A stretch of 64,000 nucleotides of DNA, taken from the NCBI RefSeq assembly GCF_000513295.1, contig NC_023065.1, positions 2,216,501-2,280,500 on the forward strand. The letters run 5' to 3'. The notes beneath the pieces were generated by a model. It ran no database searches and was not told where the DNA came from. It saw nothing but the letters and a program-made list of their open reading frames with translations. Within the stretch, counting starts at the first letter, position 1. Each line of letters begins with the position of its first letter. Below are positions 1 to 64,000 of the stretch, piece after piece. Origin of the DNA: Magnetospirillum gryphiswaldense MSR-1 v2. GTDB taxonomy: Bacteria > Pseudomonadota > Alphaproteobacteria > Rhodospirillales > Magnetospirillaceae. Position numbers and translations under genes: made by a program.

Positions 1-1071
1 GGGGCGGCGGGCAGCATCCTCGGCACCCTGGCCGCCGGCTACGTATTCATTTCGCTGATCGGCTCGGTCGGCACCGTGCTGTCGGTGGCCGGGCTGTACA
101 CCGCCTTGGCCCTGGCGCTGCTGGCCGGACAGCGCCGCGCATTCGTCGCCCTGTTGGGTGGATTGGTGGTGACGGCAACCGCCCTGGCCGCCATCCCCCA
201 GGCCCTGGCCTCGCCCTGCGCGGTGGAAAGCGATTATTACTGCCTGCGGGTCGAGGATTTCAGCGGCCAAAGCGGGCGTGACAGCGCCGTTCTGGTGCTC
301 GACCATCTGGGCCACGGCATCAACGATCGCGCCCAGCCGACGTTGTTTCATTCGTCCTATCTGCATTTCAGCGACGAGATGGCGGCACGGCGTTTTGGCC
401 GCGACCGGTTGGACGCCTTCTTCATCGGCGGCGGCGCCTATACCCTGCCGCGCGCCTGGAGCCAAAGCTTCGCCCGCCCGCATCTGCATGTGGCCGAGAT
501 CGACCCCCAGGTCACCCGCATCGCCCAGGACAGATTATGGCTGGCACCCGATGCCAAGGGCGTGATCGTCGATCACCGCGACGCCCGGCTGGCGCTGCAA
601 TCGCTGCCGCGCGTACCGCAATTCGACGTGGTGTTCGGCGATGCCTTCCACGATATCGGCATCCCGCCGCATCTGGTCACCCGCGAATTTCACACCGAGA
701 TCGCCGCCCGGCTGAAACCGGGTGGTTTCTATGCCATCAACGTCATCGAGGCCCGGCACGAACCGCGCTTTCTGTTCGCCCTGTTGCAAACCCTGGCCCA
801 CGATTTCGCCGCCGTCGAAGTGTGGGTGGACGGCGACGAGATGGCCCAAGGCGAGCGCATCACCTATCTGGTGCTGGCCTCGGACCGGGCCAGCGACACC
901 GCCATACTGCGCTCCAACCGCTTCTTTTACCGCCATTGGCTGCGGCTGCGGGGTGATCAGGTCCGGGCCAAGGTGCAAGAAGCCCGGGTGCCCGACCTGA
1001 CCGACGATTTCAGCCCGGTGGACCGGCTGATGGCCCATGTGCTGCTGGCCCCGGAAATCGGCGAGAAATGA
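1..1071 (+). CDS. Spermidine-synthase-like methyltransferase-fold protein with N-terminal membrane segments (5' partial)
   Basis: The reading frame is open from base 1, so the start lies outside the window; 356 residues are visible. The visible N-terminus is hydrophobic and looks like the last transmembrane helices of a membrane domain. It is followed by a Rossmann-type domain with a glycine-rich SAM/dcSAM loop (FIGGGAYTLPR), an acidic end of strand 2 (VAEIDP) and a DAF motif near the place where aminopropyltransferases carry their catalytic Asp. This order matches the fused MFS/spermidine-synthase-like family of bacterial membrane proteins, whose substrate is mostly unknown. It is unlikely to be a housekeeping SpeE, which is soluble. 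Function beyond the fold is inference. Confidence 0.8.
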   Translation, partial: GAAGSILGTLAAGYVFISLIGSVGTVLSVAGLYTALALALLAGQRRAFVALLGGLVVTATALAAIPQALASPCAVESDYYCLRVEDFSGQSGRDSAVLVLDHLGHGINDRAQPTLFHSSYLHFSDEMAARRFGRDRLDAFFIGGGAYTLPRAWSQSFARPHLHVAEIDPQVTRIAQDRLWLAPDAKGVIVDHRDARLALQSLPRVPQFDVVFGDAFHDIGIPPHLVTREFHTEIAARLKPGGFYAINVIEARHEPRFLFALLQTLAHDFAAVEVWVDGDEMAQGERITYLVLASDRASDTAILRSNRFFYRHWLRLRGDQVRAKVQEARVPDLTDDFSPVDRLMAHVLLAPEIGEK

Positions 1072-1109
1072 CATAATCCCGCCACTGTCTTCATGTTAAA
1101 ACCCAGCCC

Positions 1110-2366
1110 ATGGAACTGCATCACCCCGAACTGACCAACGCCGCCATCGTCGCCCTGGCCGCCCTGGCCTGCGGCGTCATCATGACCCGGCTGCGCCAGC
1201 CGGCCATCGTCGGCTATATCCTGGCCGGGGTGGTGCTGGGGCCGTCGGGGCTGAAACTGGTGAGCAACCCCGACGCCGTCTCGACCCTGGCCGAATTCGG
1301 CGTATTGATGCTTTTGTTCGTCATCGGCATCGAGCTGGATTTGCGCCGCTTCATCCAGGGCTGGAAGGTGGCGGTGGTCGCCACCTTGATCCAGATCGCC
1401 GGATCGGTGGGCGCCGCCTTGCTGTTCCGCCACCTGATGGGCTGGAGCTTCGGCCTGGCCATGGTGCTGGGCTTCGCCGTGGCGGTGTCGTCCACCGCCG
1501 TGGTCATCAAGATGCTGGAAAGTTCCGGCGATCTGGACAAGCCGGTGGGCCGCACCGTCGTCGGCATTCTGATCGCCCAGGACATGGCGGTGGTGCCGAT
1601 GATGCTGTTTCTGGGCAGCATGCAGCGCCAGGGCATCGTGCCGTTGGACGTGGCCAAGGTGGTGTTCTCGGTCGCCTTCCTGGCCGGTCTGTTCTGGCTG
1701 TTGGTCAGGAAGCGGATTCGCCTGCCGGTGACCAGCCGGCTGGCCAAAAGCGGCGAATTGGGGCCGCTGACGGCGCTGGCCTGGTGTTTCGGCGCCGCCG
1801 CCCTGTCGGGGCTGATGGATCTGTCGCCGGCCTATGGTGCCTTTCTCGCCGGGGTGGTCATCGGCAATTCGACCCAGCGCGAAGCCATCCTGAAAAGCGC
1901 TGAACCGGTGCAAAGCGTATTGTTGATGGTGTTCTTCCTGTCCATCGGCTTGCTGCTGGATATCCGCTTCATCTGGAAGAATCTGGGGCAGGTTCTGACG
2001 CTGTTGCTGATGGTCACCGTGTTCAAGACCGTTCTCAACGTCGCCGCGCTCCGGCTGTTGCGTCAGGACTGGCGGCTCTCTTTCGTCGCCGGCGTATCTT
2101 TGGCCCAGATCGGCGAGTTTTCCTTTCTGCTGGCCGAGGTCGGCAAGGCGGCCAAGCTGATCACCGGCACCGAAACCAAGCTGGTGGTGGCGGTCACCGT
2201 GCTGTCGCTGGTGCTTAGCCCATTGTGGCTTTTGGCCATGCGCCGCCTGCACACGGCCGCCGAAACCGGCGCCGTCGGCCTGTACGACATGCTGGCCCAG
2301 GCCTTCGGCCGCGAGGCCCGTATCGCCAGTCGGCTGATCCAGCGCAAGAAGTCCGACGATGCCTGA
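1110..2366 (+). CDS. CPA2-family monovalent cation:proton antiporter (KefB/YbaL-like membrane domain)
   Basis: A 418-residue polytopic protein with about 12 hydrophobic segments and the typical CPA2 opening ([21 protein letters not shown]), followed by the [15 protein letters not shown] segment. It would exchange Na+ or K+ for protons across the inner membrane. The C-terminus ends about 40 residues after the last helix, so the TrkA-N regulatory domain of full KefB/KefC is absent. The stop overlaps the rnhB start by 8 bases, so the two are probably co-transcribed. Ion specificity cannot be read from the sequence. No strong ribosome-binding site precedes the ATG; family length supports this start. 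Confidence 0.88.
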
Positions 2367-2964
2367 TCTGTCGCTGGAAACCGCCCTGGGCGGCATGGTC
2401 GCCGGTATCGATGAAGTGGGTCGCGGACCGCTGGCCGGTCCGGTGGTGGCAGCGGCCATCATCATCGATCCCGCCACCTTGCCGGCGGAATTGGCGGCAC
2501 ACCTGGACGATTCCAAGAAACTGAGCGCGAAAAAGCGAGAGCATTTGGACATCCTGATCCGCCAGCATTGCCGCTTCGCCATCGCCCAGGCCAGTGTCGA
2601 GGAAATCGACCGTCTCAATATCCTGAAGGCCACCTTCCTGGCCATGGCTCGCGCCGTCGATGGTCTGGGAACGGTCCCTGACCATGCCCTGGTCGACGGC
2701 AACCGCCCGCCGCCCCTGCCCTGCCCGGCCCATTGCGTCATCGGCGGCGACGCCAAATCGCTGTCCATCGCCGCCGCCTCAATCATCGCCAAAGTATTCC
2801 GCGACCGCCTGATGACGGCCCTGGATCTGGACTTTCCCGGCTATGGCTGGGCCGCCAATGCCGGCTATGGCACCAAGGCCCATATGGAGGCCTTGAAACG
2901 GCTGGGGCCAACCCCGCATCACCGCACCAGCTTCGCTCCAGTCGCGCAATTTCAATTGCTATAA
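2359..2964 (+). CDS. rnhB: Ribonuclease HII
   Basis: The 201-residue protein has the usual RNase HII length and removes RNA from RNA-DNA hybrids and single ribonucleotides from DNA. The acidic active-site motifs are all present: [13 protein letters not shown] near residue 15, DDSKKLS near residue 50, DG near residue 113, and the GDAKS block near residue 130. The gene starts inside the end of the antiporter gene (8-base overlap), indicating translational coupling rather than functional linkage. About 80 bases separate it from the next gene. Confidence 0.96.
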
Positions 2965-3044
2965 GTTACAGGCATCATATTTCCATACCCGTATTCTTTT
3001 TGCGGTGTTAATGTCTTTCATCGGGGTACGGAAGACAAACTAAA

Positions 3045-5507
3045 GTGAATACGCAAAGCAATACTTCCACTGGTGCTTTTCGCCCCATGGTTTTGCGCTA
3101 TGCAGCAATCCTGCTTGGGGTGTGGACGCTGCTGATCGGCGGATCGGCCTGGTTGAACCTGGACCGACAGACCGCCTTGACCGGCGACTTGGCCGTGGGC
3201 TCGGCCCGATCCGCCTTCAACAAGGATTTGGCCTATCGCCAATGGGCCTCGTCCCACGGCGGCGTTTACGTCATCCCCGACGAGCGGACGCCGCCAAGCC
3301 CGTGGATGAGCCACCTTCCCGACCGCGACCTGACCACCACCGATGGCCGCACCCTGACCTTGATGAACCCGGCTTATATGCTGCGGCAGATGATGCAGGA
3401 CTATGATTCCATGTACGGGATCAAGGGCCGGATCGTCGGCGAGGTTTATCTGAACCCGGAAAACAAGGCCGATCCCTGGGAAGCCCAGGCCATCCGCGCG
3501 TTCACCGACGGCACGGCGAAGGAAATCATCGAGCGGGCAACCATCGACGGCGCCCCCTATCTGCGTCTGATCGCCCCCTTCATCATGCAGGAAAGCTGCC
3601 AGAAGTGTCACGGGCACCTGGGCCTCGCCAATGGCACGGTGCGCGGTGCGGTCAGCGTTTCCGTACCCTTGCAGCCCTTCCTCGCCGCCGAGAAAAAGGC
3701 GCTGGGCGCCATCGTCGTCACCCATGCCCTGGTCTGGCTGGTGGGATTGGCCGCGCTGGTCTTCGTCACCCGCCGCACCCTGGCGCGGCTGGAAGAACAG
3801 GCCCGGGTCGAGGATGAAAACCGGTTGGCCGAGCACGTCTTCGCCAATGCCTTGGAAGCGCTGGTGGTCACCACCGGCGACGGCACCATCGTCCGCATCA
3901 ACCCGGCCTTCACCAAGCTGACCGGCTATCAGCCCGACGAAGTGATCGGCCACAAGGCCAATGTGCTGCGGTCCTATCACCACGACGACGACTTCTACGC
4001 CCAGATGTGGCAATCGCTGCTGTCCACCGGGTCGTGGCAGGGCGAATTGAAGAACCGACGCAAGGACGGCTCCATCTTCGTCGCTCGCGAAAACATCGCC
4101 GCCTTGATGGAACCGGGCCGGGATCGCCCGCGCTATTACGTCGCCAGTTTCACCGACATCACCGCCCAGGTGGAAAGCCAGCAGCATATCGAGCATCTGG
4201 CCCATTACGACCCGCTGACCGACCTGCCCAACCGCGCCTTGTTCCGCGACCGTCTCGGCCATGCCGTCACCCTGGCCAATCGCGAACGGCGCAAGATCGC
4301 CGTTCTGTTCCTGGACCTGGACGGCTTCAAGAAGGTCAACGACACCATCGGCCACCGCGCCGGCGATTCGCTGCTGGTGGAAGTGGCGCGGCGGCTGAAG
4401 GCCTGCACCCGTTCATCCGACACCATCTGCCGTCTGGGTGGCGACGAATTCGCCCTGGTGCTGGAACGCCTGGATGAAATCAACGACGTGGTGCCAGTGG
4501 CGGACAAGATTCTGACCTCGCTGGCCGCCCCCTTCATCCTGGAAGGCCGCGAGGTCTATGTGGGCTCCAGCATCGGCATCAGCCTGCACCCCATCGACGG
4601 CAACGACGCCGAAACGCTGTTGAAGCACGCCGACACCGCCATGTACCAGGCCAAGGCCGAAGGCAAGGGCCGCTACAAGTTCTATGCCGCCGACATGACC
4701 TTGCGCCAGGAACGCCGGCTGGACATGGAAGGGGCGCTGCGCGGCGCCATCGATTCCCGCGCCTTCCATGTTTATTACCAGCCCAAGCTGCAATTAAGGG
4801 GCGGCGACATCGCCGGTTTCGAGGCGCTGGTACGCTGGGACCACCCCAGTCTCGGCCTGATCCCACCCATGGATTTCATTCCCCTGGCCGAGGAACTGGG
4901 GCTGATCACCCAAATCGACCTTCTGGTGCTGGAACAGGCCTGCACCATGGGGGTGCAATGCTTGGCGCGCGGCTATCCGGTGACCATGGCGGTCAATCTG
5001 TCCAGCCTTGACCTGAAAAACCCCGACCTGCCCACCCTGGTCGCCGGTATCCTGGCCCAGACCGGCCTGCCGGCGAACATGCTGGTCCTCGAAATCACCG
5101 AAAGCTTCGCCATGGAAGCCGGCCTGGGACAGACCAGTATTCTGGAACAATTGACCGCCTTGGGGGTCAGTCTGGCCATCGACGATTTCGGCACCGGCTA
5201 TTCGTCGCTGTCTTATCTGAAGGCGCTGCCGGTCAATTCGGTCAAGATCGACCGCTCGTTCGTGCGCGATATCGGCACCGATTCCCGCGACACCATGCTG
5301 GTCTCCACCATCGTCGGCCTTGCCCATTCGCTGAATTTGCGGGTAGTGGCCGAAGGGGTCGAGGATCACGGGCAAAAAGACCTGCTGCATCACCACCATT
5401 GCGACGAGGCCCAGGGCTATCTGGTGGCGCGGCCCATGCCCGCCGATCAGGTCTTCGCCTTCCTCGAGCAATCGGCGCAGGACTTGGCGGTGGCTGTGGC
5501 CCAATAG
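3045..5507 (+). CDS. Tll0287-like heme-binding sensor - PAS - GGDEF - EAL protein (c-di-GMP metabolism)
   Basis: An 820-residue inner-membrane signalling protein. A first transmembrane helix lies at about residues 17-37. A periplasmic Tll0287-like (DUF3365) domain follows with a CQKCH c-type heme-attachment motif at residues 185-189. A second helix lies near 225-245, then PAS (about 260-375), GGDEF (GGDEF at 465-469) and EAL (EAL at 593-595, with DDFGTGYSS further on). Both catalytic signatures are intact, so both cyclase and phosphodiesterase activity are possible. The start is a GTG; an in-frame ATG at 3087 is the alternative. The covalent heme suggests redox or gas control of c-di-GMP turnover, which is inference. 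Confidence 0.9.
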   Translation: MNTQSNTSTGAFRPMVLRYAAILLGVWTLLIGGSAWLNLDRQTALTGDLAVGSARSAFNKDLAYRQWASSHGGVYVIPDERTPPSPWMSHLPDRDLTTTDGRTLTLMNPAYMLRQMMQDYDSMYGIKGRIVGEVYLNPENKADPWEAQAIRAFTDGTAKEIIERATIDGAPYLRLIAPFIMQESCQKCHGHLGLANGTVRGAVSVSVPLQPFLAAEKKALGAIVVTHALVWLVGLAALVFVTRRTLARLEEQARVEDENRLAEHVFANALEALVVTTGDGTIVRINPAFTKLTGYQPDEVIGHKANVLRSYHHDDDFYAQMWQSLLSTGSWQGELKNRRKDGSIFVARENIAALMEPGRDRPRYYVASFTDITAQVESQQHIEHLAHYDPLTDLPNRALFRDRLGHAVTLANRERRKIAVLFLDLDGFKKVNDTIGHRAGDSLLVEVARRLKACTRSSDTICRLGGDEFALVLERLDEINDVVPVADKILTSLAAPFILEGREVYVGSSIGISLHPIDGNDAETLLKHADTAMYQAKAEGKGRYKFYAADMTLRQERRLDMEGALRGAIDSRAFHVYYQPKLQLRGGDIAGFEALVRWDHPSLGLIPPMDFIPLAEELGLITQIDLLVLEQACTMGVQCLARGYPVTMAVNLSSLDLKNPDLPTLVAGILAQTGLPANMLVLEITESFAMEAGLGQTSILEQLTALGVSLAIDDFGTGYSSLSYLKALPVNSVKIDRSFVRDIGTDSRDTMLVSTIVGLAHSLNLRVVAEGVEDHGQKDLLHHHHCDEAQGYLVARPMPADQVFAFLEQSAQDLAVAVAQ

Positions 5508-6644
<1,137 letters not shown>

Positions 6645-6655
6645 GTTTACAAATA

Positions 6656-7570
6656 TCAGTTCATCTTGGGCTGGGCCAGGACGGTCCGGCCCAAACCATT
6701 TCCCGGCCCGGCCAGGTGGGTGGCGGGAAAGGCGATGACCCGCGAATCGGGCAATGCCGCCACCACCTGGGCGAAGGCCTGGGCATCGCGGCTTTCCTCG
6801 AATTCCGGCACCACCACCAGATCACCGGCGACCATGCAGTCGGAATAGCAGCCGCGCTGCCGGCTGGGGCACGGCAAATCCAGAACCTTGAAATTGCGCC
6901 CGACCCGGTCCGAGGCGGCACGCAGCAGATCGCGATTGGCCGACAAAGCGGCAAAGGCCGGATGGTTGGCATCGTGACCACCGGGCACCGCCACCACGCC
7001 GGGGGCCAGATAACGCGCCGGCACCCGCCCCGCCCCCGGGTCGTTCAGCCAGATCACCTGCATGATCCCCAACTTTTCCGCCAGCAGGCGTTCCGCCTCG
7101 ACCCGACCACCGACCAACCCTTCGGCCAGACGGGCCAGCACCATGGCGGTGCCCTCGCCGTCGGTCTCGATCAGATCGCCCTGCCAGCCGGCAGGCAGAT
7201 CGACCACCTGCACCCCGGCGGCCTGGGCCAGATCGCGCCCGGCCAAGCTGTCGCTGGCCACCCCGGCCAGAACCGTTCCGGCAGCATCGGCCAGCCACAC
7301 CGGCTGTGTCGCCAACAGGGACGAGCCGGCATCGGCGGCCAAGGTCATCACCCCGGCGGGCATCTGCAACGAGCATTGCACCACGTCCATGGGCGTGGCC
7401 ACCATGGTCACCGGGGCGTGGACCGCCAGCAATTGCGCCAGGGCAATGCTGTCGTCACGGGCGGCATCGTCGTGGTCCCGATGGCCGGTGGCCTGCGGCC
7501 AGGCCAGCCAGAAACGGCTGGTACGGTTCCAGGATGCGGTGGCGCGCAGGTTCCCAATGGAAATGCTCAT
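6656..7570 (-). CDS. Agmatine deiminase / PAD-fold protein lacking catalytic residues
   Basis: The 304-residue protein aligns along its length with the agmatine deiminase (AguA, Porphyromonas-type PAD) family. It retains framework motifs such as DLIETDGEGTAMV, MQVIWLNDPGAG and LVVVPEF. Where active members have a catalytic GHVD histidine, this protein has GAGRVPARY. Where they have the nucleophilic cysteine in GNIHCITQQ, it has GNGLGRTVLAQP. Several cysteines occur elsewhere (GCYSDC) but not at the nucleophile position. It is therefore probably not a deiminase. A GGGAGGA ribosome-binding site precedes the ATG. No polyamine gene is adjacent; the true role is unknown. Confidence 0.7.
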   Translation of the reverse strand: MSISIGNLRATASWNRTSRFWLAWPQATGHRDHDDAARDDSIALAQLLAVHAPVTMVATPMDVVQCSLQMPAGVMTLAADAGSSLLATQPVWLADAAGTVLAGVASDSLAGRDLAQAAGVQVVDLPAGWQGDLIETDGEGTAMVLARLAEGLVGGRVEAERLLAEKLGIMQVIWLNDPGAGRVPARYLAPGVVAVPGGHDANHPAFAALSANRDLLRAASDRVGRNFKVLDLPCPSRQRGCYSDCMVAGDLVVVPEFEESRDAQAFAQVVAALPDSRVIAFPATHLAGPGNGLGRTVLAQPKMN

Positions 7571-7653
7571 GCCTGTCCTCCCAGGAATTGTTGACTCGTG
7601 TTCTCAACAAATAGATCAGAATCACGCTGTATCGAGATGGACGAAAGCTTAGG

Positions 7654-7896
7654 TCAGCGCAGCAGCCCGACCGACGACAGCGGGCGGGGCAACTCGTCTT
7701 GTCGGCTGGCAATTCGTGTTTGTTCCGGCTTTTTTGTCGGCTTGCGGATCAGATCGGCCAAGCCCTGGCGCGGCGGCTGCACCGCGGTGGCGCGGCTGGC
7801 CGCGGCGTGGGAAGCGGGGGCGGCGACAACCGCCAGCAGGCTGAAAAACACCAGCCCGATCAATATCTTGCGCAGATTTTGCCTGATCCCCGACAT
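7654..7896 (-). CDS. Small hypothetical protein with signal peptide or N-terminal membrane anchor
   Basis: An 80-residue product. The N-terminus has positive residues followed by a hydrophobic stretch (KILIGLVFFSLLAVVAAP) and an AxA-like cleavage site (SHAAA), so it is probably exported. The remaining 45 residues are basic and proline-rich with no motif I recognise. An AGGATG ribosome-binding site lies at good distance from the ATG. It is read on the same strand as the deaminase-like gene downstream, 83 bases away. Function unknown. Confidence 0.55.
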   Translation of the reverse strand: MSGIRQNLRKILIGLVFFSLLAVVAAPASHAAASRATAVQPPRQGLADLIRKPTKKPEQTRIASRQDELPRPLSSVGLLR

Positions 7897-7983
7897 GGCA
7901 CCATCCTTTTGTTGCCATCGTCATTGACGGCAACACCATAGGCCCGGCGGTGCGACCGAGGCAATATTTTCGTTAACCCAAGA

Positions 7984-8025
7984 TAAAGAATCGCTCCACC
8001 CCCGGCTGTACCGGGGGGGAGCGAT
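7984..8025 (-). terminator. Hairpin terminator after aroG-type DAHP synthase gene
   Basis: A long GC-rich inverted repeat just downstream of the DAHP synthase stop: outer arms ATCGCTC / GAGCGAT, inner arms CCCCCGG / CCGGGGG around a CTGTA loop. On the minus strand it is followed by a T-rich tract (TTCTTTATCTT). This fits a factor-independent terminator, with a slightly interrupted T tract. Confidence 0.65.
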
Positions 8026-8031
8026 AATGGA

Positions 8032-9417
8032 TCAGCCAGCGATAACGCGCTGCATGGCTTGGCCATTCAGGCGTTCGGTCTTCAGCTGATCGGCGATCAG
8101 GAAGGCCAATTCCAACGCCTGATTGGCGTTCAGGCGCGGGTCGCAATGGGTATGGTAGCGATCACCCAGGCGGGCTTCGGTGACGGCGCGCATGCCGCCG
8201 ACGCATTCGGTGACGTCCTGGCCGGTCATCTCGAAATGGACGCCGCCGGCATGGGTGCCCTCGGCCTTGTGCACGGCGAAGAAGGCGCGGACTTCGGCCA
8301 GGATGCGGTCGAATTCGCGGGTCTTGTAGCCGGTGGTGGCCTTGACGGTGTTGGCGTGCATGGGATCGCACGACCACACCACCGAACGGCCCTCACGCTG
8401 GATATGGCGGACCAGAGCGGGCAGTTTTTCCTCGATCTTTTCCGCCCCCATGCGGGTGATGACGGTCAGACGGCCCGGCTCGTTTTCCGGGTTGAGGGCG
8501 TCGATCAACTTCAGCAGGTCGTCGCCGGACATGCCGGGGCCGGCCTTGAAGCCGATGGGGTTCTTGACCCCACGCAGGAATTCCACATGGCCGGCATCGA
8601 GCTGGCGGGTGCGCTCGCCGATCCACAGCATGTGGGCCGAGCAATCGTACCAGTCGCCCGAGGTCGAATCGACCCGGGTCAGCGCCTGTTCATAGGGCAG
8701 CAGCAGGGCTTCGTGCGAGGTGAAGAACTCGGTCTCGCGGATCTGCGGGGTGGTTTCGCTGGTCATGCCGCAGGCTTCCATGAAAGCCAGGGTTTCCGAC
8801 AGGCGATTGGCCATTTCCTGGTACAGCTTGCCCTGCAACGAGCCTTCGACGCAACCCAAGGTCCACTGATGCACCTTGTGCAGGTCGGCATAGCCGCCCT
8901 GGGCGAAGGCGCGCAGCAGGTTCAGCGTCGAAGCCGACTGATTGTAGGCGCGCAGCATGCGGTCGGGATCGGGGATGCGGGCCTCGGGGGTGAACTCGAT
9001 GCCGTTGATGATGTCGCCGCGATAGCTGGGCAGGGTCACGCCGTCGATGGTTTCATTGTCGGCGGAACGCGGCTTGGCGAACTGGCCGGCCATGCGCCCG
9101 ACCTTGACCACCGGCATGGCGGCGCCATAGGTCAGCACCACCGCCATCTGCAACATGACGCGGAAGGTGTCGCGGATGTTGTTGGCGCGGAACTCGGCGA
9201 AGCTTTCGGCGCAATCACCGCCCTGCAACAGGAAGGCCTTGCCGTCGGCCACCTTGGCCAGGGCCGACTTCAGCCGCCGGGCCTCGCCGGCGAACACCAA
9301 AGGCGGTGAAAGCGACAGGCTTTCCTCCGCCTGGGCCAGCTTGGCCTGATCGGGATAGGAGGGAACCTGATGCAGGGTCTTGGTGCGCCAGGAATCCGGG
9401 GTCCACACGTCAGCCAT
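8032..9417 (-). CDS. 3-deoxy-7-phosphoheptulonate (DAHP) synthase, class II
   Basis: A 461-residue class II (plant/actinobacterial-type) DAHP synthase. It condenses phosphoenolpyruvate and erythrose 4-phosphate in the first step of the shikimate pathway for aromatic amino acids. Visible family blocks include [11 protein letters not shown], the [13 protein letters not shown] segment, the [22 protein letters not shown] block near the C-terminus and [10 protein letters not shown]. The start was set at the ATG preceding ADVWTPDSW, the usual N-terminus of the family, with a GAGG ribosome-binding site upstream. A longer frame reaches 9519 but adds a non-conserved stretch. Confidence 0.95.
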
Positions 9418-9566
9418 CAAACCATCCTCGACACGACAAACGACGATATTTCCCGCAAACGCGAGAAGCGAAGCGAACTCTATACGACCTTGGGCGATGG
9501 ATTTCCAGTATGACCGCACCGCGCGGGCGCGTATTACTGTATCAGCCCATCACCGAGAGCAACGCC

Positions 9567-10193
9567 ATGAGCGATCACGAAACCCGTCAGGCCCATTGGC
9601 AACAGGTATGGACGACCAAGGACGTTGACAAGGTCAGTTGGTACCAGGGCGACCCGGCCCCGTCGCTGCGGCTGATCGAAATCGCCGGTTTGCGCAAGGG
9701 CGCGGGTATCATCGATGTCGGCGGCGGTCGGTCCCCCTTGGCCGGCTGCCTGGCGCAACAGGGCTTCGGCAACGTCGCCGTGCTGGATATCTCCGAGGCT
9801 GCCCTGGCCCAGGCCCACCACGATCTGGGCGGCCTCGGCGACGACATCACCTGGATTTGCGAAGACGTCACCCGATGGCGGCCGGTGCCCGGCCTGTTCG
9901 AGCTGTGGCACGACCGCGCCGTCTTCCACTTTCTCACCCAAAGCCAGGAACAGCAGGCCTATGTTCAGGTGCTGCGTACCGCCCTTGCCCCCGGCGGCTG
10001 GGTGGTCATCGCCACCTTCGCCCCCGACGGGCCGCGCACCTGCTCGGGCCTGCCGGTGATGGGCCATGACGGCGCCAGCCTGTCGGCCATCCTGGGCCCC
10101 GATTTCGTGCTGGAAGACGAAAGCCGGGAAGAGCATCGGACGCCTGCGGGCAATGGGCAGAAATTCTGCTGGTGTCTGTTCCGACGCCGCTGA
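9567..10193 (+). CDS. Class I SAM-dependent methyltransferase
   Basis: A 208-residue protein with SAM-binding motif I (IIDVGGGRSPLAG, about residues 50-60), an acidic end of strand 2 (VAVLDIS) and a later DRAVFHF segment. This pattern matches small methyltransferases of the TPMT/thiol or tellurite-resistance (TehB-like) kind. The N-terminal WQQVWTTKDVDKVSWYQ block is characteristic of this group. Substrate unknown. The ATG at 9567 fits family length; the frame is open further upstream. It is divergent from the DAHP synthase gene. Confidence 0.85.
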   Translation: MSDHETRQAHWQQVWTTKDVDKVSWYQGDPAPSLRLIEIAGLRKGAGIIDVGGGRSPLAGCLAQQGFGNVAVLDISEAALAQAHHDLGGLGDDITWICEDVTRWRPVPGLFELWHDRAVFHFLTQSQEQQAYVQVLRTALAPGGWVVIATFAPDGPRTCSGLPVMGHDGASLSAILGPDFVLEDESREEHRTPAGNGQKFCWCLFRRR

Positions 10194-10195
10194 TT

Positions 10196-11575
<1,380 letters not shown>

Positions 11576-11656
11576 GGCCGGCCTAGCGGACCATTGGCGC
11601 TTGCCACATCCCCCTTTTCATCGTCACAGTGACAATAGACGATTGTGGGATGTGCC

Positions 11657-13654
11657 ATGCGGCTTGCACGTTGGTTTTTTCTGATCGCCATACTGCTCCC
11701 CCTCGCTTCGCCGACCTGGGCGGAGGTGCCCGGCCTCGCCCCCAATCTCCGCCACTTCCTGGACCAACATCAGACGGTCCGCGTCCGTCTCAACGGCGAC
11801 TGGCCGCCGCTGATTTTGCAAGATCAGGGAGAAACCCAAGGGATCAGCGCCGATTACCTGCGGCTGGTCACCAGCAAATTGGGCCTGACCATCCAACCCG
11901 CCGACATCGCCAACTTCTCGGAATTGCTGGGCCGGCTGCCCACTGGTGACGGCGTCGACATCCAGCCGACCATGCGGGCGACGGACGAGCGCCGTGCCCA
12001 TCTCCACTTCACCCGCCCCTACACCACCTTTCCGGTGGTCATCGTCGTGCGCAAGGAATCCGGCTTCATCGGCTCGCTCGATGATCTGACCGGACGTAAG
12101 GTCGTGACCGAGCGCTCCTATTGGTATTCCGACGAACTGCGCAAGAACCATCCGGCCATCTTGTTGAATCCGGTCGCCAACAGCGAAGAGGCCATGCGCA
12201 TCCTGTCGCAAGGGGATGCCGATGCCTATGTGGGCGTGCTGCCGGTAGCCATCTGGCACATGGAAAACCGCGGCTATACCAATCTGAAGATTGCCGCTCC
12301 GGCGGCGCTGTCACCGGCGGAATTGTCGTTCGGCGTGCGCGGCGACTGGCCGGAACTGGCCCAGGCGCTGGATGCCGCCCTGGCCAGCATCACCCCCGAG
12401 GAACACCGCGAAATCCGCCAACGCTGGTTGGGCAACCGCGAACCCGGCGGCCTGGACCCGCGCGCCGTCGCCCTGTGGGGCGGCGGCTCTCTGATTCTCG
12501 CCTTGATCCTGCTGGGCAGCTTCGCCTTGGCCAACCGCCGCTTGCTGCGCGAAATCGGCTTGCGGCGTCAGGCCGAAGAGCAGTTGCGCACCTCCGAGGA
12601 GACATCGCGGCAATTGCTGGACGCATCGTCGGATGCCTGCATGCTGTTCGACGTCGACGGCACCATGCGGGGCTGCAATCAGATTTTCGCCGCCCGCTTC
12701 GGCGTCGATCCGCTTCAGGTTCCCGGCACCAGTCTGTGGGATTATTTCCCGCCCCAGGTCGCGGAGGAACGCCGTATCGCCGTCGCCGGCGTGGTGGTGG
12801 CGGGCAAGCCGGTGGTGACCACCGATGTCCGGAGCGGGCGTCACCTGTCCAATTCCATCTATCCGCTCAAGGACAATGCCGGCGTGGTCCGTCGCGTCGC
12901 CGTCTATTCCCGCGATATCAGCGAGCAGGTGTGGGCGGAACAGAAGATCAAATCCTATGTGGCCGAGATCGAACGCTCGAACGAAGACCTGGAACAATTC
13001 GCCTATGTCGCCAGCCACGACCTGCGCGAACCGTTGCGTCAGGTCTCAAGCTATGTCGCCTTGCTGGAGCGGCGCTATGGCCAGCACCTGGATGACGACG
13101 CCCGCCAGTTCATCACCTATGCGCGCGAGGGCGTCACCCGCATGGATCAGTTGATTCTGGACCTGCTGGAATATTCCCGCATTGGCCGCGGCTTGGTCCT
13201 GGTTCCCACCCAGGCGGAAAACGCCGCCCGCATCGCCGTGGAAAACCTGAAAACGGGCATCAAAGATTGCGGCGGTACCGTCACCATCGTCTCGCCGCTA
13301 CCCGCGGTGCTGGCGGCGGAAGCGCACCTGATCCGCCTGTTCCAGAACCTGATCGGCAATGGATTGAAATACCACCGCGACGGCGTGCCGCCGGTGATCC
13401 GGGTCAGCGCCACCACCGACGCCAGCCACGCCATCTTCACCGTTTCCGACAACGGCATCGGCATCGAATCCGAATATTTCGAGCGCATCTTCGGCATCTT
13501 CCAGCGCTTGCACGTGCGCAACCAATATCCCGGCACCGGCATCGGCCTGGCCATCTGCCGCAAGGTGGTGGAGCGCCACGGCGGTCGCATCTGGGTGGAA
13601 TCGACACCGGGTGAAGGCACCAGCTTCCATTTCAGCCTGAAACGACCGGATTAA
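11657..13654 (+). CDS. Sensor histidine kinase with periplasmic solute-binding-like domain and PAS domain
   Basis: A 665-residue membrane kinase. A signal peptide ends near residue 24 (PTWAE). Residues about 30-250 form a bacterial SBP_3 / BvgS-type venus-flytrap domain. A transmembrane helix follows (LILALILLGSFALA), then PAS (about 310-420), HisKA with the phospho-His in YVASHDLREPL, and HATPase_c with N and G boxes (NLIGNGLKY, DNGIGI). A GTG at 11645 is an upstream alternative start. No response regulator is adjacent. The gene converges on the Cache kinase gene, with stop codons sharing bases. The ligand is presumably an amino acid or similar small solute. Confidence 0.88.
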   Translation: MRLARWFFLIAILLPLASPTWAEVPGLAPNLRHFLDQHQTVRVRLNGDWPPLILQDQGETQGISADYLRLVTSKLGLTIQPADIANFSELLGRLPTGDGVDIQPTMRATDERRAHLHFTRPYTTFPVVIVVRKESGFIGSLDDLTGRKVVTERSYWYSDELRKNHPAILLNPVANSEEAMRILSQGDADAYVGVLPVAIWHMENRGYTNLKIAAPAALSPAELSFGVRGDWPELAQALDAALASITPEEHREIRQRWLGNREPGGLDPRAVALWGGGSLILALILLGSFALANRRLLREIGLRRQAEEQLRTSEETSRQLLDASSDACMLFDVDGTMRGCNQIFAARFGVDPLQVPGTSLWDYFPPQVAEERRIAVAGVVVAGKPVVTTDVRSGRHLSNSIYPLKDNAGVVRRVAVYSRDISEQVWAEQKIKSYVAEIERSNEDLEQFAYVASHDLREPLRQVSSYVALLERRYGQHLDDDARQFITYAREGVTRMDQLILDLLEYSRIGRGLVLVPTQAENAARIAVENLKTGIKDCGGTVTIVSPLPAVLAAEAHLIRLFQNLIGNGLKYHRDGVPPVIRVSATTDASHAIFTVSDNGIGIESEYFERIFGIFQRLHVRNQYPGTGIGLAICRKVVERHGGRIWVESTPGEGTSFHFSLKRPD

Positions 13655-15606
13655 CCGTTAATAGTGAAGCGGAAGGTGCTGCCCGACGCGTCCGCATCAA
13701 CCCAGATCTTGCCGTCATGAGCTTCGACAACGCGCCGGCACAGGGCCAAGCCGATGCCCGAACCACCCTCCATGCCCGGGGGATGGAAGCGACGGAAAGG
13801 CTCGAAAATAGCGGTGCGGTAATCATCAGGCACGCCGATGCCGTTATCGGCAACAGCAAACTCCCACACGCCGTCGCCACGGGAAACCGCGCTGATTTTC
13901 ACCTCTGGCGTCTGTTCCGGATGCCGATAGCGCAGAGCATTGCTGATCAGATTCTGGAACAAAGCCGACATCTGGTCGGGATTGATGCGCAGAACCGGCA
14001 GGGCCGCCGCCTCGATATGAGCGCCGGTGGCGGCGATGGTCGCCGACAAGTCGCCGATCACCCGCGCCAGCAAGGCATCCATGTCGGTTTGCACCCGCTC
14101 GTCGCCGTGATGGGTGCTGCGCGAATAGGCCAGTAATCCCTGGATATTGTTGCGCATGCGGTCGGCGCCGCCGACGGCGAAATCGATGTATTCCCGCGAT
14201 TCAGCGTCGAGGGTATCGCCCACCCTTCGCTTCAGCAATTGCAGGAACAGACCGATGGTGCGCAAGGGTTCCTGCAGATCGTGCGACGCCACATAGGCAA
14301 ACCGTTCAAGATCGGCGTTGGTCTGTTCCAATTGCGCGGTGCGGTCCAGCAACTGTTTTTCCACCTGCTGCCGCCGAATGATCAGTTGGTTGGCCGACAG
14401 GGCGAAGCCGTGATGCTCGGCAAAACGCAAGGCCGTGGTGTCGATGGGATGCGGTGAATCCGCCGCCTCCGCCATGGCTCGGGTCAGAATCTGCGCATCC
14501 ATGGCGGTCCGCCGTGACGTCCGCCGCATGATCAGCAAGGCGACAACTCCGATCAGTATCGTCGCCAGCAAAGCCATGACCGCCTTGATCCCCAGTCCCT
14601 GAACCAATATTTGCCGCTGGCGGGTGATCTCGGCCTCGGTGCGGTCATGGGTCATGCCGGCGCCGACGAACCATTGCCAATCGGGAATACCGGCCACATA
14701 GCTGGTCTTTTCCACCGAACCGCCCTTGAAGTCGGTCATGGAATAGGTGACCAGACCACTGCCGGCCTTGGCCGTGGCGATCAGTTGGATGGTGCCGTCA
14801 CGCACGCCCTGGTGGGGGGATTGCAGGCTGTTGGTGCCCTTGAGCGAACCCACCAGCGACAGCCCGTCCCACTGACTGACGAAGATATAGCCGTCCTGGT
14901 CGAAGCGCATATGGCCGATGCGTTCCAGCAATTCAGCCTTGATGTCGGCTTCCATGTCCTCGACGTATTCGCCGGTGCCGACGACCCAGTTGAGGTCAGG
15001 AATCAGACGTACATAGGCGAATTTCAGGTGATCGTTGCCGGGCTTGCCCGGCTGCGCCCAATAATACCGGTACAGACCGCCGCCATTCTTTTGGACCAGT
15101 TGCAGCATGTCATAGACGACGAATTCGCCCCTGGCCCCGGTCTGCCCCAGCATGTTGGTGCCTTCCAACTGGGGGCGCAGCGGAAACAGCTTTTCGATAC
15201 CGTTCAGATCGAAGGCGAAGTAATAGCCCCGCCCGTTATTGAAGCGGATGGGACGCAAGGTCTCGCGCACGATGGATTCAAGTTCCGCCCGGCTCTTACC
15301 CTGTTGCGTCTTCAGCAGATTGCCGATGATGGCTTCCGCCTCGTCCACCCGACCGCGCAAGGATGCCTCGACCCTCGCCTCGGTGCGATGACGCTCGAAG
15401 GCGATGGTTTCCATCACATCATCGATCATCCGCTTCAGGTAAACCCGGTTGCTGTGCTGCTGGGCGTCCCGCAGATCGCCGGACCGGCGGTTGAACTCGA
15501 CGAATTCCACCGCCGCCCAGATCAGACACAGCAACACCAACCCCATGCCGGCGACCATGGTCAACCGCAGGAAAAGATGGTCTATCAGGCTGGTTTTTCC
15601 AGACAC
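13651..15606 (-). CDS. Sensor histidine kinase with double Cache extracellular domain
   Basis: About 651 residues. An N-terminal transmembrane helix is followed by a periplasmic region with two tandem Cache units (YYFAFDLNG near residue 130 and YIFVSQWDG near 245), the dCache_2/Cache_4 pattern. A second helix (LLATILIGVVALLIM) precedes HisKA with YVASHDLQEPL and HATPase_c. The kinase core resembles that of the convergent neighbour. The GTG at 15606 is preceded by AAAGGAG; a TTG at 15630 gives 8 more residues but lies upstream of that site. The stop overlaps the neighbour's stop. No receiver gene is nearby. Confidence 0.86.
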   Translation of the reverse strand: MSGKTSLIDHLFLRLTMVAGMGLVLLCLIWAAVEFVEFNRRSGDLRDAQQHSNRVYLKRMIDDVMETIAFERHRTEARVEASLRGRVDEAEAIIGNLLKTQQGKSRAELESIVRETLRPIRFNNGRGYYFAFDLNGIEKLFPLRPQLEGTNMLGQTGARGEFVVYDMLQLVQKNGGGLYRYYWAQPGKPGNDHLKFAYVRLIPDLNWVVGTGEYVEDMEADIKAELLERIGHMRFDQDGYIFVSQWDGLSLVGSLKGTNSLQSPHQGVRDGTIQLIATAKAGSGLVTYSMTDFKGGSVEKTSYVAGIPDWQWFVGAGMTHDRTEAEITRQRQILVQGLGIKAVMALLATILIGVVALLIMRRTSRRTAMDAQILTRAMAEAADSPHPIDTTALRFAEHHGFALSANQLIIRRQQVEKQLLDRTAQLEQTNADLERFAYVASHDLQEPLRTIGLFLQLLKRRVGDTLDAESREYIDFAVGGADRMRNNIQGLLAYSRSTHHGDERVQTDMDALLARVIGDLSATIAATGAHIEAAALPVLRINPDQMSALFQNLISNALRYRHPEQTPEVKISAVSRGDGVWEFAVADNGIGVPDDYRTAIFEPFRRFHPPGMEGGSGIGLALCRRVVEAHDGKIWVDADASGSTFRFTING

Positions 15607-15736
15607 GCCGGGTCTGAGCTCCTTTGACAACTCTTAGTCAGAATACAGTCTTTCGCCAAAGCCGTACCTCTATCTTTAGCAGCATTATACGTCCTTCCCT
15701 TGCCCCGACCTCCTCCCTTCTGGCAGTGTGCGCGGT

Positions 15737-16945
15737 ATGACCACCACCCCCGCCCAGGCGCGCGCCGCATTGTCCTTCTCGTGCATCGGCCATCTTTACG
15801 CCCATGTGTTCGAGCCCATCTTCTATATCGTCGCCCTGGTGCTGCCGGGCGAATTGGGCTTGCCGTACGAGCAGGTTCTGGCGCTGATCATCGCCGCCAA
15901 ACTGCTGTACGGCGTGCTCGCTCCCGCTGCCGGCTGGCTGGGTGATCGCTGGTCGACGTTGGGCATGATGGCGGTGTTCTTCATCGGCCTGGGTCTGTCG
16001 GCCATGGCGGTGGGGCTGACCGACAGCGCCTTGGGGCTGAGCATCGCTTTGGCGGCCACCGGATTGTTCGGCTCCATCTACCATCCGGTGGGGATTTCCT
16101 GGCTGCTCCGAAACGCCGTCGACAAGGGCAAGGCCATCGGCTTCAACGGCGTTTTCGGCGGCATCGGCCCGGCGGTGGCCGGCCTGATCGCCGGCGGTTT
16201 GATCGAAACCATCGGCTGGCGCCATGCCTTCATCCTGCCCGGCGCGGCGGTCGTACTGACCGGCTTGGTCTTCCTGTGGTTCCTGCATCGCGGCCTGGTG
16301 GTGGAAACCAAGGCCGATCGCGCCCCCACCACCGCCGCCAGCAAGGGCGACACCATCCGCGCCGGCATCGTGCTGACGGTGACCATGCTGTGCGCCGGGC
16401 TGATCTATCAGGCGACCCAACCGGCCCTGCCCAAGCTGTTTTCCGAACGCCTGGACGGCAGCATCGGCGTCGCCGGGGCCGCTTTCGCCGTCACCGCCGT
16501 TTATCTGGTCGCCGGGCTGATGCAGGTGGTCGCCGGCCATCTGGCCGACCGTTATCCGGCCAAGACCGTCTATATGGTCGCCGCCCTGGTGCAAGCGCCG
16601 CTTCTCGCCCTGGTCGCCTGGGGCAGCGGTCTGCCGTTGGTGGCGGCATCCATGCTGGCGGTGGTCTTCAACATGGCCGGTATTCCGGCGGAAAACCTGC
16701 TGCTCAACAAATACACGCCGGCCAAGTGGCGCGGCACCGCCTTCGGCCTGAAATTCGTCCTGTCCTTCGGCGTCTCGGGGCTGGCGGTACCGCTGGTATC
16801 GCTGATCCGCGGCATGACCGGCGGCTTCGAGCTTCTGTTCCTGCTGCTGGCCGGTTCGGCGGTGATGATCGCCTGCACCGCCACCTTGCTACCGTCGGAA
16901 ACGCCAAAAAAAGCCGCCGCACCCGAAGGCGCGGCGGCGGAGTGA
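15737..16945 (+). CDS. Major facilitator superfamily transporter (fosmidomycin-resistance-like)
   Basis: A 402-residue protein with about 12 hydrophobic helices, an opening ALSFSCIGHLYAHVFEPIFY segment and GWLGDRW after helix 2, which is the MFS A-motif region. The overall pattern resembles the Fsr/CynX-like branch of drug and anion exporters. Substrate unknown. The last 12 codons (PKKAAAPEGAAAE) encode a low-complexity tail whose DNA forms the terminator of the convergent rpoH gene. The ATG at 15737 is preferred over a GTG nine bases upstream. Confidence 0.85.
   Translation: MTTTPAQARAALSFSCIGHLYAHVFEPIFYIVALVLPGELGLPYEQVLALIIAAKLLYGVLAPAAGWLGDRWSTLGMMAVFFIGLGLSAMAVGLTDSALGLSIALAATGLFGSIYHPVGISWLLRNAVDKGKAIGFNGVFGGIGPAVAGLIAGGLIETIGWRHAFILPGAAVVLTGLVFLWFLHRGLVVETKADRAPTTAASKGDTIRAGIVLTVTMLCAGLIYQATQPALPKLFSERLDGSIGVAGAAFAVTAVYLVAGLMQVVAGHLADRYPAKTVYMVAALVQAPLLALVAWGSGLPLVAASMLAVVFNMAGIPAENLLLNKYTPAKWRGTAFGLKFVLSFGVSGLAVPLVSLIRGMTGGFELLFLLLAGSAVMIACTATLLPSETPKKAAAPEGAAAE
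16906..16938 (-). terminator. rpoH terminator embedded in the end of the MFS gene
   Basis: Perfect 8-bp arms GCCGCCGC / GCGGCGGC with a 10-base loop and a run of seven T on the minus strand. It lies about 50 bases past the rpoH stop. It overlaps the last codons of the convergent MFS gene, so the alanine-rich C-terminus of that protein is a by-product of terminator sequence. Confidence 0.8.
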
Positions 16946-16987
16946 AACGACAGAATTAAAGCGGAGTAAAGCGGCAGATTGCAATAG

Positions 16988-17863
16988 TCAGGCGGTTCGC
17001 GTCTTGGGGATCAGTTTTGCCTCGGCGGCACGGACCAACGCCTTGAGCTTGGTCAGGGCCGAACCCTCGATCTGGCGCACCCGCTCGCGGCTGATGTTGT
17101 AACGCTGGGCCAGATCCTCGAGCCGCAGCGGATTTTCCCGCAAGGTGCGCTGGGCGACGATGTCGCGCTCGCGCTCGGTCAGCCCTTCCCAGGCATGCTT
17201 CAACAATTCGCGTCGGTACATCAGTTCCTGGCGCTCGCCCAGGGTTTCCTCGACGGACGGCCTGTCGTCGGCCAGCAATTCACCGAACGGAATGCCGCTT
17301 TCCCCCACCGGGGCATCGAGCGAACGCGGGCTTTGCGTCAACAGCCGTTCCATCTCGGCGACGCGCTGGTCGCGCACCCCCAATTCGTCGGCCACCTGGG
17401 CGGTTTCCGCCACCGACAGGGCGTTGCCCGACGGGCCGGTCAGCCGCGCCTTGATGCCGCGCAGCTTGAAGAACAGCTTCTTGCGTTCCGCCGACAGACC
17501 GAAATTCACCGGGGTCGAGAATTTCAGCACATATTCGAACATGGCCGCGCGCACCCACCACTGGGCATAGGTGGAAAAGCGCAGATTGCGACCGGGATCG
17601 AAGCTTTCCAAGGCGCGCACCAGCCCCAGATTGCCCTCGGCCACCAGATCGGCGCCCGACAGGCCATAGCCCTTGAACTGGCCGGCGGTCTTCACCACCA
17701 GCCGCAGATGGGCGGAAAGCAGGCGGGTGCGGGCTTTCTCGTCACCTTCGTCCTTCCAACGGCGGATCAGCTCCGCCTCGTCTTCTCCCGACAGCAAGGC
17801 GGTCTCGCGCATGGCCTTGTAATAGGCGCTGGCGGTATCCGAAGCGGGGCGAAGAATGGACAT
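16988..17863 (-). CDS. rpoH: RNA polymerase sigma-32 factor RpoH
   Basis: A 291-residue heat-shock sigma factor. Region 2 (RLVVKTAGQFKGYGL, then FSTYAQWWVRAAM) and region 4 (ERERDIVAQR, SRERVRQIE) are intact. The RpoH box between regions 2 and 3 reads ERKKLFFKLR. This version departs from the canonical QRKLFFNLR, which suggests a second-type RpoH; that is an inference, since many alphaproteobacteria carry two. The start at 17863 has a GGAG site six bases upstream; an ATG four codons earlier lacks one. A strong terminator lies downstream. Confidence 0.92.
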   Translation of the reverse strand: MSILRPASDTASAYYKAMRETALLSGEDEAELIRRWKDEGDEKARTRLLSAHLRLVVKTAGQFKGYGLSGADLVAEGNLGLVRALESFDPGRNLRFSTYAQWWVRAAMFEYVLKFSTPVNFGLSAERKKLFFKLRGIKARLTGPSGNALSVAETAQVADELGVRDQRVAEMERLLTQSPRSLDAPVGESGIPFGELLADDRPSVEETLGERQELMYRRELLKHAWEGLTERERDIVAQRTLRENPLRLEDLAQRYNISRERVRQIEGSALTKLKALVRAAEAKLIPKTRTA

Positions 17864-17946
17864 CGTCGTCTCCATTAGGCTGTTGTCCGTGATTGAGACT
17901 ATGCCCCCTTCTTTGTGATAATTCTAATCGATATATCTTGAGATAT

Positions 17947-17965
17947 TGATAGTAAATTGTTATCA
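17947..17965 (+). promoter_or_regulatory. Candidate LysR-type operator
   Basis: TGATA-N9-TATCA, a T-N11-A type inverted repeat ending 7 bases before the LysR-family start codon, in an AT-rich divergent promoter region that also holds a GATATATC palindrome. Position suggests autoregulation by the adjacent regulator. No binding data. Confidence 0.4.
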
Positions 17966-17972
17966 GTGATCC

Positions 17973-18884
17973 ATGATCAGCTTTCGCCAATTACAATGCC
18001 TGGCCGCCCTGGCCGAAACCCTGCACTTTCGCCGTGCGGCCGAGCGGCTGCACGTGTCGCAGCCGGCCCTGTCGGCGCAAATCTCCCAACTGGAAGAGCA
18101 TCTGGGGGTGATGCTGGTCGAGCGCACCCGACGCAAGGTGCTGCTGACCCCCATCGGGCGCGACATGGCGGCGCGGGCCAAGACCGTGCTGCGCGACGTC
18201 GCCGAGCTTGAGGATCTGGCCCGCCAAGCCCAGGCGCCGTTATCGGGGACGCTGCGCGTCGGCGTCTTGCGCACCTTGGGGCCGTATCTGTTGCCGCATA
18301 TCCTGCCGGAACTGCGCCAACGCTTCCCCGAACTGAAATTGTATCTGCGCGAGGAACCGCGCGAGCGCTTGCTGGCCGAACTGGCCCAGGGCGACCTGGA
18401 TATCCTGCTGATTTCCGCCGCCCCCGAGGGCGACGATCACCTGACGGTGACGCCCTTGTTCCACGAACCGCTGTGGCTGACCATGCCGCTGGGGCACCGC
18501 TTGGCCAAACGGGCCAAACTGGCCCCCGCCGATCTGGCCGGCGAAAATCTCATCATGCTGGAAGTGGGTGACGGCATGCGCGACCCGGCGCTGGATTTGT
18601 GCCGACGCTCAGGCGCGACCGAGCATCCGGATTTTCGCGCCACTTCGCTGGATTCGTTGCGGCAGATGGTCGCCACCGGCCTGGGCACCACCTTGTTGCC
18701 AGCCCTTTACGTCCAGGCCGAGGCCTTGGGCGACGATCAGGTCGCCGTACGCCCCTTCGCCGTCGGCGCCCCCTCGCGCCCCATCGACATGGTCTGGCGC
18801 CGCACCACCGCCCGATCCGAGGAATACCGCCTGTTCGCCCATCTGCTGCAACAAAACCTGCCGGCTTGCGTGCACAGGCGGTAA
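17973..18884 (+). CDS. LysR-family regulator, OxyR-like but without the peroxidatic cysteine
   Basis: A 303-residue protein with an N-terminal winged HTH (RRAAERLHVSQPALSAQI) and a LysR substrate-binding domain. The C-terminal half is very close to OxyR in the FRATSLDSLRQMVATG and LLPAL blocks. Aligned with E. coli OxyR, the peroxidatic Cys199 position (GHCLRD) is Gly here (GDGMRD). The resolving Cys208 is kept in DLCRRSG. It may therefore sense something other than H2O2 by the usual disulfide. It is divergent from rpoH; the shared 110-base region holds a candidate operator. Confidence 0.88.
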   Translation: MISFRQLQCLAALAETLHFRRAAERLHVSQPALSAQISQLEEHLGVMLVERTRRKVLLTPIGRDMAARAKTVLRDVAELEDLARQAQAPLSGTLRVGVLRTLGPYLLPHILPELRQRFPELKLYLREEPRERLLAELAQGDLDILLISAAPEGDDHLTVTPLFHEPLWLTMPLGHRLAKRAKLAPADLAGENLIMLEVGDGMRDPALDLCRRSGATEHPDFRATSLDSLRQMVATGLGTTLLPALYVQAEALGDDQVAVRPFAVGAPSRPIDMVWRRTTARSEEYRLFAHLLQQNLPACVHRR

Positions 18885-18897
18885 CCGCCCCAGGTCA

Positions 18898-19956
18898 TCA
18901 GTGACGCGGAATATCCTCGACGCCGTCGCCGACGGGTTGCTGAATGATGATGCCGTACCAGCCCATGCCCTCGTAAGTTTCGTAGCCGGGCGTCAGCGCA
19001 TAGCCGACCACATTGCCGAACTCATCCACGTAAGCGCCCATGTTGCCGCCGCCGGTTTGCAGACGAACGACATCCCTGAGCACCCCAACACCGTCCGACG
19101 CCGCCAGCACCTTCATGTTGCGGTCGACCAGAAGACAGCGGGTGCGCGCCTTTTCCTCGTCGCGCAGACGCACGCCCTTGACCACAGTCTCGGCCTGCGG
19201 CTGCCAATCGAAGAAAATACCCAAAACCCCCAAGGGCTTGCCATCAGCCTCGCCGCCCTCGCGGATGGCGGTGGCGTAGGTGCCGACCAAGGCGCCGCCC
19301 AAGGCGGCATTGGCCGCAACGTCGGTCATGGCGTAATCGTTGCCGCTGGCGGTATTCATGGAATCGGAGAACCACTTTTGTCCCGACACGTCGGTACCGA
19401 CCACATTGGGATAGCGTCCAGGCCGACCATTGGCCACCACCCGGCCATCGGCATCGGCCACCCAGAGGTCCAGATAGACGGTGTAGGAATCCAAGATAAC
19501 CCCCAACCGACGCGAGGCAAAAGCAGCCGTGCCGGCATCACGGCGGGCCAGACAATCGACCATGGCCGAATCGGTCGCCCACCAGCGCACGTCGCACGAA
19601 CGCTCATACAGGTTGCGGTCGATGATCTCGATCATGTTCAGCGCCAGATCGGCCAAACGCGAACCGCGCAACTGGCTGATCAGAGTCTGCCCCAGACTCA
19701 TCAGGTCGCGGATGGTGGACGACAACTCACCCTCTAGCGCCTGGGTGATGGTGTCGATGCTTTGCGAGACGTTCTTGACTTCATTGGCGACGACGGCGAA
19801 GCCCTTGCCCGCCTCACCGGCCCGAGTCGCCTCGATCAGCGCGTTCAGCGACAGGATACGGGTGGTGCCAGTGACTTTCTTGATGGCTTGAATCTTATCG
19901 TTGGCCACATCGTGGACCGCACGGGTCAGCTCAAGAATTCGTTCCGGCTCAGACAT
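18898..19956 (-). CDS. Soluble Cache-domain protein with truncated chemoreceptor signalling tip
   Basis: A 352-residue protein with no evident transmembrane helix or signal peptide. Residues about 20-90 contain the conserved hairpin tip of methyl-accepting chemotaxis proteins (SLNALIEATRAGEAGKG, FAVVANEV). A Cache-like domain follows at about 110-330 (DLWVADADGRVVANG, GTDVSGQKWF, GVLGIFFDW). Normal receptors have the opposite order, sensor first and tip last, with methylation helices. A GGGGGA ribosome-binding site supports the ATG. It may dock on chemoreceptor arrays through the tip and sense a cytoplasmic ligand. Function is inference. Confidence 0.8.
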   Translation of the reverse strand: MSEPERILELTRAVHDVANDKIQAIKKVTGTTRILSLNALIEATRAGEAGKGFAVVANEVKNVSQSIDTITQALEGELSSTIRDLMSLGQTLISQLRGSRLADLALNMIEIIDRNLYERSCDVRWWATDSAMVDCLARRDAGTAAFASRRLGVILDSYTVYLDLWVADADGRVVANGRPGRYPNVVGTDVSGQKWFSDSMNTASGNDYAMTDVAANAALGGALVGTYATAIREGGEADGKPLGVLGIFFDWQPQAETVVKGVRLRDEEKARTRCLLVDRNMKVLAASDGVGVLRDVVRLQTGGGNMGAYVDEFGNVVGYALTPGYETYEGMGWYGIIIQQPVGDGVEDIPRH

Positions 19957-20071
19957 CGCATCCCCCAAAGTCTATTTTTTGTGCACACCCCGACACTCAG
20001 GTCAATTTATAGGCATTATGTTTGTGTTTCAACAACCACCCGCATGTTGGATCGAAATGTCTGGCAAAAAC

Positions 20072-20101
20072 GAAAAAAGCCCCGCAATGCGGGGCCTTTT
20101 T
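20072..20101 (-). terminator. Bidirectional-looking terminator after dksA
   Basis: Perfect 7-bp stem GCCCCGC / GCGGGGC with an AAT loop, an A run on the left (T6 on the minus strand) and TTTTT on the right. It lies 30 bases downstream of dksA and ahead of the Cache/MCP-tip gene, so the two minus-strand genes are separate transcription units. Confidence 0.85.
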
Positions 20102-20130
20102 AAAACCAGGGCGATTAAAGACGATAAAAA

Positions 20131-20547
20131 TCAGTCCTCGCGGTGGGTCCGCTCCATCCGTTCGTGCCGTTCCTGCGCCTCGATGGACAAGGTGGCGATG
20201 GGGCGAGCCTCCAGGCGGCGAATGGTGATGGGCTCACCACTTTCCTCGCAATAGCCGTAAGAACCGTCGTTGATACGCTCGATCGCCGCATCGATCTTGG
20301 CGATCAGCTTGCGCTCGCGGTCACGGGTGCGCAATTCCAGCGCCCGGTCGGTTTCGGCCGAGGCACGGTCGGCGATGTCAGGTTCCTGCAAGCCACCTTC
20401 TTGCAGGTGGGCCAGCGTTTCATCGGATTCGCGCAGCAGTTCCGAGCGCCAGGCAAGCAACTTCTGGCGAAAATATTCCTTCATGGATTCGTTCATGAAG
20501 GGCTCGTCCTCGGACGGGCGGTAATCCGGCGGCAGCGTCACGGTCAT
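20131..20547 (-). CDS. dksA: DksA-type RNA polymerase secondary-channel regulator with a degenerate zinc finger
   Basis: A 138-residue DksA. The coiled-coil tip acidic motif (DIADRAS) that reaches into the RNA polymerase secondary channel is present, as is the long coiled coil (LRTRDRERKLIAKID). In the four-cysteine zinc finger only the first Cys remains (YCEESGEPITIRRLEARP); the others align with Ser, Ser and Ala. Single-cysteine DksA proteins are known and functional in other alphaproteobacteria. With ppGpp it would adjust rRNA and amino-acid promoter activity. The gene has its own terminator downstream. Confidence 0.92.
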   Translation of the reverse strand: MTVTLPPDYRPSEDEPFMNESMKEYFRQKLLAWRSELLRESDETLAHLQEGGLQEPDIADRASAETDRALELRTRDRERKLIAKIDAAIERINDGSYGYCEESGEPITIRRLEARPIATLSIEAQERHERMERTHRED

Positions 20548-20663
20548 CCAATCCCCCGATTTGATGTCGGTTCGGTCAAGTCGGGACGCAATATATGGGG
20601 TGACCCACCCTACCGCAAGCGCCGATGTTCAGGTTGGGTTCGATGCCGGATCAAACCGGGGCT

Positions 20664-21101
20664 TCAGCGACCGCGGCTGAGCTTGGCGATTTCCACTTCG
20701 GCCCGCAATTCGATCTCGTCAAGAAGGGCGGCCAGACGCGGATCGGGACAGGATTCCTTGCGCGAGCGCACCATGTCGGCCAAGTTCACCAGCTTGGATT
20801 CCGGCACCGTGCCCAGCAACAGGCCGTGGCGCAACTCTTCCAGCTTATCCAAGATGTCCTCGGCATGGCGGATGTGGCGCTGGCGGGCCTCGCGATCGGT
20901 CGAATCGCCCACCGCCTGAGCCACCAGCAATGCGTCGACGGCACCGATGGCCGCCGGCGCTTCCGCCGCGTAGACGTCATCCATGGTTTCCATGGCGTTG
21001 ACCAGGGCTTGCTTGAATTCGCCTTTCTTGCCGTCGGCCTTACCGACGCGCCGGGCACCGCCGGACGCGGCGGCTCCCGAACCGACCCCAGAAACCTTCA
21101 T
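20664..21101 (-). CDS. fliX: Flagellar assembly regulator FliX
   Basis: A 145-residue protein with a basic, glycine-rich N-terminus (MKVSGVGSGAAASGGARR) and an alpha-helical C-terminal half ending in a DPRLAALLDEIELRAEVE segment, matching FliX. In Caulobacter FliX links early flagellar basal-body assembly to FlbD and sigma-54 dependent expression of later genes. It is divergent from flgI, exactly as in Caulobacter, which supports the assignment. It acts in the cytoplasm or at the inner membrane. Confidence 0.9.
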   Translation of the reverse strand: MKVSGVGSGAAASGGARRVGKADGKKGEFKQALVNAMETMDDVYAAEAPAAIGAVDALLVAQAVGDSTDREARQRHIRHAEDILDKLEELRHGLLLGTVPESKLVNLADMVRSRKESCPDPRLAALLDEIELRAEVEIAKLSRGR

Positions 21102-21269
21102 GGAACCCCAATGGCTGTGGGTTGGTTGGATACCCCGTCAGTGTAGCTTTCCTGGCGCTGCGGTGAAAGCCGCTATTTCTGCCGGGTGCGCGGCAAGTTT
21201 TGCCGGGCAAACCCGGTTAAAAACCCGCTCGCCACCACATAATCAATTGTTTTTAATAGATAAAATGTT

Positions 21270-21286
21270 TGGCACGGACTTCGCAT
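21270..21286 (+). promoter_or_regulatory. Sigma-54 (RpoN) promoter for flgI
   Basis: TGGCACG-N4-TCGCAT at 21270-21286 matches the -24/-12 consensus TGGCACG-N4-TTGCA with a single mismatch (T to C at -12). It sits 47 bases upstream of flgI in the fliX-flgI intergenic region, the expected place for a FlbD/FliX-dependent promoter. The surrounding 230 bases hold no gene. Confidence 0.7.
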
Positions 21287-21332
21287 TGATAAACGCGACC
21301 ATTTTATCCGTCGCGTTGCCATCGAGGTCGTC

Positions 21333-22523
21333 ATGAGCCGTATCGCCAAAACCAAAGCCGCTTCCACCACCGCCATCCGGGCCTTTGTCCTGGCTGCCGG
21401 TCTGGTGGCGGCGACCATCCTGGCCATGCCGCCCGTCGCTTACGGCGCCTCACGTATCAAGGATATCGCCGATTACGAAGGCGTCCGCGACAACCTTTTG
21501 GTCGGGTACGGCCTGGTGGTCGGCTTGGCCGGCACCGGTGACGACCTGACCAACGCGCCGTTCACCAAGGAATCCCTGGTCGCCATGCTGGAACGCCTGG
21601 GCGTCAACATCCGCGAACAGGGTGGCACCATCGCCACCGTCAAGCCCAAGAACGTGGCCGCCGTCATGGTCACCGCCACCTTGCCGGCCTTTTCCCGCCA
21701 GGGCACCCGTCTTGACGTGTCGGTTGCCGCCATGGGCGATGCCAAGTCGCTGGAAGGCGGCACCCTTCTGGTCACCCCGTTGGTCGGCGCCGACGGCGAA
21801 ATCTATGCCGTGGCCCAGGGCGGTCTGGCCGGCGTCGGCTTCACCGCCTCGGGCGGCGGTGCCGGCGGCGGCGGCACCACCTCGGTGCGCAAGGGCATCC
21901 CCACCACCGGCAAGATCGCCAACGGCGCCATCATCGAACGCGAATTGCCGTTTGAAATGGCCCACCTGGAATCGGTCAAGCTGTCGCTGAGGAACCCCGA
22001 TTTCACCACCGCCAACCGCACCGCCCAGGCCGTCAACGCCTTCTTGGGCAGCACGGTGGCGCGGCCCACCGATCCCAGCACCGTGCAGATCGTCGTCCCC
22101 CCCGATTATCGCGGCAACGTGGTCGGCTTGTTGACCGACATCGAACAATTGAAGGTCGAGCCCGATCAGGTGGCCAAGATCGTCATCGATGACGCCACCG
22201 GCACCATCGTCATGGGCGAGAACGTGCGCATCAGCACCGTCGCCGTCGCCCAGGGCCAGCTGACCGTGCGCATCACCGAAACCCCGCAGGTGTCGCAGCC
22301 GTCGCCGTTCTCGACCACCGGCACCACCACCGTGGTCGACCGCACCGACATCGAAGTGGACGAGGGCCAGGGCAAGAAGCTGATGGTCGTCCCCCACGGC
22401 GTCACCCTGCAAGATCTGGTGACCGGTCTGAACGCCCTGGGCATCAGCCCGCGCGACCTGATCGCCATCTTGCAGACCATCAAGGCCGCCGGGGCCATCC
22501 AGGCCGACATCGAGGTGATGTGA
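21333..22523 (+). CDS. flgI: Flagellar P-ring protein FlgI
   Basis: A 396-residue secreted protein with a signal peptide (hydrophobic core VLAAGLVAATILAM, cleavage after AYGA). The mature start SRIKDIADYEGVRDN and the LVGYGLVVGLAGTGDD block are diagnostic of FlgI, which forms the P ring around the rod in the periplasm and peptidoglycan. A GAGG ribosome-binding site precedes the ATG. It is the first gene of the five-gene flagellar operon and overlaps the next gene by one base. A sigma-54 promoter candidate lies upstream. Confidence 0.97.
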   Translation: MSRIAKTKAASTTAIRAFVLAAGLVAATILAMPPVAYGASRIKDIADYEGVRDNLLVGYGLVVGLAGTGDDLTNAPFTKESLVAMLERLGVNIREQGGTIATVKPKNVAAVMVTATLPAFSRQGTRLDVSVAAMGDAKSLEGGTLLVTPLVGADGEIYAVAQGGLAGVGFTASGGGAGGGGTTSVRKGIPTTGKIANGAIIERELPFEMAHLESVKLSLRNPDFTTANRTAQAVNAFLGSTVARPTDPSTVQIVVPPDYRGNVVGLLTDIEQLKVEPDQVAKIVIDDATGTIVMGENVRISTVAVAQGQLTVRITETPQVSQPSPFSTTGTTTVVDRTDIEVDEGQGKKLMVVPHGVTLQDLVTGLNALGISPRDLIAILQTIKAAGAIQADIEVM

Positions 22524-22831
22524 TGAATATCAACACCGACACCGCCCAACTGGCCGCCAGCGCCCCGCGCCCCGTCAACACCAATGCCGCCAGCCGCGAA
22601 CAGGCCGAGGCCGTGGGTAAGCAATTCGAAACCATGTTCATGAGCCAGATGCTGCAACACATGTTCAGCGGTATCAAAACCGAAGAAGGCCCGTTCGGCG
22701 GTGGCCATGCCGAAGCCATGTTTCGCCCCATGTTGCTGGACGAATATGCGAAAATGGTCTCCAACCGCCCCGGTGGCATCGGCCTGGCCGATCAGGTCAC
22801 CCGGTCGATGTTGCAGACTCAGGAGGTTTAA
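22523..22831 (+). CDS. flgJ: FlgJ-like rod-binding protein (no muramidase domain)
   Basis: A 102-residue protein equal to the N-terminal rod-binding half of FlgJ. The motif region QFETMFMSQMLQHMFSG and the FRPMLLDEYAKMVS segment are typical. The C-terminal peptidoglycan hydrolase domain of enteric FlgJ is absent, as is normal in alphaproteobacteria, where a separate enzyme does this work. The TGATG overlap with flgI implies translational coupling. It acts as a rod cap or scaffold in the periplasm. Confidence 0.92.
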   Translation: MNINTDTAQLAASAPRPVNTNAASREQAEAVGKQFETMFMSQMLQHMFSGIKTEEGPFGGGHAEAMFRPMLLDEYAKMVSNRPGGIGLADQVTRSMLQTQEV

Positions 22832-22834
22832 GCG

Positions 22835-23272
22835 ATGACCGAGACCGTTCTTAACATCGACGACATCGTTTGGGCCTGCACCAACCTGTGCGAATTGCTG
22901 GAATTCGAAAACGAGGCACTGATACGTCACGATTCCCGCACCGTGCGCGAACTGACCGACAACAAGACGGCCCTGGCCCGCATCTATGAAAACGCCATCG
23001 CCCCCCTGGCCGACGACCCGCATCTGGCCGAGACGCTGGAGCCCGAGCAGAAGGAAGAATTGACCGCCCTGGGCCTGCGGCTGAAGGCTTTGGTGGAAGA
23101 AAATGCCCTGCGTCTGCGGGCCGAGATCGACGCCACCCAGATGCTGATGGACGCCATGGTCAACGCCGTCAAGGCCAACACCACCAATTCCGTCCATTAC
23201 GGCCCTGCCGGCCAGTACGGCAACCAGGGCACCGGCGAGCAGAATTCGCTGGCCTTCAACCAGACCCTGTAA
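22835..23272 (+). CDS. flgN: FlgN-family export chaperone
   Basis: A 145-residue, largely helical protein. The N-terminal half (NLCELLEFENEALIRHD, VRELTDNKTALARIYE) matches FlgN, the cytoplasmic chaperone of the hook-associated proteins. Position supports this: it sits directly before flgK and flgL, its expected clients. The 3-base gap to flgJ and 14-base gap to flgK make it part of the operon. The last 30 residues are low-complexity, rich in Asn, Gly and Gln. Confidence 0.85.
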   Translation: MTETVLNIDDIVWACTNLCELLEFENEALIRHDSRTVRELTDNKTALARIYENAIAPLADDPHLAETLEPEQKEELTALGLRLKALVEENALRLRAEIDATQMLMDAMVNAVKANTTNSVHYGPAGQYGNQGTGEQNSLAFNQTL

Positions 23273-23286
23273 CGGGAGGACCGGCC

Positions 23287-26106
23287 ATGGCACTCACCCT
23301 CGGACTGAACACGGCACTCTCCGGTCTGCTCACCAACCAGCGCGCCCTGGACACCGTCGCCCAGAACGTCACCAACGTGAACACCAAGGGTTACGTCCGC
23401 AAGGTGATGAACCAGGAATCCCGGGTTCTCAACGGCTTCGGCGCCGGCGTGCAGGTGGGCTCGGTCACCCGTCAGATCAATGAAGGCCTGCTGAAGGACA
23501 TCCGCAAGCAGACCGCCGAACTGGGCAAGCTGCAGGTGGAAAGCAGCTATTATCCGCGTATCGACGATCTGTTCGGCAACGTCGCCGATAATTCGTCCAT
23601 CTCGCACAAGCTCAACGACCTGTACGAAGCCTTCGAATTGCTGGGCACCCAGGTGGACAAGCCGTCCATCCAATGGTCCTCGGTCCAGACCGGCCAGGAC
23701 GTGGCCGATCTGTTCGACCGCATGACCGACCAATTGCAGAGCCTGCGCCTGGAAGCCGACCGCGAAATCGAGACCACCGTCCAACTGATCAACGACAAAC
23801 TGTCCGACATCCACGACCTCAACCAGAAGATCGTCAAGAACTCCGCCGTCGCCACCGGCACCACCGACCTGGAAGACAAGCGCGACCAAGCTCTGACCGA
23901 TCTGGCCCAGTACATCGACGTCCAGTACTACCATCGCCAGGACGGCTCGATGATCGTCTACACCAATTCGGGCGAGATGCTGGTCGACAACCAGGACCAA
24001 CCGCTCTCCTATACCGCCAACACCCGCATCGACACCTGGATGACCGCCGCCGGCGGCCAGTTCAACAAGATTTCGGTGGATGGCGGTACCGACGATCTGG
24101 CCCCGCTGGTCAAGGGCGGCAAATTGCGCGCGCTGTTGGACATGCGCGACAAGACGGTGACCGATCTGCAAGCCAGCCTGGACGAGGCGGCCCAGACCAT
24201 GCTGGAAGAGGTCAACAAGGCGCACAACCGCGGCACCTCCTACCCCAATCCGTCCTATCGCTACGAAGGCAGCCGTACTTTCGCCAAGCAAGGCCAGGTC
24301 GTCCCCAACGCCGCCGACACCGCCGCCCGCTTCATGTTCGGCAGCACCACCGTGACCAGCGCCGGCTATACCAGCCTGTCCATCGCCGCCAGCGGCACCA
24401 ATCCGTGGCAGACGACCATGACCGCCAGTGCCGGCACGCCGTTTTCCACCATGAGCGCCGGAACTACCTTCAGCGTCGACAGCGCCGAGGACAGCAGCAA
24501 CAACGGCACCTATCGGGTGGTCAGCGTCGGCGGTGGCGGTGCCAACATCACGGTGGAAAAGGTCAATCCGCGCCAGACCATCCAATTGTCGGGCACCGAG
24601 GATGTGGTCATCGCCGTGTTCGGCAGCGACGGCAAGGAAGCCCAGCAGACCACGCTCAACACCATCATGCAGACCAATTATTCCGGTTCCTATACCGCCG
24701 CCACCGTCGGCACCGGTCGGTCACTGTCCGATTTCCAAGCCAAGGGCGACCACGACCAGTGGAGCGTCAACGAGGTCAGCGCCCACGTCGAGGCATGGCT
24801 GAGCGCGCAGGGTTACAGCACCGCCTCGGTCAACCTCAACAGTGAAGGCAAGATGGTCATCGACCTGGGGGTAACCAACAAATCCCTGGCCTTCCGCGAC
24901 CAGACCGCCACCGCCGACGGCTCCGCCGCCACCGACGCCACCATTTCCTTCGACGTCGACGGCGACGGCGCCGTTGACCAGACCGTCAAGGGCTTCGCTA
25001 ATTTCTTCGGCCTCAACGACTTCTTCTCCAATTCCAACCAGAACTCCATCCAGGATTCCAACATCCTGCCGTCCACCTTCAAGACCAGCACCACGCGGGA
25101 TCTGAAGATCCTGGACGGCACCGGCCAGTTGGGCCCCAACATGTCCATTCCGGCGGGGTCCAGCCTGGAAGACATCGCCGACATCATCAACAGCTACGGT
25201 CGCACCACCGAATCGGCGCCGTTGAGCTTGGCCCAGACCACTTTCACCCTGACCAGCGCCGCCACCATCAGCGTCACCAATACCAGCGGCCAGGTTTCCA
25301 CCGCCACCGTCGGCCCCGGCGCCGTCACCATGGAGGAAATCGCCGGCAAGCTGACTTCCGGAACGGTGGTCGGCTCGGTGATCCAGGACGGCGACGGCTA
25401 TCGCCTGCGCCTGCACAGCACCGCCGGGGCGGAACTGACCGTTTCCATCACCGGCGGCGCCATGGCCAGCGGCTCGCTCGAGGCGAGCCTGGGCATGAAC
25501 AAGGTGGAACGGGTCAGCGCCTCGGTCATCCCCGAGGGTTCGGGCTATCGCCTGCGCGTGGTCCAGGCGGAAAACAAGGAAGTCTTCCTGTCGTCGACGC
25601 TGGATATTTCCAACAACAACCTGTTGACCGAGCTTGAGATGAAGCCGGCGGCCACCCGTACCGCCGGTACCATCAGCGTCCGCGCCGATCTGATGTCGGG
25701 GCCGGAGAAGATGGGCCGCGGCGCCGTGCAGTGGAATGCCGACCTCAACGGCTATTATATCTCGGAAGGCGACAACAGCACCGCCCTGGCCATGGCCGAC
25801 GCCATGGGCAACAAGCGGGCCATGCAAAGCGCCGGCGGGCTTTATGCCGGCAATTATTCCCTGAGCGAATACGGCGCCGCGACCATCTCTCTGGTCACCC
25901 GCGATGCCGAACATTCGTCCAAGCAGCTTGAATACCAAACCGCCCTAAGCCAGTCGCTGGACTTCCAAAATACCTCGTTCAGCGGGGTTAATCTGGACGA
26001 AGAGGTGTCGGCTATGATTGACTTCCAACAGGCATATTCGGCGACCGCCAAGGTGATCACCGTACTCCAGGAAATGCTGGAAACGCTCACCGCGATGATT
26101 AACTGA
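23287..26106 (+). CDS. flgK: Flagellar hook-associated protein 1 FlgK (enlarged)
   Basis: A 939-residue FlgK, far longer than the usual 450-650. The N-terminal axial domain (LNTALSGLLTNQRALDTVAQ, NVTNVNTKGYVR) and C-terminal helix (SGVNLDEEVSAMIDFQQAYS) are canonical. The extra length is a beta-rich, Thr/Ser/Gly-rich central region (about residues 340-850). It includes a segment (GTTFSVDSAEDSSNNGTYRV, about 385-425) that resembles two units in neighbouring FlgL, and flagellin-IN-like stretches (GDGYRLRLHS). The protein forms the hook-filament junction. A GGGAGGA ribosome-binding site precedes the ATG. Confidence 0.95.
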   Translation: MALTLGLNTALSGLLTNQRALDTVAQNVTNVNTKGYVRKVMNQESRVLNGFGAGVQVGSVTRQINEGLLKDIRKQTAELGKLQVESSYYPRIDDLFGNVADNSSISHKLNDLYEAFELLGTQVDKPSIQWSSVQTGQDVADLFDRMTDQLQSLRLEADREIETTVQLINDKLSDIHDLNQKIVKNSAVATGTTDLEDKRDQALTDLAQYIDVQYYHRQDGSMIVYTNSGEMLVDNQDQPLSYTANTRIDTWMTAAGGQFNKISVDGGTDDLAPLVKGGKLRALLDMRDKTVTDLQASLDEAAQTMLEEVNKAHNRGTSYPNPSYRYEGSRTFAKQGQVVPNAADTAARFMFGSTTVTSAGYTSLSIAASGTNPWQTTMTASAGTPFSTMSAGTTFSVDSAEDSSNNGTYRVVSVGGGGANITVEKVNPRQTIQLSGTEDVVIAVFGSDGKEAQQTTLNTIMQTNYSGSYTAATVGTGRSLSDFQAKGDHDQWSVNEVSAHVEAWLSAQGYSTASVNLNSEGKMVIDLGVTNKSLAFRDQTATADGSAATDATISFDVDGDGAVDQTVKGFANFFGLNDFFSNSNQNSIQDSNILPSTFKTSTTRDLKILDGTGQLGPNMSIPAGSSLEDIADIINSYGRTTESAPLSLAQTTFTLTSAATISVTNTSGQVSTATVGPGAVTMEEIAGKLTSGTVVGSVIQDGDGYRLRLHSTAGAELTVSITGGAMASGSLEASLGMNKVERVSASVIPEGSGYRLRVVQAENKEVFLSSTLDISNNNLLTELEMKPAATRTAGTISVRADLMSGPEKMGRGAVQWNADLNGYYISEGDNSTALAMADAMGNKRAMQSAGGLYAGNYSLSEYGAATISLVTRDAEHSSKQLEYQTALSQSLDFQNTSFSGVNLDEEVSAMIDFQQAYSATAKVITVLQEMLETLTAMIN

Positions 26107-26117
26107 CGGAGGATGCC

Positions 26118-27623
26118 ATGACCCGCGTCGCAACCTATGGCTCCAATCAGCTTTACCTGTCACGCATCACCGCCGTGCAGGAACGCGTCAACATGCGCAC
26201 CCTTCAGGTGGTCACCGAGAAGAAGTCGCCCAACTACACCGGCATTTCCGCCGATGCCAACCGGCTGATCAATTTCGAGAACGAAAAGGCGCGCTCGCAG
26301 GCCTTCATCAACAACAACGCCTCGCTGCAAACCACCATCGGTCTAGCCGACGTGTCGTTGACGGCGGTGGAAAAGACCATGAAGACCTTCCGCGACCGGT
26401 TGGAAACCTTCTACACCAACAAGAACCGCACCCAACAAGACATCGAATCGATCCAGACCCTGGCTTTCCAGTCGATGATCGACATGCAGTCGTATCTGTC
26501 CAGCAGCGCTGACGGCAAATACCTGTTCTCGGGCGGCCTGGTATCGCAGGAACCGGTGCAATTGCCCGCCGCCACCCACGACGCCTTCAAGGATATCTAC
26601 GACGGTTTCAGCGTCACCTATCCGACCACCCGTGACGCCCACATGGTGGACACCGTCACCAAGACGGCGACCACCGGCAATTTGACCTTCAATGCCGCCA
26701 ACGGCACCATCACCGCCGCCAATGCCGGCACCTTGTCGCAATTCCCGGTGGGCAGCAAGATCACCGCCGCCGGTGCCTCGGGCGCCAACAACCAGTCCTA
26801 TACGGTGGTGGCCAATACCGGCACCCAGATCAAGGTGTCGCAGCTGACCACCGAGGGGCCGAGCGCCGCCACCATCAGCTATTACCCGGCTGGCAACACC
26901 ACCACCCCCAACGTCCTGAACGGCAACCTGACCTTTACCCCCGGTACCGACACCATCCAGGTGTCCAGCACCACCGGCTTCGCCGTCGGACAGGTGTTCA
27001 CCGTCGCCGGCACCACCAGCAACGACGGCAGCTACAAGGTGTCGTCCATCGCCGCCGGCCCGCCCGACACCATCACGGTGGAAAGCGTCAAGGTCGGCGC
27101 CACCGAAACGGTCGCCGCCACCTTGTCCTCGGAATCCTGGTACAAGGGCGACAACATCTCCATCGAGCAGCGCATCGACCAGGACCGCACCGTCGCCATC
27201 GGCATCTTCGCCTCTGATCCGGCCTTTGAAAAAGCCTTCCGCGCCATGGGCCTGATCGCCCAGGGCAATTACGGTACCGCCGGCGGCCTGGAAAACAACA
27301 TGGAACGGGTCGAGCAGGCTCGCTACCTGATCCGCGATTCCATGCTGCATCCCGCCGGCAACAGCGCCCCCTTCGGCACGGAAGAATCCAGCGATCTGGA
27401 ATCGGTGCGGTCGCAATTGGGGGTGACGCAAAACCTGATCAAGACCAAGACGGAAAAGCATCAATCCTATATCGGCTTCCTCGACGACCGCATCATCTCC
27501 ATGGAAAACGTCGATAAGAATGAAGCCATCACCTTGCTGCTGGACGACCAGCGCGCCTTGGAAGCCGGCTATCAGGCCTTGTCCAAGGTTCGCGAGATGT
27601 CGCTGATCAACTTCCTGAATTAA
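26118..27623 (+). CDS. flgL: Flagellar hook-associated protein 3 FlgL (enlarged)
   Basis: A 501-residue FlgL where about 300 is common. The flagellin-like N-terminal helix (RITAVQERVNMRTLQVV) and C-terminal domain (ALEAGYQALSKVREMSLINFLN region) are intact. The middle holds two beta-rich repeat units at about residues 190-258 and 268-336 (for example GQVFTVAGTTSNDGSYKV). These are similar to each other and to one segment of FlgK. They would be surface-exposed on the junction. It is the last gene of the flagellar operon; a strong hairpin follows 27 bases later. Confidence 0.95.
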   Translation: MTRVATYGSNQLYLSRITAVQERVNMRTLQVVTEKKSPNYTGISADANRLINFENEKARSQAFINNNASLQTTIGLADVSLTAVEKTMKTFRDRLETFYTNKNRTQQDIESIQTLAFQSMIDMQSYLSSSADGKYLFSGGLVSQEPVQLPAATHDAFKDIYDGFSVTYPTTRDAHMVDTVTKTATTGNLTFNAANGTITAANAGTLSQFPVGSKITAAGASGANNQSYTVVANTGTQIKVSQLTTEGPSAATISYYPAGNTTTPNVLNGNLTFTPGTDTIQVSSTTGFAVGQVFTVAGTTSNDGSYKVSSIAAGPPDTITVESVKVGATETVAATLSSESWYKGDNISIEQRIDQDRTVAIGIFASDPAFEKAFRAMGLIAQGNYGTAGGLENNMERVEQARYLIRDSMLHPAGNSAPFGTEESSDLESVRSQLGVTQNLIKTKTEKHQSYIGFLDDRIISMENVDKNEAITLLLDDQRALEAGYQALSKVREMSLINFLN

Positions 27624-27649
27624 GTCCGATCAGCCTCGGACACGGATAC

Positions 27650-27680
27650 AGGCCCGGCCACGCGATGCGCGGCCGGGCCT
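27650..27680. terminator. Strong palindrome between flgL and a convergent small gene
   Basis: Arms AGGCCCGGCC / GGCCGGGCCT with further CGC/GCG pairing inside form one of the most stable hairpins in the window. There is no T run on either strand, so it may stop RNA polymerase only in part or protect 3' ends. It lies just past both flgL and the minus-strand 27-codon gene. Confidence 0.55.
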
Positions 27681-27686
27681 TGGCGT

Positions 27687-27770
27687 TCAGCGCAGATACT
27701 GAAAGACGGCATGGCCCACGGCCACCATCAGGACGGCCACGGCAACCCAGGTATGACTACCAGAATTCAC
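27687..27770 (-). CDS. 27-residue hydrophobic peptide, putative small membrane protein
   Basis: A 27-codon frame begins with GTG and ends with TGA. It is preceded by a GAGG Shine-Dalgarno seven bases upstream. The product has a short polar N-terminus (MNSGSHTW), a single hydrophobic helix of about 16 residues (VAVAVLMVAVGHAVF) and a QYLR tail, a typical layout for a bacterial small membrane protein. Codon third positions are GC-rich, unlike the AT-rich DNA upstream. It is convergent with flgL and upstream DNA is shared with the BLUF region. Function unknown; existence is likely but unproven. Confidence 0.5.
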   Translation of the reverse strand: MNSGSHTWVAVAVLMVAVGHAVFQYLR

Positions 27771-27936
27771 AATCTGTCCTCAAAAATAAAAAAGTATTCA
27801 CCCCACAAAATACCAATACGCCACACAAACAACCAACACATACAGACGAATACGCCATAATAGATAGAGCGATGAAATATAATTATTAGATTTATTTTAA
27901 ATTTCGAACACGCCAAACCCCACCACACCCGATGAA
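27771..27936. other. AT-rich intergenic DNA upstream of the 27-codon gene
   Basis: About 165 bases of markedly AT-rich sequence with A-tracts, in contrast with the GC-rich genes around it. No gene or clear repeat is visible. It may hold the promoter of the small minus-strand gene. Together with 28360-28520 it brackets the BLUF gene. Confidence 0.5.
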
Positions 27937-28359
27937 TCAGGGTGAGGTTTCGGCGATTCTCTGAAAATCACTGACCATATCGCGCAATAACAGGCGCAAG
28001 GGCACATCATTGCCGGGCACGGCATCGATCAGATTGCGGCACAATGTCCGCTCCTCTTCACCAAGCCGCTGGGAATCGACCAGGGCCATGGCCCAATCAG
28101 GAAAGAGGCGTTCCTCGATGAAATCCTCGAATGCCACCCGCACGTCGTGGTGGCGTTCATCGTGACGGATTCGGTCCAGAAGAGCGCGAACCACAGCCTC
28201 TTCACCCTCCAGATATTGCATGAACATACGCTGGTGATACATCAGGATACCCGTCACATGAATCCCCTGGTTACGGGCATGAGCCCCCCGGACCAAAGCC
28301 GTCAGGTCAGCGGAAGACATATCGTTGTGCGCGTGACTGAAATACAATAAGCCAATCAT
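27937..28359 (-). CDS. BLUF-domain blue-light photoreceptor
   Basis: A 140-residue single-domain BLUF protein that would bind FAD. The key residues are present: Tyr in GLLYFSHAH (about residue 6), Asn in HARNQGIHVTG (about 30), Gln in FMQYLEG (about 50), and the Trp-Ala-Met segment in FPDWAMALVD (about 92). The short C-terminal helices carry no output domain, so it must signal to a partner protein. The ATG at 28359 has a GAGG site upstream; an in-frame extension upstream is AT-rich and non-conserved. It is flanked by AT-rich DNA, suggesting acquisition. Confidence 0.92.
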   Translation of the reverse strand: MIGLLYFSHAHNDMSSADLTALVRGAHARNQGIHVTGILMYHQRMFMQYLEGEEAVVRALLDRIRHDERHHDVRVAFEDFIEERLFPDWAMALVDSQRLGEEERTLCRNLIDAVPGNDVPLRLLLRDMVSDFQRIAETSP

Positions 28360-28764
28360 TACACGCCTCACCAACCAGCAATAATCTACAAAATAAAAAC
28401 AAAACATATAAACATTTAAATATTTTGTAAACAAATGATTATAAATAATATATCAGCATCACCATATCAATGTTAAGCAAAAACGTCCATTAGACACTGC
28501 ACACCCACAATCAGTCGTTTGAATGGAACAAAAAATCCATCCACAACCTTGTAGGGCCGTGCGGATATCTCCTGACAGGTGATTTTTCCCACCCGCACTC
28601 AATTTCGGCGACGGCAACCAATGAAATGCCCCGCAATTACCGTTGCGCCGGCAACAATCCATATCGACTCCCTTTCCGCCTTTTCTTATTCTAAGGTATA
28701 TCGTCCGGTCCCGATGCCGGGCCCCGAGCGGCGCCAAGCCGCCAGACCGAGGGAGCATCCGCTT
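28360..28764. other. 405-base AT-rich divergent intergenic region
   Basis: Between the BLUF gene and the deacetylase gene. The first 160 bases are strongly AT-rich (long A and T runs); the rest returns towards average composition. It presumably carries both divergent promoters. I see no convincing RNA gene, repeat array or known operator. Confidence 0.5.
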
Positions 28765-29703
28765 TTGTCCTCCACCGTCATCTATACGCACCCCATCTGC
28801 CTGGAGCATGACACCGGCGAGTTCCACCCGGAATGTGCCGACCGGCTTCGGGCCATCGGCCACATCCTCGACCGCGAGGAGTTCATGTATGTCCCGCGTG
28901 AAGAGGCGCCCAAGGCCACCTTGGCGCAGATTCTGCGCGCCCACACCCAGGACCATTACGATCAGGTGATGGACTCGATCCCGGCCGAGGGATCGGTGGA
29001 GCTGGACGGCGACACCTTCGTCTCGCCGCGCTCGGGCGAGGCCGCGCTTCATTCCGCCGGCGCCGCCATCGCCGCCGTCGACGAAGTGGCGACCGGGCGC
29101 AGCCGCAACGCCTTTTGCGCCACCCGCCCGCCCGGCCACCACGCCGAACGCAACGCCATCATGGGCTTTTGCCTGTTTTCCAACGCCGCCATCGCCGCCT
29201 TGCACGCCCGCGACCAGCACGGCTTCAAACGGGTGGCGGTGGTCGATTTCGACGTCCACCACGGCAACGGTACCCAGGACGTGCTGTGGAACGAGCCCGG
29301 CACCTTCTATGCCTCGTCGCATCAGGACGACGCCTTCCCCTATACCGGCAAGGTCGAGGAAGTGGGGCCGCCCGGCGGCTGCACCGTGGTCAACGTGCCC
29401 TTGCCGGCGGGCACCGCGTCGAATGTCTTCCGCGCCGCCTACACCGACATCATTCTGCCCAAGCTCGAGGCCTTCGCCCCCGACTTCCTGATCATTTCCG
29501 CCGGCTTCGACGCCCACGCCGCCGACCCCATGGCCCATTTGCGCCTACAGGTGGCCGATTTCGAGTGGCTGACGCAAAAACTTCTGGGCATCGCCCGTAC
29601 CCATGCCCAACGCCGGGTGGTCTCGGTGTTGGAAGGCGGCTATGAAACCCGCGCCCTGGCGGCCTGTGTGGCCGCTCATCTTCGTGTGCTGATGGAAGGC
29701 TAG
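28765..29703 (+). CDS. Histone deacetylase-family zinc amidohydrolase
   Basis: A 312-residue member of the HDAC/AcuC/acetylpolyamine amidohydrolase superfamily. The tandem catalytic histidines (RPPGHHAE), the zinc ligands (DFDVHHGNG and FDAHAADP) and the catalytic Tyr loop (LEGGYE) are all intact. In bacteria such enzymes deacetylate small molecules or lysine residues. A TTG start at 28765 with a GGGAG site is chosen because conserved sequence (TVIYTHPICLEHD) begins right after it; the frame is open upstream to 28579. Three bases separate it from the bacteriohemerythrin gene, so the two probably form an operon. Confidence 0.88.
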   Translation: MSSTVIYTHPICLEHDTGEFHPECADRLRAIGHILDREEFMYVPREEAPKATLAQILRAHTQDHYDQVMDSIPAEGSVELDGDTFVSPRSGEAALHSAGAAIAAVDEVATGRSRNAFCATRPPGHHAERNAIMGFCLFSNAAIAALHARDQHGFKRVAVVDFDVHHGNGTQDVLWNEPGTFYASSHQDDAFPYTGKVEEVGPPGGCTVVNVPLPAGTASNVFRAAYTDIILPKLEAFAPDFLIISAGFDAHAADPMAHLRLQVADFEWLTQKLLGIARTHAQRRVVSVLEGGYETRALAACVAAHLRVLMEG

Positions 29704-29706
29704 ATC

Positions 29707-30153
29707 ATGAACTTCGTTGAATGGACCGCCGAAATGTCGGTGGGTTCGGACGCATTGGACGATCATCACAAGATGATCATCGACTGCCTGAACGATCTTC
29801 ATCCACTGCTGGAAACCCACGCGCCGGAAGACAAGGTATTGGCGGTGATGGCCAAGCTGGAAGACTTCGTCCTGGTCCACTTCAGCCAGGAAGAACAGGA
29901 CATGAAGCGGGCCGGCTACCCCGACTGGCAAGCGCACAAAGCCCTGCATGACAGCATGTACGACGTGGTCTTCGCCCTGAAATCCGACATTCAGAACGGC
30001 GAAAACGTCGACGCCCAGCGCCTGTTCCAGTTGATCCAGGACTGGCTGGTCACTCACATCCTGGGCGAGGACCGCAAATACGTCCCCTACATGACCGACC
30101 CCGCCGCCAAACCGGTGGCCCAGTGGAAGCGGTCCAACGGCAGGGATTGCTGA
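29707..30153 (+). CDS. Bacteriohemerythrin
   Basis: A 148-residue single-domain hemerythrin. The di-iron ligand pattern is complete: HH near residue 20, HFSQEE near 58, HKALH near 77, and HILGED near 117. It would bind O2 reversibly in the cytoplasm, for storage, delivery or sensing. Such proteins are abundant in magnetospirilla and other microaerophiles. It directly follows the deacetylase gene and is followed by a long hairpin. No sensory or output domain is fused. Confidence 0.94.
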   Translation: MNFVEWTAEMSVGSDALDDHHKMIIDCLNDLHPLLETHAPEDKVLAVMAKLEDFVLVHFSQEEQDMKRAGYPDWQAHKALHDSMYDVVFALKSDIQNGENVDAQRLFQLIQDWLVTHILGEDRKYVPYMTDPAAKPVAQWKRSNGRDC

Positions 30154-30171
30154 CCCCCTAAATAGCAGGCC

Positions 30172-30208
30172 GCGCAACCGGCACGGCCTTGGCCGTGAGC
30201 GGTTGCGC
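30172..30208 (+). terminator. Long hairpin after the bacteriohemerythrin gene
   Basis: Outer arms GCGCAACCG / CGGTTGCGC (9 bp) and inner arms CACGGCC / GGCCGTG (7 bp) around a TT loop. It ends 22 bases ahead of the ArsR operator. No long T run follows. A terminator or mRNA 3' stabiliser for the upstream pair is the simplest reading. Confidence 0.55.
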
Positions 30209-30230
30209 TTGCCTTGACGGCGTAATAAAT

Positions 30231-30260
30231 GTATCATTTTCCATAACAACGAAATGATAC
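30231..30260 (+). promoter_or_regulatory. ArsR operator
   Basis: A perfect 9-bp inverted repeat GTATCATTT-N12-AAATGATAC, ending 12 bases before the arsR start. A TTGACG -35-like element lies at 30214. ArsR/SmtB repressors bind 12-2-12 type inverted repeats of this kind. The position points to autoregulation of the ars operon. Confidence 0.75.
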
Positions 30261-30272
30261 TAGCGTGGCGTC

Positions 30273-30689
30273 ATGCTTGAGACCTTCGAGATCACCGCCA
30301 AAGCCATCGCCGATCCCAGCCGGGCGCGCATTGTCAAACTGCTGGAAAACGGCGAGCTGTGCGTCTGCCAGATCACCACGGTGCTGGGGCTGGCGGTGGC
30401 CACGGTGTCCAAACACCTGTCGGCACTGAAGACCGCCGGCCTAGTGCAAAGTCGCCGCGACGGCAAGTGGGTCTATTACCGCTTGGCCGAACGTGACTTC
30501 AATGCCCATGCCCGTGGTTTCCTGACCCTGCTGGCGGCCTCTCTCGACGACGATCCCACTATCGCCGCCGACCGCCGCCTGCTGGTCCAGGTCAATGCCG
30601 TGCCGTTGCAGGTGCTGTGCGACCAGGGCCGGGCGGCCCTGGACTTGACGTCTCAGGCCCCAACCACTTGTTGCGGGGCATCGCCATGA
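30273..30689 (+). CDS. arsR: Arsenic-responsive transcriptional repressor ArsR
   Basis: A 138-residue ArsR/SmtB winged-helix repressor. The metalloid site ELCVCQI lies in the recognition-helix region near residue 30, the arrangement of classical As(III)/Sb(III)-binding ArsR, and the HTH AVATVSKHLSALKTAGLV follows. A second Cys pair (TTCCGA) lies at the C-terminus. It would repress the operon until arsenite binds. The stop overlaps the first arsC by ATGA. A perfect inverted repeat just upstream is its likely operator. Confidence 0.95.
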   Translation: MLETFEITAKAIADPSRARIVKLLENGELCVCQITTVLGLAVATVSKHLSALKTAGLVQSRRDGKWVYYRLAERDFNAHARGFLTLLAASLDDDPTIAADRRLLVQVNAVPLQVLCDQGRAALDLTSQAPTTCCGASP

Positions 30690-31183
30690 CCGACCACGTC
30701 TATAACGTCCTGTTCCTGTGCACCGGCAATTCCGCCCGTTCGATCATGGCCGAGGCCATCTTGAACGCCGATCTGTCGGGCAAGTTCAAGGCCTTCAGCG
30801 CCGGCAGCCACCCCAAGGGTGAGATCGACCCGACCGTGCTGGCCCTGCTGAAGAAGACCAATTATCCCACCGACGGTTTGCGCTCGAAATCCTGGGACGA
30901 GTTCGCCCAAGCGGGGGCGCCGGCCCTGGATTTCGTCTTCACCGTCTGCGACAACGCCGCCGGCGAGGTTTGCCCGATCTGGCCGGGCCAGCCGATGACC
31001 GCCCATTGGGGCGTGCCCGACCCGGTGGGCTTTGTCGGCACCGAGGTGGAAAAAGCCGCCCATACGGCGGAAGTCATGCGCATGCTGGCCAGCCGCATCC
31101 AGATTTTCGCCGCCCTGCCCATGCGCGGCCTCGACAAGCTGACACTGCAAAAGCGCCTGAACGACATCGGCAAGGGGAGCTGA
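30686..31183 (+). CDS. arsC: Arsenate reductase ArsC, thioredoxin-coupled (copy 1)
   Basis: A 165-residue low-molecular-weight phosphatase-fold reductase. It has the P-loop FLCTGNSARS with nucleophilic Cys and the second and third redox cysteines in TVCDNAAGEVCP, as in the S. aureus type of ArsC. It converts arsenate to arsenite in the cytoplasm. The DGLRSKSWDEF segment is shared with copy 2. It begins inside the arsR stop. Compared with copy 2 it has a slightly longer C-terminus (MRGLDKLTLQKRL). Confidence 0.92.
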   Translation: MTDHVYNVLFLCTGNSARSIMAEAILNADLSGKFKAFSAGSHPKGEIDPTVLALLKKTNYPTDGLRSKSWDEFAQAGAPALDFVFTVCDNAAGEVCPIWPGQPMTAHWGVPDPVGFVGTEVEKAAHTAEVMRMLASRIQIFAALPMRGLDKLTLQKRLNDIGKGS

Positions 31184-31185
31184 CC

Positions 31186-31635
31186 ATGACCATTAATGTT
31201 CTGGTGCTGTGTACCGGAAATTCCGCCCGTTCGGTCCTGGCCGAATGCCTGATCAACGATCTGGGCGGCAGCGCCTGGAAGGCCTATAGCGCCGGCAGCA
31301 AGCCCACCGGCGTGGTCAATCCGTTATCGATCGAAGTGCTGCGGGAAAAAGGCCATGCCGTCGATGGTTTGCGGTCGAAGTCGTGGGACGAATTCGCGCT
31401 GCCCGACGCGCCGCAAATGAATCTGGTCATCACCGTCTGCGACAACGCCGCCGGCGAGGTGTGCCCGATCTGGCCGGGTCATCCGTCCAAGGTCCATGTG
31501 GGTTTCCCTGACCCGGCGGCGGCCGAAGGCAGCCACGAGGAGAAATTGACGGTGTTCCGTCAGGTCTACGACATGATCAAAGCCAAGATCGAACGCCTGA
31601 TCGCCCTTGGCCCCGACCGCGCGGCAGAGGTGTAA
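31186..31635 (+). CDS. arsC: Arsenate reductase ArsC, thioredoxin-coupled (copy 2)
   Basis: A 149-residue paralogue of the preceding gene, with the same catalytic set: VLCTGNSARS P-loop and TVCDNAAGEVCP. An AGGGGAG ribosome-binding site lies before the ATG, which is two bases after the first arsC stop. Both copies look intact. Two adjacent reductases may differ in redox partner or kinetics; that is inference. Next comes acr3. Confidence 0.92.
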   Translation: MTINVLVLCTGNSARSVLAECLINDLGGSAWKAYSAGSKPTGVVNPLSIEVLREKGHAVDGLRSKSWDEFALPDAPQMNLVITVCDNAAGEVCPIWPGHPSKVHVGFPDPAAAEGSHEEKLTVFRQVYDMIKAKIERLIALGPDRAAEV

Positions 31636-31636
31636 G

Positions 31637-32710
31637 ATGTCCGCCCAATGCGAAGTGGCCGGTAAAGCCGCGGCCAAAGCCCCCATGAATGTGTTCGAGC
31701 GTTACCTGACGCTGTGGGTGGCCTTGTGCATCGTCGTCGGGGTGGCGCTGGGGCATTTCATCCCGGCGCCGTTCCAGGCCATCGGCCGCATGGAAATCGC
31801 CCAGGTCAACCTGCCGGTGGCGGTACTGATCTGGCTAATGGTCATCCCCATGCTGCTGAAGATCGATTTCGGCGCCCTGCATCAGGTCAAGGAGCACTGG
31901 AAAGGCATCGGCGTCACCTTGTTCATCAATTGGGCGGTGAAGCCGTTTTCCATGGCGCTGTTGGGCTATATCTTCATCAGCACCCTGTTCCGGCCCTGGC
32001 TGCCGCCCGAGCAGATCGACAGCTACATCGCCGGTCTGATCCTGCTGGCGGCGGCACCGTGCACCGCCATGGTCTTCGTCTGGTCCAACCTGACCAAGGG
32101 CGAGCCCCATTTCACCTTGTCGCAGGTGGCGCTCAACGACCTGATCATGGTCTTCGCCTTCGCCCCCATCGTCGGCCTGCTGCTGGGGTTGTCCTCCATC
32201 ACCGTGCCATGGGACACGCTTTTGCTGTCGGTGGTGCTTTACATCGTCATCCCGGTGATCATCGCCCAAATCTGGCGTAAGGCGCTGCTGGCCCGTGGTC
32301 CGCAGGCACTGGCCGCCACCTTGGCGGTGCTGGGGCCGGTGTCGCTGGCGGCGCTGCTGACCACCTTGGTGCTTTTGTTCGGGTTCCAGGGCGAACAGAT
32401 CATCGCCCAGCCGCTGGTCATCCTGATGCTGGCGGTGCCCATCACCATCCAGGTCTATTTCAATTCCGGCCTCGCCTATCTGCTGTCGAAAAAGCTGGGC
32501 GTCGCCCATTGCGTCGCCGGCCCGTCGGCGCTGATCGGCGCCAGTAATTTCTTCGAACTGGCGGTGGCCGCCGCCATCTCGCTGTTCGGTTTCCATTCGG
32601 GGGCGGCGCTGGCCACCGTGGTCGGCGTGCTGATCGAGGTGCCGGTCATGCTGTCGGTGGTGAAAATCGTCAATTCCTCGAAGGATTGGTATGAAGGGAA
32701 ATCATCATGA
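31637..32710 (+). CDS. acr3: Arsenite efflux permease Acr3
   Basis: A 357-residue, ten-helix membrane protein of the Acr3 (BART superfamily) type, not the ArsB type. The essential cysteine lies in the AAPCTAMVFVWS motif of helix 4, and IGASNFFELAVA near the C-terminus is another family signature. It exports As(III) through the inner membrane, possibly energised by ArsA. The ATG is one base after the second arsC stop. The gene overlaps arsD by ATGA. Confidence 0.94.
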   Translation: MSAQCEVAGKAAAKAPMNVFERYLTLWVALCIVVGVALGHFIPAPFQAIGRMEIAQVNLPVAVLIWLMVIPMLLKIDFGALHQVKEHWKGIGVTLFINWAVKPFSMALLGYIFISTLFRPWLPPEQIDSYIAGLILLAAAPCTAMVFVWSNLTKGEPHFTLSQVALNDLIMVFAFAPIVGLLLGLSSITVPWDTLLLSVVLYIVIPVIIAQIWRKALLARGPQALAATLAVLGPVSLAALLTTLVLLFGFQGEQIIAQPLVILMLAVPITIQVYFNSGLAYLLSKKLGVAHCVAGPSALIGASNFFELAVAAAISLFGFHSGAALATVVGVLIEVPVMLSVVKIVNSSKDWYEGKSS

Positions 32711-33075
32711 CCAAGCTTGAAGTCTATGACCCCGCCATGTGCTGTTCCACCGGCGTGTGCGGCCCCGAAGTCGATCCGGCCCTGGTGGCCTTCGCCGCCG
32801 ATCTGAAATGGGCGGCGGAACACGGCATCGAGGTGGTGCGCTACAATCTGGGCCAAGAGCCCCAGGCCTTCGCCGCCAATCCTGACGTGGTCAAGGAAAT
32901 GGAGGCCGGCATGGATCGCCTGCCGGTCATCGTCCTGGACGGCCACATCATTTCCACCGGCCTTTATCCGACCCGGGCGCAATTGGCGGCCAAGCTGGGC
33001 CTGGGCACCGCCCAGCCCAAGATCACCGTCAAGGAAACCGCCTCGTGCTGCTCGCCCAAATCCGGGTGCTGTTAA
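32707..33075 (+). CDS. arsD: Arsenite metallochaperone ArsD
   Basis: A 122-residue ArsD. The arsenite-binding cysteines lie in YDPAMCCSTGVCG (Cys12, Cys13 and Cys18), which deliver As(III) to ArsA. Two more vicinal pairs lie at the C-terminus (CCSPKSGCC), as in enteric ArsD. Its position between acr3 and arsA is the usual one. The start overlaps the end of acr3. Confidence 0.95.
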   Translation: MTKLEVYDPAMCCSTGVCGPEVDPALVAFAADLKWAAEHGIEVVRYNLGQEPQAFAANPDVVKEMEAGMDRLPVIVLDGHIISTGLYPTRAQLAAKLGLGTAQPKITVKETASCCSPKSGCC

Positions 33076-33085
33076 GGACGCCATC

Positions 33086-34792
33086 ATGAACGCCTTGCCG
33101 ATCATCGCCACCCGCCACGCTTTCTTCACCGGCAAGGGCGGTGTCGGCAAGACCTCGTTGTCCTGCGCCTGCGGCCTGGCCCTGGCCGAGGCCGGCAAGC
33201 GGGTGCTGATCGTCAGCACCGACCCGGCCTCGAACCTGGATGAAGTGTTGGGCACCCAGCTTACCGGTGTGCCCACCGCCATCGCCGGGGCCCCGGGTCT
33301 GTTCGCGCTCAACATCGACCCCGAAGCCGCCGCCCGCGACTACAAGGAACGCATGGTCGGCCCCTATCGCGGTATCCTGCCGCCAGCCGCCATCGCCAGC
33401 ATGGAAGAGCAATTTTCCGGCGCCTGCACGGTGGAAATCGCCGCCTTCGACGAATTCGCCAAGCTGCTGGGCGATGCCTCGGCCACCAGCACCTTCGACC
33501 ACGTCATCTTCGACACCGCCCCCACCGGCCATACTTTGCGCCTGCTGACCCTGCCGTCGGCGTGGACCGAGTTCATCGCCTCGTCCACCGGCGGCGCCTC
33601 GTGCCTGGGGCCGCTGGCCGGGCTGGAAAAGCAAAAGGCGCTTTATGCCGCTACCGTGGCGCAATTATCCGACGCGGCCTCCACCACCATCATCCTGGTC
33701 AGTCGCCCGGAAAAGTCAGCGCTGCGCGAGGCCGAGCGGACCCGGGGCGAACTGGCCGAGCTGGGGGTGAGCAATCTGCGGCTGGCCGTCAACGGCATCT
33801 TCACCGCCCTTCACTCCGGCGATGCCATCGCCGATGCCATGACCGCGCGCGCCGCCCTTTCCCTGGCCGCCATGCCCCCGGCCCTGGCCGCGTTGCCGCG
33901 CCATGAAATCGGCTATGTCGCCAAGGGCACGGTCGGCCTCGACTCGTTGCGCGCCCTGGGCCATCCCCTTCCGCCCGCCGCCGCGCCCCTGAACGCGGCC
34001 TACCCCGCATTGCCGCCCGGCCTCGACGGCCTGATCGCCGAGATCGCTGCCACCGGCCACGGCATCATCATGACCATGGGCAAGGGCGGCGTCGGCAAGA
34101 CCAGCATCGCCGCCGCCATCGCCACCGCCCTGGCCCGGGCCGGCCACGCCGTCACCTTGTCGACCACCGACCCCGCCGCCCATGTGGCGGACGCGGTGGC
34201 GGCCGATATCCCTGGCCTGAGCGTCACCCGCATCGACCCGGAAGCCGAGGTCGCCCTTTATCGCGACGAGGTGCTGGCCAAGGCCGGCGCCGACCTGGAT
34301 ACCGCCGGCCGTGCCATGCTGGAAGAGGATCTGCGCTCGCCCTGCACCGAGGAAATCGCCGTCTTCCGCGCCTTCGCCCGCACCGTCGATCAGGGCCGCG
34401 ACCGCTTCGTCGTCCTCGACACCGCGCCCACCGGCCACACCATCTTGCTGTTGGACGCCGCCCAGGCCTATCACCGCGAGGTGCTGCGTACCCAGGCGGA
34501 AATACCCGAGGCGGTGCGCGACCTGCTGCCGCGCCTGCGCGATGCCGAGTATACCAAGACCATCATCGTCACCCTGGCCGAGGCCACCCCGGTGCACGAG
34601 GCCGAACGCCTGCAAGCCGACCTCGCCCGCGCCGGCATTACCCCGTTCGCCTGGGTCATCAACCAAAGCCTGCTGGCCAGCGGCACCACCGACCCGGTGC
34701 TGGCCCTGCGCGGACAGTACGAAATCCCCTTCATCCAAAAGGTGACGCGGGATTTGTCGAAGCGTACGGTATTGATCCCCTGGCGGGCCTGA
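33086..34792 (+). CDS. arsA: Arsenite-stimulated ATPase ArsA
   Basis: A 568-residue double ATPase. Each half has a deviant Walker A loop (GKGGVGKTS near residues 16 and 331) and a DTAPTGHT signature. The metalloid-site cysteines are seen in SGACTVEI, GGASCLGPL and RSPCTEEI, matching the three Cys of enteric ArsA. It would drive arsenite efflux with the membrane subunit, here Acr3 instead of ArsB. The last codons overlap a 7-bp hairpin (GGCGGGC / GCCCGCC) around the stop. Confidence 0.95.
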   Translation: MNALPIIATRHAFFTGKGGVGKTSLSCACGLALAEAGKRVLIVSTDPASNLDEVLGTQLTGVPTAIAGAPGLFALNIDPEAAARDYKERMVGPYRGILPPAAIASMEEQFSGACTVEIAAFDEFAKLLGDASATSTFDHVIFDTAPTGHTLRLLTLPSAWTEFIASSTGGASCLGPLAGLEKQKALYAATVAQLSDAASTTIILVSRPEKSALREAERTRGELAELGVSNLRLAVNGIFTALHSGDAIADAMTARAALSLAAMPPALAALPRHEIGYVAKGTVGLDSLRALGHPLPPAAAPLNAAYPALPPGLDGLIAEIAATGHGIIMTMGKGGVGKTSIAAAIATALARAGHAVTLSTTDPAAHVADAVAADIPGLSVTRIDPEAEVALYRDEVLAKAGADLDTAGRAMLEEDLRSPCTEEIAVFRAFARTVDQGRDRFVVLDTAPTGHTILLLDAAQAYHREVLRTQAEIPEAVRDLLPRLRDAEYTKTIIVTLAEATPVHEAERLQADLARAGITPFAWVINQSLLASGTTDPVLALRGQYEIPFIQKVTRDLSKRTVLIPWRA

Positions 34793-34820
34793 CGCCCGCC
34801 GACCACCATAGGCTGGCGCC

Positions 34821-35516
34821 GTGCCGCGCTTTTCCGTCTCCCGATTATGGCCGCTGCTGGCCAAGGCTGTCTTCGTCGTGTTGGTGGCGGCACCGCTGGG
34901 CCTGACCCTGGTCTATCGCTTCGTGCCGCCGCCGGTGACGCCGCTGATGCTGATCCGTCTGGCCCAGGGGCACGATTTGAACAAGGATTGGCAGCCCCTT
35001 GAGGCCATCTCGCCGCATCTGCGCCGGGCGGTGATCGGTTCCGAGGACGGCAAATTCTGCACCCATTGGGGCTTTGACTGGCACGCCATCGACAACGCCA
35101 TCGAAAAATATGGCGAAGGCGGCACGGTGCTGGGGGCCAGCACCATTTCCATGCAGACGGCCAAGAACCTGTATCTGTGGCCCAGCCGCACCTTCATCCG
35201 CAAGGGGCTGGAAGCCTATCTGACGCTGTATCTGGAAGCCCTGTGGCCCAAGCGGCGGATTTTGGAAGTCTATCTCAACATCGCTGAATTCGGCCCCGGC
35301 CTGTATGGAGCCGAGGCGGCATCACGCCGCCATTTCGGCAAACCTGCCGCCGCCCTGACCGCGCGCGAGGCGGCGCTGCTGGCCGCCGTGCTGCCCAACC
35401 CGCTGGAACGCTCGGCCGCGAAACCATCGTCTTATGTCGCCCGCCGTGCCGCGCTGATCGACGTCCGCGCCGATCAGGTGGGGCTGGGAAAAGATGGGGC
35501 TTGCGACAAGGATTAA
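34821..35516 (+). CDS. mtgA: Monofunctional biosynthetic peptidoglycan transglycosylase
   Basis: A 231-residue single-pass membrane enzyme that polymerises lipid II into glycan strands. After a transmembrane helix (residues about 12-32) come the GT51 motifs: [14 protein letters not shown] with the catalytic Glu, [13 protein letters not shown], and [18 protein letters not shown]. The GTG start fits family length. The stop shares bases with that of a small convergent gene. Not related functionally to the ars operon upstream. Confidence 0.95.
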
Positions 35517-35665
35517 GCCGCCACCGCCTCGACCACCCGAGCCAGGGCATCCAGGCGGGCGCGGAACTCGTCGCGGGCCGAATCGAAGCGATGAAGATGC
35601 TGATTGATCCGCCTGACGCGATCGGAAAGCGAGGCCGGAACCGCAGTGGCGCTGATTTTATCCAT
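35513..35665 (-). CDS. 50-residue hypothetical protein
   Basis: A 50-codon frame with an ATG start, an AAGGGGG ribosome-binding site and GC-rich third codon positions like neighbouring genes. The product is charged and helical ([20 protein letters not shown] and [15 protein letters not shown]), probably amphipathic with coiled-coil character. It has no transmembrane helix. The TAA overlaps the mtgA stop on the other strand. I do not recognise a family. Real expression is likely but unproven. Confidence 0.6.
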
Positions 35666-35766
35666 GACCTACCCCCTTGATCTTTACAGAGAAAATAGCG
35701 CCTTTCCCATTGATGCATCCAGCATACATCAGAATGTCGGGCCTTGACCCGAGCAGCGGTCGGGTG

Positions 35767-35788
35767 TTAGTAAGTTAGCACTTACTTA
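35767..35788 (+). promoter_or_regulatory. Candidate TetR-type operator
   Basis: Inverted repeat with core GTAAGT-TAGC-ACTTAC (35770-35785) extended by one more matching pair on each side, ending 15 bases before the adaptor gene start. The operon ends with its own TetR-family gene, the likely binder. The composition (AT-rich) contrasts with flanking sequence. Confidence 0.6.
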
Positions 35789-35803
35789 CCAGCGGATCAT
35801 GCC

Positions 35804-36721
35804 ATGAAAAAGCGGCCTTCGACCACCGCCTCCCCCTTTATCGCCATCATCCTGACATCCCTGTTGATGGCGGAGAGCGGCTTTCCCTCGGCGGCCCAAG
35901 CCGCCGGCGACATCCGCACGCAGGTCTACGGGCTGGGAACGGTAGAGGCCAAGGTTTTGGCCCGCCTGGGATTCGAGGTGGCCGGACGCCTGACCGACAT
36001 GGCCGTCGACCAAGGGCAGACGGTGGAGGCCGGACGGGTTCTGGCCAGTCTCGATGCGTCCGAGCAATCGGCACGGCTGGCCCAGGCCGAAGCCGATTTG
36101 CGGCAGGCCGAAGCCGCCCAGGGCCAAGCCAAGGCTCGACTGGACCGGGCCAAGGCGCTGCTGGCCCAGCGACGCAGCATCAATGACCGCCGCCAGACCC
36201 TGGTACGGCGCGGCACGGTGTCGCAGGAAGCGGCAGAAGACGCCGAGGCCGGATCAGCCGTCGCCGCCGCCGACGTCGCCGTTGCCGCCAGCGACGTGGA
36301 AGCCGCCCGCGGCGCCGCCGAGGCGGCGAAAGCCCGCATCCAGCTTGAGCGCGCGGTGCTCGACAAGTTCACGCTGACCGCCCCGTTCCCGGCCCTGGTG
36401 GTTGAACGCCTGCTGGAAAAGGGGGCGACGGTGGCCCCTGGCGGGATCGCGCTCACCGTTATCGATCCGTCCACCGTCTGGGTCCGCGCCTTTGTCGACG
36501 AATCCCTGGCCGGACGGCTGGCCATCGGCCAGAAGACGACCATAACCCTGCGCTCGCGCCCCGGTCAGCCCCTGAGCGGGCGGATCGCCCGCATCGACAT
36601 CGAGAACGACCGTGTCTCGGAAGAACGCAAGGTTCACGTCGCCTTCGATTCCCTCCCCGCTGGCTTCCATCTGGGCGAACAGGCGGAAATCCTGGTCAGC
36701 ACCGAAGGCGATCGGCCATGA
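35804..36721 (+). CDS. HlyD/MacA-type periplasmic adaptor of an ABC exporter
   Basis: A 305-residue membrane-fusion protein. An N-terminal hydrophobic stretch (FIAIILTSLLM) acts as signal or anchor. A biotinyl-lipoyl half motif (LARLGFEVAGRLTDMAVDQG) follows, then a long alanine-rich coiled-coil hairpin (about residues 85-190) and beta-barrel segments (TLTAPFPALVVERLLEKGA). It would bridge the inner-membrane permease to an outer-membrane channel. It overlaps the permease start by ATGA. No TolC-like gene is in the window. Confidence 0.9.
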   Translation: MKKRPSTTASPFIAIILTSLLMAESGFPSAAQAAGDIRTQVYGLGTVEAKVLARLGFEVAGRLTDMAVDQGQTVEAGRVLASLDASEQSARLAQAEADLRQAEAAQGQAKARLDRAKALLAQRRSINDRRQTLVRRGTVSQEAAEDAEAGSAVAAADVAVAASDVEAARGAAEAAKARIQLERAVLDKFTLTAPFPALVVERLLEKGATVAPGGIALTVIDPSTVWVRAFVDESLAGRLAIGQKTTITLRSRPGQPLSGRIARIDIENDRVSEERKVHVAFDSLPAGFHLGEQAEILVSTEGDRP

Positions 36722-37848
36722 ATTTGGCTGTTCGCGATATCCGCCATCATCTGGGCCGCTTCATCCTGACCTGTCTGGGATTGGCGCTGTTGTTGGGCGT
36801 GGTCATCTCCATGATCGGCATCTATCGCGGTCTGGTGGCCGATGCCCTGGTCCTGGTCCGCGCCCCCCAGGCCGATCTGTGGGTGGTCGAGGGCGGCACC
36901 CGCGGCCCCTTTGCCGAATCGTCGCGCCTGACCTATGACACCCGCAACGCCATCGCCAGAATAGCCGGCATCGCCGAGGCCGGGGCCGTCACCTATCAAT
37001 CGGTGCAGATCGAAACCGATGGCCGACGGCAGCGATTGTTCGTCATCGGCTATGAACCCGGGCGACCGGGGCAACCGCAAGGGGTGATCGAAGGCCAGCC
37101 CATCGACCGCAGCCATTTCCAGCTGATCGCGGACCGTCGCTCGGGACTGGCACTGGGCAGCACCCTGCGCCTGGGCGGCGACGATTTCACAATTGTCGGT
37201 CGCACCGCCGGCCACGTGGATTCCGCCGGCAACCCAGTGATCTACATGACCTTGAAGGATGCGCAGAAGCTGCAATTCCAACTGTTGGGCGGCGCCGCCC
37301 GTCAACAGGCGGCGCGGGGCGAAACCGCCAACCGCAATCAGGTCAACGCCATCCTGGCCCGCCTGACCCCCGATGGCGACGTCGCCGCCACCGTCGCCGC
37401 CGTCGAACGCTGGAAGCATCTGTCCGCCCTGTCGCAACAAGACCAGGAAAACCTGTTGCTGGGCGCGGTGGTCGATAAAGCCCGCAAACAGATCGGCATG
37501 TTCACCGTGGTCCTGCTGACGGTATCGACGGTGATCATCGCCCTGATCATCCACACCATGACCATGGATAAAATACGCGAGATCGCCACCTTGAAACTGA
37601 TCGGCGCCCCCGACCGCACCATCTTGGCGCTGATCGTGCAGCAAGCCTTGCTGATGGGCGGCATCAGTTTCGTCACCGGTGCCGGCCTGATCACCGCCGT
37701 CGCCGGCTATTTCCCCCGCCGGGTCATCGTCGAGGCCGGCGATATCGCCGTTCTGGCGGCGGTGGTCGTGGTGGTCTGCGCCCTGGCCAGCCTGTTGGGG
37801 GTCCGTCAGGCCTTGCGCATCGACCCGGCCCGAGCCTTGGGGGGCTGA
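36718..37848 (+). CDS. FtsX-like ABC transporter permease (DevC/MacB type)
   Basis: A 376-residue permease with one N-terminal helix (FILTCLGLALLLGVVISMIG), a large periplasmic MacB-PCD-like domain (about 45-260), and three C-terminal helices forming the FtsX domain (MFTVVLLTVSTVIIALIIHT and later). The REIATLKLIGAP segment is the coupling region typical of this family. With the adaptor and ATPase genes on either side it forms a tripartite exporter resembling DevBCA. Substrate unknown. Confidence 0.9.
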   Translation: MNLAVRDIRHHLGRFILTCLGLALLLGVVISMIGIYRGLVADALVLVRAPQADLWVVEGGTRGPFAESSRLTYDTRNAIARIAGIAEAGAVTYQSVQIETDGRRQRLFVIGYEPGRPGQPQGVIEGQPIDRSHFQLIADRRSGLALGSTLRLGGDDFTIVGRTAGHVDSAGNPVIYMTLKDAQKLQFQLLGGAARQQAARGETANRNQVNAILARLTPDGDVAATVAAVERWKHLSALSQQDQENLLLGAVVDKARKQIGMFTVVLLTVSTVIIALIIHTMTMDKIREIATLKLIGAPDRTILALIVQQALLMGGISFVTGAGLITAVAGYFPRRVIVEAGDIAVLAAVVVVVCALASLLGVRQALRIDPARALGG

Positions 37849-37850
37849 CC

Positions 37851-38546
37851 ATGACCGCATCTCCCGCTCCGTTGGTCAGTCTGCGCGGTGTCGCCAAACA
37901 TTACGGCGAGGGCAGCGCCCGCGTCGATGCCCTGAAGCCGCTGGATATGGACATCCAGGCCGGAACCGTGATCGGCCTGCTTGGTCCCAGCGGCTCGGGC
38001 AAAAGCACGGTTCTCAACCTGATCGGCGCCATCGTCGAGCCCGATCAGGGCCGCATCATCCTTGACGGCGAAACCGTCTATGACGGCGGCTGGCGGCGCC
38101 GCGACCTGCGACGCTTGCGGCTGGAAAAGATCGGCTTCATCTTCCAGTTCCACAACCTCATTCCGTTTTTGACCATCAGCGAAAATATCGAGGTGGTGCT
38201 GACCCTGGCAGGCCGGACCAAGGCCCAAGCACGCCGCCGCGCCGCCGAATTGCTGGACTATCTTCAGGTGGAACGCCCGCAGGCCATGCCGTCGCAGGTA
38301 TCGGGCGGACAGGCCCAGCGGGTGGCCATCGCCCGTGCCTTGGCCAACAGCCCGCGCATCATCCTGGCCGATGAACCCACCGCCGCCCTGGATTCGGAAC
38401 GCGCCGGCATCGTCATGGACCTGCTGCGCAAGGTGGCGCGGGAGCAAGGGGCCAGCGTCATCGTCGTCACCCATGACGAAAAGATCATGGCCCGCTTCGA
38501 CGCCCTGCACGTCCTGCGCGACGGAATATTGGTGGAACCATCATGA
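37851..38546 (+). CDS. ABC transporter ATP-binding protein (DevA/LolD/MacB type)
   Basis: A 231-residue ATPase with Walker A (GPSGSGKST, about residue 45), Q loop (FIFQFHNL), signature VSGGQAQR, Walker B (ILADEPTAALD) and H loop (VVTHDE). It energises the adjacent FtsX-like permease. The stop overlaps the TetR start by ATGA, so exporter and regulator are co-translated. Sequence alone does not separate LolD-like from DevA-like roles; the HlyD-type partner favours the export role. Confidence 0.92.
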   Translation: MTASPAPLVSLRGVAKHYGEGSARVDALKPLDMDIQAGTVIGLLGPSGSGKSTVLNLIGAIVEPDQGRIILDGETVYDGGWRRRDLRRLRLEKIGFIFQFHNLIPFLTISENIEVVLTLAGRTKAQARRRAAELLDYLQVERPQAMPSQVSGGQAQRVAIARALANSPRIILADEPTAALDSERAGIVMDLLRKVAREQGASVIVVTHDEKIMARFDALHVLRDGILVEPS

Positions 38547-39139
38547 CGCCGCGCAAGACCGGCGAACAACGCAGGGCGGAAATCATCGAAACCGCCCTGC
38601 TGCTGGCCGCCGAACTGGGCCCCGACCGCATCACCGCCGAAGCCATCGCCAATAGGCTGGGGATCAGCCAGCCGGCCATCTTCAAGCACTTCCCGCGCAA
38701 GGGTGATATCTGGGACGCGGTGATCGACCAACTGGTGCAATCCCTGAGCCGGGTCTGGAGGGAAAGCACCACCGACAAGCCGCCCGAACAGCGCCTGTTC
38801 GCCTTGCTTGACGCCCATTTCGCCTTTATCGCCGCCCACCCCGCCGTGCCGCTGGTGCTGCTGTCGCCGGAATTGCAGGCCCGCCACCCGCCCTTGCGCC
38901 AGACCATCATGCGGCTGATGGGGCTGTTCCATTCCGAACTGCGCCAAACGATCAGCGCCGGCAACACCCCGCCCGACAATGCCGATCAACGGGCATGGAT
39001 GATGCTATCCCTGGTCCAGGGCATCGCCATCCGCTGGGCCCTGTCCGGCCACGCCTTCGACATCAGGGCGGAAGGTGGGGCACTGATCCGGTTGGCGGAC
39101 TATTCCACCGTCACCGACTTGGCCAGATTGCGCGGCTGA
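38543..39139 (+). CDS. TetR/AcrR-family transcriptional regulator
   Basis: A 198-residue regulator with an N-terminal HTH (ITAEAIANRLGISQPAIFKHF) and a helical ligand domain. It is the last gene of the exporter operon and probably represses it through the inverted repeat upstream of the adaptor gene. The last 40 bases run antisense through the end of glmS, so the C-terminal STVTDLARLRG is an antisense reading of the conserved GlmS tail. The tail is unlikely to matter for function. Confidence 0.9.
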   Translation: MTPRKTGEQRRAEIIETALLLAAELGPDRITAEAIANRLGISQPAIFKHFPRKGDIWDAVIDQLVQSLSRVWRESTTDKPPEQRLFALLDAHFAFIAAHPAVPLVLLSPELQARHPPLRQTIMRLMGLFHSELRQTISAGNTPPDNADQRAWMMLSLVQGIAIRWALSGHAFDIRAEGGALIRLADYSTVTDLARLRG

Positions 39140-40923
39140 TCCACGTCGGTGCCGCGCGCCAAAGCGACGTGATAGGCCAGCACCTGTACCGGCACCGCGT
39201 ACAGGATGGGGGCGACGAAGGGATCGACCGGGGGCATCTGGAACGAAGCCATGGGCTTGACCGCCAGCTTGCTCAGGCCTTCGGCGTCGGAGATGAAGAT
39301 TACTTTGGCGCCACGCGCGATCACTTCCTGCACGTTCGACGCCGTCTTGTCGTACAGATCGTCCGACGGGCACAGCACCACCACCGGCACGTGATCGTCG
39401 ATCAGCGCGATGGGGCCGTGCTTCAACTCGCCCGCCGCATAGCCTTCGGCGTGGATATAGCTGACTTCCTTCAGCTTCAGCGCCCCTTCCAGGGCGATGG
39501 GGTAGCAGGGGCCACGGCCCAGATATAGCACGTCGCGGGCCTGGGCCACGTCTTCGGCGATCTGGCGGATATTGTCCTCGCCGCGCAGCATCTCGGCGAT
39601 GCGCGCCGGCACTTCGGCCAGGGCCTGCGACAATCGCGCTTCCTCGGCCGCGTCCAGGCGGTTGTTGGCCCGCGCCATGCCCATGGCCAGGCAGGCCAGC
39701 ACCACCAATTGGGTGGTGAAGGCCTTGGTCGAGGCGACGCCGATTTCCGGTCCAGCCTGGGTCAACAGCGCGGTGGTCGCTTCACGCGCGATGGTGCTTT
39801 CCGCCACGTTGACCAGGGCCACGGTGTGCAGGCCGGCATCGCGGCAATACCTGAGCGCCGCCAGGGTATCGGCGGTTTCGCCCGATTGCGAGATGAACAC
39901 CGCCATGTCGCCGGGCACCAGCACCGGCTGGCGATAGCGGAATTCCGAGGCGATTTCCACTTCCACCGGCACCCGCCCCAGTTTCTCGATCCAGTATTTG
40001 GCCACCGAACCAGCGTAGTACGAGGTGCCGCAGGCGACGATGGTCACCCGCTTGACCGAGGCCAGATCAAACGGCAAATCCGGCAAGGTAATGGTGCGGC
40101 TGGCCGGGTTGAGCATGGTGTTCAGCGTGTCGCCGATCACCTGCGGCTGCTCGTAGATTTCCTTGATCATGAAATGGCGGTGCTGGCCCTTGCCGATCAG
40201 GGCGCCGGACAATTGGGTCAACCGCACCTCGCGCTTGACCACCTTGTCCTCACGGTCGCGGATGACCACGCTGGAGGGCGTCAACACCGCCCAATCGCCA
40301 TCGGCGAGATAGCTGATCTTCTGGGTCAAGGGCGCCAGGGCCAGGGCGTCGGAGCCCAGGAACATCTCGCCGTCGCCATAGCCGATGGCCAGCGGGCTGC
40401 CTTCACGCGCGGCGATCAGCAGATCGGGGCGGTCGGCGAAGATGATGCCGAGGGCAAAGGCGCCGTGCAGGCGCTTCAGCGCCGCGCTGGTGGCATCCTC
40501 GGGCGATTTGCCTTGGCCCAGGTAGAAGTCGATCAGTTGCGCCACCGCCTCGGTGTCGGTGTCGCTCTCGAACACATGGCCGCAGGCGGTCAGTTCTGCC
40601 TTGAGCTCGGCGTAATTCTCGATGATGCCGTTATGGACCACCGCCACCCGCGCGGTGGCGTGCGGGTGGGCATTGCGTTCGGTCGGCACGCCGTGAGTGG
40701 CCCAGCGGGTATGGCCGATGCCGATGATGCCGCCCAGGGGCTGGGTCACCAGCAGGCGTTCCAGGTTGATCAGCTTGCCCTCGGCCCGGCGGCGCTCGAT
40801 CTTGCCCGCGACCAAGGTGGCGATGCCGGCGGAATCGTAACCGCGATATTCCAGCCGCTTCAGGCCCTCCACCAGATGCGGCGCGACCAGATCCTTACCG
40901 ATGATACCGACGATGCCGCACAT
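39100..40923 (-). CDS. glmS: Glutamine--fructose-6-phosphate aminotransferase
   Basis: A 607-residue GlmS. The N-terminal nucleophile Cys2 (MCGIVGIIG) and glutaminase residues (HTRWATHG) are present, followed by two SIS domains (VACGTSYYAG, FISQSGETADT) and the conserved C-terminus LAKSVTVE. It makes glucosamine 6-phosphate, the first step to UDP-GlcNAc for peptidoglycan and lipopolysaccharide. It lies three bases after glmU, in an operon supplying the same pathway. Its 3' end overlaps the convergent TetR gene by 40 bases. Confidence 0.98.
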   Translation of the reverse strand: MCGIVGIIGKDLVAPHLVEGLKRLEYRGYDSAGIATLVAGKIERRRAEGKLINLERLLVTQPLGGIIGIGHTRWATHGVPTERNAHPHATARVAVVHNGIIENYAELKAELTACGHVFESDTDTEAVAQLIDFYLGQGKSPEDATSAALKRLHGAFALGIIFADRPDLLIAAREGSPLAIGYGDGEMFLGSDALALAPLTQKISYLADGDWAVLTPSSVVIRDREDKVVKREVRLTQLSGALIGKGQHRHFMIKEIYEQPQVIGDTLNTMLNPASRTITLPDLPFDLASVKRVTIVACGTSYYAGSVAKYWIEKLGRVPVEVEIASEFRYRQPVLVPGDMAVFISQSGETADTLAALRYCRDAGLHTVALVNVAESTIAREATTALLTQAGPEIGVASTKAFTTQLVVLACLAMGMARANNRLDAAEEARLSQALAEVPARIAEMLRGEDNIRQIAEDVAQARDVLYLGRGPCYPIALEGALKLKEVSYIHAEGYAAGELKHGPIALIDDHVPVVVLCPSDDLYDKTASNVQEVIARGAKVIFISDAEGLSKLAVKPMASFQMPPVDPFVAPILYAVPVQVLAYHVALARGTDVDQPRNLAKSVTVE

Positions 40924-40926
40924 GGA

Positions 40927-42291
40927 TCACTTCCCTTGCTTCTTGGCCTTTTCCGCCGCCTTAGCGGCGCGGAAGCGGTCGGCCCAGCCGGCCACCTCCA
41001 TCTGAGCGCCACGGCCCACGGCCAGGGCGCCATCGGATACATCCTTGGTGATCACCGAACCGGCGCCGATCATGGCGCGGGCGCCGACCTTGACCGGGGC
41101 GACCAACGACGAATTGGAACCGATGAAGGCGCCAGCGCCGATTTCAGTGCACGACTTGGTGAAACCGTCGTAATTGCAGGTGATGGTCCCCGCCCCCACA
41201 TTGGCATCCGCCCCCACCTGGGCGTCGCCGATATAGGACAGGTGGTTGACCTTGGCGCCGGCCTCGATCACCGATTTCTTCACCTCGACGAAATTGCCGA
41301 TATGGGCGGCGGCACCGATCTCGGCACCGGGGCGCAGACGGGCATAGGGGCCGACATCGGCGCCGTCGGCGATGGTGCAGCCCTCGAAATGACAGAAGCC
41401 CTTGATCACCACATGATCGCCGATGGTGACGCCGGGGCCGAACACCACGTGCGGCCACACCATCACGTCGCGGCCCAGGCGGGTATCCCAGGAAAACCAC
41501 ACGCTGGCCGGATCGATCAAGGTGGCGCCGTCATCCATGGCGGCACGACGCAATTCGCCCTGGATGATGGCCTCGGCCCCGGCCAGTTCGGCGCGCGAAT
41601 TGACGCCCAGCAATTCCTGCTCGTCGCCCAAGACAAAGGAACAATTGGCACCGTCACCGCGGGCCAGACCGACCACGTCGGTCAGATAATACTCGCCCTT
41701 GGCGTTGTCGTTGCCGATGCGCGCCAGTCGGTCCCACAGGCAGGCGCCGTCAAAGGCCATGACGCCGGAATTGCACAACGGGATTTCGCGCTGGTCGTGA
41801 TTGGCGTCCTTGAACTCGACGATGGCCTTCAGCCCCTCGGCGCCGACCACCAGACGCCCGTAATGACCGGGATCGACGGGCTTGAAGCCCAACACCACCA
41901 CCGCCGGATTCTTGTCGGCATTGCGGCGCTCGGCCAGCATGCGCTGCAAGGTGGCCTTGGTGATCAACGGCGTGTCGCCATACAGCACCAGGACGTCGCC
42001 GTGGAAATCCTTGAGCAGGTCGCGCGCCTGCATGACCGCATGGCCGGTGCCCAGACGCTCAGTCTGCACCACGGTCTGGGCCGGAGCCACCGCTTGCGCC
42101 ACCACGTCCATGCCGGGGCCGACCACCACCACCACCTTGTCCGGGTCGAGCCCCGACACGGTTTCCATCAGATGCTGGATCATCGGCCGTCCGGCCAGGG
42201 GATGCATGACCTTGGGCAGGTCGGATTTCATGCGCGTGCCCATGCCGGCGGCAAGGACGATGACAGCGAGTTCGGATGTGCCCTGGTCCAA
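40927..42291 (-). CDS. glmU: Bifunctional UDP-GlcNAc pyrophosphorylase / glucosamine-1-phosphate acetyltransferase
   Basis: About 454 residues. The N-terminal uridylyltransferase has the LAAGMGTRMKSDLPKV signature; the C-terminal half is a left-handed beta helix (hexapeptide repeats) with the acetyltransferase. It makes UDP-GlcNAc from the product of GlmS and GlmM. The frame has no ATG near the conserved start; TTG codons at 42291, 42300 and 42339 are the options. The 42291 start gives the normal distance of about 9 residues to the nucleotide-binding loop. It is divergent from gph. Confidence 0.95.
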   Translation of the reverse strand: MDQGTSELAVIVLAAGMGTRMKSDLPKVMHPLAGRPMIQHLMETVSGLDPDKVVVVVGPGMDVVAQAVAPAQTVVQTERLGTGHAVMQARDLLKDFHGDVLVLYGDTPLITKATLQRMLAERRNADKNPAVVVLGFKPVDPGHYGRLVVGAEGLKAIVEFKDANHDQREIPLCNSGVMAFDGACLWDRLARIGNDNAKGEYYLTDVVGLARGDGANCSFVLGDEQELLGVNSRAELAGAEAIIQGELRRAAMDDGATLIDPASVWFSWDTRLGRDVMVWPHVVFGPGVTIGDHVVIKGFCHFEGCTIADGADVGPYARLRPGAEIGAAAHIGNFVEVKKSVIEAGAKVNHLSYIGDAQVGADANVGAGTITCNYDGFTKSCTEIGAGAFIGSNSSLVAPVKVGARAMIGAGSVITKDVSDGALAVGRGAQMEVAGWADRFRAAKAAEKAKKQGK

Positions 42292-42382
42292 AGCGATCAA
42301 TACCCAAGCGGTTGCGGTGATCGCCGGAAAGTGCCACAAAGGAACGGTATGGGCCAGTCAATCTTTATTGCGGAAGGTTTCA

Positions 42383-43045
42383 ATGAACCGGGTCAGACGG
42401 GCGGCGATTTTCGATTTGGACGGCACTCTTATCCATTCGTTGCCCGATTTAACGGTGGCGGTGAACAAGACTCTCGCCGATTGGGATCGTGCGGCTTTGC
42501 CCGACACCGAGGTCGGCCCCATGGTCGGCGATGGCGCTGGTACCTTGGTGACACGGGCCTTCAATGCCCGCGGCGGCCTGCCCGGCCCCGATGTCGGCCC
42601 CTATCTGCAACGCTTCCTCGATCATTACGAGCCCCATGCCACCGACCTAACCAAGCCCTGGCCCGGCGTCATCGAAACCTTGGAATATCTGCGGTCCAAG
42701 GGGCTGATCCTGGCCATATGCACCAACAAGCCAACCAAGGCCACCCACGATATCCTGAGTGCTCTGGGCCTGGATCATTTCTTCGCCGTGGTGGTCGGCG
42801 GCGACGACGCCCCGGCGCTGAAACCCAACCCGGCCCATATCAATGCCGTGCTCGACCGCCTAGGCATCAACCACGAGGACGCGGTGATGGTGGGCGATTC
42901 CATCAACGACGTGCTGGCGGCCAAGGGCGCCAAGGTGCCGGTGGTGGTGTTGAGTTTCGGCTATTCCCGCGTGCCGCCCAATGAATTGGGCGCCGATCTG
43001 GTGGTTGACGACTTCACCATGCTGAAGCGGGTCATCGCCGGCTGA
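42383..43045 (+). CDS. gph: Phosphoglycolate phosphatase (HAD superfamily)
   Basis: A 220-residue HAD hydrolase. Motif I (IFDLDGTLIHS) has the nucleophilic Asp, motif II is in ICTNKPT, and motif IV is VMVGDSINDV. The PWPGVIETLEYL cap region and length fit Gph, which removes 2-phosphoglycolate from DNA repair or oxygenase activity. A GGAAGG ribosome-binding site supports the ATG. Related HAD phosphatases cannot be fully excluded. The stop lies within the first unit of a tandem hairpin repeat. Confidence 0.88.
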   Translation: MNRVRRAAIFDLDGTLIHSLPDLTVAVNKTLADWDRAALPDTEVGPMVGDGAGTLVTRAFNARGGLPGPDVGPYLQRFLDHYEPHATDLTKPWPGVIETLEYLRSKGLILAICTNKPTKATHDILSALGLDHFFAVVVGGDDAPALKPNPAHINAVLDRLGINHEDAVMVGDSINDVLAAKGAKVPVVVLSFGYSRVPPNELGADLVVDDFTMLKRVIAG

Positions 43046-43100
43046 GCCGGCAGAAGGTTAGCGCCGGTTGAACCGGCAAAAGGTTACCGCCGGCTGAGGC
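43036..43100. repeat. 2.5 tandem copies of a 26-bp hairpin repeat between gph and znuB
   Basis: Units begin at 43036, 43062 and 43088 (partial). Each full unit contains a hairpin: GCCGGC-TGA-GCCGGC in unit 1 and GCCGGT-TGA-ACCGGC in unit 2. The C-to-T and G-to-A changes compensate, so the stem is kept. Unit 1 includes the gph stop codon, and the znuB stop lies on the other strand at the unit 2/3 boundary. A convergent termination zone is likely, although no T run is present. Confidence 0.75.
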
Positions 43101-43863
43101 GCACCAGCCCGAACAGCACCACCGCCGCCAGCACCACCGAGGGGCCGGACGGCGTGTCGAAGCGCCAGCTTCCGCCCAGACCGCAAACCACCGCCACCAT
43201 GCCCAGGGCCGAGGCCCACAGCGCCATCTGTTCCGGTGTCCGCGCCAAGGCCCGCGCGGCGGCGGCGGGGACGATCAGCAGTGCGGTGACCAGCAACACG
43301 CCCACCACCTTCATGGCCCCGGCCACCACCAGGGCGATCAGCAGCATCAAACCCAGACGGGCACGGGTGACGTCGTGGCCCTCGGCGGCGGCTAGATCCT
43401 CATCGATGGTGGTGGCCAGCAAGGACGGCCACAGCTTCCACAGGGCCAGCAGAGCGACGGCACCGCCGCCCCAGATCACCGCCACGTCGATCCAGCCCAC
43501 CGCCAGGATATCGCCCAACAGCCAGCCCACCAGATTGACGCGCACATCGTCCAGCAGCGACAGCGCCACCAGACCGGCAGCCAACGCCCCGTGCGAGACG
43601 ATGCCCAGCACCGTGTCGGAGGCCAGTTTCTTTTGCCCCTGGCTGAGCCCCAGTACCACGGCCAGAGCCACGGCCAGCACGGCGATGCCCAGGGACGGCG
43701 ACAGGCCCGCCACCATGCCCAGCACCACGCCGAGCAAGGCGGAATGGGCCAAGGTATCGCCGAAATAGGCCATGCGCCGCCAGACGACGAAACAGCCGAA
43801 CGGCCCGGCCACCAGGGCCAAGCCCAGTCCAGCGGCCAAGGCGCGCAGCAGAAACTCATCCAT
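43084..43863 (-). CDS. znuB: Zinc ABC transporter permease ZnuB
   Basis: A 259-residue ABC-3 family permease with about 8 hydrophobic helices. Diagnostic segments are VWRRMAYFGDTLAHSALLGV near residue 30 and the TALLIVPAAAARALA block. It imports Zn2+ with ZnuA and ZnuC. The ATG at 43863 overlaps the end of znuC by 8 bases. It is the last gene of the zur-znuC-znuB operon. Confidence 0.93.
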   Translation of the reverse strand: MDEFLLRALAAGLGLALVAGPFGCFVVWRRMAYFGDTLAHSALLGVVLGMVAGLSPSLGIAVLAVALAVVLGLSQGQKKLASDTVLGIVSHGALAAGLVALSLLDDVRVNLVGWLLGDILAVGWIDVAVIWGGGAVALLALWKLWPSLLATTIDEDLAAAEGHDVTRARLGLMLLIALVVAGAMKVVGVLLVTALLIVPAAAARALARTPEQMALWASALGMVAVVCGLGGSWRFDTPSGPSVVLAAVVLFGLVRLSRR

Positions 43864-44617
43864 GGCGGCAATCCGGTCCGTGAACGTGGATGTGCTCGAC
43901 CGTGCCGTCGGGACGATGGGCGTGGTCATGCACATGGGTATAGACCGCCAGCGAGGCGGCGACGCGCGGCCCGAACAGGGCCAGATATTCCGGGTGACGG
44001 GCGACGTTTTCCGGGTGGCCGGCGCAGCAGACGTGGCGGTTCAGGCACACCACCTCGTTGGTGGCGGCCATGACCACGTGCAGATCGTGACTGACCATCA
44101 GCACGCCGCGCCCCTCGTCGCGGGCCAGACCGGCGATCAGGTCGTAGATTTCCGCCTGCCCGGCCATGTCGACGCCGCCCACCGGCTCGTCCAACACCAA
44201 CAGATCGGGCTGGCGCAGCAAGGCGCGGGCCAGCATCACCCGTTGCAATTCGCCGCCCGACAGATCGCGCACCTGCCGGCCCATCACATGACCGGCGGCC
44301 ACCCGGTCGAGCGCCGCCGCCACATCGCCCTTGCCTGCCGCCATGCGCAGGAAACGCCGTACCGACAGCGGCAAGGAGGCGGGGATGTCCAGGCGCTGCG
44401 GCACATAACCGGCCACCAATCCAGTCCGCCGCGTCACCGTGCCCGATTGCGGCACCAAAAGCCCCAGGGCGACCTTGACCAGGGTGGATTTGCCGGCGCC
44501 ATTGGGGCCGATAACGGTGACGATCTTGCCCGGTTCCACCGTCAGCGTGATGCCCGACAGGGCCAGAACGCCGTCATGGCTGACGCTGACGTCGTCCAGG
44601 CGGACCAGCGCGCTCAT
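43856..44617 (-). CDS. znuC: Zinc ABC transporter ATP-binding protein ZnuC
   Basis: A 253-residue ATPase with Walker A (GPNGAGKST), signature LSGGELQR, Walker B (LLVLDEPVGGVD) and H loop (MVSHDLH). The C-terminus is extended and very histidine-rich (HVHDHAHRPDG, HIHVHGPDCRHG), a possible zinc-sensing or storage tail also seen in some other ZnuC proteins. It overlaps zur by ATGA and has a GGGGGGAAAG ribosome-binding site. Confidence 0.95.
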   Translation of the reverse strand: MSALVRLDDVSVSHDGVLALSGITLTVEPGKIVTVIGPNGAGKSTLVKVALGLLVPQSGTVTRRTGLVAGYVPQRLDIPASLPLSVRRFLRMAAGKGDVAAALDRVAAGHVMGRQVRDLSGGELQRVMLARALLRQPDLLVLDEPVGGVDMAGQAEIYDLIAGLARDEGRGVLMVSHDLHVVMAATNEVVCLNRHVCCAGHPENVARHPEYLALFGPRVAASLAVYTHVHDHAHRPDGTVEHIHVHGPDCRHG

Positions 44618-45078
44618 GGGCTTTCCCCCCGGCAGGCGGGACACAAGCCCTCGGCCTCGACGGTCAAGGTGGCGATCTCGAAGCCATGACGCCGGGCGGC
44701 ATCGCGTACCGCCGCCTCGATGCCGGCGTCATTCAACTCGGCGGCACGCCCGCATTGCCGGCACAGCAGGAATTGACCGGCCTGATCGTGACCGGGATGA
44801 GCACAGCCGACAAAGGCGTTGAGCTTTTCGATGCGGTGGATCAGCCCATGGGCCAGCAGGAACTCCAACGCCCGGTAAACCGTGGGCGGCGCCGCCTTGC
44901 CCAAGGCCTGCAACAGGGCATAGGCACCGATGGGAGCATGGCTGCGCCATACCAGTTCCAGCACCCGACGGCGGATATCGGTCAGGCGGGCGCCGCGGCG
45001 GCGGCACTCCTCCTCGGCGGCGGCCAGGGCTTGGGTGATGCAACGGTCGTGATCGTGCTGCGGCTGGGGAAAACTCAT
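44614..45078 (-). CDS. zur: Zinc uptake regulator Zur (Fur family)
   Basis: A 154-residue Fur-family repressor. The winged HTH is in the N-terminal half (APIGAYALLQALGKAAPPTV, YRALEFL). Structural zinc cysteines are CRQC near residue 107 and CPAC near 149, as in Zur. The HPGHDQAGQF segment supplies further ligands. It is first in the operon with znuCB and divergent from znuA, the classic zinc layout that favours Zur over Fur. A Zur-like palindrome sits in the shared promoter region. Confidence 0.93.
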   Translation of the reverse strand: MSFPQPQHDHDRCITQALAAAEEECRRRGARLTDIRRRVLELVWRSHAPIGAYALLQALGKAAPPTVYRALEFLLAHGLIHRIEKLNAFVGCAHPGHDQAGQFLLCRQCGRAAELNDAGIEAAVRDAARRHGFEIATLTVEAEGLCPACRGESP

Positions 45079-45095
45079 GAGGCTTGCCAGGGCTT

Positions 45096-45114
45096 GATGT
45101 TATATTATAGCGTC
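45096..45114 (+). promoter_or_regulatory. Zur-box-like palindrome
   Basis: GATGTTATA-T-TATAGCGTC: 7 of 9 positions pair across the centre. It lies in the 70-base zur-znuA intergenic region. It resembles alphaproteobacterial Zur sites (GTTATA / TATAAC core) and could control both divergent operons. Confidence 0.7.
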
Positions 45115-45148
45115 CGGTTCGTGATCCATCATTGCACGGAGCAATCCC

Positions 45149-46081
45149 ATGTGGAAGTCCCTGGCGCTATGTGTGCCGCTGCTGGCCCTGTCCTCGGCCC
45201 CGGTCTTGGCCGAGGTGCCCAAGGTGGTGGCGTCGATCCAGCCGTTGCACTCGCTGGCCGCCATGGTCATGGACGGCATCGGCCAGCCGACCTTGCTGGT
45301 CAGCGGCACGGCGTCGGAACACGGCTATACGCTGAAGCCGTCGGACATGCGGGTGCTGGAACAGGCCGAAATCGCGGTGATCGTCGATACCGGCTATGAA
45401 ACATTTCTGGCCAAGCCGCTGAAATCCCGGGGCAAGAAGATCGACGTGGTGGCCATGGCCGATCTGCCCGGCATGACCGTGCTGGAGCCGCGTGCAGGCG
45501 GTCTGTGGGACGGCCACCACGAAAAGCACGACCACGACAGTCATGGTCACGACCACCATGACCAATTGGACGGCCATCTGTGGCTGAACACCAGCAATGC
45601 CCAAATTCTGGTGACGGCGCTGACCGAAATGCTGGCGGAAAAGGATCCGGCCAACGCCCTTGCCTATCGCCGCAACGCTGACACCGCCAAGACCCGCTTG
45701 GCCGCCCTGGATGCCCAATTGCGCGACACTCTGGCCCCGATCAAGGACCGCCCCTATGTGGTGTTCCATGATGCCTATCAATATTTCGAGGCGCGTTACG
45801 GCCTGTCGCCCGCCGGTTCCATCACCGTCGACCCCGACCGCCCGCCGCCGCCCAAGCGTCTGGCGGCGCTGAAGGACAAGCTGGTGCAAGCCAAGGCGGC
45901 CTGTGTGTTCCGCGAGCCGCAATTCCCTGCCCCCATCGTCGAAACCCTGGCCAAGGCGGCCAACGCCAAGACCGGCCTGCTCGACCCGCAAGGCGCGGCG
46001 CTGCCGCCCGGCCCCGATCTGTACCCGGCACTCATGACCAATCTGGCCGATTCCTTGACCAAGTGCCTGTCGGCACCTTAA
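45149..46081 (+). CDS. znuA: Zinc ABC transporter substrate-binding protein ZnuA
   Basis: A 310-residue periplasmic cluster A-I binding protein. The signal peptide ends near LAEVPK (about residue 22). A histidine-rich flexible loop ([16 protein letters not shown], about residues 124-139) is typical of ZnuA. Zinc ligands include the His in [11 protein letters not shown] and DGHLWLN. It delivers Zn2+ to ZnuB/ZnuC, which are encoded divergently. It is followed by hisI and a COG0523 GTPase gene on the same strand. Confidence 0.95.
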
Positions 46082-46112
46082 TACCAGGGGACAGCATTCC
46101 CCGGAGACGATC

Positions 46113-46502
46113 ATGACCCAGTTCGACGCCGCCCTGGCCGCCATCAAGTTCAATGAAGACGGTCTGGTCCCAGCCATCGCCCAGCAGCACGACAGCGGCG
46201 AAGTGCTGATGATGGCGTGGATGAACGCCGAAGCGGTGCGCGAGACGCTGGAAACCGGTCGCGTCTGCTATTGGTCGCGCTCGCGCCAGGGATTGTGGCG
46301 CAAGGGCGAGACCTCGGGCCAGCAGCAACGCCTGAAGGAATTGCTGATCGATTGCGACGGCGACACCTTGCTAGTCAAGGTCGATCAGGATGGCGTCGCC
46401 TGCCATACCGGTCGGCGCACCTGCTTTTATACCGCCGCCCGCGGCGATGATCTGGTGGAAGTGGAACAGGTCAGGATCGACCCCAAGGAACTCTACAAAT
46501 AA
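46113..46502 (+). CDS. hisI: Phosphoribosyl-AMP cyclohydrolase
   Basis: A 129-residue HisI that opens the purine ring of PR-AMP in histidine biosynthesis. The Mg2+ motif DCDGD near residue 81 and zinc cysteines (DCDGD, VACHTG, RTCFY) are present. It is not with other his genes; it lies between znuA and a zinc-linked GTPase gene and overlaps the latter by one base. HisI paralogues near COG0523 proteins are known in zinc-homeostasis clusters. Whether this is the sole hisI of the genome cannot be seen here. Confidence 0.93.
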
Positions 46503-47539
46503 TGGATACCATCCCCGTCACCGTGCTGACCGGCTTTTTGGGCAGCGGCAAGACCACGCTGCTCAACCATCTTCTCGCCCATCCCGGCTTGGCCCAGACC
46601 GCCGTGCTGATCAACGAATTCGGCGAAATCGGCCTGGACCATCTGCTGGTCAAGCACGTGGCCGAGGATATCGTCCTGCTCAATTCCGGCTGCCTGTGCT
46701 GCACCGTGCGCGGCGACATGGTCAACGCGCTGCGCGACCTGTTCCTGAAACGGGTCAAGGGCGAGGTGCCGGACTTCACCCGCGTCATCATCGAAACCAC
46801 CGGTCTGGCCGACCCTGCCCCGATCATCCATACCCTGATGACCGACCCGCTGCTGGCCAGCCGCTATCGCCTGGACGGCATCGTCGCCACCGTGGATGGC
46901 GTCAACGGCGCACGGACGCTGGACAACCACGCCGAAGCGGTCAAACAGGCGGCCATCGCCGACCGGCTGGTGCTGACCAAGACCGACATCGCCGATTATA
47001 CCGCCATCGAGGTACTGCACGCCCGTCTGCGCCAGTTGAACCCCGCCGCTCCCATCCTACGCGCCGATAACGGCAAGCTCGACCCGGCGGAAATCCTGGA
47101 TGCCGGCCTGTTCAACGACCGCGACAAGATCCCCGACGTGCGCAAATGGCTGAACGCCGAGGCCTATGCCGACGAAAATCACCACGACCACCACCACCAC
47201 GACGTCAACCGCCATGACGATCGGGTGGCCGCCTTCGTCTTCACCACCGATACCCCGGTCAGTTGGCCGGCGCTGTCCTTCGCCCTGGAATTGCTGATTT
47301 CCAACAAGGGCGAGAACATCTTGCGGGTCAAGGGCATCGTCAACGCCATCGGCCACGACAAACCGCTGGCCATCCACGGCGTCCAGCACGTGTTTCACCC
47401 ACCCGCCGCCCTGGAATGCTGGCCCGATGCCGACCAGCGCACCCGCATCGTCTTCATCACCCGCGATTTCGGCCGCGAAGCCATCGAGCGCATGCTGGGC
47501 GGGGTGTTGACCATCGCCGAGGAAACCGGAGTCAATTAA
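46502..47539 (+). CDS. COG0523-family GTPase, probable zinc metallochaperone (ZigA/YjiA-like)
   Basis: A 345-residue G3E GTPase with Walker A (GFLGSGKTTLLNHLL), the metal-binding GCLCC motif (about residue 64), Walker B-like (IIETTGLADP) and a TKTD guanine-specificity motif. A His-rich linker (HHDHHHHDVNRHDD) precedes the CobW C-terminal domain. It shares an operon with znuA and hisI downstream of a Zur-like box, so zinc insertion into client enzymes under zinc limitation is more likely than cobalamin synthesis. The client may be HisI itself, which is inference. Confidence 0.9.
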   Translation: MDTIPVTVLTGFLGSGKTTLLNHLLAHPGLAQTAVLINEFGEIGLDHLLVKHVAEDIVLLNSGCLCCTVRGDMVNALRDLFLKRVKGEVPDFTRVIIETTGLADPAPIIHTLMTDPLLASRYRLDGIVATVDGVNGARTLDNHAEAVKQAAIADRLVLTKTDIADYTAIEVLHARLRQLNPAAPILRADNGKLDPAEILDAGLFNDRDKIPDVRKWLNAEAYADENHHDHHHHDVNRHDDRVAAFVFTTDTPVSWPALSFALELLISNKGENILRVKGIVNAIGHDKPLAIHGVQHVFHPPAALECWPDADQRTRIVFITRDFGREAIERMLGGVLTIAEETGVN

Positions 47540-47645
47540 GAATCCACATTAGAATTGTTATTGATTTGCATCTGCGAATGGTCTAGCGTTCCACTCAGAT
47601 GTTGGCCTCTCCGAGGTCAGCCTCCCTCTCTAAGACAACTCCTTC

Positions 47646-47680
47646 GCCGCCCGCCTCCCCCCCTTGGCGGGCGGCTTTTT
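47646..47680 (+). terminator. Strong terminator after the zinc operon
   Basis: Perfect 10-bp arms GCCGCCCGCC / GGCGGGCGGC with a 10-base loop, followed by TTTTT. It lies about 110 bases past the GTPase stop and closes the znuA-hisI-GTPase operon. Confidence 0.88.
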
Positions 47681-47690
47681 CTTGGCCCCG

Positions 47691-47708
47691 CCGTCACCGT
47701 CTTGTAAC
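47691..47708 (+). promoter_or_regulatory. Weak Pho-box-like repeat upstream of the ugpB-like gene
   Basis: Two heptamers 11 bases apart, CCGTCAC and TTGTAAC, match the PhoB half-site CTGTCAT at 5/7 and 4/7. They lie about 60 bases before the start codon. Glycerol-3-phosphate binding proteins are often phosphate-controlled. The match is weak. Confidence 0.25.
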
Positions 47709-47764
47709 TCTTGGTGGATTTGCCTTCCCTCTTCAACTCTGCTATCCAGAAGAGGGAGAGAGGG

Positions 47765-49099
47765 ATGATGAAGCCTTTTGTTCGTATTGGGTACATCCTG
47801 GCCTGCTGCGCCTTGTTGACCGTCGGCAGCGGACGAGCCTGGGCCAAGACCGACCTGATCTGGTGGCATTCCATGCCCGGCGCCCTGGGGGCGTGGATCG
47901 ACGATCTGGCCAACGGTTTCAACAGCCAAAATCCCGACTATCGCATCGTCCCCAAGTACCAGGGCAGCTACGATGCCAGTATGCAGGCGGCCTTGGCCGC
48001 CCACGGCCAGGGCAAGGCGCCGCATATGGTACAGGTGTTCGAGGTCGGCACCGCCACCATGATGGCGGCACGCGACGTCATCCGCCCGGTCTATGAGGTG
48101 ATGGCCCAGGCCGGGCTGGATTTTCTCGACAACGCTTATCTGCCGGCGGTGCAGCTTTATTATTCCAGTCTGGACGGCAAATTACTGTCGCTGCCGCTCA
48201 ATTCCTCCACCCCGGTGCTGGTGGTCAGCCGCAAGGCACTGGCTCAGGCCGGCGTGCCCCCCGGCCAGGTGCCGACCACTTGGCCCGAGGTGGAAACCAT
48301 GGCCCGCAGCCTGCTGAAATCCGGCTATGAATGCGGTTTCACCAGCCAGTGGCAATCGTGGATCTTGCTGGAAAACATGTCGGCCTGGCACGACGTGCCC
48401 TTCGCCAGCAAGCAGAACGGCATCGGCGGCATCGATATCGAGTTGAAGTTCAACTCCCCCTTCCACGTCCACCATGTGGAAAAGCTGGCATCCTGGGTCA
48501 AGGACAAGGTGTTCGTGCCCATCGGGCGGCGCGACGAAGCCTTGGCCAAGTTCCTGGACGGCACCTGCCCCATGCTGCTGGCCACCTCGGCCTCCTATGG
48601 TGAATTGAAGGCGAGCACGAACCGGGATTTCGCCATCGGCATGCTGCCCTATTGGCCGGAAATCCAGTGGGCGCCGCGCAATTCCATCATCGGCGGCGCC
48701 ACCCTTTGGGTGATGAACGGCCATCCGCCTGGCGATTACACCGGCATCGCCCAATTCTTCCAGTATCTGTCGACCCCCGAGGTGCAGGCGGCGTCGCATC
48801 AACGCACCGGCTATCTGCCCATCACCCGCGCCGCCTATTCACTGTCGCGGCGCCAGGGGTTTTATGAAGGCAATCCCGAGGCGGAGATGGCCATCAAGCA
48901 GATCACCTTGCACTGGCCGACGGAAAACTCGCGCGGGGTCCGCCTGGGCAATTTCGTCGCCATTCGCGCCGTCATCGACCAGCAACTGGACGCCATCTGG
49001 GCCGGCAAGGTCACCGCCCAGCAAGGCCTGGACGAAGCCGTGCGCAGGGGTAATGAATTGCTGAAAGCCTTCGCCCGCGACGTCACCGTCAAACGCTGA
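47765..49099 (+). CDS. Glycerol-3-phosphate-type ABC substrate-binding protein (UgpB-like), orphan
   Basis: A 444-residue periplasmic binding protein of the family 1 (maltose/UgpB) type. The signal peptide ends near RAWAK (about residue 27). Segments LIWWHSMPGALGAWIDDLAN, SLPLNSSTPVL and FTSQWQSWILLEN are those that distinguish UgpB from sugar-binding relatives. It binds sn-glycerol 3-phosphate or its diesters. No permease or ATPase gene of this system is adjacent. Start codons at 47765 and 47768 are both possible. It converges on an esterase gene with 11 bases of overlap. Confidence 0.85.
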   Translation: MMKPFVRIGYILACCALLTVGSGRAWAKTDLIWWHSMPGALGAWIDDLANGFNSQNPDYRIVPKYQGSYDASMQAALAAHGQGKAPHMVQVFEVGTATMMAARDVIRPVYEVMAQAGLDFLDNAYLPAVQLYYSSLDGKLLSLPLNSSTPVLVVSRKALAQAGVPPGQVPTTWPEVETMARSLLKSGYECGFTSQWQSWILLENMSAWHDVPFASKQNGIGGIDIELKFNSPFHVHHVEKLASWVKDKVFVPIGRRDEALAKFLDGTCPMLLATSASYGELKASTNRDFAIGMLPYWPEIQWAPRNSIIGGATLWVMNGHPPGDYTGIAQFFQYLSTPEVQAASHQRTGYLPITRAAYSLSRRQGFYEGNPEAEMAIKQITLHWPTENSRGVRLGNFVAIRAVIDQQLDAIWAGKVTAQQGLDEAVRRGNELLKAFARDVTVKR

Positions 49100-49856
49100 G
49101 GAAGTCGATCACCGCCTGGGTGAACTCCGCCGGCTTGTCGGCATGGACCCAATGGCCCGCGCCCTCCACCGCCTGCCATTTGGCCCGGGGGAAGAAGCCG
49201 GTGATGACATCCTCATGGCTGGGCAGCACGTAATCCGATTGTGCCCCGTGCAGGAACAGCGCCGGGCCATCGTAATGCGTCCCATCGGCCACGTGGGGGA
49301 AACCCAGAATATCGTCCATGGCCGCCCCCAACACCGCCAGATTGGGGCGCCAGCGGTACGAACCGGGCTGACCGTCCAGATTTTGCATCAGGAACGCGCG
49401 CACACGCGCATCGTCGATCACCCCGTGCATGGCCAGTTCCACATCGCCGCGCCGCTGGGCGGTGGCAATGGGGGCGGCGCGCATGGCCTTGATATAGGGG
49501 GCGAAGGTGTGGGTGTACTTGACCGGGGCGATGTCGACCACCACCAGACGCTCGACCAGTTGCGGCTGGGTCAAGGCCAGCATCATCGCCGCCTTGCCGC
49601 CCATGGAATGGCCGATCACCGCCGCCCGTCCGCCGCATCGGGCCTTGATGAACGCGGCGATCTGACGGGCCATGAACGGATAATCCATGCTCTCCGACCA
49701 CGGCGAGGCGCCGTGATTGGGCATGTCGACGGCCATGACACGACGACTTTCACCCAATTTGGTGGCGATGCCGCCCCAGTTGCGGGCCGAGCCCAGCAAT
49801 CCATGCAAAATGACCAGCGGTGCGCCGCTGCCGGCTTCGATGACGGAGAGGTTCAT
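49089..49856 (-). CDS. Alpha/beta-fold hydrolase (YbfF-like esterase)
   Basis: A 255-residue alpha/beta hydrolase. The oxyanion-hole segment LHGLLGSARNW, nucleophile elbow GHSMGGK (Ser about residue 90), later Asp, and the catalytic His in GAGHWVHADKP are intact. The sequence is close to the YbfF esterase branch. The ATG at 49856 starts five bases after the ABC ATPase gene stop, so it is probably the tail of the aap operon; a TTG three codons upstream would overlap that gene. Physiological substrate unknown. Confidence 0.88.
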   Translation of the reverse strand: MNLSVIEAGSGAPLVILHGLLGSARNWGGIATKLGESRRVMAVDMPNHGASPWSESMDYPFMARQIAAFIKARCGGRAAVIGHSMGGKAAMMLALTQPQLVERLVVVDIAPVKYTHTFAPYIKAMRAAPIATAQRRGDVELAMHGVIDDARVRAFLMQNLDGQPGSYRWRPNLAVLGAAMDDILGFPHVADGTHYDGPALFLHGAQSDYVLPSHEDVITGFFPRAKWQAVEGAGHWVHADKPAEFTQAVIDFLSV

Positions 49857-49861
49857 GGAAT

Positions 49862-50605
<744 letters not shown>

Positions 50606-50613
50606 GGAGGCTC

Positions 50614-51756
50614 CTATCGGCGGGTGCCGGTGGCAAGCTCGCGCTCGAGCCACTGGCTATAACGGGACATGAAGAAGCAAAAGGCCCAATAGACCAGGGC
50701 GGCGGCCACATAACCCTCGACGAAGAACGGGCGCCATTCCGGGTCGGCCAGGGCGGCCTTGGTCGCCGCCAGCAGGTCGTACAGGCCGACGATGGTCACC
50801 AGCGAGGTATCCTTGAAGCAGGAAATGAACTGGTTGACGATGGGCGGAATCACCAGCCGCAACGCCTGCGGCAGCACGATCAGCCGCATCTTGCGCCAGT
50901 ACGACAGCCCCAGGGCGTCGGCGGCCTCTTCCTGACCGCGCGGAATGGCCTGAAGACCGCCGCGCACCGCTTCCGCCAGATAGGCGGCGGTGAACAGGGT
51001 CATGCCGGCCAGAGCCCGCAGCAGTTTGTCGATGGTCACGCCCTCGGGCAGAAACAGCGGGAACATGACCGACGCCATGAACAGCACGCTGACCAGCGGC
51101 ACGCCGCGCACCAACTCGATATAGCCGGTGCAGATGGCCTTGATCGCCGGCAGGTTCGAGCGCCGGCCCAAGGCCAGCACGATGGACAGCGGGAAGGCCA
51201 GGACGATGCCCAGAAGCGCCAGCCCCAAGGTCAGCGGCAAGCCACCCCATTGCGCCGTTTCCACATAGGTCAGGCCGAAAAAGCCGCCCCACATCAGCCA
51301 CGCCACCACCACCACCGTACCCAGCCAGGCATAGCCCAGGGCCGGTCGCCAAAAGCGCCGAAGCGCGCTGGTGGCCAGCATGGCGATGACGATGGCCGTG
51401 GCCAGCAGCGGGCGCCAATGCTGATCATAGGGATAGACCCCGAACAGCATCAGTCGGTTCTTTTCCCCCATCAGCGCCCAGCAGGCGCCGGTGCTGTCGC
51501 GACAGGCGGCGGCGGTGCCGTCGGCCACGCTCCAGGTGGCGTTGAACAGCCCCCACGACAGCAGGGGCGGCACCGTTTCCCACAGCAGCAGCAGGGCCAG
51601 CAGGGTCAGGATAGTGTTGGGCACGCTGTCGAACAGATTGCTTTTGGCCCAAGACAGCGGTTTCCACACTGAATTGGCCGGCGCCACCGCCATGGATGGC
51701 TCTTCCACGTCGGCGGCGGCAATGGCGTTGTGGATGTCGTCTTCGGGTTTGATCAT
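50614..51756 (-). CDS. aapM: General L-amino-acid ABC transporter permease AapM
   Basis: A 380-residue permease, longer than GlnP-type permeases because of an N-terminal extension with extra helices and a periplasmic loop (about residues 60-120), as is typical for AapM. The binding-protein-dependent inner membrane signature region (EAADALGLSYWRKMRLIVLPQ) is present. It overlaps aapQ by ATGA and pairs with it as heterodimer. Confidence 0.93.
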   Translation of the reverse strand: MIKPEDDIHNAIAAADVEEPSMAVAPANSVWKPLSWAKSNLFDSVPNTILTLLALLLLWETVPPLLSWGLFNATWSVADGTAAACRDSTGACWALMGEKNRLMLFGVYPYDQHWRPLLATAIVIAMLATSALRRFWRPALGYAWLGTVVVVAWLMWGGFFGLTYVETAQWGGLPLTLGLALLGIVLAFPLSIVLALGRRSNLPAIKAICTGYIELVRGVPLVSVLFMASVMFPLFLPEGVTIDKLLRALAGMTLFTAAYLAEAVRGGLQAIPRGQEEAADALGLSYWRKMRLIVLPQALRLVIPPIVNQFISCFKDTSLVTIVGLYDLLAATKAALADPEWRPFFVEGYVAAALVYWAFCFFMSRYSQWLERELATGTRR

Positions 51757-52937
51757 CGGCTCACCAGCGCCACTTTCGCGTTGTACCAGTTCATCAGCAG
51801 GGACAGCGCCAGGGAAATGACCAGGAACACCGCCATGGTCAGGGCCACGCCCTCGACCGCCTGACCGGTCTGGTTGATGGCGGTGTTGGCGACGCTGACC
51901 AGATCGGGGTAGCCGATGGCCACCGCCAGCGAGGAATTCTTCAACAGGTTGAGATATTGACTGGTCAGCGGCGGCACGATCACCCGAAGCGCCTGGGGCA
52001 ACACCACCAGCCGCAGGGTCTTGGCCCGCGACAGGCCCAGGGACAACGCCGCCTCGGTTTGGCCATGGGGCACCGCCAGGATGCCGGACCGCACGATCTC
52101 GGCGATGAAGCTGGCGGTATAGACGGTCAGACCGGCCAGCAGGGCGGCGAATTCCGGCGACAGATCGGCGCCGCCTTGGAAATTGAAGCCCTTAAGCTCG
52201 GGGATGCTCCACACCAGGGGCGTGCCGGTCACCAGGAAGCCGAGCCAGGGCAGAACCACCAGACCGGCCAAGCCCACCGACAGCCAGGGAAACGGACGAC
52301 CGGTGCGGTACAGACGGTTGATGGCCCAGCGCCGCAGCACGAACAGACCGATGAAAGCCGCCGCCAACAGCAGCATGGCCAGCCAATAGCTGTCATGCCA
52401 TTCCGGCACCGGCACCTTCAGCCCGCGATTGGAGATGAACACTCCCAAGCCCAAATCCAAGGCTTGGCGCGGTCCCGGCAAGGCGGTGACGATGCCGTAC
52501 CAGACGAACAATTGCAAAAGCAGGGGAACGTTGCGCACCGTCTCCACATAAAAGGTGGCGAGACGGGCGACCAGCCAGTTGCGCGACAGCCGGGCAATGC
52601 CCACCACCAGCCCCAGCAGCGAGGCCAGGGCAATGCCCAGCACCGCCACTTTCAAGGTATTGAGCACGCCGACGACCAAGGCACGCAGATAGGTGTCGGC
52701 GGCGGAATAGGCGATCAAACCCTCGCCGATATCGAAACCGGCTTCCTGGCCCATGAAGCCGAAGCCGGTGGCGATGCCGCGGGCGGCCAAATTGGCCAGG
52801 GTGTTATGAACCAGATACCAGCCCAAGGCCAAGACCCCGGCCACCACCGCCACCTGATAGACGATGCCGCGAAAGCGGGCGCTGTAGACCAGCGCCCGCA
52901 ACGTGGCCGGCTGCTTCACCTGCCGCCCGCTCAACAC
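51753..52937 (-). CDS. aapQ: General L-amino-acid ABC transporter permease AapQ
   Basis: A 394-residue permease with about 8 helices. The C-terminal EAA loop (TEAALSLGLSRAKTLRLVVL) and the RNVPLLLQLFVWY segment match AapQ. It lies directly after aapJ and overlaps aapM. GTG at 52937 is taken as the start, with a GGCGGGG-type site upstream; a TTG immediately follows it as an alternative. Confidence 0.93.
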   Translation of the reverse strand: MLSGRQVKQPATLRALVYSARFRGIVYQVAVVAGVLALGWYLVHNTLANLAARGIATGFGFMGQEAGFDIGEGLIAYSAADTYLRALVVGVLNTLKVAVLGIALASLLGLVVGIARLSRNWLVARLATFYVETVRNVPLLLQLFVWYGIVTALPGPRQALDLGLGVFISNRGLKVPVPEWHDSYWLAMLLLAAAFIGLFVLRRWAINRLYRTGRPFPWLSVGLAGLVVLPWLGFLVTGTPLVWSIPELKGFNFQGGADLSPEFAALLAGLTVYTASFIAEIVRSGILAVPHGQTEAALSLGLSRAKTLRLVVLPQALRVIVPPLTSQYLNLLKNSSLAVAIGYPDLVSVANTAINQTGQAVEGVALTMAVFLVISLALSLLMNWYNAKVALVSR

Positions 52938-52949
52938 CAGTACCCCGCC

Positions 52950-53972
52950 TTACTTGAACGGCGGGGCGTACATCAGTCCGCCCTGGGTATAAAGGGCGTT
53001 CTGACCGCGGGCGATCTTCAGCTTGGACCCCGAACCGACATTGCGGTCGAAGCTTTCGCCGTAATTACCCACCTGCTTGATGATGGTCTTGGCCCAGGCC
53101 TCGTCCAGGCCCAGGGCCTTGCCGTTGCCGGCGGTCACGCCCAGCAGGCGCTTGATTTCCGGGTCGGGCGACGACGCCGCCATCTGGTCCACATTGGCCA
53201 TGGTCACGCCCTTTTCCTCGGCGGCGATCATGGCATAGATGGACCAGCGCACCACATCCATCCACTGGTCGTCACCATGGCGCACGGCCACCGCCAGCGG
53301 TTCCTTGGAAATCAGTTCCGGCAGGATGAGGTAATCGGCGGGATTGGGCATTTCGTTGGCGCGGATGGCCGCCAACTGCGAAGCGTCGGACGTGTAGACG
53401 TCGCAGCGCCCGGCGATGAAGGCCGAGGCCAGTTCCTCGTTCTTTTCGATGACCACCGGCTTGTAGGTCATCTTGTTGGCGCGGAACCAGTCGGCCAGAT
53501 TCTGTTCGGTGGTGGTGCCGGGCAAGACGCAGACGGTGGCGCCGTTCAGTTCCTTGGCCGCCTTGACCCCCAGCTTGGTGGGAACCATGAAGCCCTGGCC
53601 GTCATAGTAATTGGTGACGGTGAAATTGAGCCCGTTGGCGGTGTCGCGCGACAGGGTCCAGGTGGTGTTGCGGGCCAGCAGGTCGATTTCGCCCGATTGC
53701 AGCGCCGGCAGGCGTTGCTGGGCCGACAGCGGCGTGTACTTGACCTTGGATGCGTCGCCGAACACCGCCGCCGCGACGGCGCGACAGGCATCCACATCCA
53801 GACCGCTCCAATTACCCTTGTCGTCAGGGGCGGAGAAGCCGTACAGACCCAGGTTCACACCGCATTGCACGAAACCCTTGGCCTTGACCGCATCCACGGT
53901 CGGACCGGCCCAAGCGGGCATCGAGGTAACGGCCAGAGCGGCGGCGATGGCACATGCCTTGAACGCTTTCAT
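52950..53972 (-). CDS. aapJ: General L-amino-acid ABC transporter substrate-binding protein AapJ
   Basis: A 340-residue periplasmic family 3 binding protein. The signal peptide ends at AWAG (about residue 23). The mature start (TVDAVKAKGFVQCGVN), the LDVDACRAVAAAVFGD block and the NYGESFDRN segment near the C-terminus are AapJ-specific. The ATG at 53972 has a GGGGGAG ribosome-binding site. It is first in the aapJQMP operon. The roughly 260 bases upstream contain the promoter region and a terminator for the next minus-strand gene. Confidence 0.94.
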   Translation of the reverse strand: MKAFKACAIAAALAVTSMPAWAGPTVDAVKAKGFVQCGVNLGLYGFSAPDDKGNWSGLDVDACRAVAAAVFGDASKVKYTPLSAQQRLPALQSGEIDLLARNTTWTLSRDTANGLNFTVTNYYDGQGFMVPTKLGVKAAKELNGATVCVLPGTTTEQNLADWFRANKMTYKPVVIEKNEELASAFIAGRCDVYTSDASQLAAIRANEMPNPADYLILPELISKEPLAVAVRHGDDQWMDVVRWSIYAMIAAEEKGVTMANVDQMAASSPDPEIKRLLGVTAGNGKALGLDEAWAKTIIKQVGNYGESFDRNVGSGSKLKIARGQNALYTQGGLMYAPPFK

Positions 53973-54203
53973 AGGTTCTCCCCCATTGACTGATGGATGA
54001 AACAGGCTAAGCCGTAAAACGGCGAAGGTCCAGGTGGTATCACCATGACCGTGCAAGTTTCATTACAGGTAGGGAGCCGACATCGCCATTACCAGAGCAC
54101 CCTGGCAGGGAACGCACAGACCGGTAGCGGCGAATGGGGGGGGCAGGTCGAGACGACCGTATCAAAGGACGGGATCGACGGCGCGACCCCGTTTTCCTTG
54201 ATC

Positions 54204-54223
54204 AAAACCGCTGCGGACAGCGG
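54204..54223 (-). terminator. Terminator of the 47-residue gene
   Basis: Minus-strand hairpin CCGCTG-TCCG-CAGCGG followed by TTTT, starting about 10 bases past the stop codon of the small gene at 54232. The tail then contains GATC before further A/T, so the T run is short. Confidence 0.6.
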
Positions 54224-54231
54224 CACACAGC

Positions 54232-54375
54232 TTACGCGGCCATGGCCGCCTGATTTTGGCGCAACAGCAGTTCGACCACGGCCAACTGCCAGATACGGGT
54301 ACCTTCGGCCTTGGCATCGCTGGCGATCTGGCGCAGCTCTTCCAGGGACAGGTTACGGATCCATTCTTCCAACAT
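54232..54375 (-). CDS. 47-residue hypothetical helical protein
   Basis: A 47-codon frame with an ATG start and a GGAGG ribosome-binding site ten bases upstream, GC-rich third positions and its own terminator downstream. The product is acidic and helical at the start (MLEEWIRNLSLEELRQIASD) and ends with a leucine-rich amphipathic helix (LAVVELLLRQNQ). No transmembrane helix is evident. It lies between the tRNA-Arg gene and aapJ on the same strand. I do not recognise a family. The gene signals are unusually complete for its size. Confidence 0.65.
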   Translation of the reverse strand: MLEEWIRNLSLEELRQIASDAKAEGTRIWQLAVVELLLRQNQAAMAA

Positions 54376-54551
54376 AATTCAACAACCTCCAGATTGTTGC
54401 GGCGCAGCATACATGGAAGTGCAATGGTCCGACCACCACCGCCAATGCATCGGAGGCATGTGCGGATTGCAAGAGCTTGTGGATTTCCGTCATTGCGCTG
54501 GCTCCCGCCCCGGTAAATGGAGAGGATATTGGCCAAAACGCAGACAGCCCA

Positions 54552-54628
54552 TGGCGCGCCCTGCTGGATTCGAACCAGCGACCTACCGCTTAGAAGGCGG
54601 TTGCTCTATCCGACTGAGCTAAGGGCGC
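54552..54628 (-). tRNA. tRNA-Arg (anticodon UCU)
   Basis: A 77-nt cloverleaf on the minus strand. Acceptor arms GCGCCCT / AGGGCGC pair fully; the anticodon stem ACCGC / GCGGT encloses loop CTTCTAA with anticodon TCT at 34-36. The T arm has GCTGG-TTCGAAT-CCAGC. The 3' CCA is encoded in the DNA. Confidence 0.95.
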
Positions 54629-54642
54629 CCGTGCGTGGGGGC

Positions 54643-54951
54643 TTAGAAGCGACCGAATTCCAGCTTGTCGAAGCGGAAATTGTCGGAATAATTCTTGCCG
54701 CCGACCGGCTTCTTGACGGCTTCGGCGAACACCTGGAAGTCCAGGCCCTTGCGCTTGGCATAGGCCACCGCTTCTTCCTGCGAATCAAACTTGATGCGCA
54801 CCTGCTGGGTGGTGTCGTCGGACCCCAGCCAGCCCATCAACGGGTCGGCGTCCTTGCGCGCCGCCGGTTCATATTCCAGCACCCAAGCCTTGGTGTTGCC
54901 CTTGCCCGATTGCATGGCGGTCTTGGCCGGACGATAGATGCGAACCTGCAT
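54643..54951 (-). CDS. ETC complex I accessory subunit (NDUFS4-like)
   Basis: A 102-residue protein of the alphaproteobacterial NDUFS4/AQDQ family, an accessory subunit of NADH:ubiquinone oxidoreductase shared with mitochondria. Typical segments are MQVRIYRPAKTAMQSGKG, WVLEYEP and the C-terminal KNYSDNFRFDKLEFGR. The ATG at 54951 has an AAGGAGA ribosome-binding site. It lies between two tRNA genes on the same strand, as it often does alone, away from the nuo operon. Confidence 0.92.
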   Translation of the reverse strand: MQVRIYRPAKTAMQSGKGNTKAWVLEYEPAARKDADPLMGWLGSDDTTQQVRIKFDSQEEAVAYAKRKGLDFQVFAEAVKKPVGGKNYSDNFRFDKLEFGRF

Positions 54952-54987
54952 GGACGTGTCTCCTTGGGACTTCTGAACCAACCGGTT

Positions 54988-55064
54988 TGGTCGGGGCGAG
55001 AGGATTCGAACCTCCGGCATCCAGCTCCCAAAGCTGGCGCTCTACCAGGCTGAGCTACACCCCG
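54988..55064 (-). tRNA. tRNA-Pro (anticodon UGG)
   Basis: A 77-nt cloverleaf on the minus strand. Acceptor arms CGGGGTG / CGCCCCG pair except for G-U/G-C variants; the anticodon stem CCAGC / GCTGG encloses TTTGGGA with anticodon TGG. The T arm is GGAGG-TTCGAAT-CCTCT. CCA is encoded. Confidence 0.95.
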
Positions 55065-55093
55065 AGTGCGCTGGTTCTAAGGGTTTTCGCCCG

Positions 55094-56419
55094 TCAAGGC
55101 AAGTGCAGACGAACCGCCAGCCCACCCAAATCCGAGGTGCCGAAATTCAGGGTACCGCCATTCACCGCCACCAGATCGGCGACGATGGACAGGCCCAGGC
55201 CCCAGCCTTCGGTCATCTCGTCCAGGCGTTTGCCCCGCCCCGCCGCTGAAGCCGCCTGTTGCGGTGACAGGCCGGGGCCGTCATCCTCGACCACGATCAC
55301 CACGCCGTCACCGATCCCTTCGGCCGACACCCGCACCCGGCTACGCGCCCATTTGCAGGCGTTTTCCATCAGGTTGCCCAGCATCTCGGCCAGATCCTCG
55401 GCGTGGCCGTGGAAGCAGGCGGCATCGGGCACCGTCACCCGCACATCCAGGCCGCGCTCGGCGAATATCTTAGCCAAAGCGGCGGCGATATCGCTGGCCA
55501 CCGGTGCCACCGCCACCCTTTCGCCCGGATTGCGTCCGGCCCCGGCCACCGCCGCCGCCCGGCCCAAATGATGCTCGATCAGCCGGCGCATGGCATCCAG
55601 TTGGGTCTTGATCACCCCGGCATCAGGGCTGGCGGCCATTTCGGCGCCGATCACCGCCAGGGGAGTCTTCAACCCATGGGCCAGATTGCCCACATGGGTC
55701 CGCGCCCGCTCGATCAGCTCGGCGTCCTTGTCCAGCACTGCGTTCATGGCCGCCGCCAGGGGGGCCACTTCACGCGGATAGGCGCCCGACAGGCGCGGGC
55801 GCTCGCCCTGCCCCACCGCATCCAGGTCGGCCATCATCCGCCGCAGCGGCCCCAGGCCGTAGCGCACCTGGATCAGCACCGCCACCGCCATGCCCAAGCC
55901 CAGCAACCCCAGAGCCGAGGCCAGCAGCAGATTGAAGCGCCGCGCCCCCGCCGCCACTTCGGCCAGATCGGCGGCGATCAGCACGTGGACGCGACCATCA
56001 CCGTCGGGCAGCAGAAAATCACGTTCGGCCACCAGCAGGTTTTCCCCCTTGGGGCCCTGGTGCTGATGGAAGAAAACCTCGTCACCGCCGGGCATGGTGG
56101 TCAGGGTCTGATCCCACAGCGAGCGCGAGCGCAAAAGCCGTCCGCCGGGCGACGAAACCTGCCAGTACCAGCCCGAATAAATCTGGTCGAAACGCGGATC
56201 GCCCAGGGGCCGGTTGACCACCAGGGCACCATCGGGCATCACCTCGGTGCCGGCGATGATCGCCCGCAGCATGGCGTCGAGGCGCTGGCCGAACTCCCGC
56301 TCGACACTGTCGCGGAAAGCCCAGGCCAGCACGGCCCCGCCAATCAGCAGCAAGGCCAACATCCACAACAGCGCCGCCGCCACCAGACGCCCCGACAGGC
56401 TGGGCAGCGGACGGCTCAT
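55094..56419 (-). CDS. Two-component sensor histidine kinase (PhoQ/QseC-like)
   Basis: A 441-residue kinase. Helix 1 is at about residues 10-32, a periplasmic sensor domain of about 130 residues follows, then helix 2 (LLASALGLLGLGMAVAVL), HAMP, HisKA with the phospho-His in VGNLAHGLKTPLAVI, and HATPase_c (NLMENACKWA, EDDGPGLS, GLGLSIV). It overlaps its response regulator gene by four bases. With the adjacent PepSY gene it lies divergent from the SHP/DHC/cytochrome b operon, its probable target. Confidence 0.92.
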   Translation of the reverse strand: MSRPLPSLSGRLVAAALLWMLALLLIGGAVLAWAFRDSVEREFGQRLDAMLRAIIAGTEVMPDGALVVNRPLGDPRFDQIYSGWYWQVSSPGGRLLRSRSLWDQTLTTMPGGDEVFFHQHQGPKGENLLVAERDFLLPDGDGRVHVLIAADLAEVAAGARRFNLLLASALGLLGLGMAVAVLIQVRYGLGPLRRMMADLDAVGQGERPRLSGAYPREVAPLAAAMNAVLDKDAELIERARTHVGNLAHGLKTPLAVIGAEMAASPDAGVIKTQLDAMRRLIEHHLGRAAAVAGAGRNPGERVAVAPVASDIAAALAKIFAERGLDVRVTVPDAACFHGHAEDLAEMLGNLMENACKWARSRVRVSAEGIGDGVVIVVEDDGPGLSPQQAASAAGRGKRLDEMTEGWGLGLSIVADLVAVNGGTLNFGTSDLGGLAVRLHLP

Positions 56420-57084
56420 GGCGTTTCCGGGGCGGACAGAACATAGCCCTGGCCGCGCACGGTCTGGATCATCTCGGCCCCGATTTTCTTGCGCAGGCGC
56501 CCGATCATCACTTCCAAGACATTGGAATCGCTGTCGAAATTGCGGTCATAGACATGTTCCATCAACTCCGTGCGGCTGACCACCTTGCCGGGGTGATGCA
56601 TCAGATAGGACAGGATGCGGAATTCCTGCGCCGTCAGTTGCAGCGGTTGGCCGTCCAGGCTGACCCGACCGCCATTGGTATCCAGCCGTACCGGACCGCA
56701 GGCCAGTTCCGGCTGGGAATGACCCGAGGCCCGGCGGATCAGCGCCCGCAGGCGATAGACGATCTCATCCATCTCGAACGGTTTGGTGACGTAATCGTCG
56801 GCTCCAGCGTTGAAGCCCTGCATCTTTTCCGACCAGCGTCCGCGTGCGGTCAGGATCAGCACCGGCAGGTCGCGTCCGGCTTCACGCCAGCGCGACAGCA
56901 CGCTGATACCGTCCAACTTGGGCAGGCCCAAATCCAGTACCGCCGCGTCATAGGGTTCGGTGTCGCCCAGATGCCAGCCGTTTTCACCGTCATAGGCCGT
57001 GTCGACGGCAAAACCCGCCGCCTCCAAGGCCTGTTGCAGGCGAAAGGCCAAGGCCGGCTCGTCCTCGACGATCAAAATCCTCAT
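56416..57084 (-). CDS. OmpR/PhoP-family response regulator
   Basis: A 222-residue regulator. The receiver domain has acidic residues (VEDEP), phospho-acceptor Asp in AAVLDLGLPKLDG (about residue 51) and the Lys of VTKPFEMDE. A winged-helix Trans_reg_C domain occupies about 125-220 (RTELMEHVYDRNFDSDSNVL). It overlaps both the kinase gene and the PepSY gene by ATGA, so the three are translated together. Likely regulates the divergent heme protein operon. Confidence 0.94.
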   Translation of the reverse strand: MRILIVEDEPALAFRLQQALEAAGFAVDTAYDGENGWHLGDTEPYDAAVLDLGLPKLDGISVLSRWREAGRDLPVLILTARGRWSEKMQGFNAGADDYVTKPFEMDEIVYRLRALIRRASGHSQPELACGPVRLDTNGGRVSLDGQPLQLTAQEFRILSYLMHHPGKVVSRTELMEHVYDRNFDSDSNVLEVMIGRLRKKIGAEMIQTVRGQGYVLSAPETP

Positions 57085-57377
57085 TTCTGCCGCACCTTCA
57101 GCACCTCGCCGGTGGCCGCGTCATAATAAAGTTTCAGCAACCGGCCATCCTTGGCCAGCACCTTCAACTCATAGACCAGCGTGCCGCGCTCGTCTTCCAG
57201 TTCGGCTTCAATCAATTGGCCGGGATAGGCGGCCTCGGCCCGCGCCAGAATTTGGCCAAGCGGCAGGATGCGCCCCTCTTCCAAGGCGCGGCGGGCGCGG
57301 TCGTGGTCGGCCTCGCCCGCCCAGGCGGGAAAGGACAGGGCCAACAAGACCAGAAGTGCTGAGGTTTTCCAGATCAT
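57081..57377 (-). CDS. PepSY-domain periplasmic protein
   Basis: A 98-residue protein with a signal peptide (LLVLLALSFPAWAG) and a single PepSY domain (ILARAEAAYPGQLIEAELED, then TLVYELKVLAKDG and YYDAATGEVLKV). PepSY proteins often sit next to two-component systems and cytochromes, possibly modulating the sensor in the periplasm. It is first in the PepSY-regulator-kinase operon. The mechanism is unknown. Confidence 0.9.
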   Translation of the reverse strand: MIWKTSALLVLLALSFPAWAGEADHDRARRALEEGRILPLGQILARAEAAYPGQLIEAELEDERGTLVYELKVLAKDGRLLKLYYDAATGEVLKVRQK

Positions 57378-57486
57378 GGCAACAGTTTAAGCCCCGCAGG
57401 CTGAACCCAGGATGAACAAGCCGGTCAGGCATGGTTCAGCCAAGGATAGTTAAGGTAGCAGCCATGGAAAGCCAAGGAGAACGGTC

Positions 57487-57573
57487 ATGTTGGGAAAAAT
57501 GCTGGTTCATGCGCTGCTGGCGACCGTGCTGATCGGGTCGGGTGCCGTCCTGTTCCAAGGATTGGTGTCGTGA
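57487..57573 (+). CDS. 28-residue membrane peptide leading the SHP cluster
   Basis: A 28-codon ATG frame with an AAGGAGA ribosome-binding site six bases upstream. The product (MLGKMLVHALLATVLIGSGA, then VLFQGLVS) is one hydrophobic helix. The stop overlaps the cytochrome b start by GTGA, so translation is coupled. It may be a real small subunit or a leader that sets translation of cytochrome b. No homologue is known to me. Confidence 0.6.
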   Translation: MLGKMLVHALLATVLIGSGAVLFQGLVS

Positions 57574-58028
57574 TCGCCCCCAAACTGCAATTCACCTTGC
57601 TGCGGGCGTGGCACGCCTGGCTGTCCGGCGGCTTCGTCGTCGCCTGGATCACCGCCGACGAAGACACCTACGCCATGCATCAATTCGCCGGCTATGCCGT
57701 GCTGGCGGCGATCGTCGTCCGCCTGCTGGTGGCGCTGATCGCCCCCAAGGGCAGCCCGTGGCGGCTGCCGCGTCCCCGGCTGAACCTGTCGGCCAAGGGC
57801 CGCAACCCACTGCTGGGGTGGTTCGCCGCCGCATTGCTGGCGGGCGTCGGCCTGGCGGCGCTGACTGGCGCCCTCGCCGATGTCGCCACCTGGATGGAAG
57901 ACCCGCACGAGGCGGCGTCGGAACTGACCCTATGGGTGATCTTCGCCCATGTGGGCTTCGTCCTTTACCTGTTCGGCGGCAAGCGGCTTCTGAACAGCAT
58001 GCCCCTGCTGAAGGAGAAAATGCCGTGA
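57570..58028 (+). CDS. Cytochrome b561-family membrane protein
   Basis: A 152-residue four-helix protein. It resembles the b561/Ni-hydrogenase cytochrome b group, with heme-ligand His candidates in RAWHAWLSG (about residue 15), MHQFAGY (about 42) and IFAHVGFVLYL (about 130). It would pass quinol electrons to the periplasmic cytochromes encoded next. The GTG start overlaps the 28-codon gene, and the stop overlaps the SHP gene by GTGA. The same trio occurs in Rhodobacter sphaeroides and Shewanella. Confidence 0.88.
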   Translation: MIAPKLQFTLLRAWHAWLSGGFVVAWITADEDTYAMHQFAGYAVLAAIVVRLLVALIAPKGSPWRLPRPRLNLSAKGRNPLLGWFAAALLAGVGLAALTGALADVATWMEDPHEAASELTLWVIFAHVGFVLYLFGGKRLLNSMPLLKEKMP

Positions 58029-58432
58029 TCCGCCCTCTGATCCTCACCATCGCCCTGCTGCTGGGCCCCAGTCTGGCCTTTGCCGGCGATGCCCGCCGCG
58101 ATGCCATCGTCGCCGATTACGCCAAGGCCGATGCGGGGCATGCGGGCTTTTCCGCCCAGCGCGGTGAAACCCTGTTCCGCACCCAGTGGAAAGGCGGCGA
58201 CGAGCGCACGCCGTCGTGTACCGCCTGCCACACCGATAATCCGCGCCAGCCGGGCCGCAATGCCAAGACCGGGCGCCCCATCGATCCGGTGGCGGTTTCG
58301 GTCAATGCCAAGCGTTTCACCGATGCCGGCGAAGTGGAAAAGCAGTTCAGCCGCGACTGCAAGAACGTCCTGGGGCGCGAATGCACCGCCCGCGAAAAAG
58401 GCGACTACATCACCTTCATGATGGGACAATGA
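58025..58432 (+). CDS. SHP-type oxygen-binding cytochrome c (DUF1924)
   Basis: A 135-residue secreted monoheme protein. The signal peptide ends at AFAG (about residue 21). The heme motif CTACH lies near residue 66. The C-terminal part (VSVNAKRFTDAGEVEKQFSR, then DCKNVLGREC) matches sphaeroides heme protein, in which an Asn serves as displaceable sixth ligand and two cysteines form a disulfide. SHP binds O2 and NO in the periplasm. The GTG start overlaps the cytochrome b stop; the stop overlaps the DHC start. Confidence 0.88.
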   Translation: MIRPLILTIALLLGPSLAFAGDARRDAIVADYAKADAGHAGFSAQRGETLFRTQWKGGDERTPSCTACHTDNPRQPGRNAKTGRPIDPVAVSVNAKRFTDAGEVEKQFSRDCKNVLGRECTAREKGDYITFMMGQ

Positions 58433-58908
58433 CCATGATCCTGCGCACGCTTTTGCTGGCCACTTTGCTGGCCCTGCCCTTCGCCTCAGCGGCCCGGGCC
58501 GGCGATGATTGGGTCCCGCCGGTCACTGATCCTTTGGTGAAAAAGGAATGCGGCACCTGCCACATGGCCTTTCAACCAGCCTTTCTGCCGGCACGGTCGT
58601 GGAACAAGATGATGGACACTCTGGCCGACCATTTCGGCGAGGATGCCAGCCTGCCTGCCGACAAGGCGGCCGCCATCCGCGCCTATCTGACCCAAAACGC
58701 CGGCGACGTGGTCGGTCAGGGCCGGGCGCGCAAATACATGCGCCACGTTGCCGGCGGCGACGCGCCGCAGCGCATCACCGAAAACCCCGACTTCATCCGC
58801 AAGCACCAACTGCCCGAGCGGGTTTGGAAAGATCCCAAGGTGGTGACCAAGTCCAATTGCCCCGCCTGCCATGTGGGGGCGGATCGGGGATTTTACGAAG
58901 ACGATTAA
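58429..58908 (+). CDS. Diheme cytochrome c (DHC)
   Basis: A 159-residue secreted protein. The signal peptide ends near ARAGD (about residue 24). Two c-type heme motifs are visible, CGTCH near residue 42 and CPACH near 146. This matches DHC, the electron donor to SHP. The ATG at 58429 overlaps the SHP stop; a second ATG two codons later is possible. The end overlaps a convergent DUF192 gene by four bases. Confidence 0.9.
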   Translation: MTMILRTLLLATLLALPFASAARAGDDWVPPVTDPLVKKECGTCHMAFQPAFLPARSWNKMMDTLADHFGEDASLPADKAAAIRAYLTQNAGDVVGQGRARKYMRHVAGGDAPQRITENPDFIRKHQLPERVWKDPKVVTKSNCPACHVGADRGFYEDD

Positions 58909-59375
58909 TGACTGGAAAAAATAGGGTGAACCACCCGATCGCCAACCTTGATACCCAGACGCGAGGCGGTGCCGCCGTTCAGTTCCAGCACCGCCTTGAC
59001 GTCGCCCGGCGATGAAATGGTGACGGTGGAATGGGGCACCGCCCGTTGGCTAATGCCGGCGATACGGCCATTGTCAGTGATGAACAGCATGTCCAGCGGG
59101 ATCAGCGTGTTCTTCATCCACATGGCCACAGAGCGTGGCGCGCCGAAATCGAACAGCATGCCGGCAGCGGCGGCCAGCTTGGTCCGATACATCAGCCCCT
59201 GGGCCAGTTGATCGGCGGAAGACGCCACCTCGACGGTGAAGTCGTGGCGACGGCCATCGGCGGCAATCACCTGTAACGGCGTTTGCGGAAATTGGACCTG
59301 GGCCAAGGCGGCACCCATGGGTTGGACCGCGACCAGAACCAATAACAGCATCAAACGATGTAACACGCGCACCAT
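58905..59375 (-). CDS. DUF192 family secreted protein
   Basis: A 156-residue protein with a signal peptide (LMLLLVLVAVQPMGAALAQ) and a single DUF192 domain. Diagnostic blocks are LAQGLMYR, GMLFDFG, SVAMWMKNTLIPLDMLFI and the VLELNGGTASRLGI segment. The family is of unknown function and widespread. The 3' end overlaps the diheme cytochrome gene. No operon partner is visible on this strand. Confidence 0.9.
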   Translation of the reverse strand: MVRVLHRLMLLLVLVAVQPMGAALAQVQFPQTPLQVIAADGRRHDFTVEVASSADQLAQGLMYRTKLAAAAGMLFDFGAPRSVAMWMKNTLIPLDMLFITDNGRIAGISQRAVPHSTVTISSPGDVKAVLELNGGTASRLGIKVGDRVVHPIFSSH

Positions 59376-59642
59376 GGTGACATCCCTTTCGACCGGACGG
59401 TGATAATGGTGCCGCCGTTTACATGCAGGCGCCAGGGGATTTTGCCTAAAATTTTAAGGAGTTTTACCAACAAAACACATAGAGTTATAACTAAGTATTC
59501 ATAATACCAATGGACAAGATATTTACTGTTTTCCCTAAGAAGATTTGTTGCTATATTTCACTTTGTCAAACGGGGGCGAGACTTCGGCTCCAGATGGCAA
59601 TTTGTCGGGGGGGCCTTCCCGCCCATCCCCACCCCCCCGCAG

Positions 59643-59677
59643 GGAAACGCCGCTCTTCATGGGCGGCGTTTCCTTTT
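59643..59677 (+). terminator. Plus-strand terminator-like hairpin with no upstream plus-strand gene
   Basis: 10-bp arms GGAAACGCCG / CGGCGTTTCC followed by TTTT on the plus strand. The nearest plus-strand coding gene ends at 58908 and is separated by a convergent gene, so this may end an unannotated transcript or simply back up the next terminator. Confidence 0.5.
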
Positions 59678-59693
59678 GGGCCATCCCCAAATG

Positions 59694-59723
59694 AAAAAGC
59701 CGCCCGATCAGGGGCGGCTTTTT
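59694..59723. terminator. Bidirectional terminator of the ArsB/NhaD permease operon
   Basis: A5, 7-bp arms GCCGCCC / GGGCGGC, then T5. It lies 18 bases past the permease stop and works on both strands. Confidence 0.85.
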
Positions 59724-59740
59724 CTTGCTCGGGCACCCGG

Positions 59741-61087
59741 TCACAGATAGCGCAGCACCAGATAGACGTTGGAAATGGCAACGGACAACAGCATCAGGCC
59801 GAACGCCACCTTCATGAACGGAATGAAGCGGATGGGGTGACCGGCCCGCTCGGCCAGCCCGGCCACCGTCAGGTTGGCCGAGGCACCGACCAAAGTGCCG
59901 TTGCCGCCCAGACAGGCCCCCAGGGACAAGGCCCACCACAAGGGCTCGATGGCTTGCTCGCCCCCGAACACCGGGGCCATGCTCTTGATCAGCGGGATCA
60001 TGGTGGCGACGAAGGGAATGTTGTCGACCACCGCCGACAGGATGGCCGAAGCCCACAAGATGGCGATGGCCGTCACCTTCATGTCGCCGCCGGTCATGGA
60101 TACCAGCATTTCCGCCAGCATGCCCAATACCCCGGCCTTTTCCACGCCGCTGACGACGATGAACAGACCGACGAAGAAGAAGATGGTCACCCATTCCACT
60201 TCACCGAACAGGTGATGGACTTCGTGCGATTGTTCCTCGGCATTGCGGCCCAGGCAATACAGCAACAGCAACAGGGCAGCACCGAACATGGCGATGGTAC
60301 CCGGCTCCAGCCCCAGGGAATGGGCACCAATGAAGCCGCCGATGATCAAGGCCAGCACGCCCAGGGATTGCTTGAGCAGACGGACATCAGTGATGGCCTC
60401 GGCTTCGGAGAAGCTCATGACGCGGGCGCGGTTTTCCTTGGTGGCATGCAGCTTGCGCCCCCACATCAGGTGGAACAGCGCAGCGGTCAGCACTTGGATG
60501 ACCACCACCACCGGCGCCAGATTGAGGACGAATTGATTGAAGGTCAGGCCGGTGGCCGACCCGATCAGGATATTGGGCGGGTCACCGATCAGGGTCGAGG
60601 TGCCGCCGATATTGGAGGCGAAGATCAAGGCCACCAGGAACGGCCACGGCTTCAGCTTCAGCTCCTCGGTGATGACCAAGGTGACCGGCACCACCAGCAG
60701 CACGGTGGTGACGTTGTCCAAGAGCGCCGAGAACAAGGCGGTGACGATCTGCAACATGAACAAGATGCCGGCGGGATTGGCCTGCACCTTCTTGGCCGCC
60801 CAGATGGCCACATACTGGAACACACCGGAGCGGCGGGTGATGGCCACCACCAGCATCATACCGATCAAAAGCGCGATGGTGTTGAAATCGACGCCGCGGA
60901 TGGCGGCTTCCTGGTTCAGTACCCCCAGCAGAATCATGGCGCCCGCCCCCAGCAGGGCGGCGATGGCGCGATTCATCTTTTCGCTCATGATCACCGCATA
61001 GGTGGCCACCAGCACCAGGGTGGACACCCACATGGCATTCAAGCCGAACAGCACCTGGGGCACCCAGGCATGCGCTTCACCGTGCAT
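59741..61087 (-). CDS. ArsB/NhaD (ion transporter) superfamily permease
   Basis: A 448-residue membrane protein with about 11 helices. It has two inverted copies of the family motif: SNIGGTSTLIGDPPNILIGS and LGACLGGNGTLVGASANLTV. These match the NhaD/ArsB/P-protein branch of the IT superfamily (which also includes MamN). It is not in an arsenic context. The start is one base overlapped by the CBS protein gene, so the CBS protein probably regulates it. Na+/H+ exchange or anion transport are both possible. Confidence 0.85.
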   Translation of the reverse strand: MHGEAHAWVPQVLFGLNAMWVSTLVLVATYAVIMSEKMNRAIAALLGAGAMILLGVLNQEAAIRGVDFNTIALLIGMMLVVAITRRSGVFQYVAIWAAKKVQANPAGILFMLQIVTALFSALLDNVTTVLLVVPVTLVITEELKLKPWPFLVALIFASNIGGTSTLIGDPPNILIGSATGLTFNQFVLNLAPVVVVIQVLTAALFHLMWGRKLHATKENRARVMSFSEAEAITDVRLLKQSLGVLALIIGGFIGAHSLGLEPGTIAMFGAALLLLLYCLGRNAEEQSHEVHHLFGEVEWVTIFFFVGLFIVVSGVEKAGVLGMLAEMLVSMTGGDMKVTAIAILWASAILSAVVDNIPFVATMIPLIKSMAPVFGGEQAIEPLWWALSLGACLGGNGTLVGASANLTVAGLAERAGHPIRFIPFMKVAFGLMLLSVAISNVYLVLRYL

Positions 61088-61542
61088 CAGATCCCCTCCA
61101 CCACACGGGTCATGGCATCATTGGCGCTGACGATACCGATCAGCTTGCCGGCACCATCGACCACCGGCAGATAGGAATCACCCCGGTACAGCAGCATCAG
61201 CGCCTCGACCAACGGCGTTTCCGCCCGCACCGCCCGGTGCGGCGCCATGTGCTTGCCGATGCTGTCCTTGGCGAAGGCGCCCAGACGGTGTCGCAGATCG
61301 TCAAGCGTATCGGAGACAAAACCCAACTCGCCCATTTCCACCCCCAGGCGGACGGCGCGGGGCAGCAGCAGCACGATCAGTTCGCGCAGGCCGAACACCC
61401 CGAGGAAATGCCCCTTGGCATCGGTCACCGGCAAGGCGTTGACGCCCTTTTCCCGCAGGATGGCCAAGGCCTCGGCCACGGTGGTGGATTTCTCCAAGAT
61501 CGCCGGCGGATTTGAAATGATGGCTTGGCAACTCATGGCCAC
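61087..61542 (-). CDS. Stand-alone CBS-pair protein
   Basis: A 151-residue protein with two CBS motifs: residues about 10-60 (ALAILREKGVNALPVTDAKG) and 95-148 (ALMLLYRGDSYLPVVDGAGK), linked by a helical insert. CBS pairs bind adenine nucleotides and often gate transporters. The TGATG overlap with the permease gene argues that both act together. nhaA lies 13 bases upstream on the same strand. Confidence 0.9.
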   Translation of the reverse strand: MAMSCQAIISNPPAILEKSTTVAEALAILREKGVNALPVTDAKGHFLGVFGLRELIVLLLPRAVRLGVEMGELGFVSDTLDDLRHRLGAFAKDSIGKHMAPHRAVRAETPLVEALMLLYRGDSYLPVVDGAGKLIGIVSANDAMTRVVEGI

Positions 61543-61555
61543 GCTCCTTGCCCTG

Positions 61556-62761
61556 TCATGCTTGGTTATCTTTGCCGGGGGCGGAGGCCAGCAATGCCCA
61601 TCCGGTCAGGGCCGAGGCCACCGAACCGGCAATCACCCCCAATTTCGTTTCCACCATGGCATTTCCGTCGGGAAAGGCCAAGCCGCCGATAAACAGGCTC
61701 ATGGTGAAGCCGATACCGGTCAAAATGCACACACCGTACATTTGCCGCCACGTGGCGCCCGTCGGCATGGCCCCCAGACGCAGCCGAATGGCCAGCCACG
61801 ACAGGCCGAACACGCCCACCTGCTTGCCCACGAACAGGCCGACGGCAATCCCCAAAAACACCGGATCGACCAGAGCGGCCACGTTCATGCCGGCGAAGGA
61901 CAGGCCGGAATTGGCGAAGGCGAAGAGGGGCAGAATGCCATAGGCGACCCACGGATGCAGCCCGTGCTCAAGCCGGTGCAACGGCGCGCCCGCACCGCGC
62001 AGCGGAATGCACAGACCAACCACAACCCCGGCAATGGTGGCATGGATTCCCGATTTCAGCAGGCAGACCCACAGCACGGCACCGACCAGCAGATAGGGCG
62101 TCAGCCTGACCACGCGATAGCGGTTGAACAAGATCAGTACCGCCACCGCCGCGCCCCCCCCACCCAGGGCAGCCACCGACAGATCGTGGGAATAGAAGAA
62201 AGCGATGATCAGAATGGCGCCCAGATCGTCGATGATGGCCAAGGCGGTGAGAAAGATGCGCAAGGACAGCGGTACCCGGCGCCCCAGCAACGACAATACG
62301 CCCAGGGAAAAGGCGATGTCGGTGGCCGAGGGAATGGCCCAGCCGCGCAAGGCCAGCGGATCATGCCAGGTGAAGCCAGCATAGAGGAGCGCCGGCACCG
62401 CCATGCCGCCAACGGCGGCGAAGGCCGGCAGGGCGATCTGCTGCGGTGTCGACAATTCGCCTTCCAACACCTCGCGCTTGATTTCCAGCGCCACCAGCAG
62501 GAAGAACACGGCCATCAAACCATCGTTGATCCAAAGCAGAAACGCCTTGTCGATGACCAAGGGGCCAAAGCCGATGATGACCCGCGCGTCAAGGAGACCT
62601 TGATACAGCATGGCCAGCGGCGAGTTGACCGCCACCAGGGCCAACAGCATGGTTGCCACCAAAATGATGCCACCGGCGGATTCCAGCCGCAGGAACGCGT
62701 GCAGCGCCGCCAACATGCCGCCCCCGGCAGCGTGATCGTGACTATGTTTTTCCTGGCTCAT
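61556..62761 (-). CDS. nhaA: Na+/H+ antiporter NhaA
   Basis: A 401-residue antiporter with the NhaA signatures: FFLLVALEIKREVLEGEL, the aspartate pair in ALAIIDDLGAILIIA (Asp163/Asp164 of E. coli), and ATDIAFSLGVL. It exchanges two protons for one Na+ across the inner membrane in alkaline or saline conditions. The N-terminus is histidine-rich (QEKHSHDH). The ATG at 62761 has a GCGAGGA site. It heads the nhaA-CBS-permease operon. Confidence 0.96.
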   Translation of the reverse strand: MSQEKHSHDHAAGGGMLAALHAFLRLESAGGIILVATMLLALVAVNSPLAMLYQGLLDARVIIGFGPLVIDKAFLLWINDGLMAVFFLLVALEIKREVLEGELSTPQQIALPAFAAVGGMAVPALLYAGFTWHDPLALRGWAIPSATDIAFSLGVLSLLGRRVPLSLRIFLTALAIIDDLGAILIIAFFYSHDLSVAALGGGGAAVAVLILFNRYRVVRLTPYLLVGAVLWVCLLKSGIHATIAGVVVGLCIPLRGAGAPLHRLEHGLHPWVAYGILPLFAFANSGLSFAGMNVAALVDPVFLGIAVGLFVGKQVGVFGLSWLAIRLRLGAMPTGATWRQMYGVCILTGIGFTMSLFIGGLAFPDGNAMVETKLGVIAGSVASALTGWALLASAPGKDNQA

Positions 62762-62859
62762 TCGTCCTCGCCTGTCTGGTGCTTGGGCCAAAGGCCGCCC
62801 CACAGATAAGTGCGTATCGCCCGACTGGAAATGTCGGATATCCGAAGCTGGCGCCTTTT

Positions 62860-63471
62860 TTAGCGTTCCGCCCGGAACGACGACAGCAATTGCGCCAGTT
62901 CCACCGCCGTCTTCACCCCCATTTTCTCGAACACATGGGCGCGATGAACCTCGACCGTGCGCATGGTGATGCCCAGATCGTCGGCGATCACCTTGTTGAG
63001 TTTGCCGGCCAAAACCAGATCCATCACCTGACGCTCACGCGCGGTCAGGGCAGCCAGACGGCTGGCGATACCGGCGCTGTCCGCCTCGCGCTCGCGCCGC
63101 TGTGCCGCCACCGCCAGCGCCTCGATCACCCGGTCGACCAGTTCATTGTCGTTGAACGGCTTCTCGACGAAATCCAGCGCCCCCTTCTTCAACGCCGACA
63201 CCGCCATGGGCACGTCGCCATGACCGGTCAGAAAGATCACCTGCAACGATGATTGTGCGTCGCGCAGGCGGTCGAACAGGTCCAGCCCGCTCATGCCGCT
63301 CATGCGGATGTCCAACAGCAGACAGCCCGACATGCCGGTGCGCCAATGGGTCAGGAAGGCCTCGGCCGAGTCGAAGGCCCGCACCGGCACCCCGCGCGAC
63401 TGGAACAGCCACGACAGGGCGTCGCGGATGGCCTCGTCATCATCGACGATAAAGACGCTGTCGATACTCAT
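62860..63471 (-). CDS. FixJ/NarL-type response regulator with LuxR HTH
   Basis: A 203-residue regulator. The receiver domain has VDDDEAIRD, the phospho-Asp in CLLLDIRMSGMSG (about residue 53) and the FVEKPF lysine. The C-terminal LuxR HTH (LTARERQVMDLVLAGKLNKV, then TMRTVEVHRAHVFEKMG) matches FixJ. The start overlaps the kinase stop by ATGA. FixJ homologues respond to low oxygen or C4-dicarboxylates; the partner's sensor domain lies outside the window. Confidence 0.93.
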   Translation of the reverse strand: MSIDSVFIVDDDEAIRDALSWLFQSRGVPVRAFDSAEAFLTHWRTGMSGCLLLDIRMSGMSGLDLFDRLRDAQSSLQVIFLTGHGDVPMAVSALKKGALDFVEKPFNDNELVDRVIEALAVAAQRREREADSAGIASRLAALTARERQVMDLVLAGKLNKVIADDLGITMRTVEVHRAHVFEKMGVKTAVELAQLLSSFRAER

Positions 63472-64000
63472 GCCGGACTCCTGAGTGGCAACGAGAAGAC
63501 GAAGACGCTGCCGCCTTGCGGATGTGGTTCGAACCACAGGCGACCGCGATGGAATTCGATGATGGAGCGGCAGATGTTGAGCCCCATGCCCATGCCCTCT
63601 TCCTTGGTGGTGAAGAAGGGTTGGAACAGACTGGCCTCGACCTCGGCGGCGATGCCGCTGCCGAAATCGCGGATGCGCACCAGGGCCTGGCCATCCTGCT
63701 CCTGCAAGGTCACGTCCAGCCGGCGCTTGCCGCCCTTCATCTGGTTCATGGCCTCGATGCCGTTCCGGGCCAAATTCATCACCACCTGCTCCAGCAACAC
63801 CTTGTCGCCGTCCACCTCAAGCGCCCCCACCGGCAGATCAAGGGCGATGCCGACGCCGTTTTTCTTGGCGTCCAGTTCGATGAAGGCCACCGAATCGGTC
63901 AATAATTCTTGCAAAGAGCAGCGGCGCAATTGCGGTTCCGACTTGCGGACGAAATCGTGGACACGGCGGATGATCTGGCCGGCGCGCTGGGCCTGGGCCA
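63468..64000 (-). CDS. Sensor histidine kinase, FixL/DctB-like (5' part outside window)
   Basis: The C-terminal 176 residues are visible, running off the window end. The last part of the dimerisation domain (AGQIIRRVHDFVRKSEP) and the HATPase_c domain with N box (VVMNLARNGIEAM), G1 box (RDFGSGI), F box (FQPFFTTKEEGMGMGL) and G2 are present. This is the HPK4 subclass, which includes FixL and DctB. It shares an ATGA overlap with the FixJ-like gene. The sensing domain is not visible. Confidence 0.92.
   Translation of the reverse strand, partial: AQAQRAGQIIRRVHDFVRKSEPQLRRCSLQELLTDSVAFIELDAKKNGVGIALDLPVGALEVDGDKVLLEQVVMNLARNGIEAMNQMKGGKRRLDVTLQEQDGQALVRIRDFGSGIAAEVEASLFQPFFTTKEEGMGMGLNICRSIIEFHRGRLWFEPHPQGGSVFVFSLPLRSPA

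Follow-up and report, generated by a model that had tools for sequence, protein, structure and literature searches.

The adjacent genes flgK and flgL of Magnetospirillum gryphiswaldense MSR-1, found within the 64,000-nucleotide stretch of contig NC_023065.1 that was analysed (hereafter the window), raise the question of what the enlarged outer parts of these two hook-filament junction proteins are made of, and whether they hold the same unit. The flgL gene starts 11 bases past flgK (Table 1). FlgK scored 282.3 bits against NCBIfam TIGR02492 (cut-off 170.75) and matched FlgK_D1 of Pfam (1e-40), and its model has the D0/D1 fold when placed on Salmonella FlgK (9go6_A; Z 23.9, rmsd 4.0, 488 aligned). 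FlgL passed Flagellin_C (PF00700; 29.9 bits vs. a cut-off of 23, E 7.4e-7) and fell below the NCBIfam FlgL cut-off (TIGR02550; 36.2 bits vs. 127.2), so that its name rests on the Flagellin_C match, the place of the gene and the fold, the model aligning with Salmonella FlgL with Z 19.1 and rmsd 3.5 over 293 residues. An earlier note on this DNA had called both proteins much longer than usual. This is correct against Salmonella, in which the FlgL chain has 317 residues and that of FlgK runs to residue 553, but it does not apply inside the order, for which FlgL lengths of 410-1267 aa are ordinary.

Table 1. Features of flgK and flgL, in positions of the window.
Feature	Coordinates	Strand	Description
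flgK	23287..26106	+	ORF, 939 aa; D0/D1 ends and enlarged outer part
FlgK insert (about aa 346-430)	24322..24576	+	Cleanly absent from FlgK of sister group g7 (alignment)
Module copy of FlgK	24370..24606	+	FlgL-only profile A1, E 1.3e-9
FlgK other outer part, distinct from the shared module	25045..25650	+	FliD D2-D3-like / Flagellin_IN-like beta domains
flgL	26118..27623	+	ORF, 501 aa
FlgL module 1	26673..26885	+	FlgL-only profile, E 2.5e-22
FlgL module 2	26919..27137	+	FlgL-only profile, E 1.4e-16

One common module family is carried by FlgK and FlgL, as confirmed by profiles built from each side. A profile seeded on FlgL unit 2 and grown within 75 FlgL rows alone matched residues 365-430 of the window FlgK (i-E 2.5e-9) and also FlgL unit 1. 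In the whole 4.37 Mb genome, the FlgL-only profile found exactly three places, the next best having an E of 0.092; these are the single unit in FlgK and the two in FlgL that had been noticed from the sequence, with coordinates correct to within about 20 bases. In the reciprocal search, the FlgK-only profile matched 135 stretches in FlgL, every one at module places, and the window FlgL unit 1 with an i-E of 2.2e-4. None of 5000 composition-keeping shuffles reached the observed profile score for the FlgK segment, nor for the first FlgL segment, which contributed to the FlgL-only profile such that its own test is not independent; reversed FlgK proteins scored 10.6 bits at best. In pairwise shuffles, FlgL unit 2 resembled both the FlgK unit (z 5.4, 2/2000 as good) and FlgL unit 1 (z 3.75, 7/2000). 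The FlgK unit against FlgL unit 1 was not significant alone (z 0.8), as 441 of 2000 shuffles were as good, and this would be expected if Thr/Ser/Gly-rich beta segments were alike by chance or composition. However, chance similarity is ruled out by the reciprocal profiles, the shuffles of the profile searches and the lack of any further place in the genome, and we assign it practically no probability; the doubt raised in the earlier note, that the likeness could be merely that of such segments, is dispelled by the whole-genome search.

The module measures about 75 residues (70-85) in about six short strands, and its signature is G-x-L-T-F ... T-I-T ... V-G-x-x-I/F-T-V-x-G-x-x-x-N-D/N-G-T/S-Y-x-V ... 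T-I-T-V. In the models, the FlgL modules occupy residues 187-341 (block pLDDT 79-95) and the FlgK module residues 364-434 (block pLDDT 77-91), all of them outside the D0/D1 core and predicted with an identical strand order in the two proteins, as read from the DSSP strings of the two models and not from superposed coordinates. The VIA-align lists for both models were filled by D0/D1 matches and are uninformative on the module. The other outer part of FlgK (model residues 586-788) was placed on FliD 5h5w with Z 11.7 and rmsd 2.1 over 96 residues, and its Flagellin_IN match is weak (0.025). Where the modules lie in the window, no Pfam domain exceeded its cut-off. Two named domains were rejected after a search with 27 modules: DUF5666, the commonest, matched four of them (best 0.0018), and GldM_3rd gave the best single E (9.7e-4) in one.

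Outer domains common to FlgK and FlgL are already known elsewhere (PMC6155364, PMC5691160), such that the module could be the D2 domain described in Xanthomonas FlgL and Burkholderia FlgK. The D2 domains of bpFlgK and xcFlgL are reported to be alike (PMC6155364), the fold of bpFlgK D3 is reported as similar to that of its D2 (PMC5691160), and the Pfam FlgK D3 model PF21159 matches 3 of the 27 modules, the best at 0.0095. However, xcFlgL D2 is described as an eight-strand sandwich between helices a3a and a3b (PMC6155364), whereas the modules of the window FlgL are predicted, according to our own assignment of the elements, to precede the beta3-beta4 hairpin (strands 349-352 and 358-361) and helix 368-381, which would not be an a3a/a3b insertion. 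In addition, FlgL profile matches on known FlgL proteins end at the module, and the module profile reached only E 4.4 with Burkholderia FlgK (4ut1), so that we consider this identity rather unlikely. What the window proteins share with Xanthomonas FlgL (5zj0) and 4ut1 is, as far as these are described in the available text, the mounting of beta-rich outer domains on a D1 core, domains that FlgL and FlgK have in common or that occur twice in FlgK (PMC6155364, PMC5691160); unlike them, the module is smaller, sits at another insertion site in FlgL, occurs in up to 11 tandem copies and is found in FlgE too. Neither 5zj0 nor 4ut1 gave a usable sequence match to the module, and the comparison with them is drawn from sequence and from their published description. 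In the literature searched, no paper was found on a module common to FlgK, FlgL and FlgE.

The survey of relatives for module number showed that the module is an outer-domain unit of FlgL in the order, present in 69 of 75 FlgL rows and numbering 0 to 11 tandem copies per FlgL, with at least 21 changes of copy number on a tree of 68 FlgL (after removal of L142, a duplicate, and of rows that covered <75% of the core columns). It was also detected in a few Alphaproteobacteria outside the order, in FlgL at all nine loci examined. FlgK carries it in 19 of 72 cases and the hook protein FlgE in 11 of 63, where its occurrence is scattered; FlgL is likely its older home, because the module is far more widespread there. 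Apparent breaks were seen in the FlgE of genomes G072 and G095.

The module was inserted into FlgK once in this lineage and once elsewhere at a different place. In the module tree, 18 of 19 FlgK modules fall in one starred clade (97*), and all 12 other same-genus FlgK keep the module together with its signature residues. The FlgK copy was probably taken from a FlgL-type module, since FlgL carries it far more widely; this direction rests on distribution, as the module tree is built on few columns and leaves many of its forks open. The spread of one domain between two junction proteins, which had been suggested from this locus, is supported by the reciprocal profiles, the clean insert and the FlgK clade, and it extends further than proposed, to FlgE. 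The outer domains of axial proteins might accept any small self-folding domain, the module having been duplicated and copied without gain. The frequent copy-number changes, the absence of the FlgK copy from sister group g7 and the scattered FlgE copies are consistent with such neutral insertion, but its retention throughout the genus and the covariation of FlgE and FlgL lengths argue against it, and we find it improbable.

The lengths of FlgL and FlgE increase jointly across 52 genomes (rows cut by contig ends omitted; Spearman 0.83), with r 0.62 over 50 tree contrasts that leave out one further genome with a cut FlgK (0/20000 permutations). This value is 0.41 once the three strongest contrasts are removed, and the contrasts agree in sign in about half of the cases (0.52). 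The relation between FlgK and FlgL lengths is weaker (0.35). All 15 genomes of the set with a FlgK module have a FlgL with at least two. A thick filament as the cause is ruled out here, the Flagellin_N frames of this genome being 190-417 aa (FlgL paralogue left out) with no giant flagellin; larger flagellin frames occur in group g7 (G018, G029 and G034, 525-571 aa), where the module may be partially linked to a thick filament. The giant flagellins of Oceanospirillales, whose DE region is doubled, are likewise axial proteins enlarged through outer-domain doubling, as far as the available text goes (PMC6248924); unlike that case, which concerns flagellin as a single protein, here the junction and hook proteins are enlarged by a module common to several and the flagellins are not giant.

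It appears most likely that the modules thicken the outer face of the junction and match it to a thick hook. Each copy would fold on its own as a bead, leave the cell with its carrier via the flagellar type III route and end up outside the ring of junction subunits; D2 of FlgK and FlgL is reported to face outward in solved junctions (PMC12221982). Jointly, the beads would make the collar of the junction broader and would be packed onto the hook beneath, such that the outer faces of FlgE, FlgK and FlgL could stay matched despite the small flagellins of the filament above. Most FlgE and FlgK of the set are without the module although FlgL has it; therefore, contacts between modules of the same kind cannot be the rule. 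The account as a whole, in which FlgK took up a FlgL-type module and the beads widen a collar matched to the hook, has in our judgment about an even chance of being right.

In a junction, FlgK and FlgL each form about one ring. The earlier note suggested an adhesive or shielding surface, in which case the beads could encircle the base of the flagellum and bind surfaces or conceal the joint from predators or phages. The sole hint for this is a giant surface protein with RTX, laminin-G and cadherin-type parts in relative G058, which holds two modules (1.7e-17 and 1.6e-10); the outside location of the module, its fast variation and the changing copy number in FlgL would also fit. However, single rings offer few copies for adhesion, and the variation is not particular to the module. 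Among ten congeners (nearest one omitted), identity to the window FlgK is 48-84% in the module and 59-87% in the D0/D1 core, and it is 43-74% in the module-free outer stretch 640-745, which varies as much or more. An adhesive or shielding role seems to us doubtful in comparison with the widened collar. The outer faces of three successive axial proteins can come from one interchangeable module in 0 to 11 copies, and this range is a natural series for probing the function of the outer domains of the hook-filament junction; in the available text of PMC6155364, the role of FlgL D2 is given as not determined by experiment.

A broader and unlikely extension of this account is that the module is a plug-in of filamentous surface machines, a self-folding bead able to pass the flagellar channel and moving among proteins of hook and junction, giant adhesins, pilin-like proteins and the tail or head proteins of phages, where like beads stacked on neighbouring rings from hook to junction would set the stiffness of the joint. 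The I-domain of the coat protein of the P22-like phage CUS-3, reported as a six-strand beta-barrel that folds on its own and is set into another protein (PMC11243222, which names 8SKG), is comparable. The module profile matched coat I-domain structures weakly and in a one-way comparison (6mnt, E 1.3e-4; 8skg, 0.018), and longer loops set the two apart. We take 6mnt to be the same CUS-3-type I-domain as 8skg, which is consistent with both matching the same stretch. Using a threshold of E up to 0.1, 21 of the 27 modules matched the phage head protein family phrog_1236 (best 2.9e-6) and five matched the major tail protein phrog_584 (best 2.5e-4), carrier proteins that differ from FlgK and FlgL. 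A tblastn search with one natural module found no phage record, and a search of viral folds using the complete FlgL model gave low TM-scores only, which is uninformative on a single domain. In relative G004, one module-like stretch lies in a tail-tube protein of a prophage.

The earlier note had proposed that FlgK and FlgL of the hook-filament junction share a unit, present once in FlgK and twice in FlgL, and the reading held. In plain alignment the FlgK unit had a clear likeness to the second FlgL unit (z 5.4), the two FlgL units a weaker one to each other (z 3.75), and the FlgK unit none to the first FlgL unit (z 0.8). Profiles settle the question. A profile seeded with the second FlgL unit and extended within the relatives' FlgL rows alone matched the proposed FlgK segment (i-E 2.5e-9) and found the module in 19 of 72 FlgK, the following FlgK match having an i-E of 0.55. 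Conversely, 14 FlgK segments delimited by the coordinates of the earlier note gave a profile that matched 135 stretches in 63 of the 75 FlgL rows (i-E < 0.01), all 135 at module places. None of 5000 shuffles reached the observed scores, and the FlgL-only alignment, searched in six frames against the whole genome (one contig, 4.37 Mb), returned the three module places and no other match below 0.09.

Genes of the locus, in order, and the module copies (window positions)
Feature	Position
flgI	21333
short FlgJ-like rod-binding protein gene	22520
FlgN-like chaperone gene	22835
flgK	23287-26106
module in FlgK	24370-24606
flgL	26118-27623
first module in FlgL	26673-26885
second module in FlgL	26919-27137

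The module consensus reads G-x-L-T-F, T-I-T, G-x-F-x-x-x-x-V-G-x-x-I-T-x-x-G-x-x-x-N-N-G-T-Y-T-V, N-x-G-T-x-I-T. In the predicted structures of FlgL and FlgK (mean pLDDT 84.6 and 85.0), all three modules are placed beyond the helical core and show an identical order of short strands, six or seven per module. The two FlgL modules, together with a short linker, make up residues 187-341. The module of FlgK forms a clean insertion, ~85 residues long and spanning about 346-430, shortly past the D1 helices, where FlgK of a sister group (g7) has a few residues. A further, module-free flgK-flgL pair (a 561-aa frame and about 300 aa) lies at 83.7-86.7 kb of the same genome and is its second flagellar set; its FlgL, at 84 kb, has just a short loop at the module site.

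The closest named records of FlgL belong to Magnetospirillum and related Rhodospirillaceae (a metagenome bin, 97%; Magnetospirillum sp. 64-120, 84%). At least one module was found in 69 of 75 FlgL rows, some of which are cut by contig ends, with one gene split over two rows and one duplicated in overlapping loci. Among the 68 rows placed on the tree, copies numbered 0 (5 rows), 1 (11), 2 (18), 3 (8) and 4 (22), with one row each at 5, 6, 7 and 11, and at least 21 changes are needed. The largest FlgL, with 11 modules and about 1260 residues (loci L079 / L209, genome G017), stands beside an FlgE of 1122 and an FlgK of 1141 residues. FlgE, the hook protein, carried the module in 11 of 63 cases, mostly at residues 290-450, and two genomes had it in FlgE, FlgK and FlgL together. 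In G072 (C6:1515-3711) and G095 (C67) the FlgE match runs over two frames or contains an internal stop, either an assembly error or a broken gene. A class-wide sample of 387 genomes held the module in 10 besides MSR-1 (E up to 1e-6); all nine loci examined were FlgL.

On the tree of 71 FlgK, five presence changes are needed, at least three via starred branches. In the tree of 182 modules, 18 of the 19 FlgK copies form a single starred clade; the other (G062) lies at a different place in FlgK and apart in the tree. This tree is built on 80 columns and leaves 92 of its 179 inner branches open, so it does not identify the FlgL copy ancestral to that of FlgK. As the module is nearly constant in FlgL and rare in FlgK, we infer that FlgL was its source.

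Beyond these flagellar proteins, carriers in 61 relatives (E up to 1e-3) were limited to one giant surface protein of RTX type, one tail-tube protein of a prophage and a pilin-like protein of 1043 aa; neither flagellin nor FliD was among them, the remaining places being assigned by their coordinates. Two flagellar modules lie in a frame of > 10,000 residues with RTX, laminin-G and cadherin-like parts (L234, G058), a module-like stretch precedes the tail-tube domain (L238:2157-2861, G004), and up to three weak copies occur in the 1043-residue protein, which has a pilin-like start (L239:1881-5012, G024).

In solved junctions the D2 domains of FlgK and FlgL are exposed, as part of PMC12221982 describes. 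Passages of PMC5691160 give Campylobacter FlgL as 750-950 residues and argue that FlgK there was altered to fit extra domains of its hook. FlgL length tracks FlgE length (Spearman 0.83, 52 genomes; 0.62 in tree contrasts), MSR-1 FlgE has 693 aa vs 402 in the Salmonella hook chain, and none of the MSR-1 flagellins is giant. From these relations and the Campylobacter parallel, the modules most likely would widen the collar joining a thick hook to a thinner filament. Two points weaken the case for a collar: the correlation in the contrasts depends on three of them, dropping to 0.41 once these are removed, and signs agree only about half the time (0.52). The modules may instead serve in adhesion or shielding, or be neutral.

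Outer domains of FlgK and FlgL are shared or doubled in other bacteria, but there the domain and site differ, and a doubled outer domain is a known case in giant flagellins, as part of PMC6248924 reports. The small tandem module, its copy-number range and its occurrence in three axial proteins are new as far as our literature searches show. A phage coat insertion domain has a distant likeness to the module (6mnt, 1.3e-4), and 21 of 27 modules matched phrog_1236; this is a lead, short of membership. The rest of the enlarged outer part of FlgK (residues 586-788, window 25045-25650) resembles FliD D2-D3 (5h5w, Z 11.7, rmsd 2.1 over 96) and adds a second instance of axial proteins with outer parts in common.
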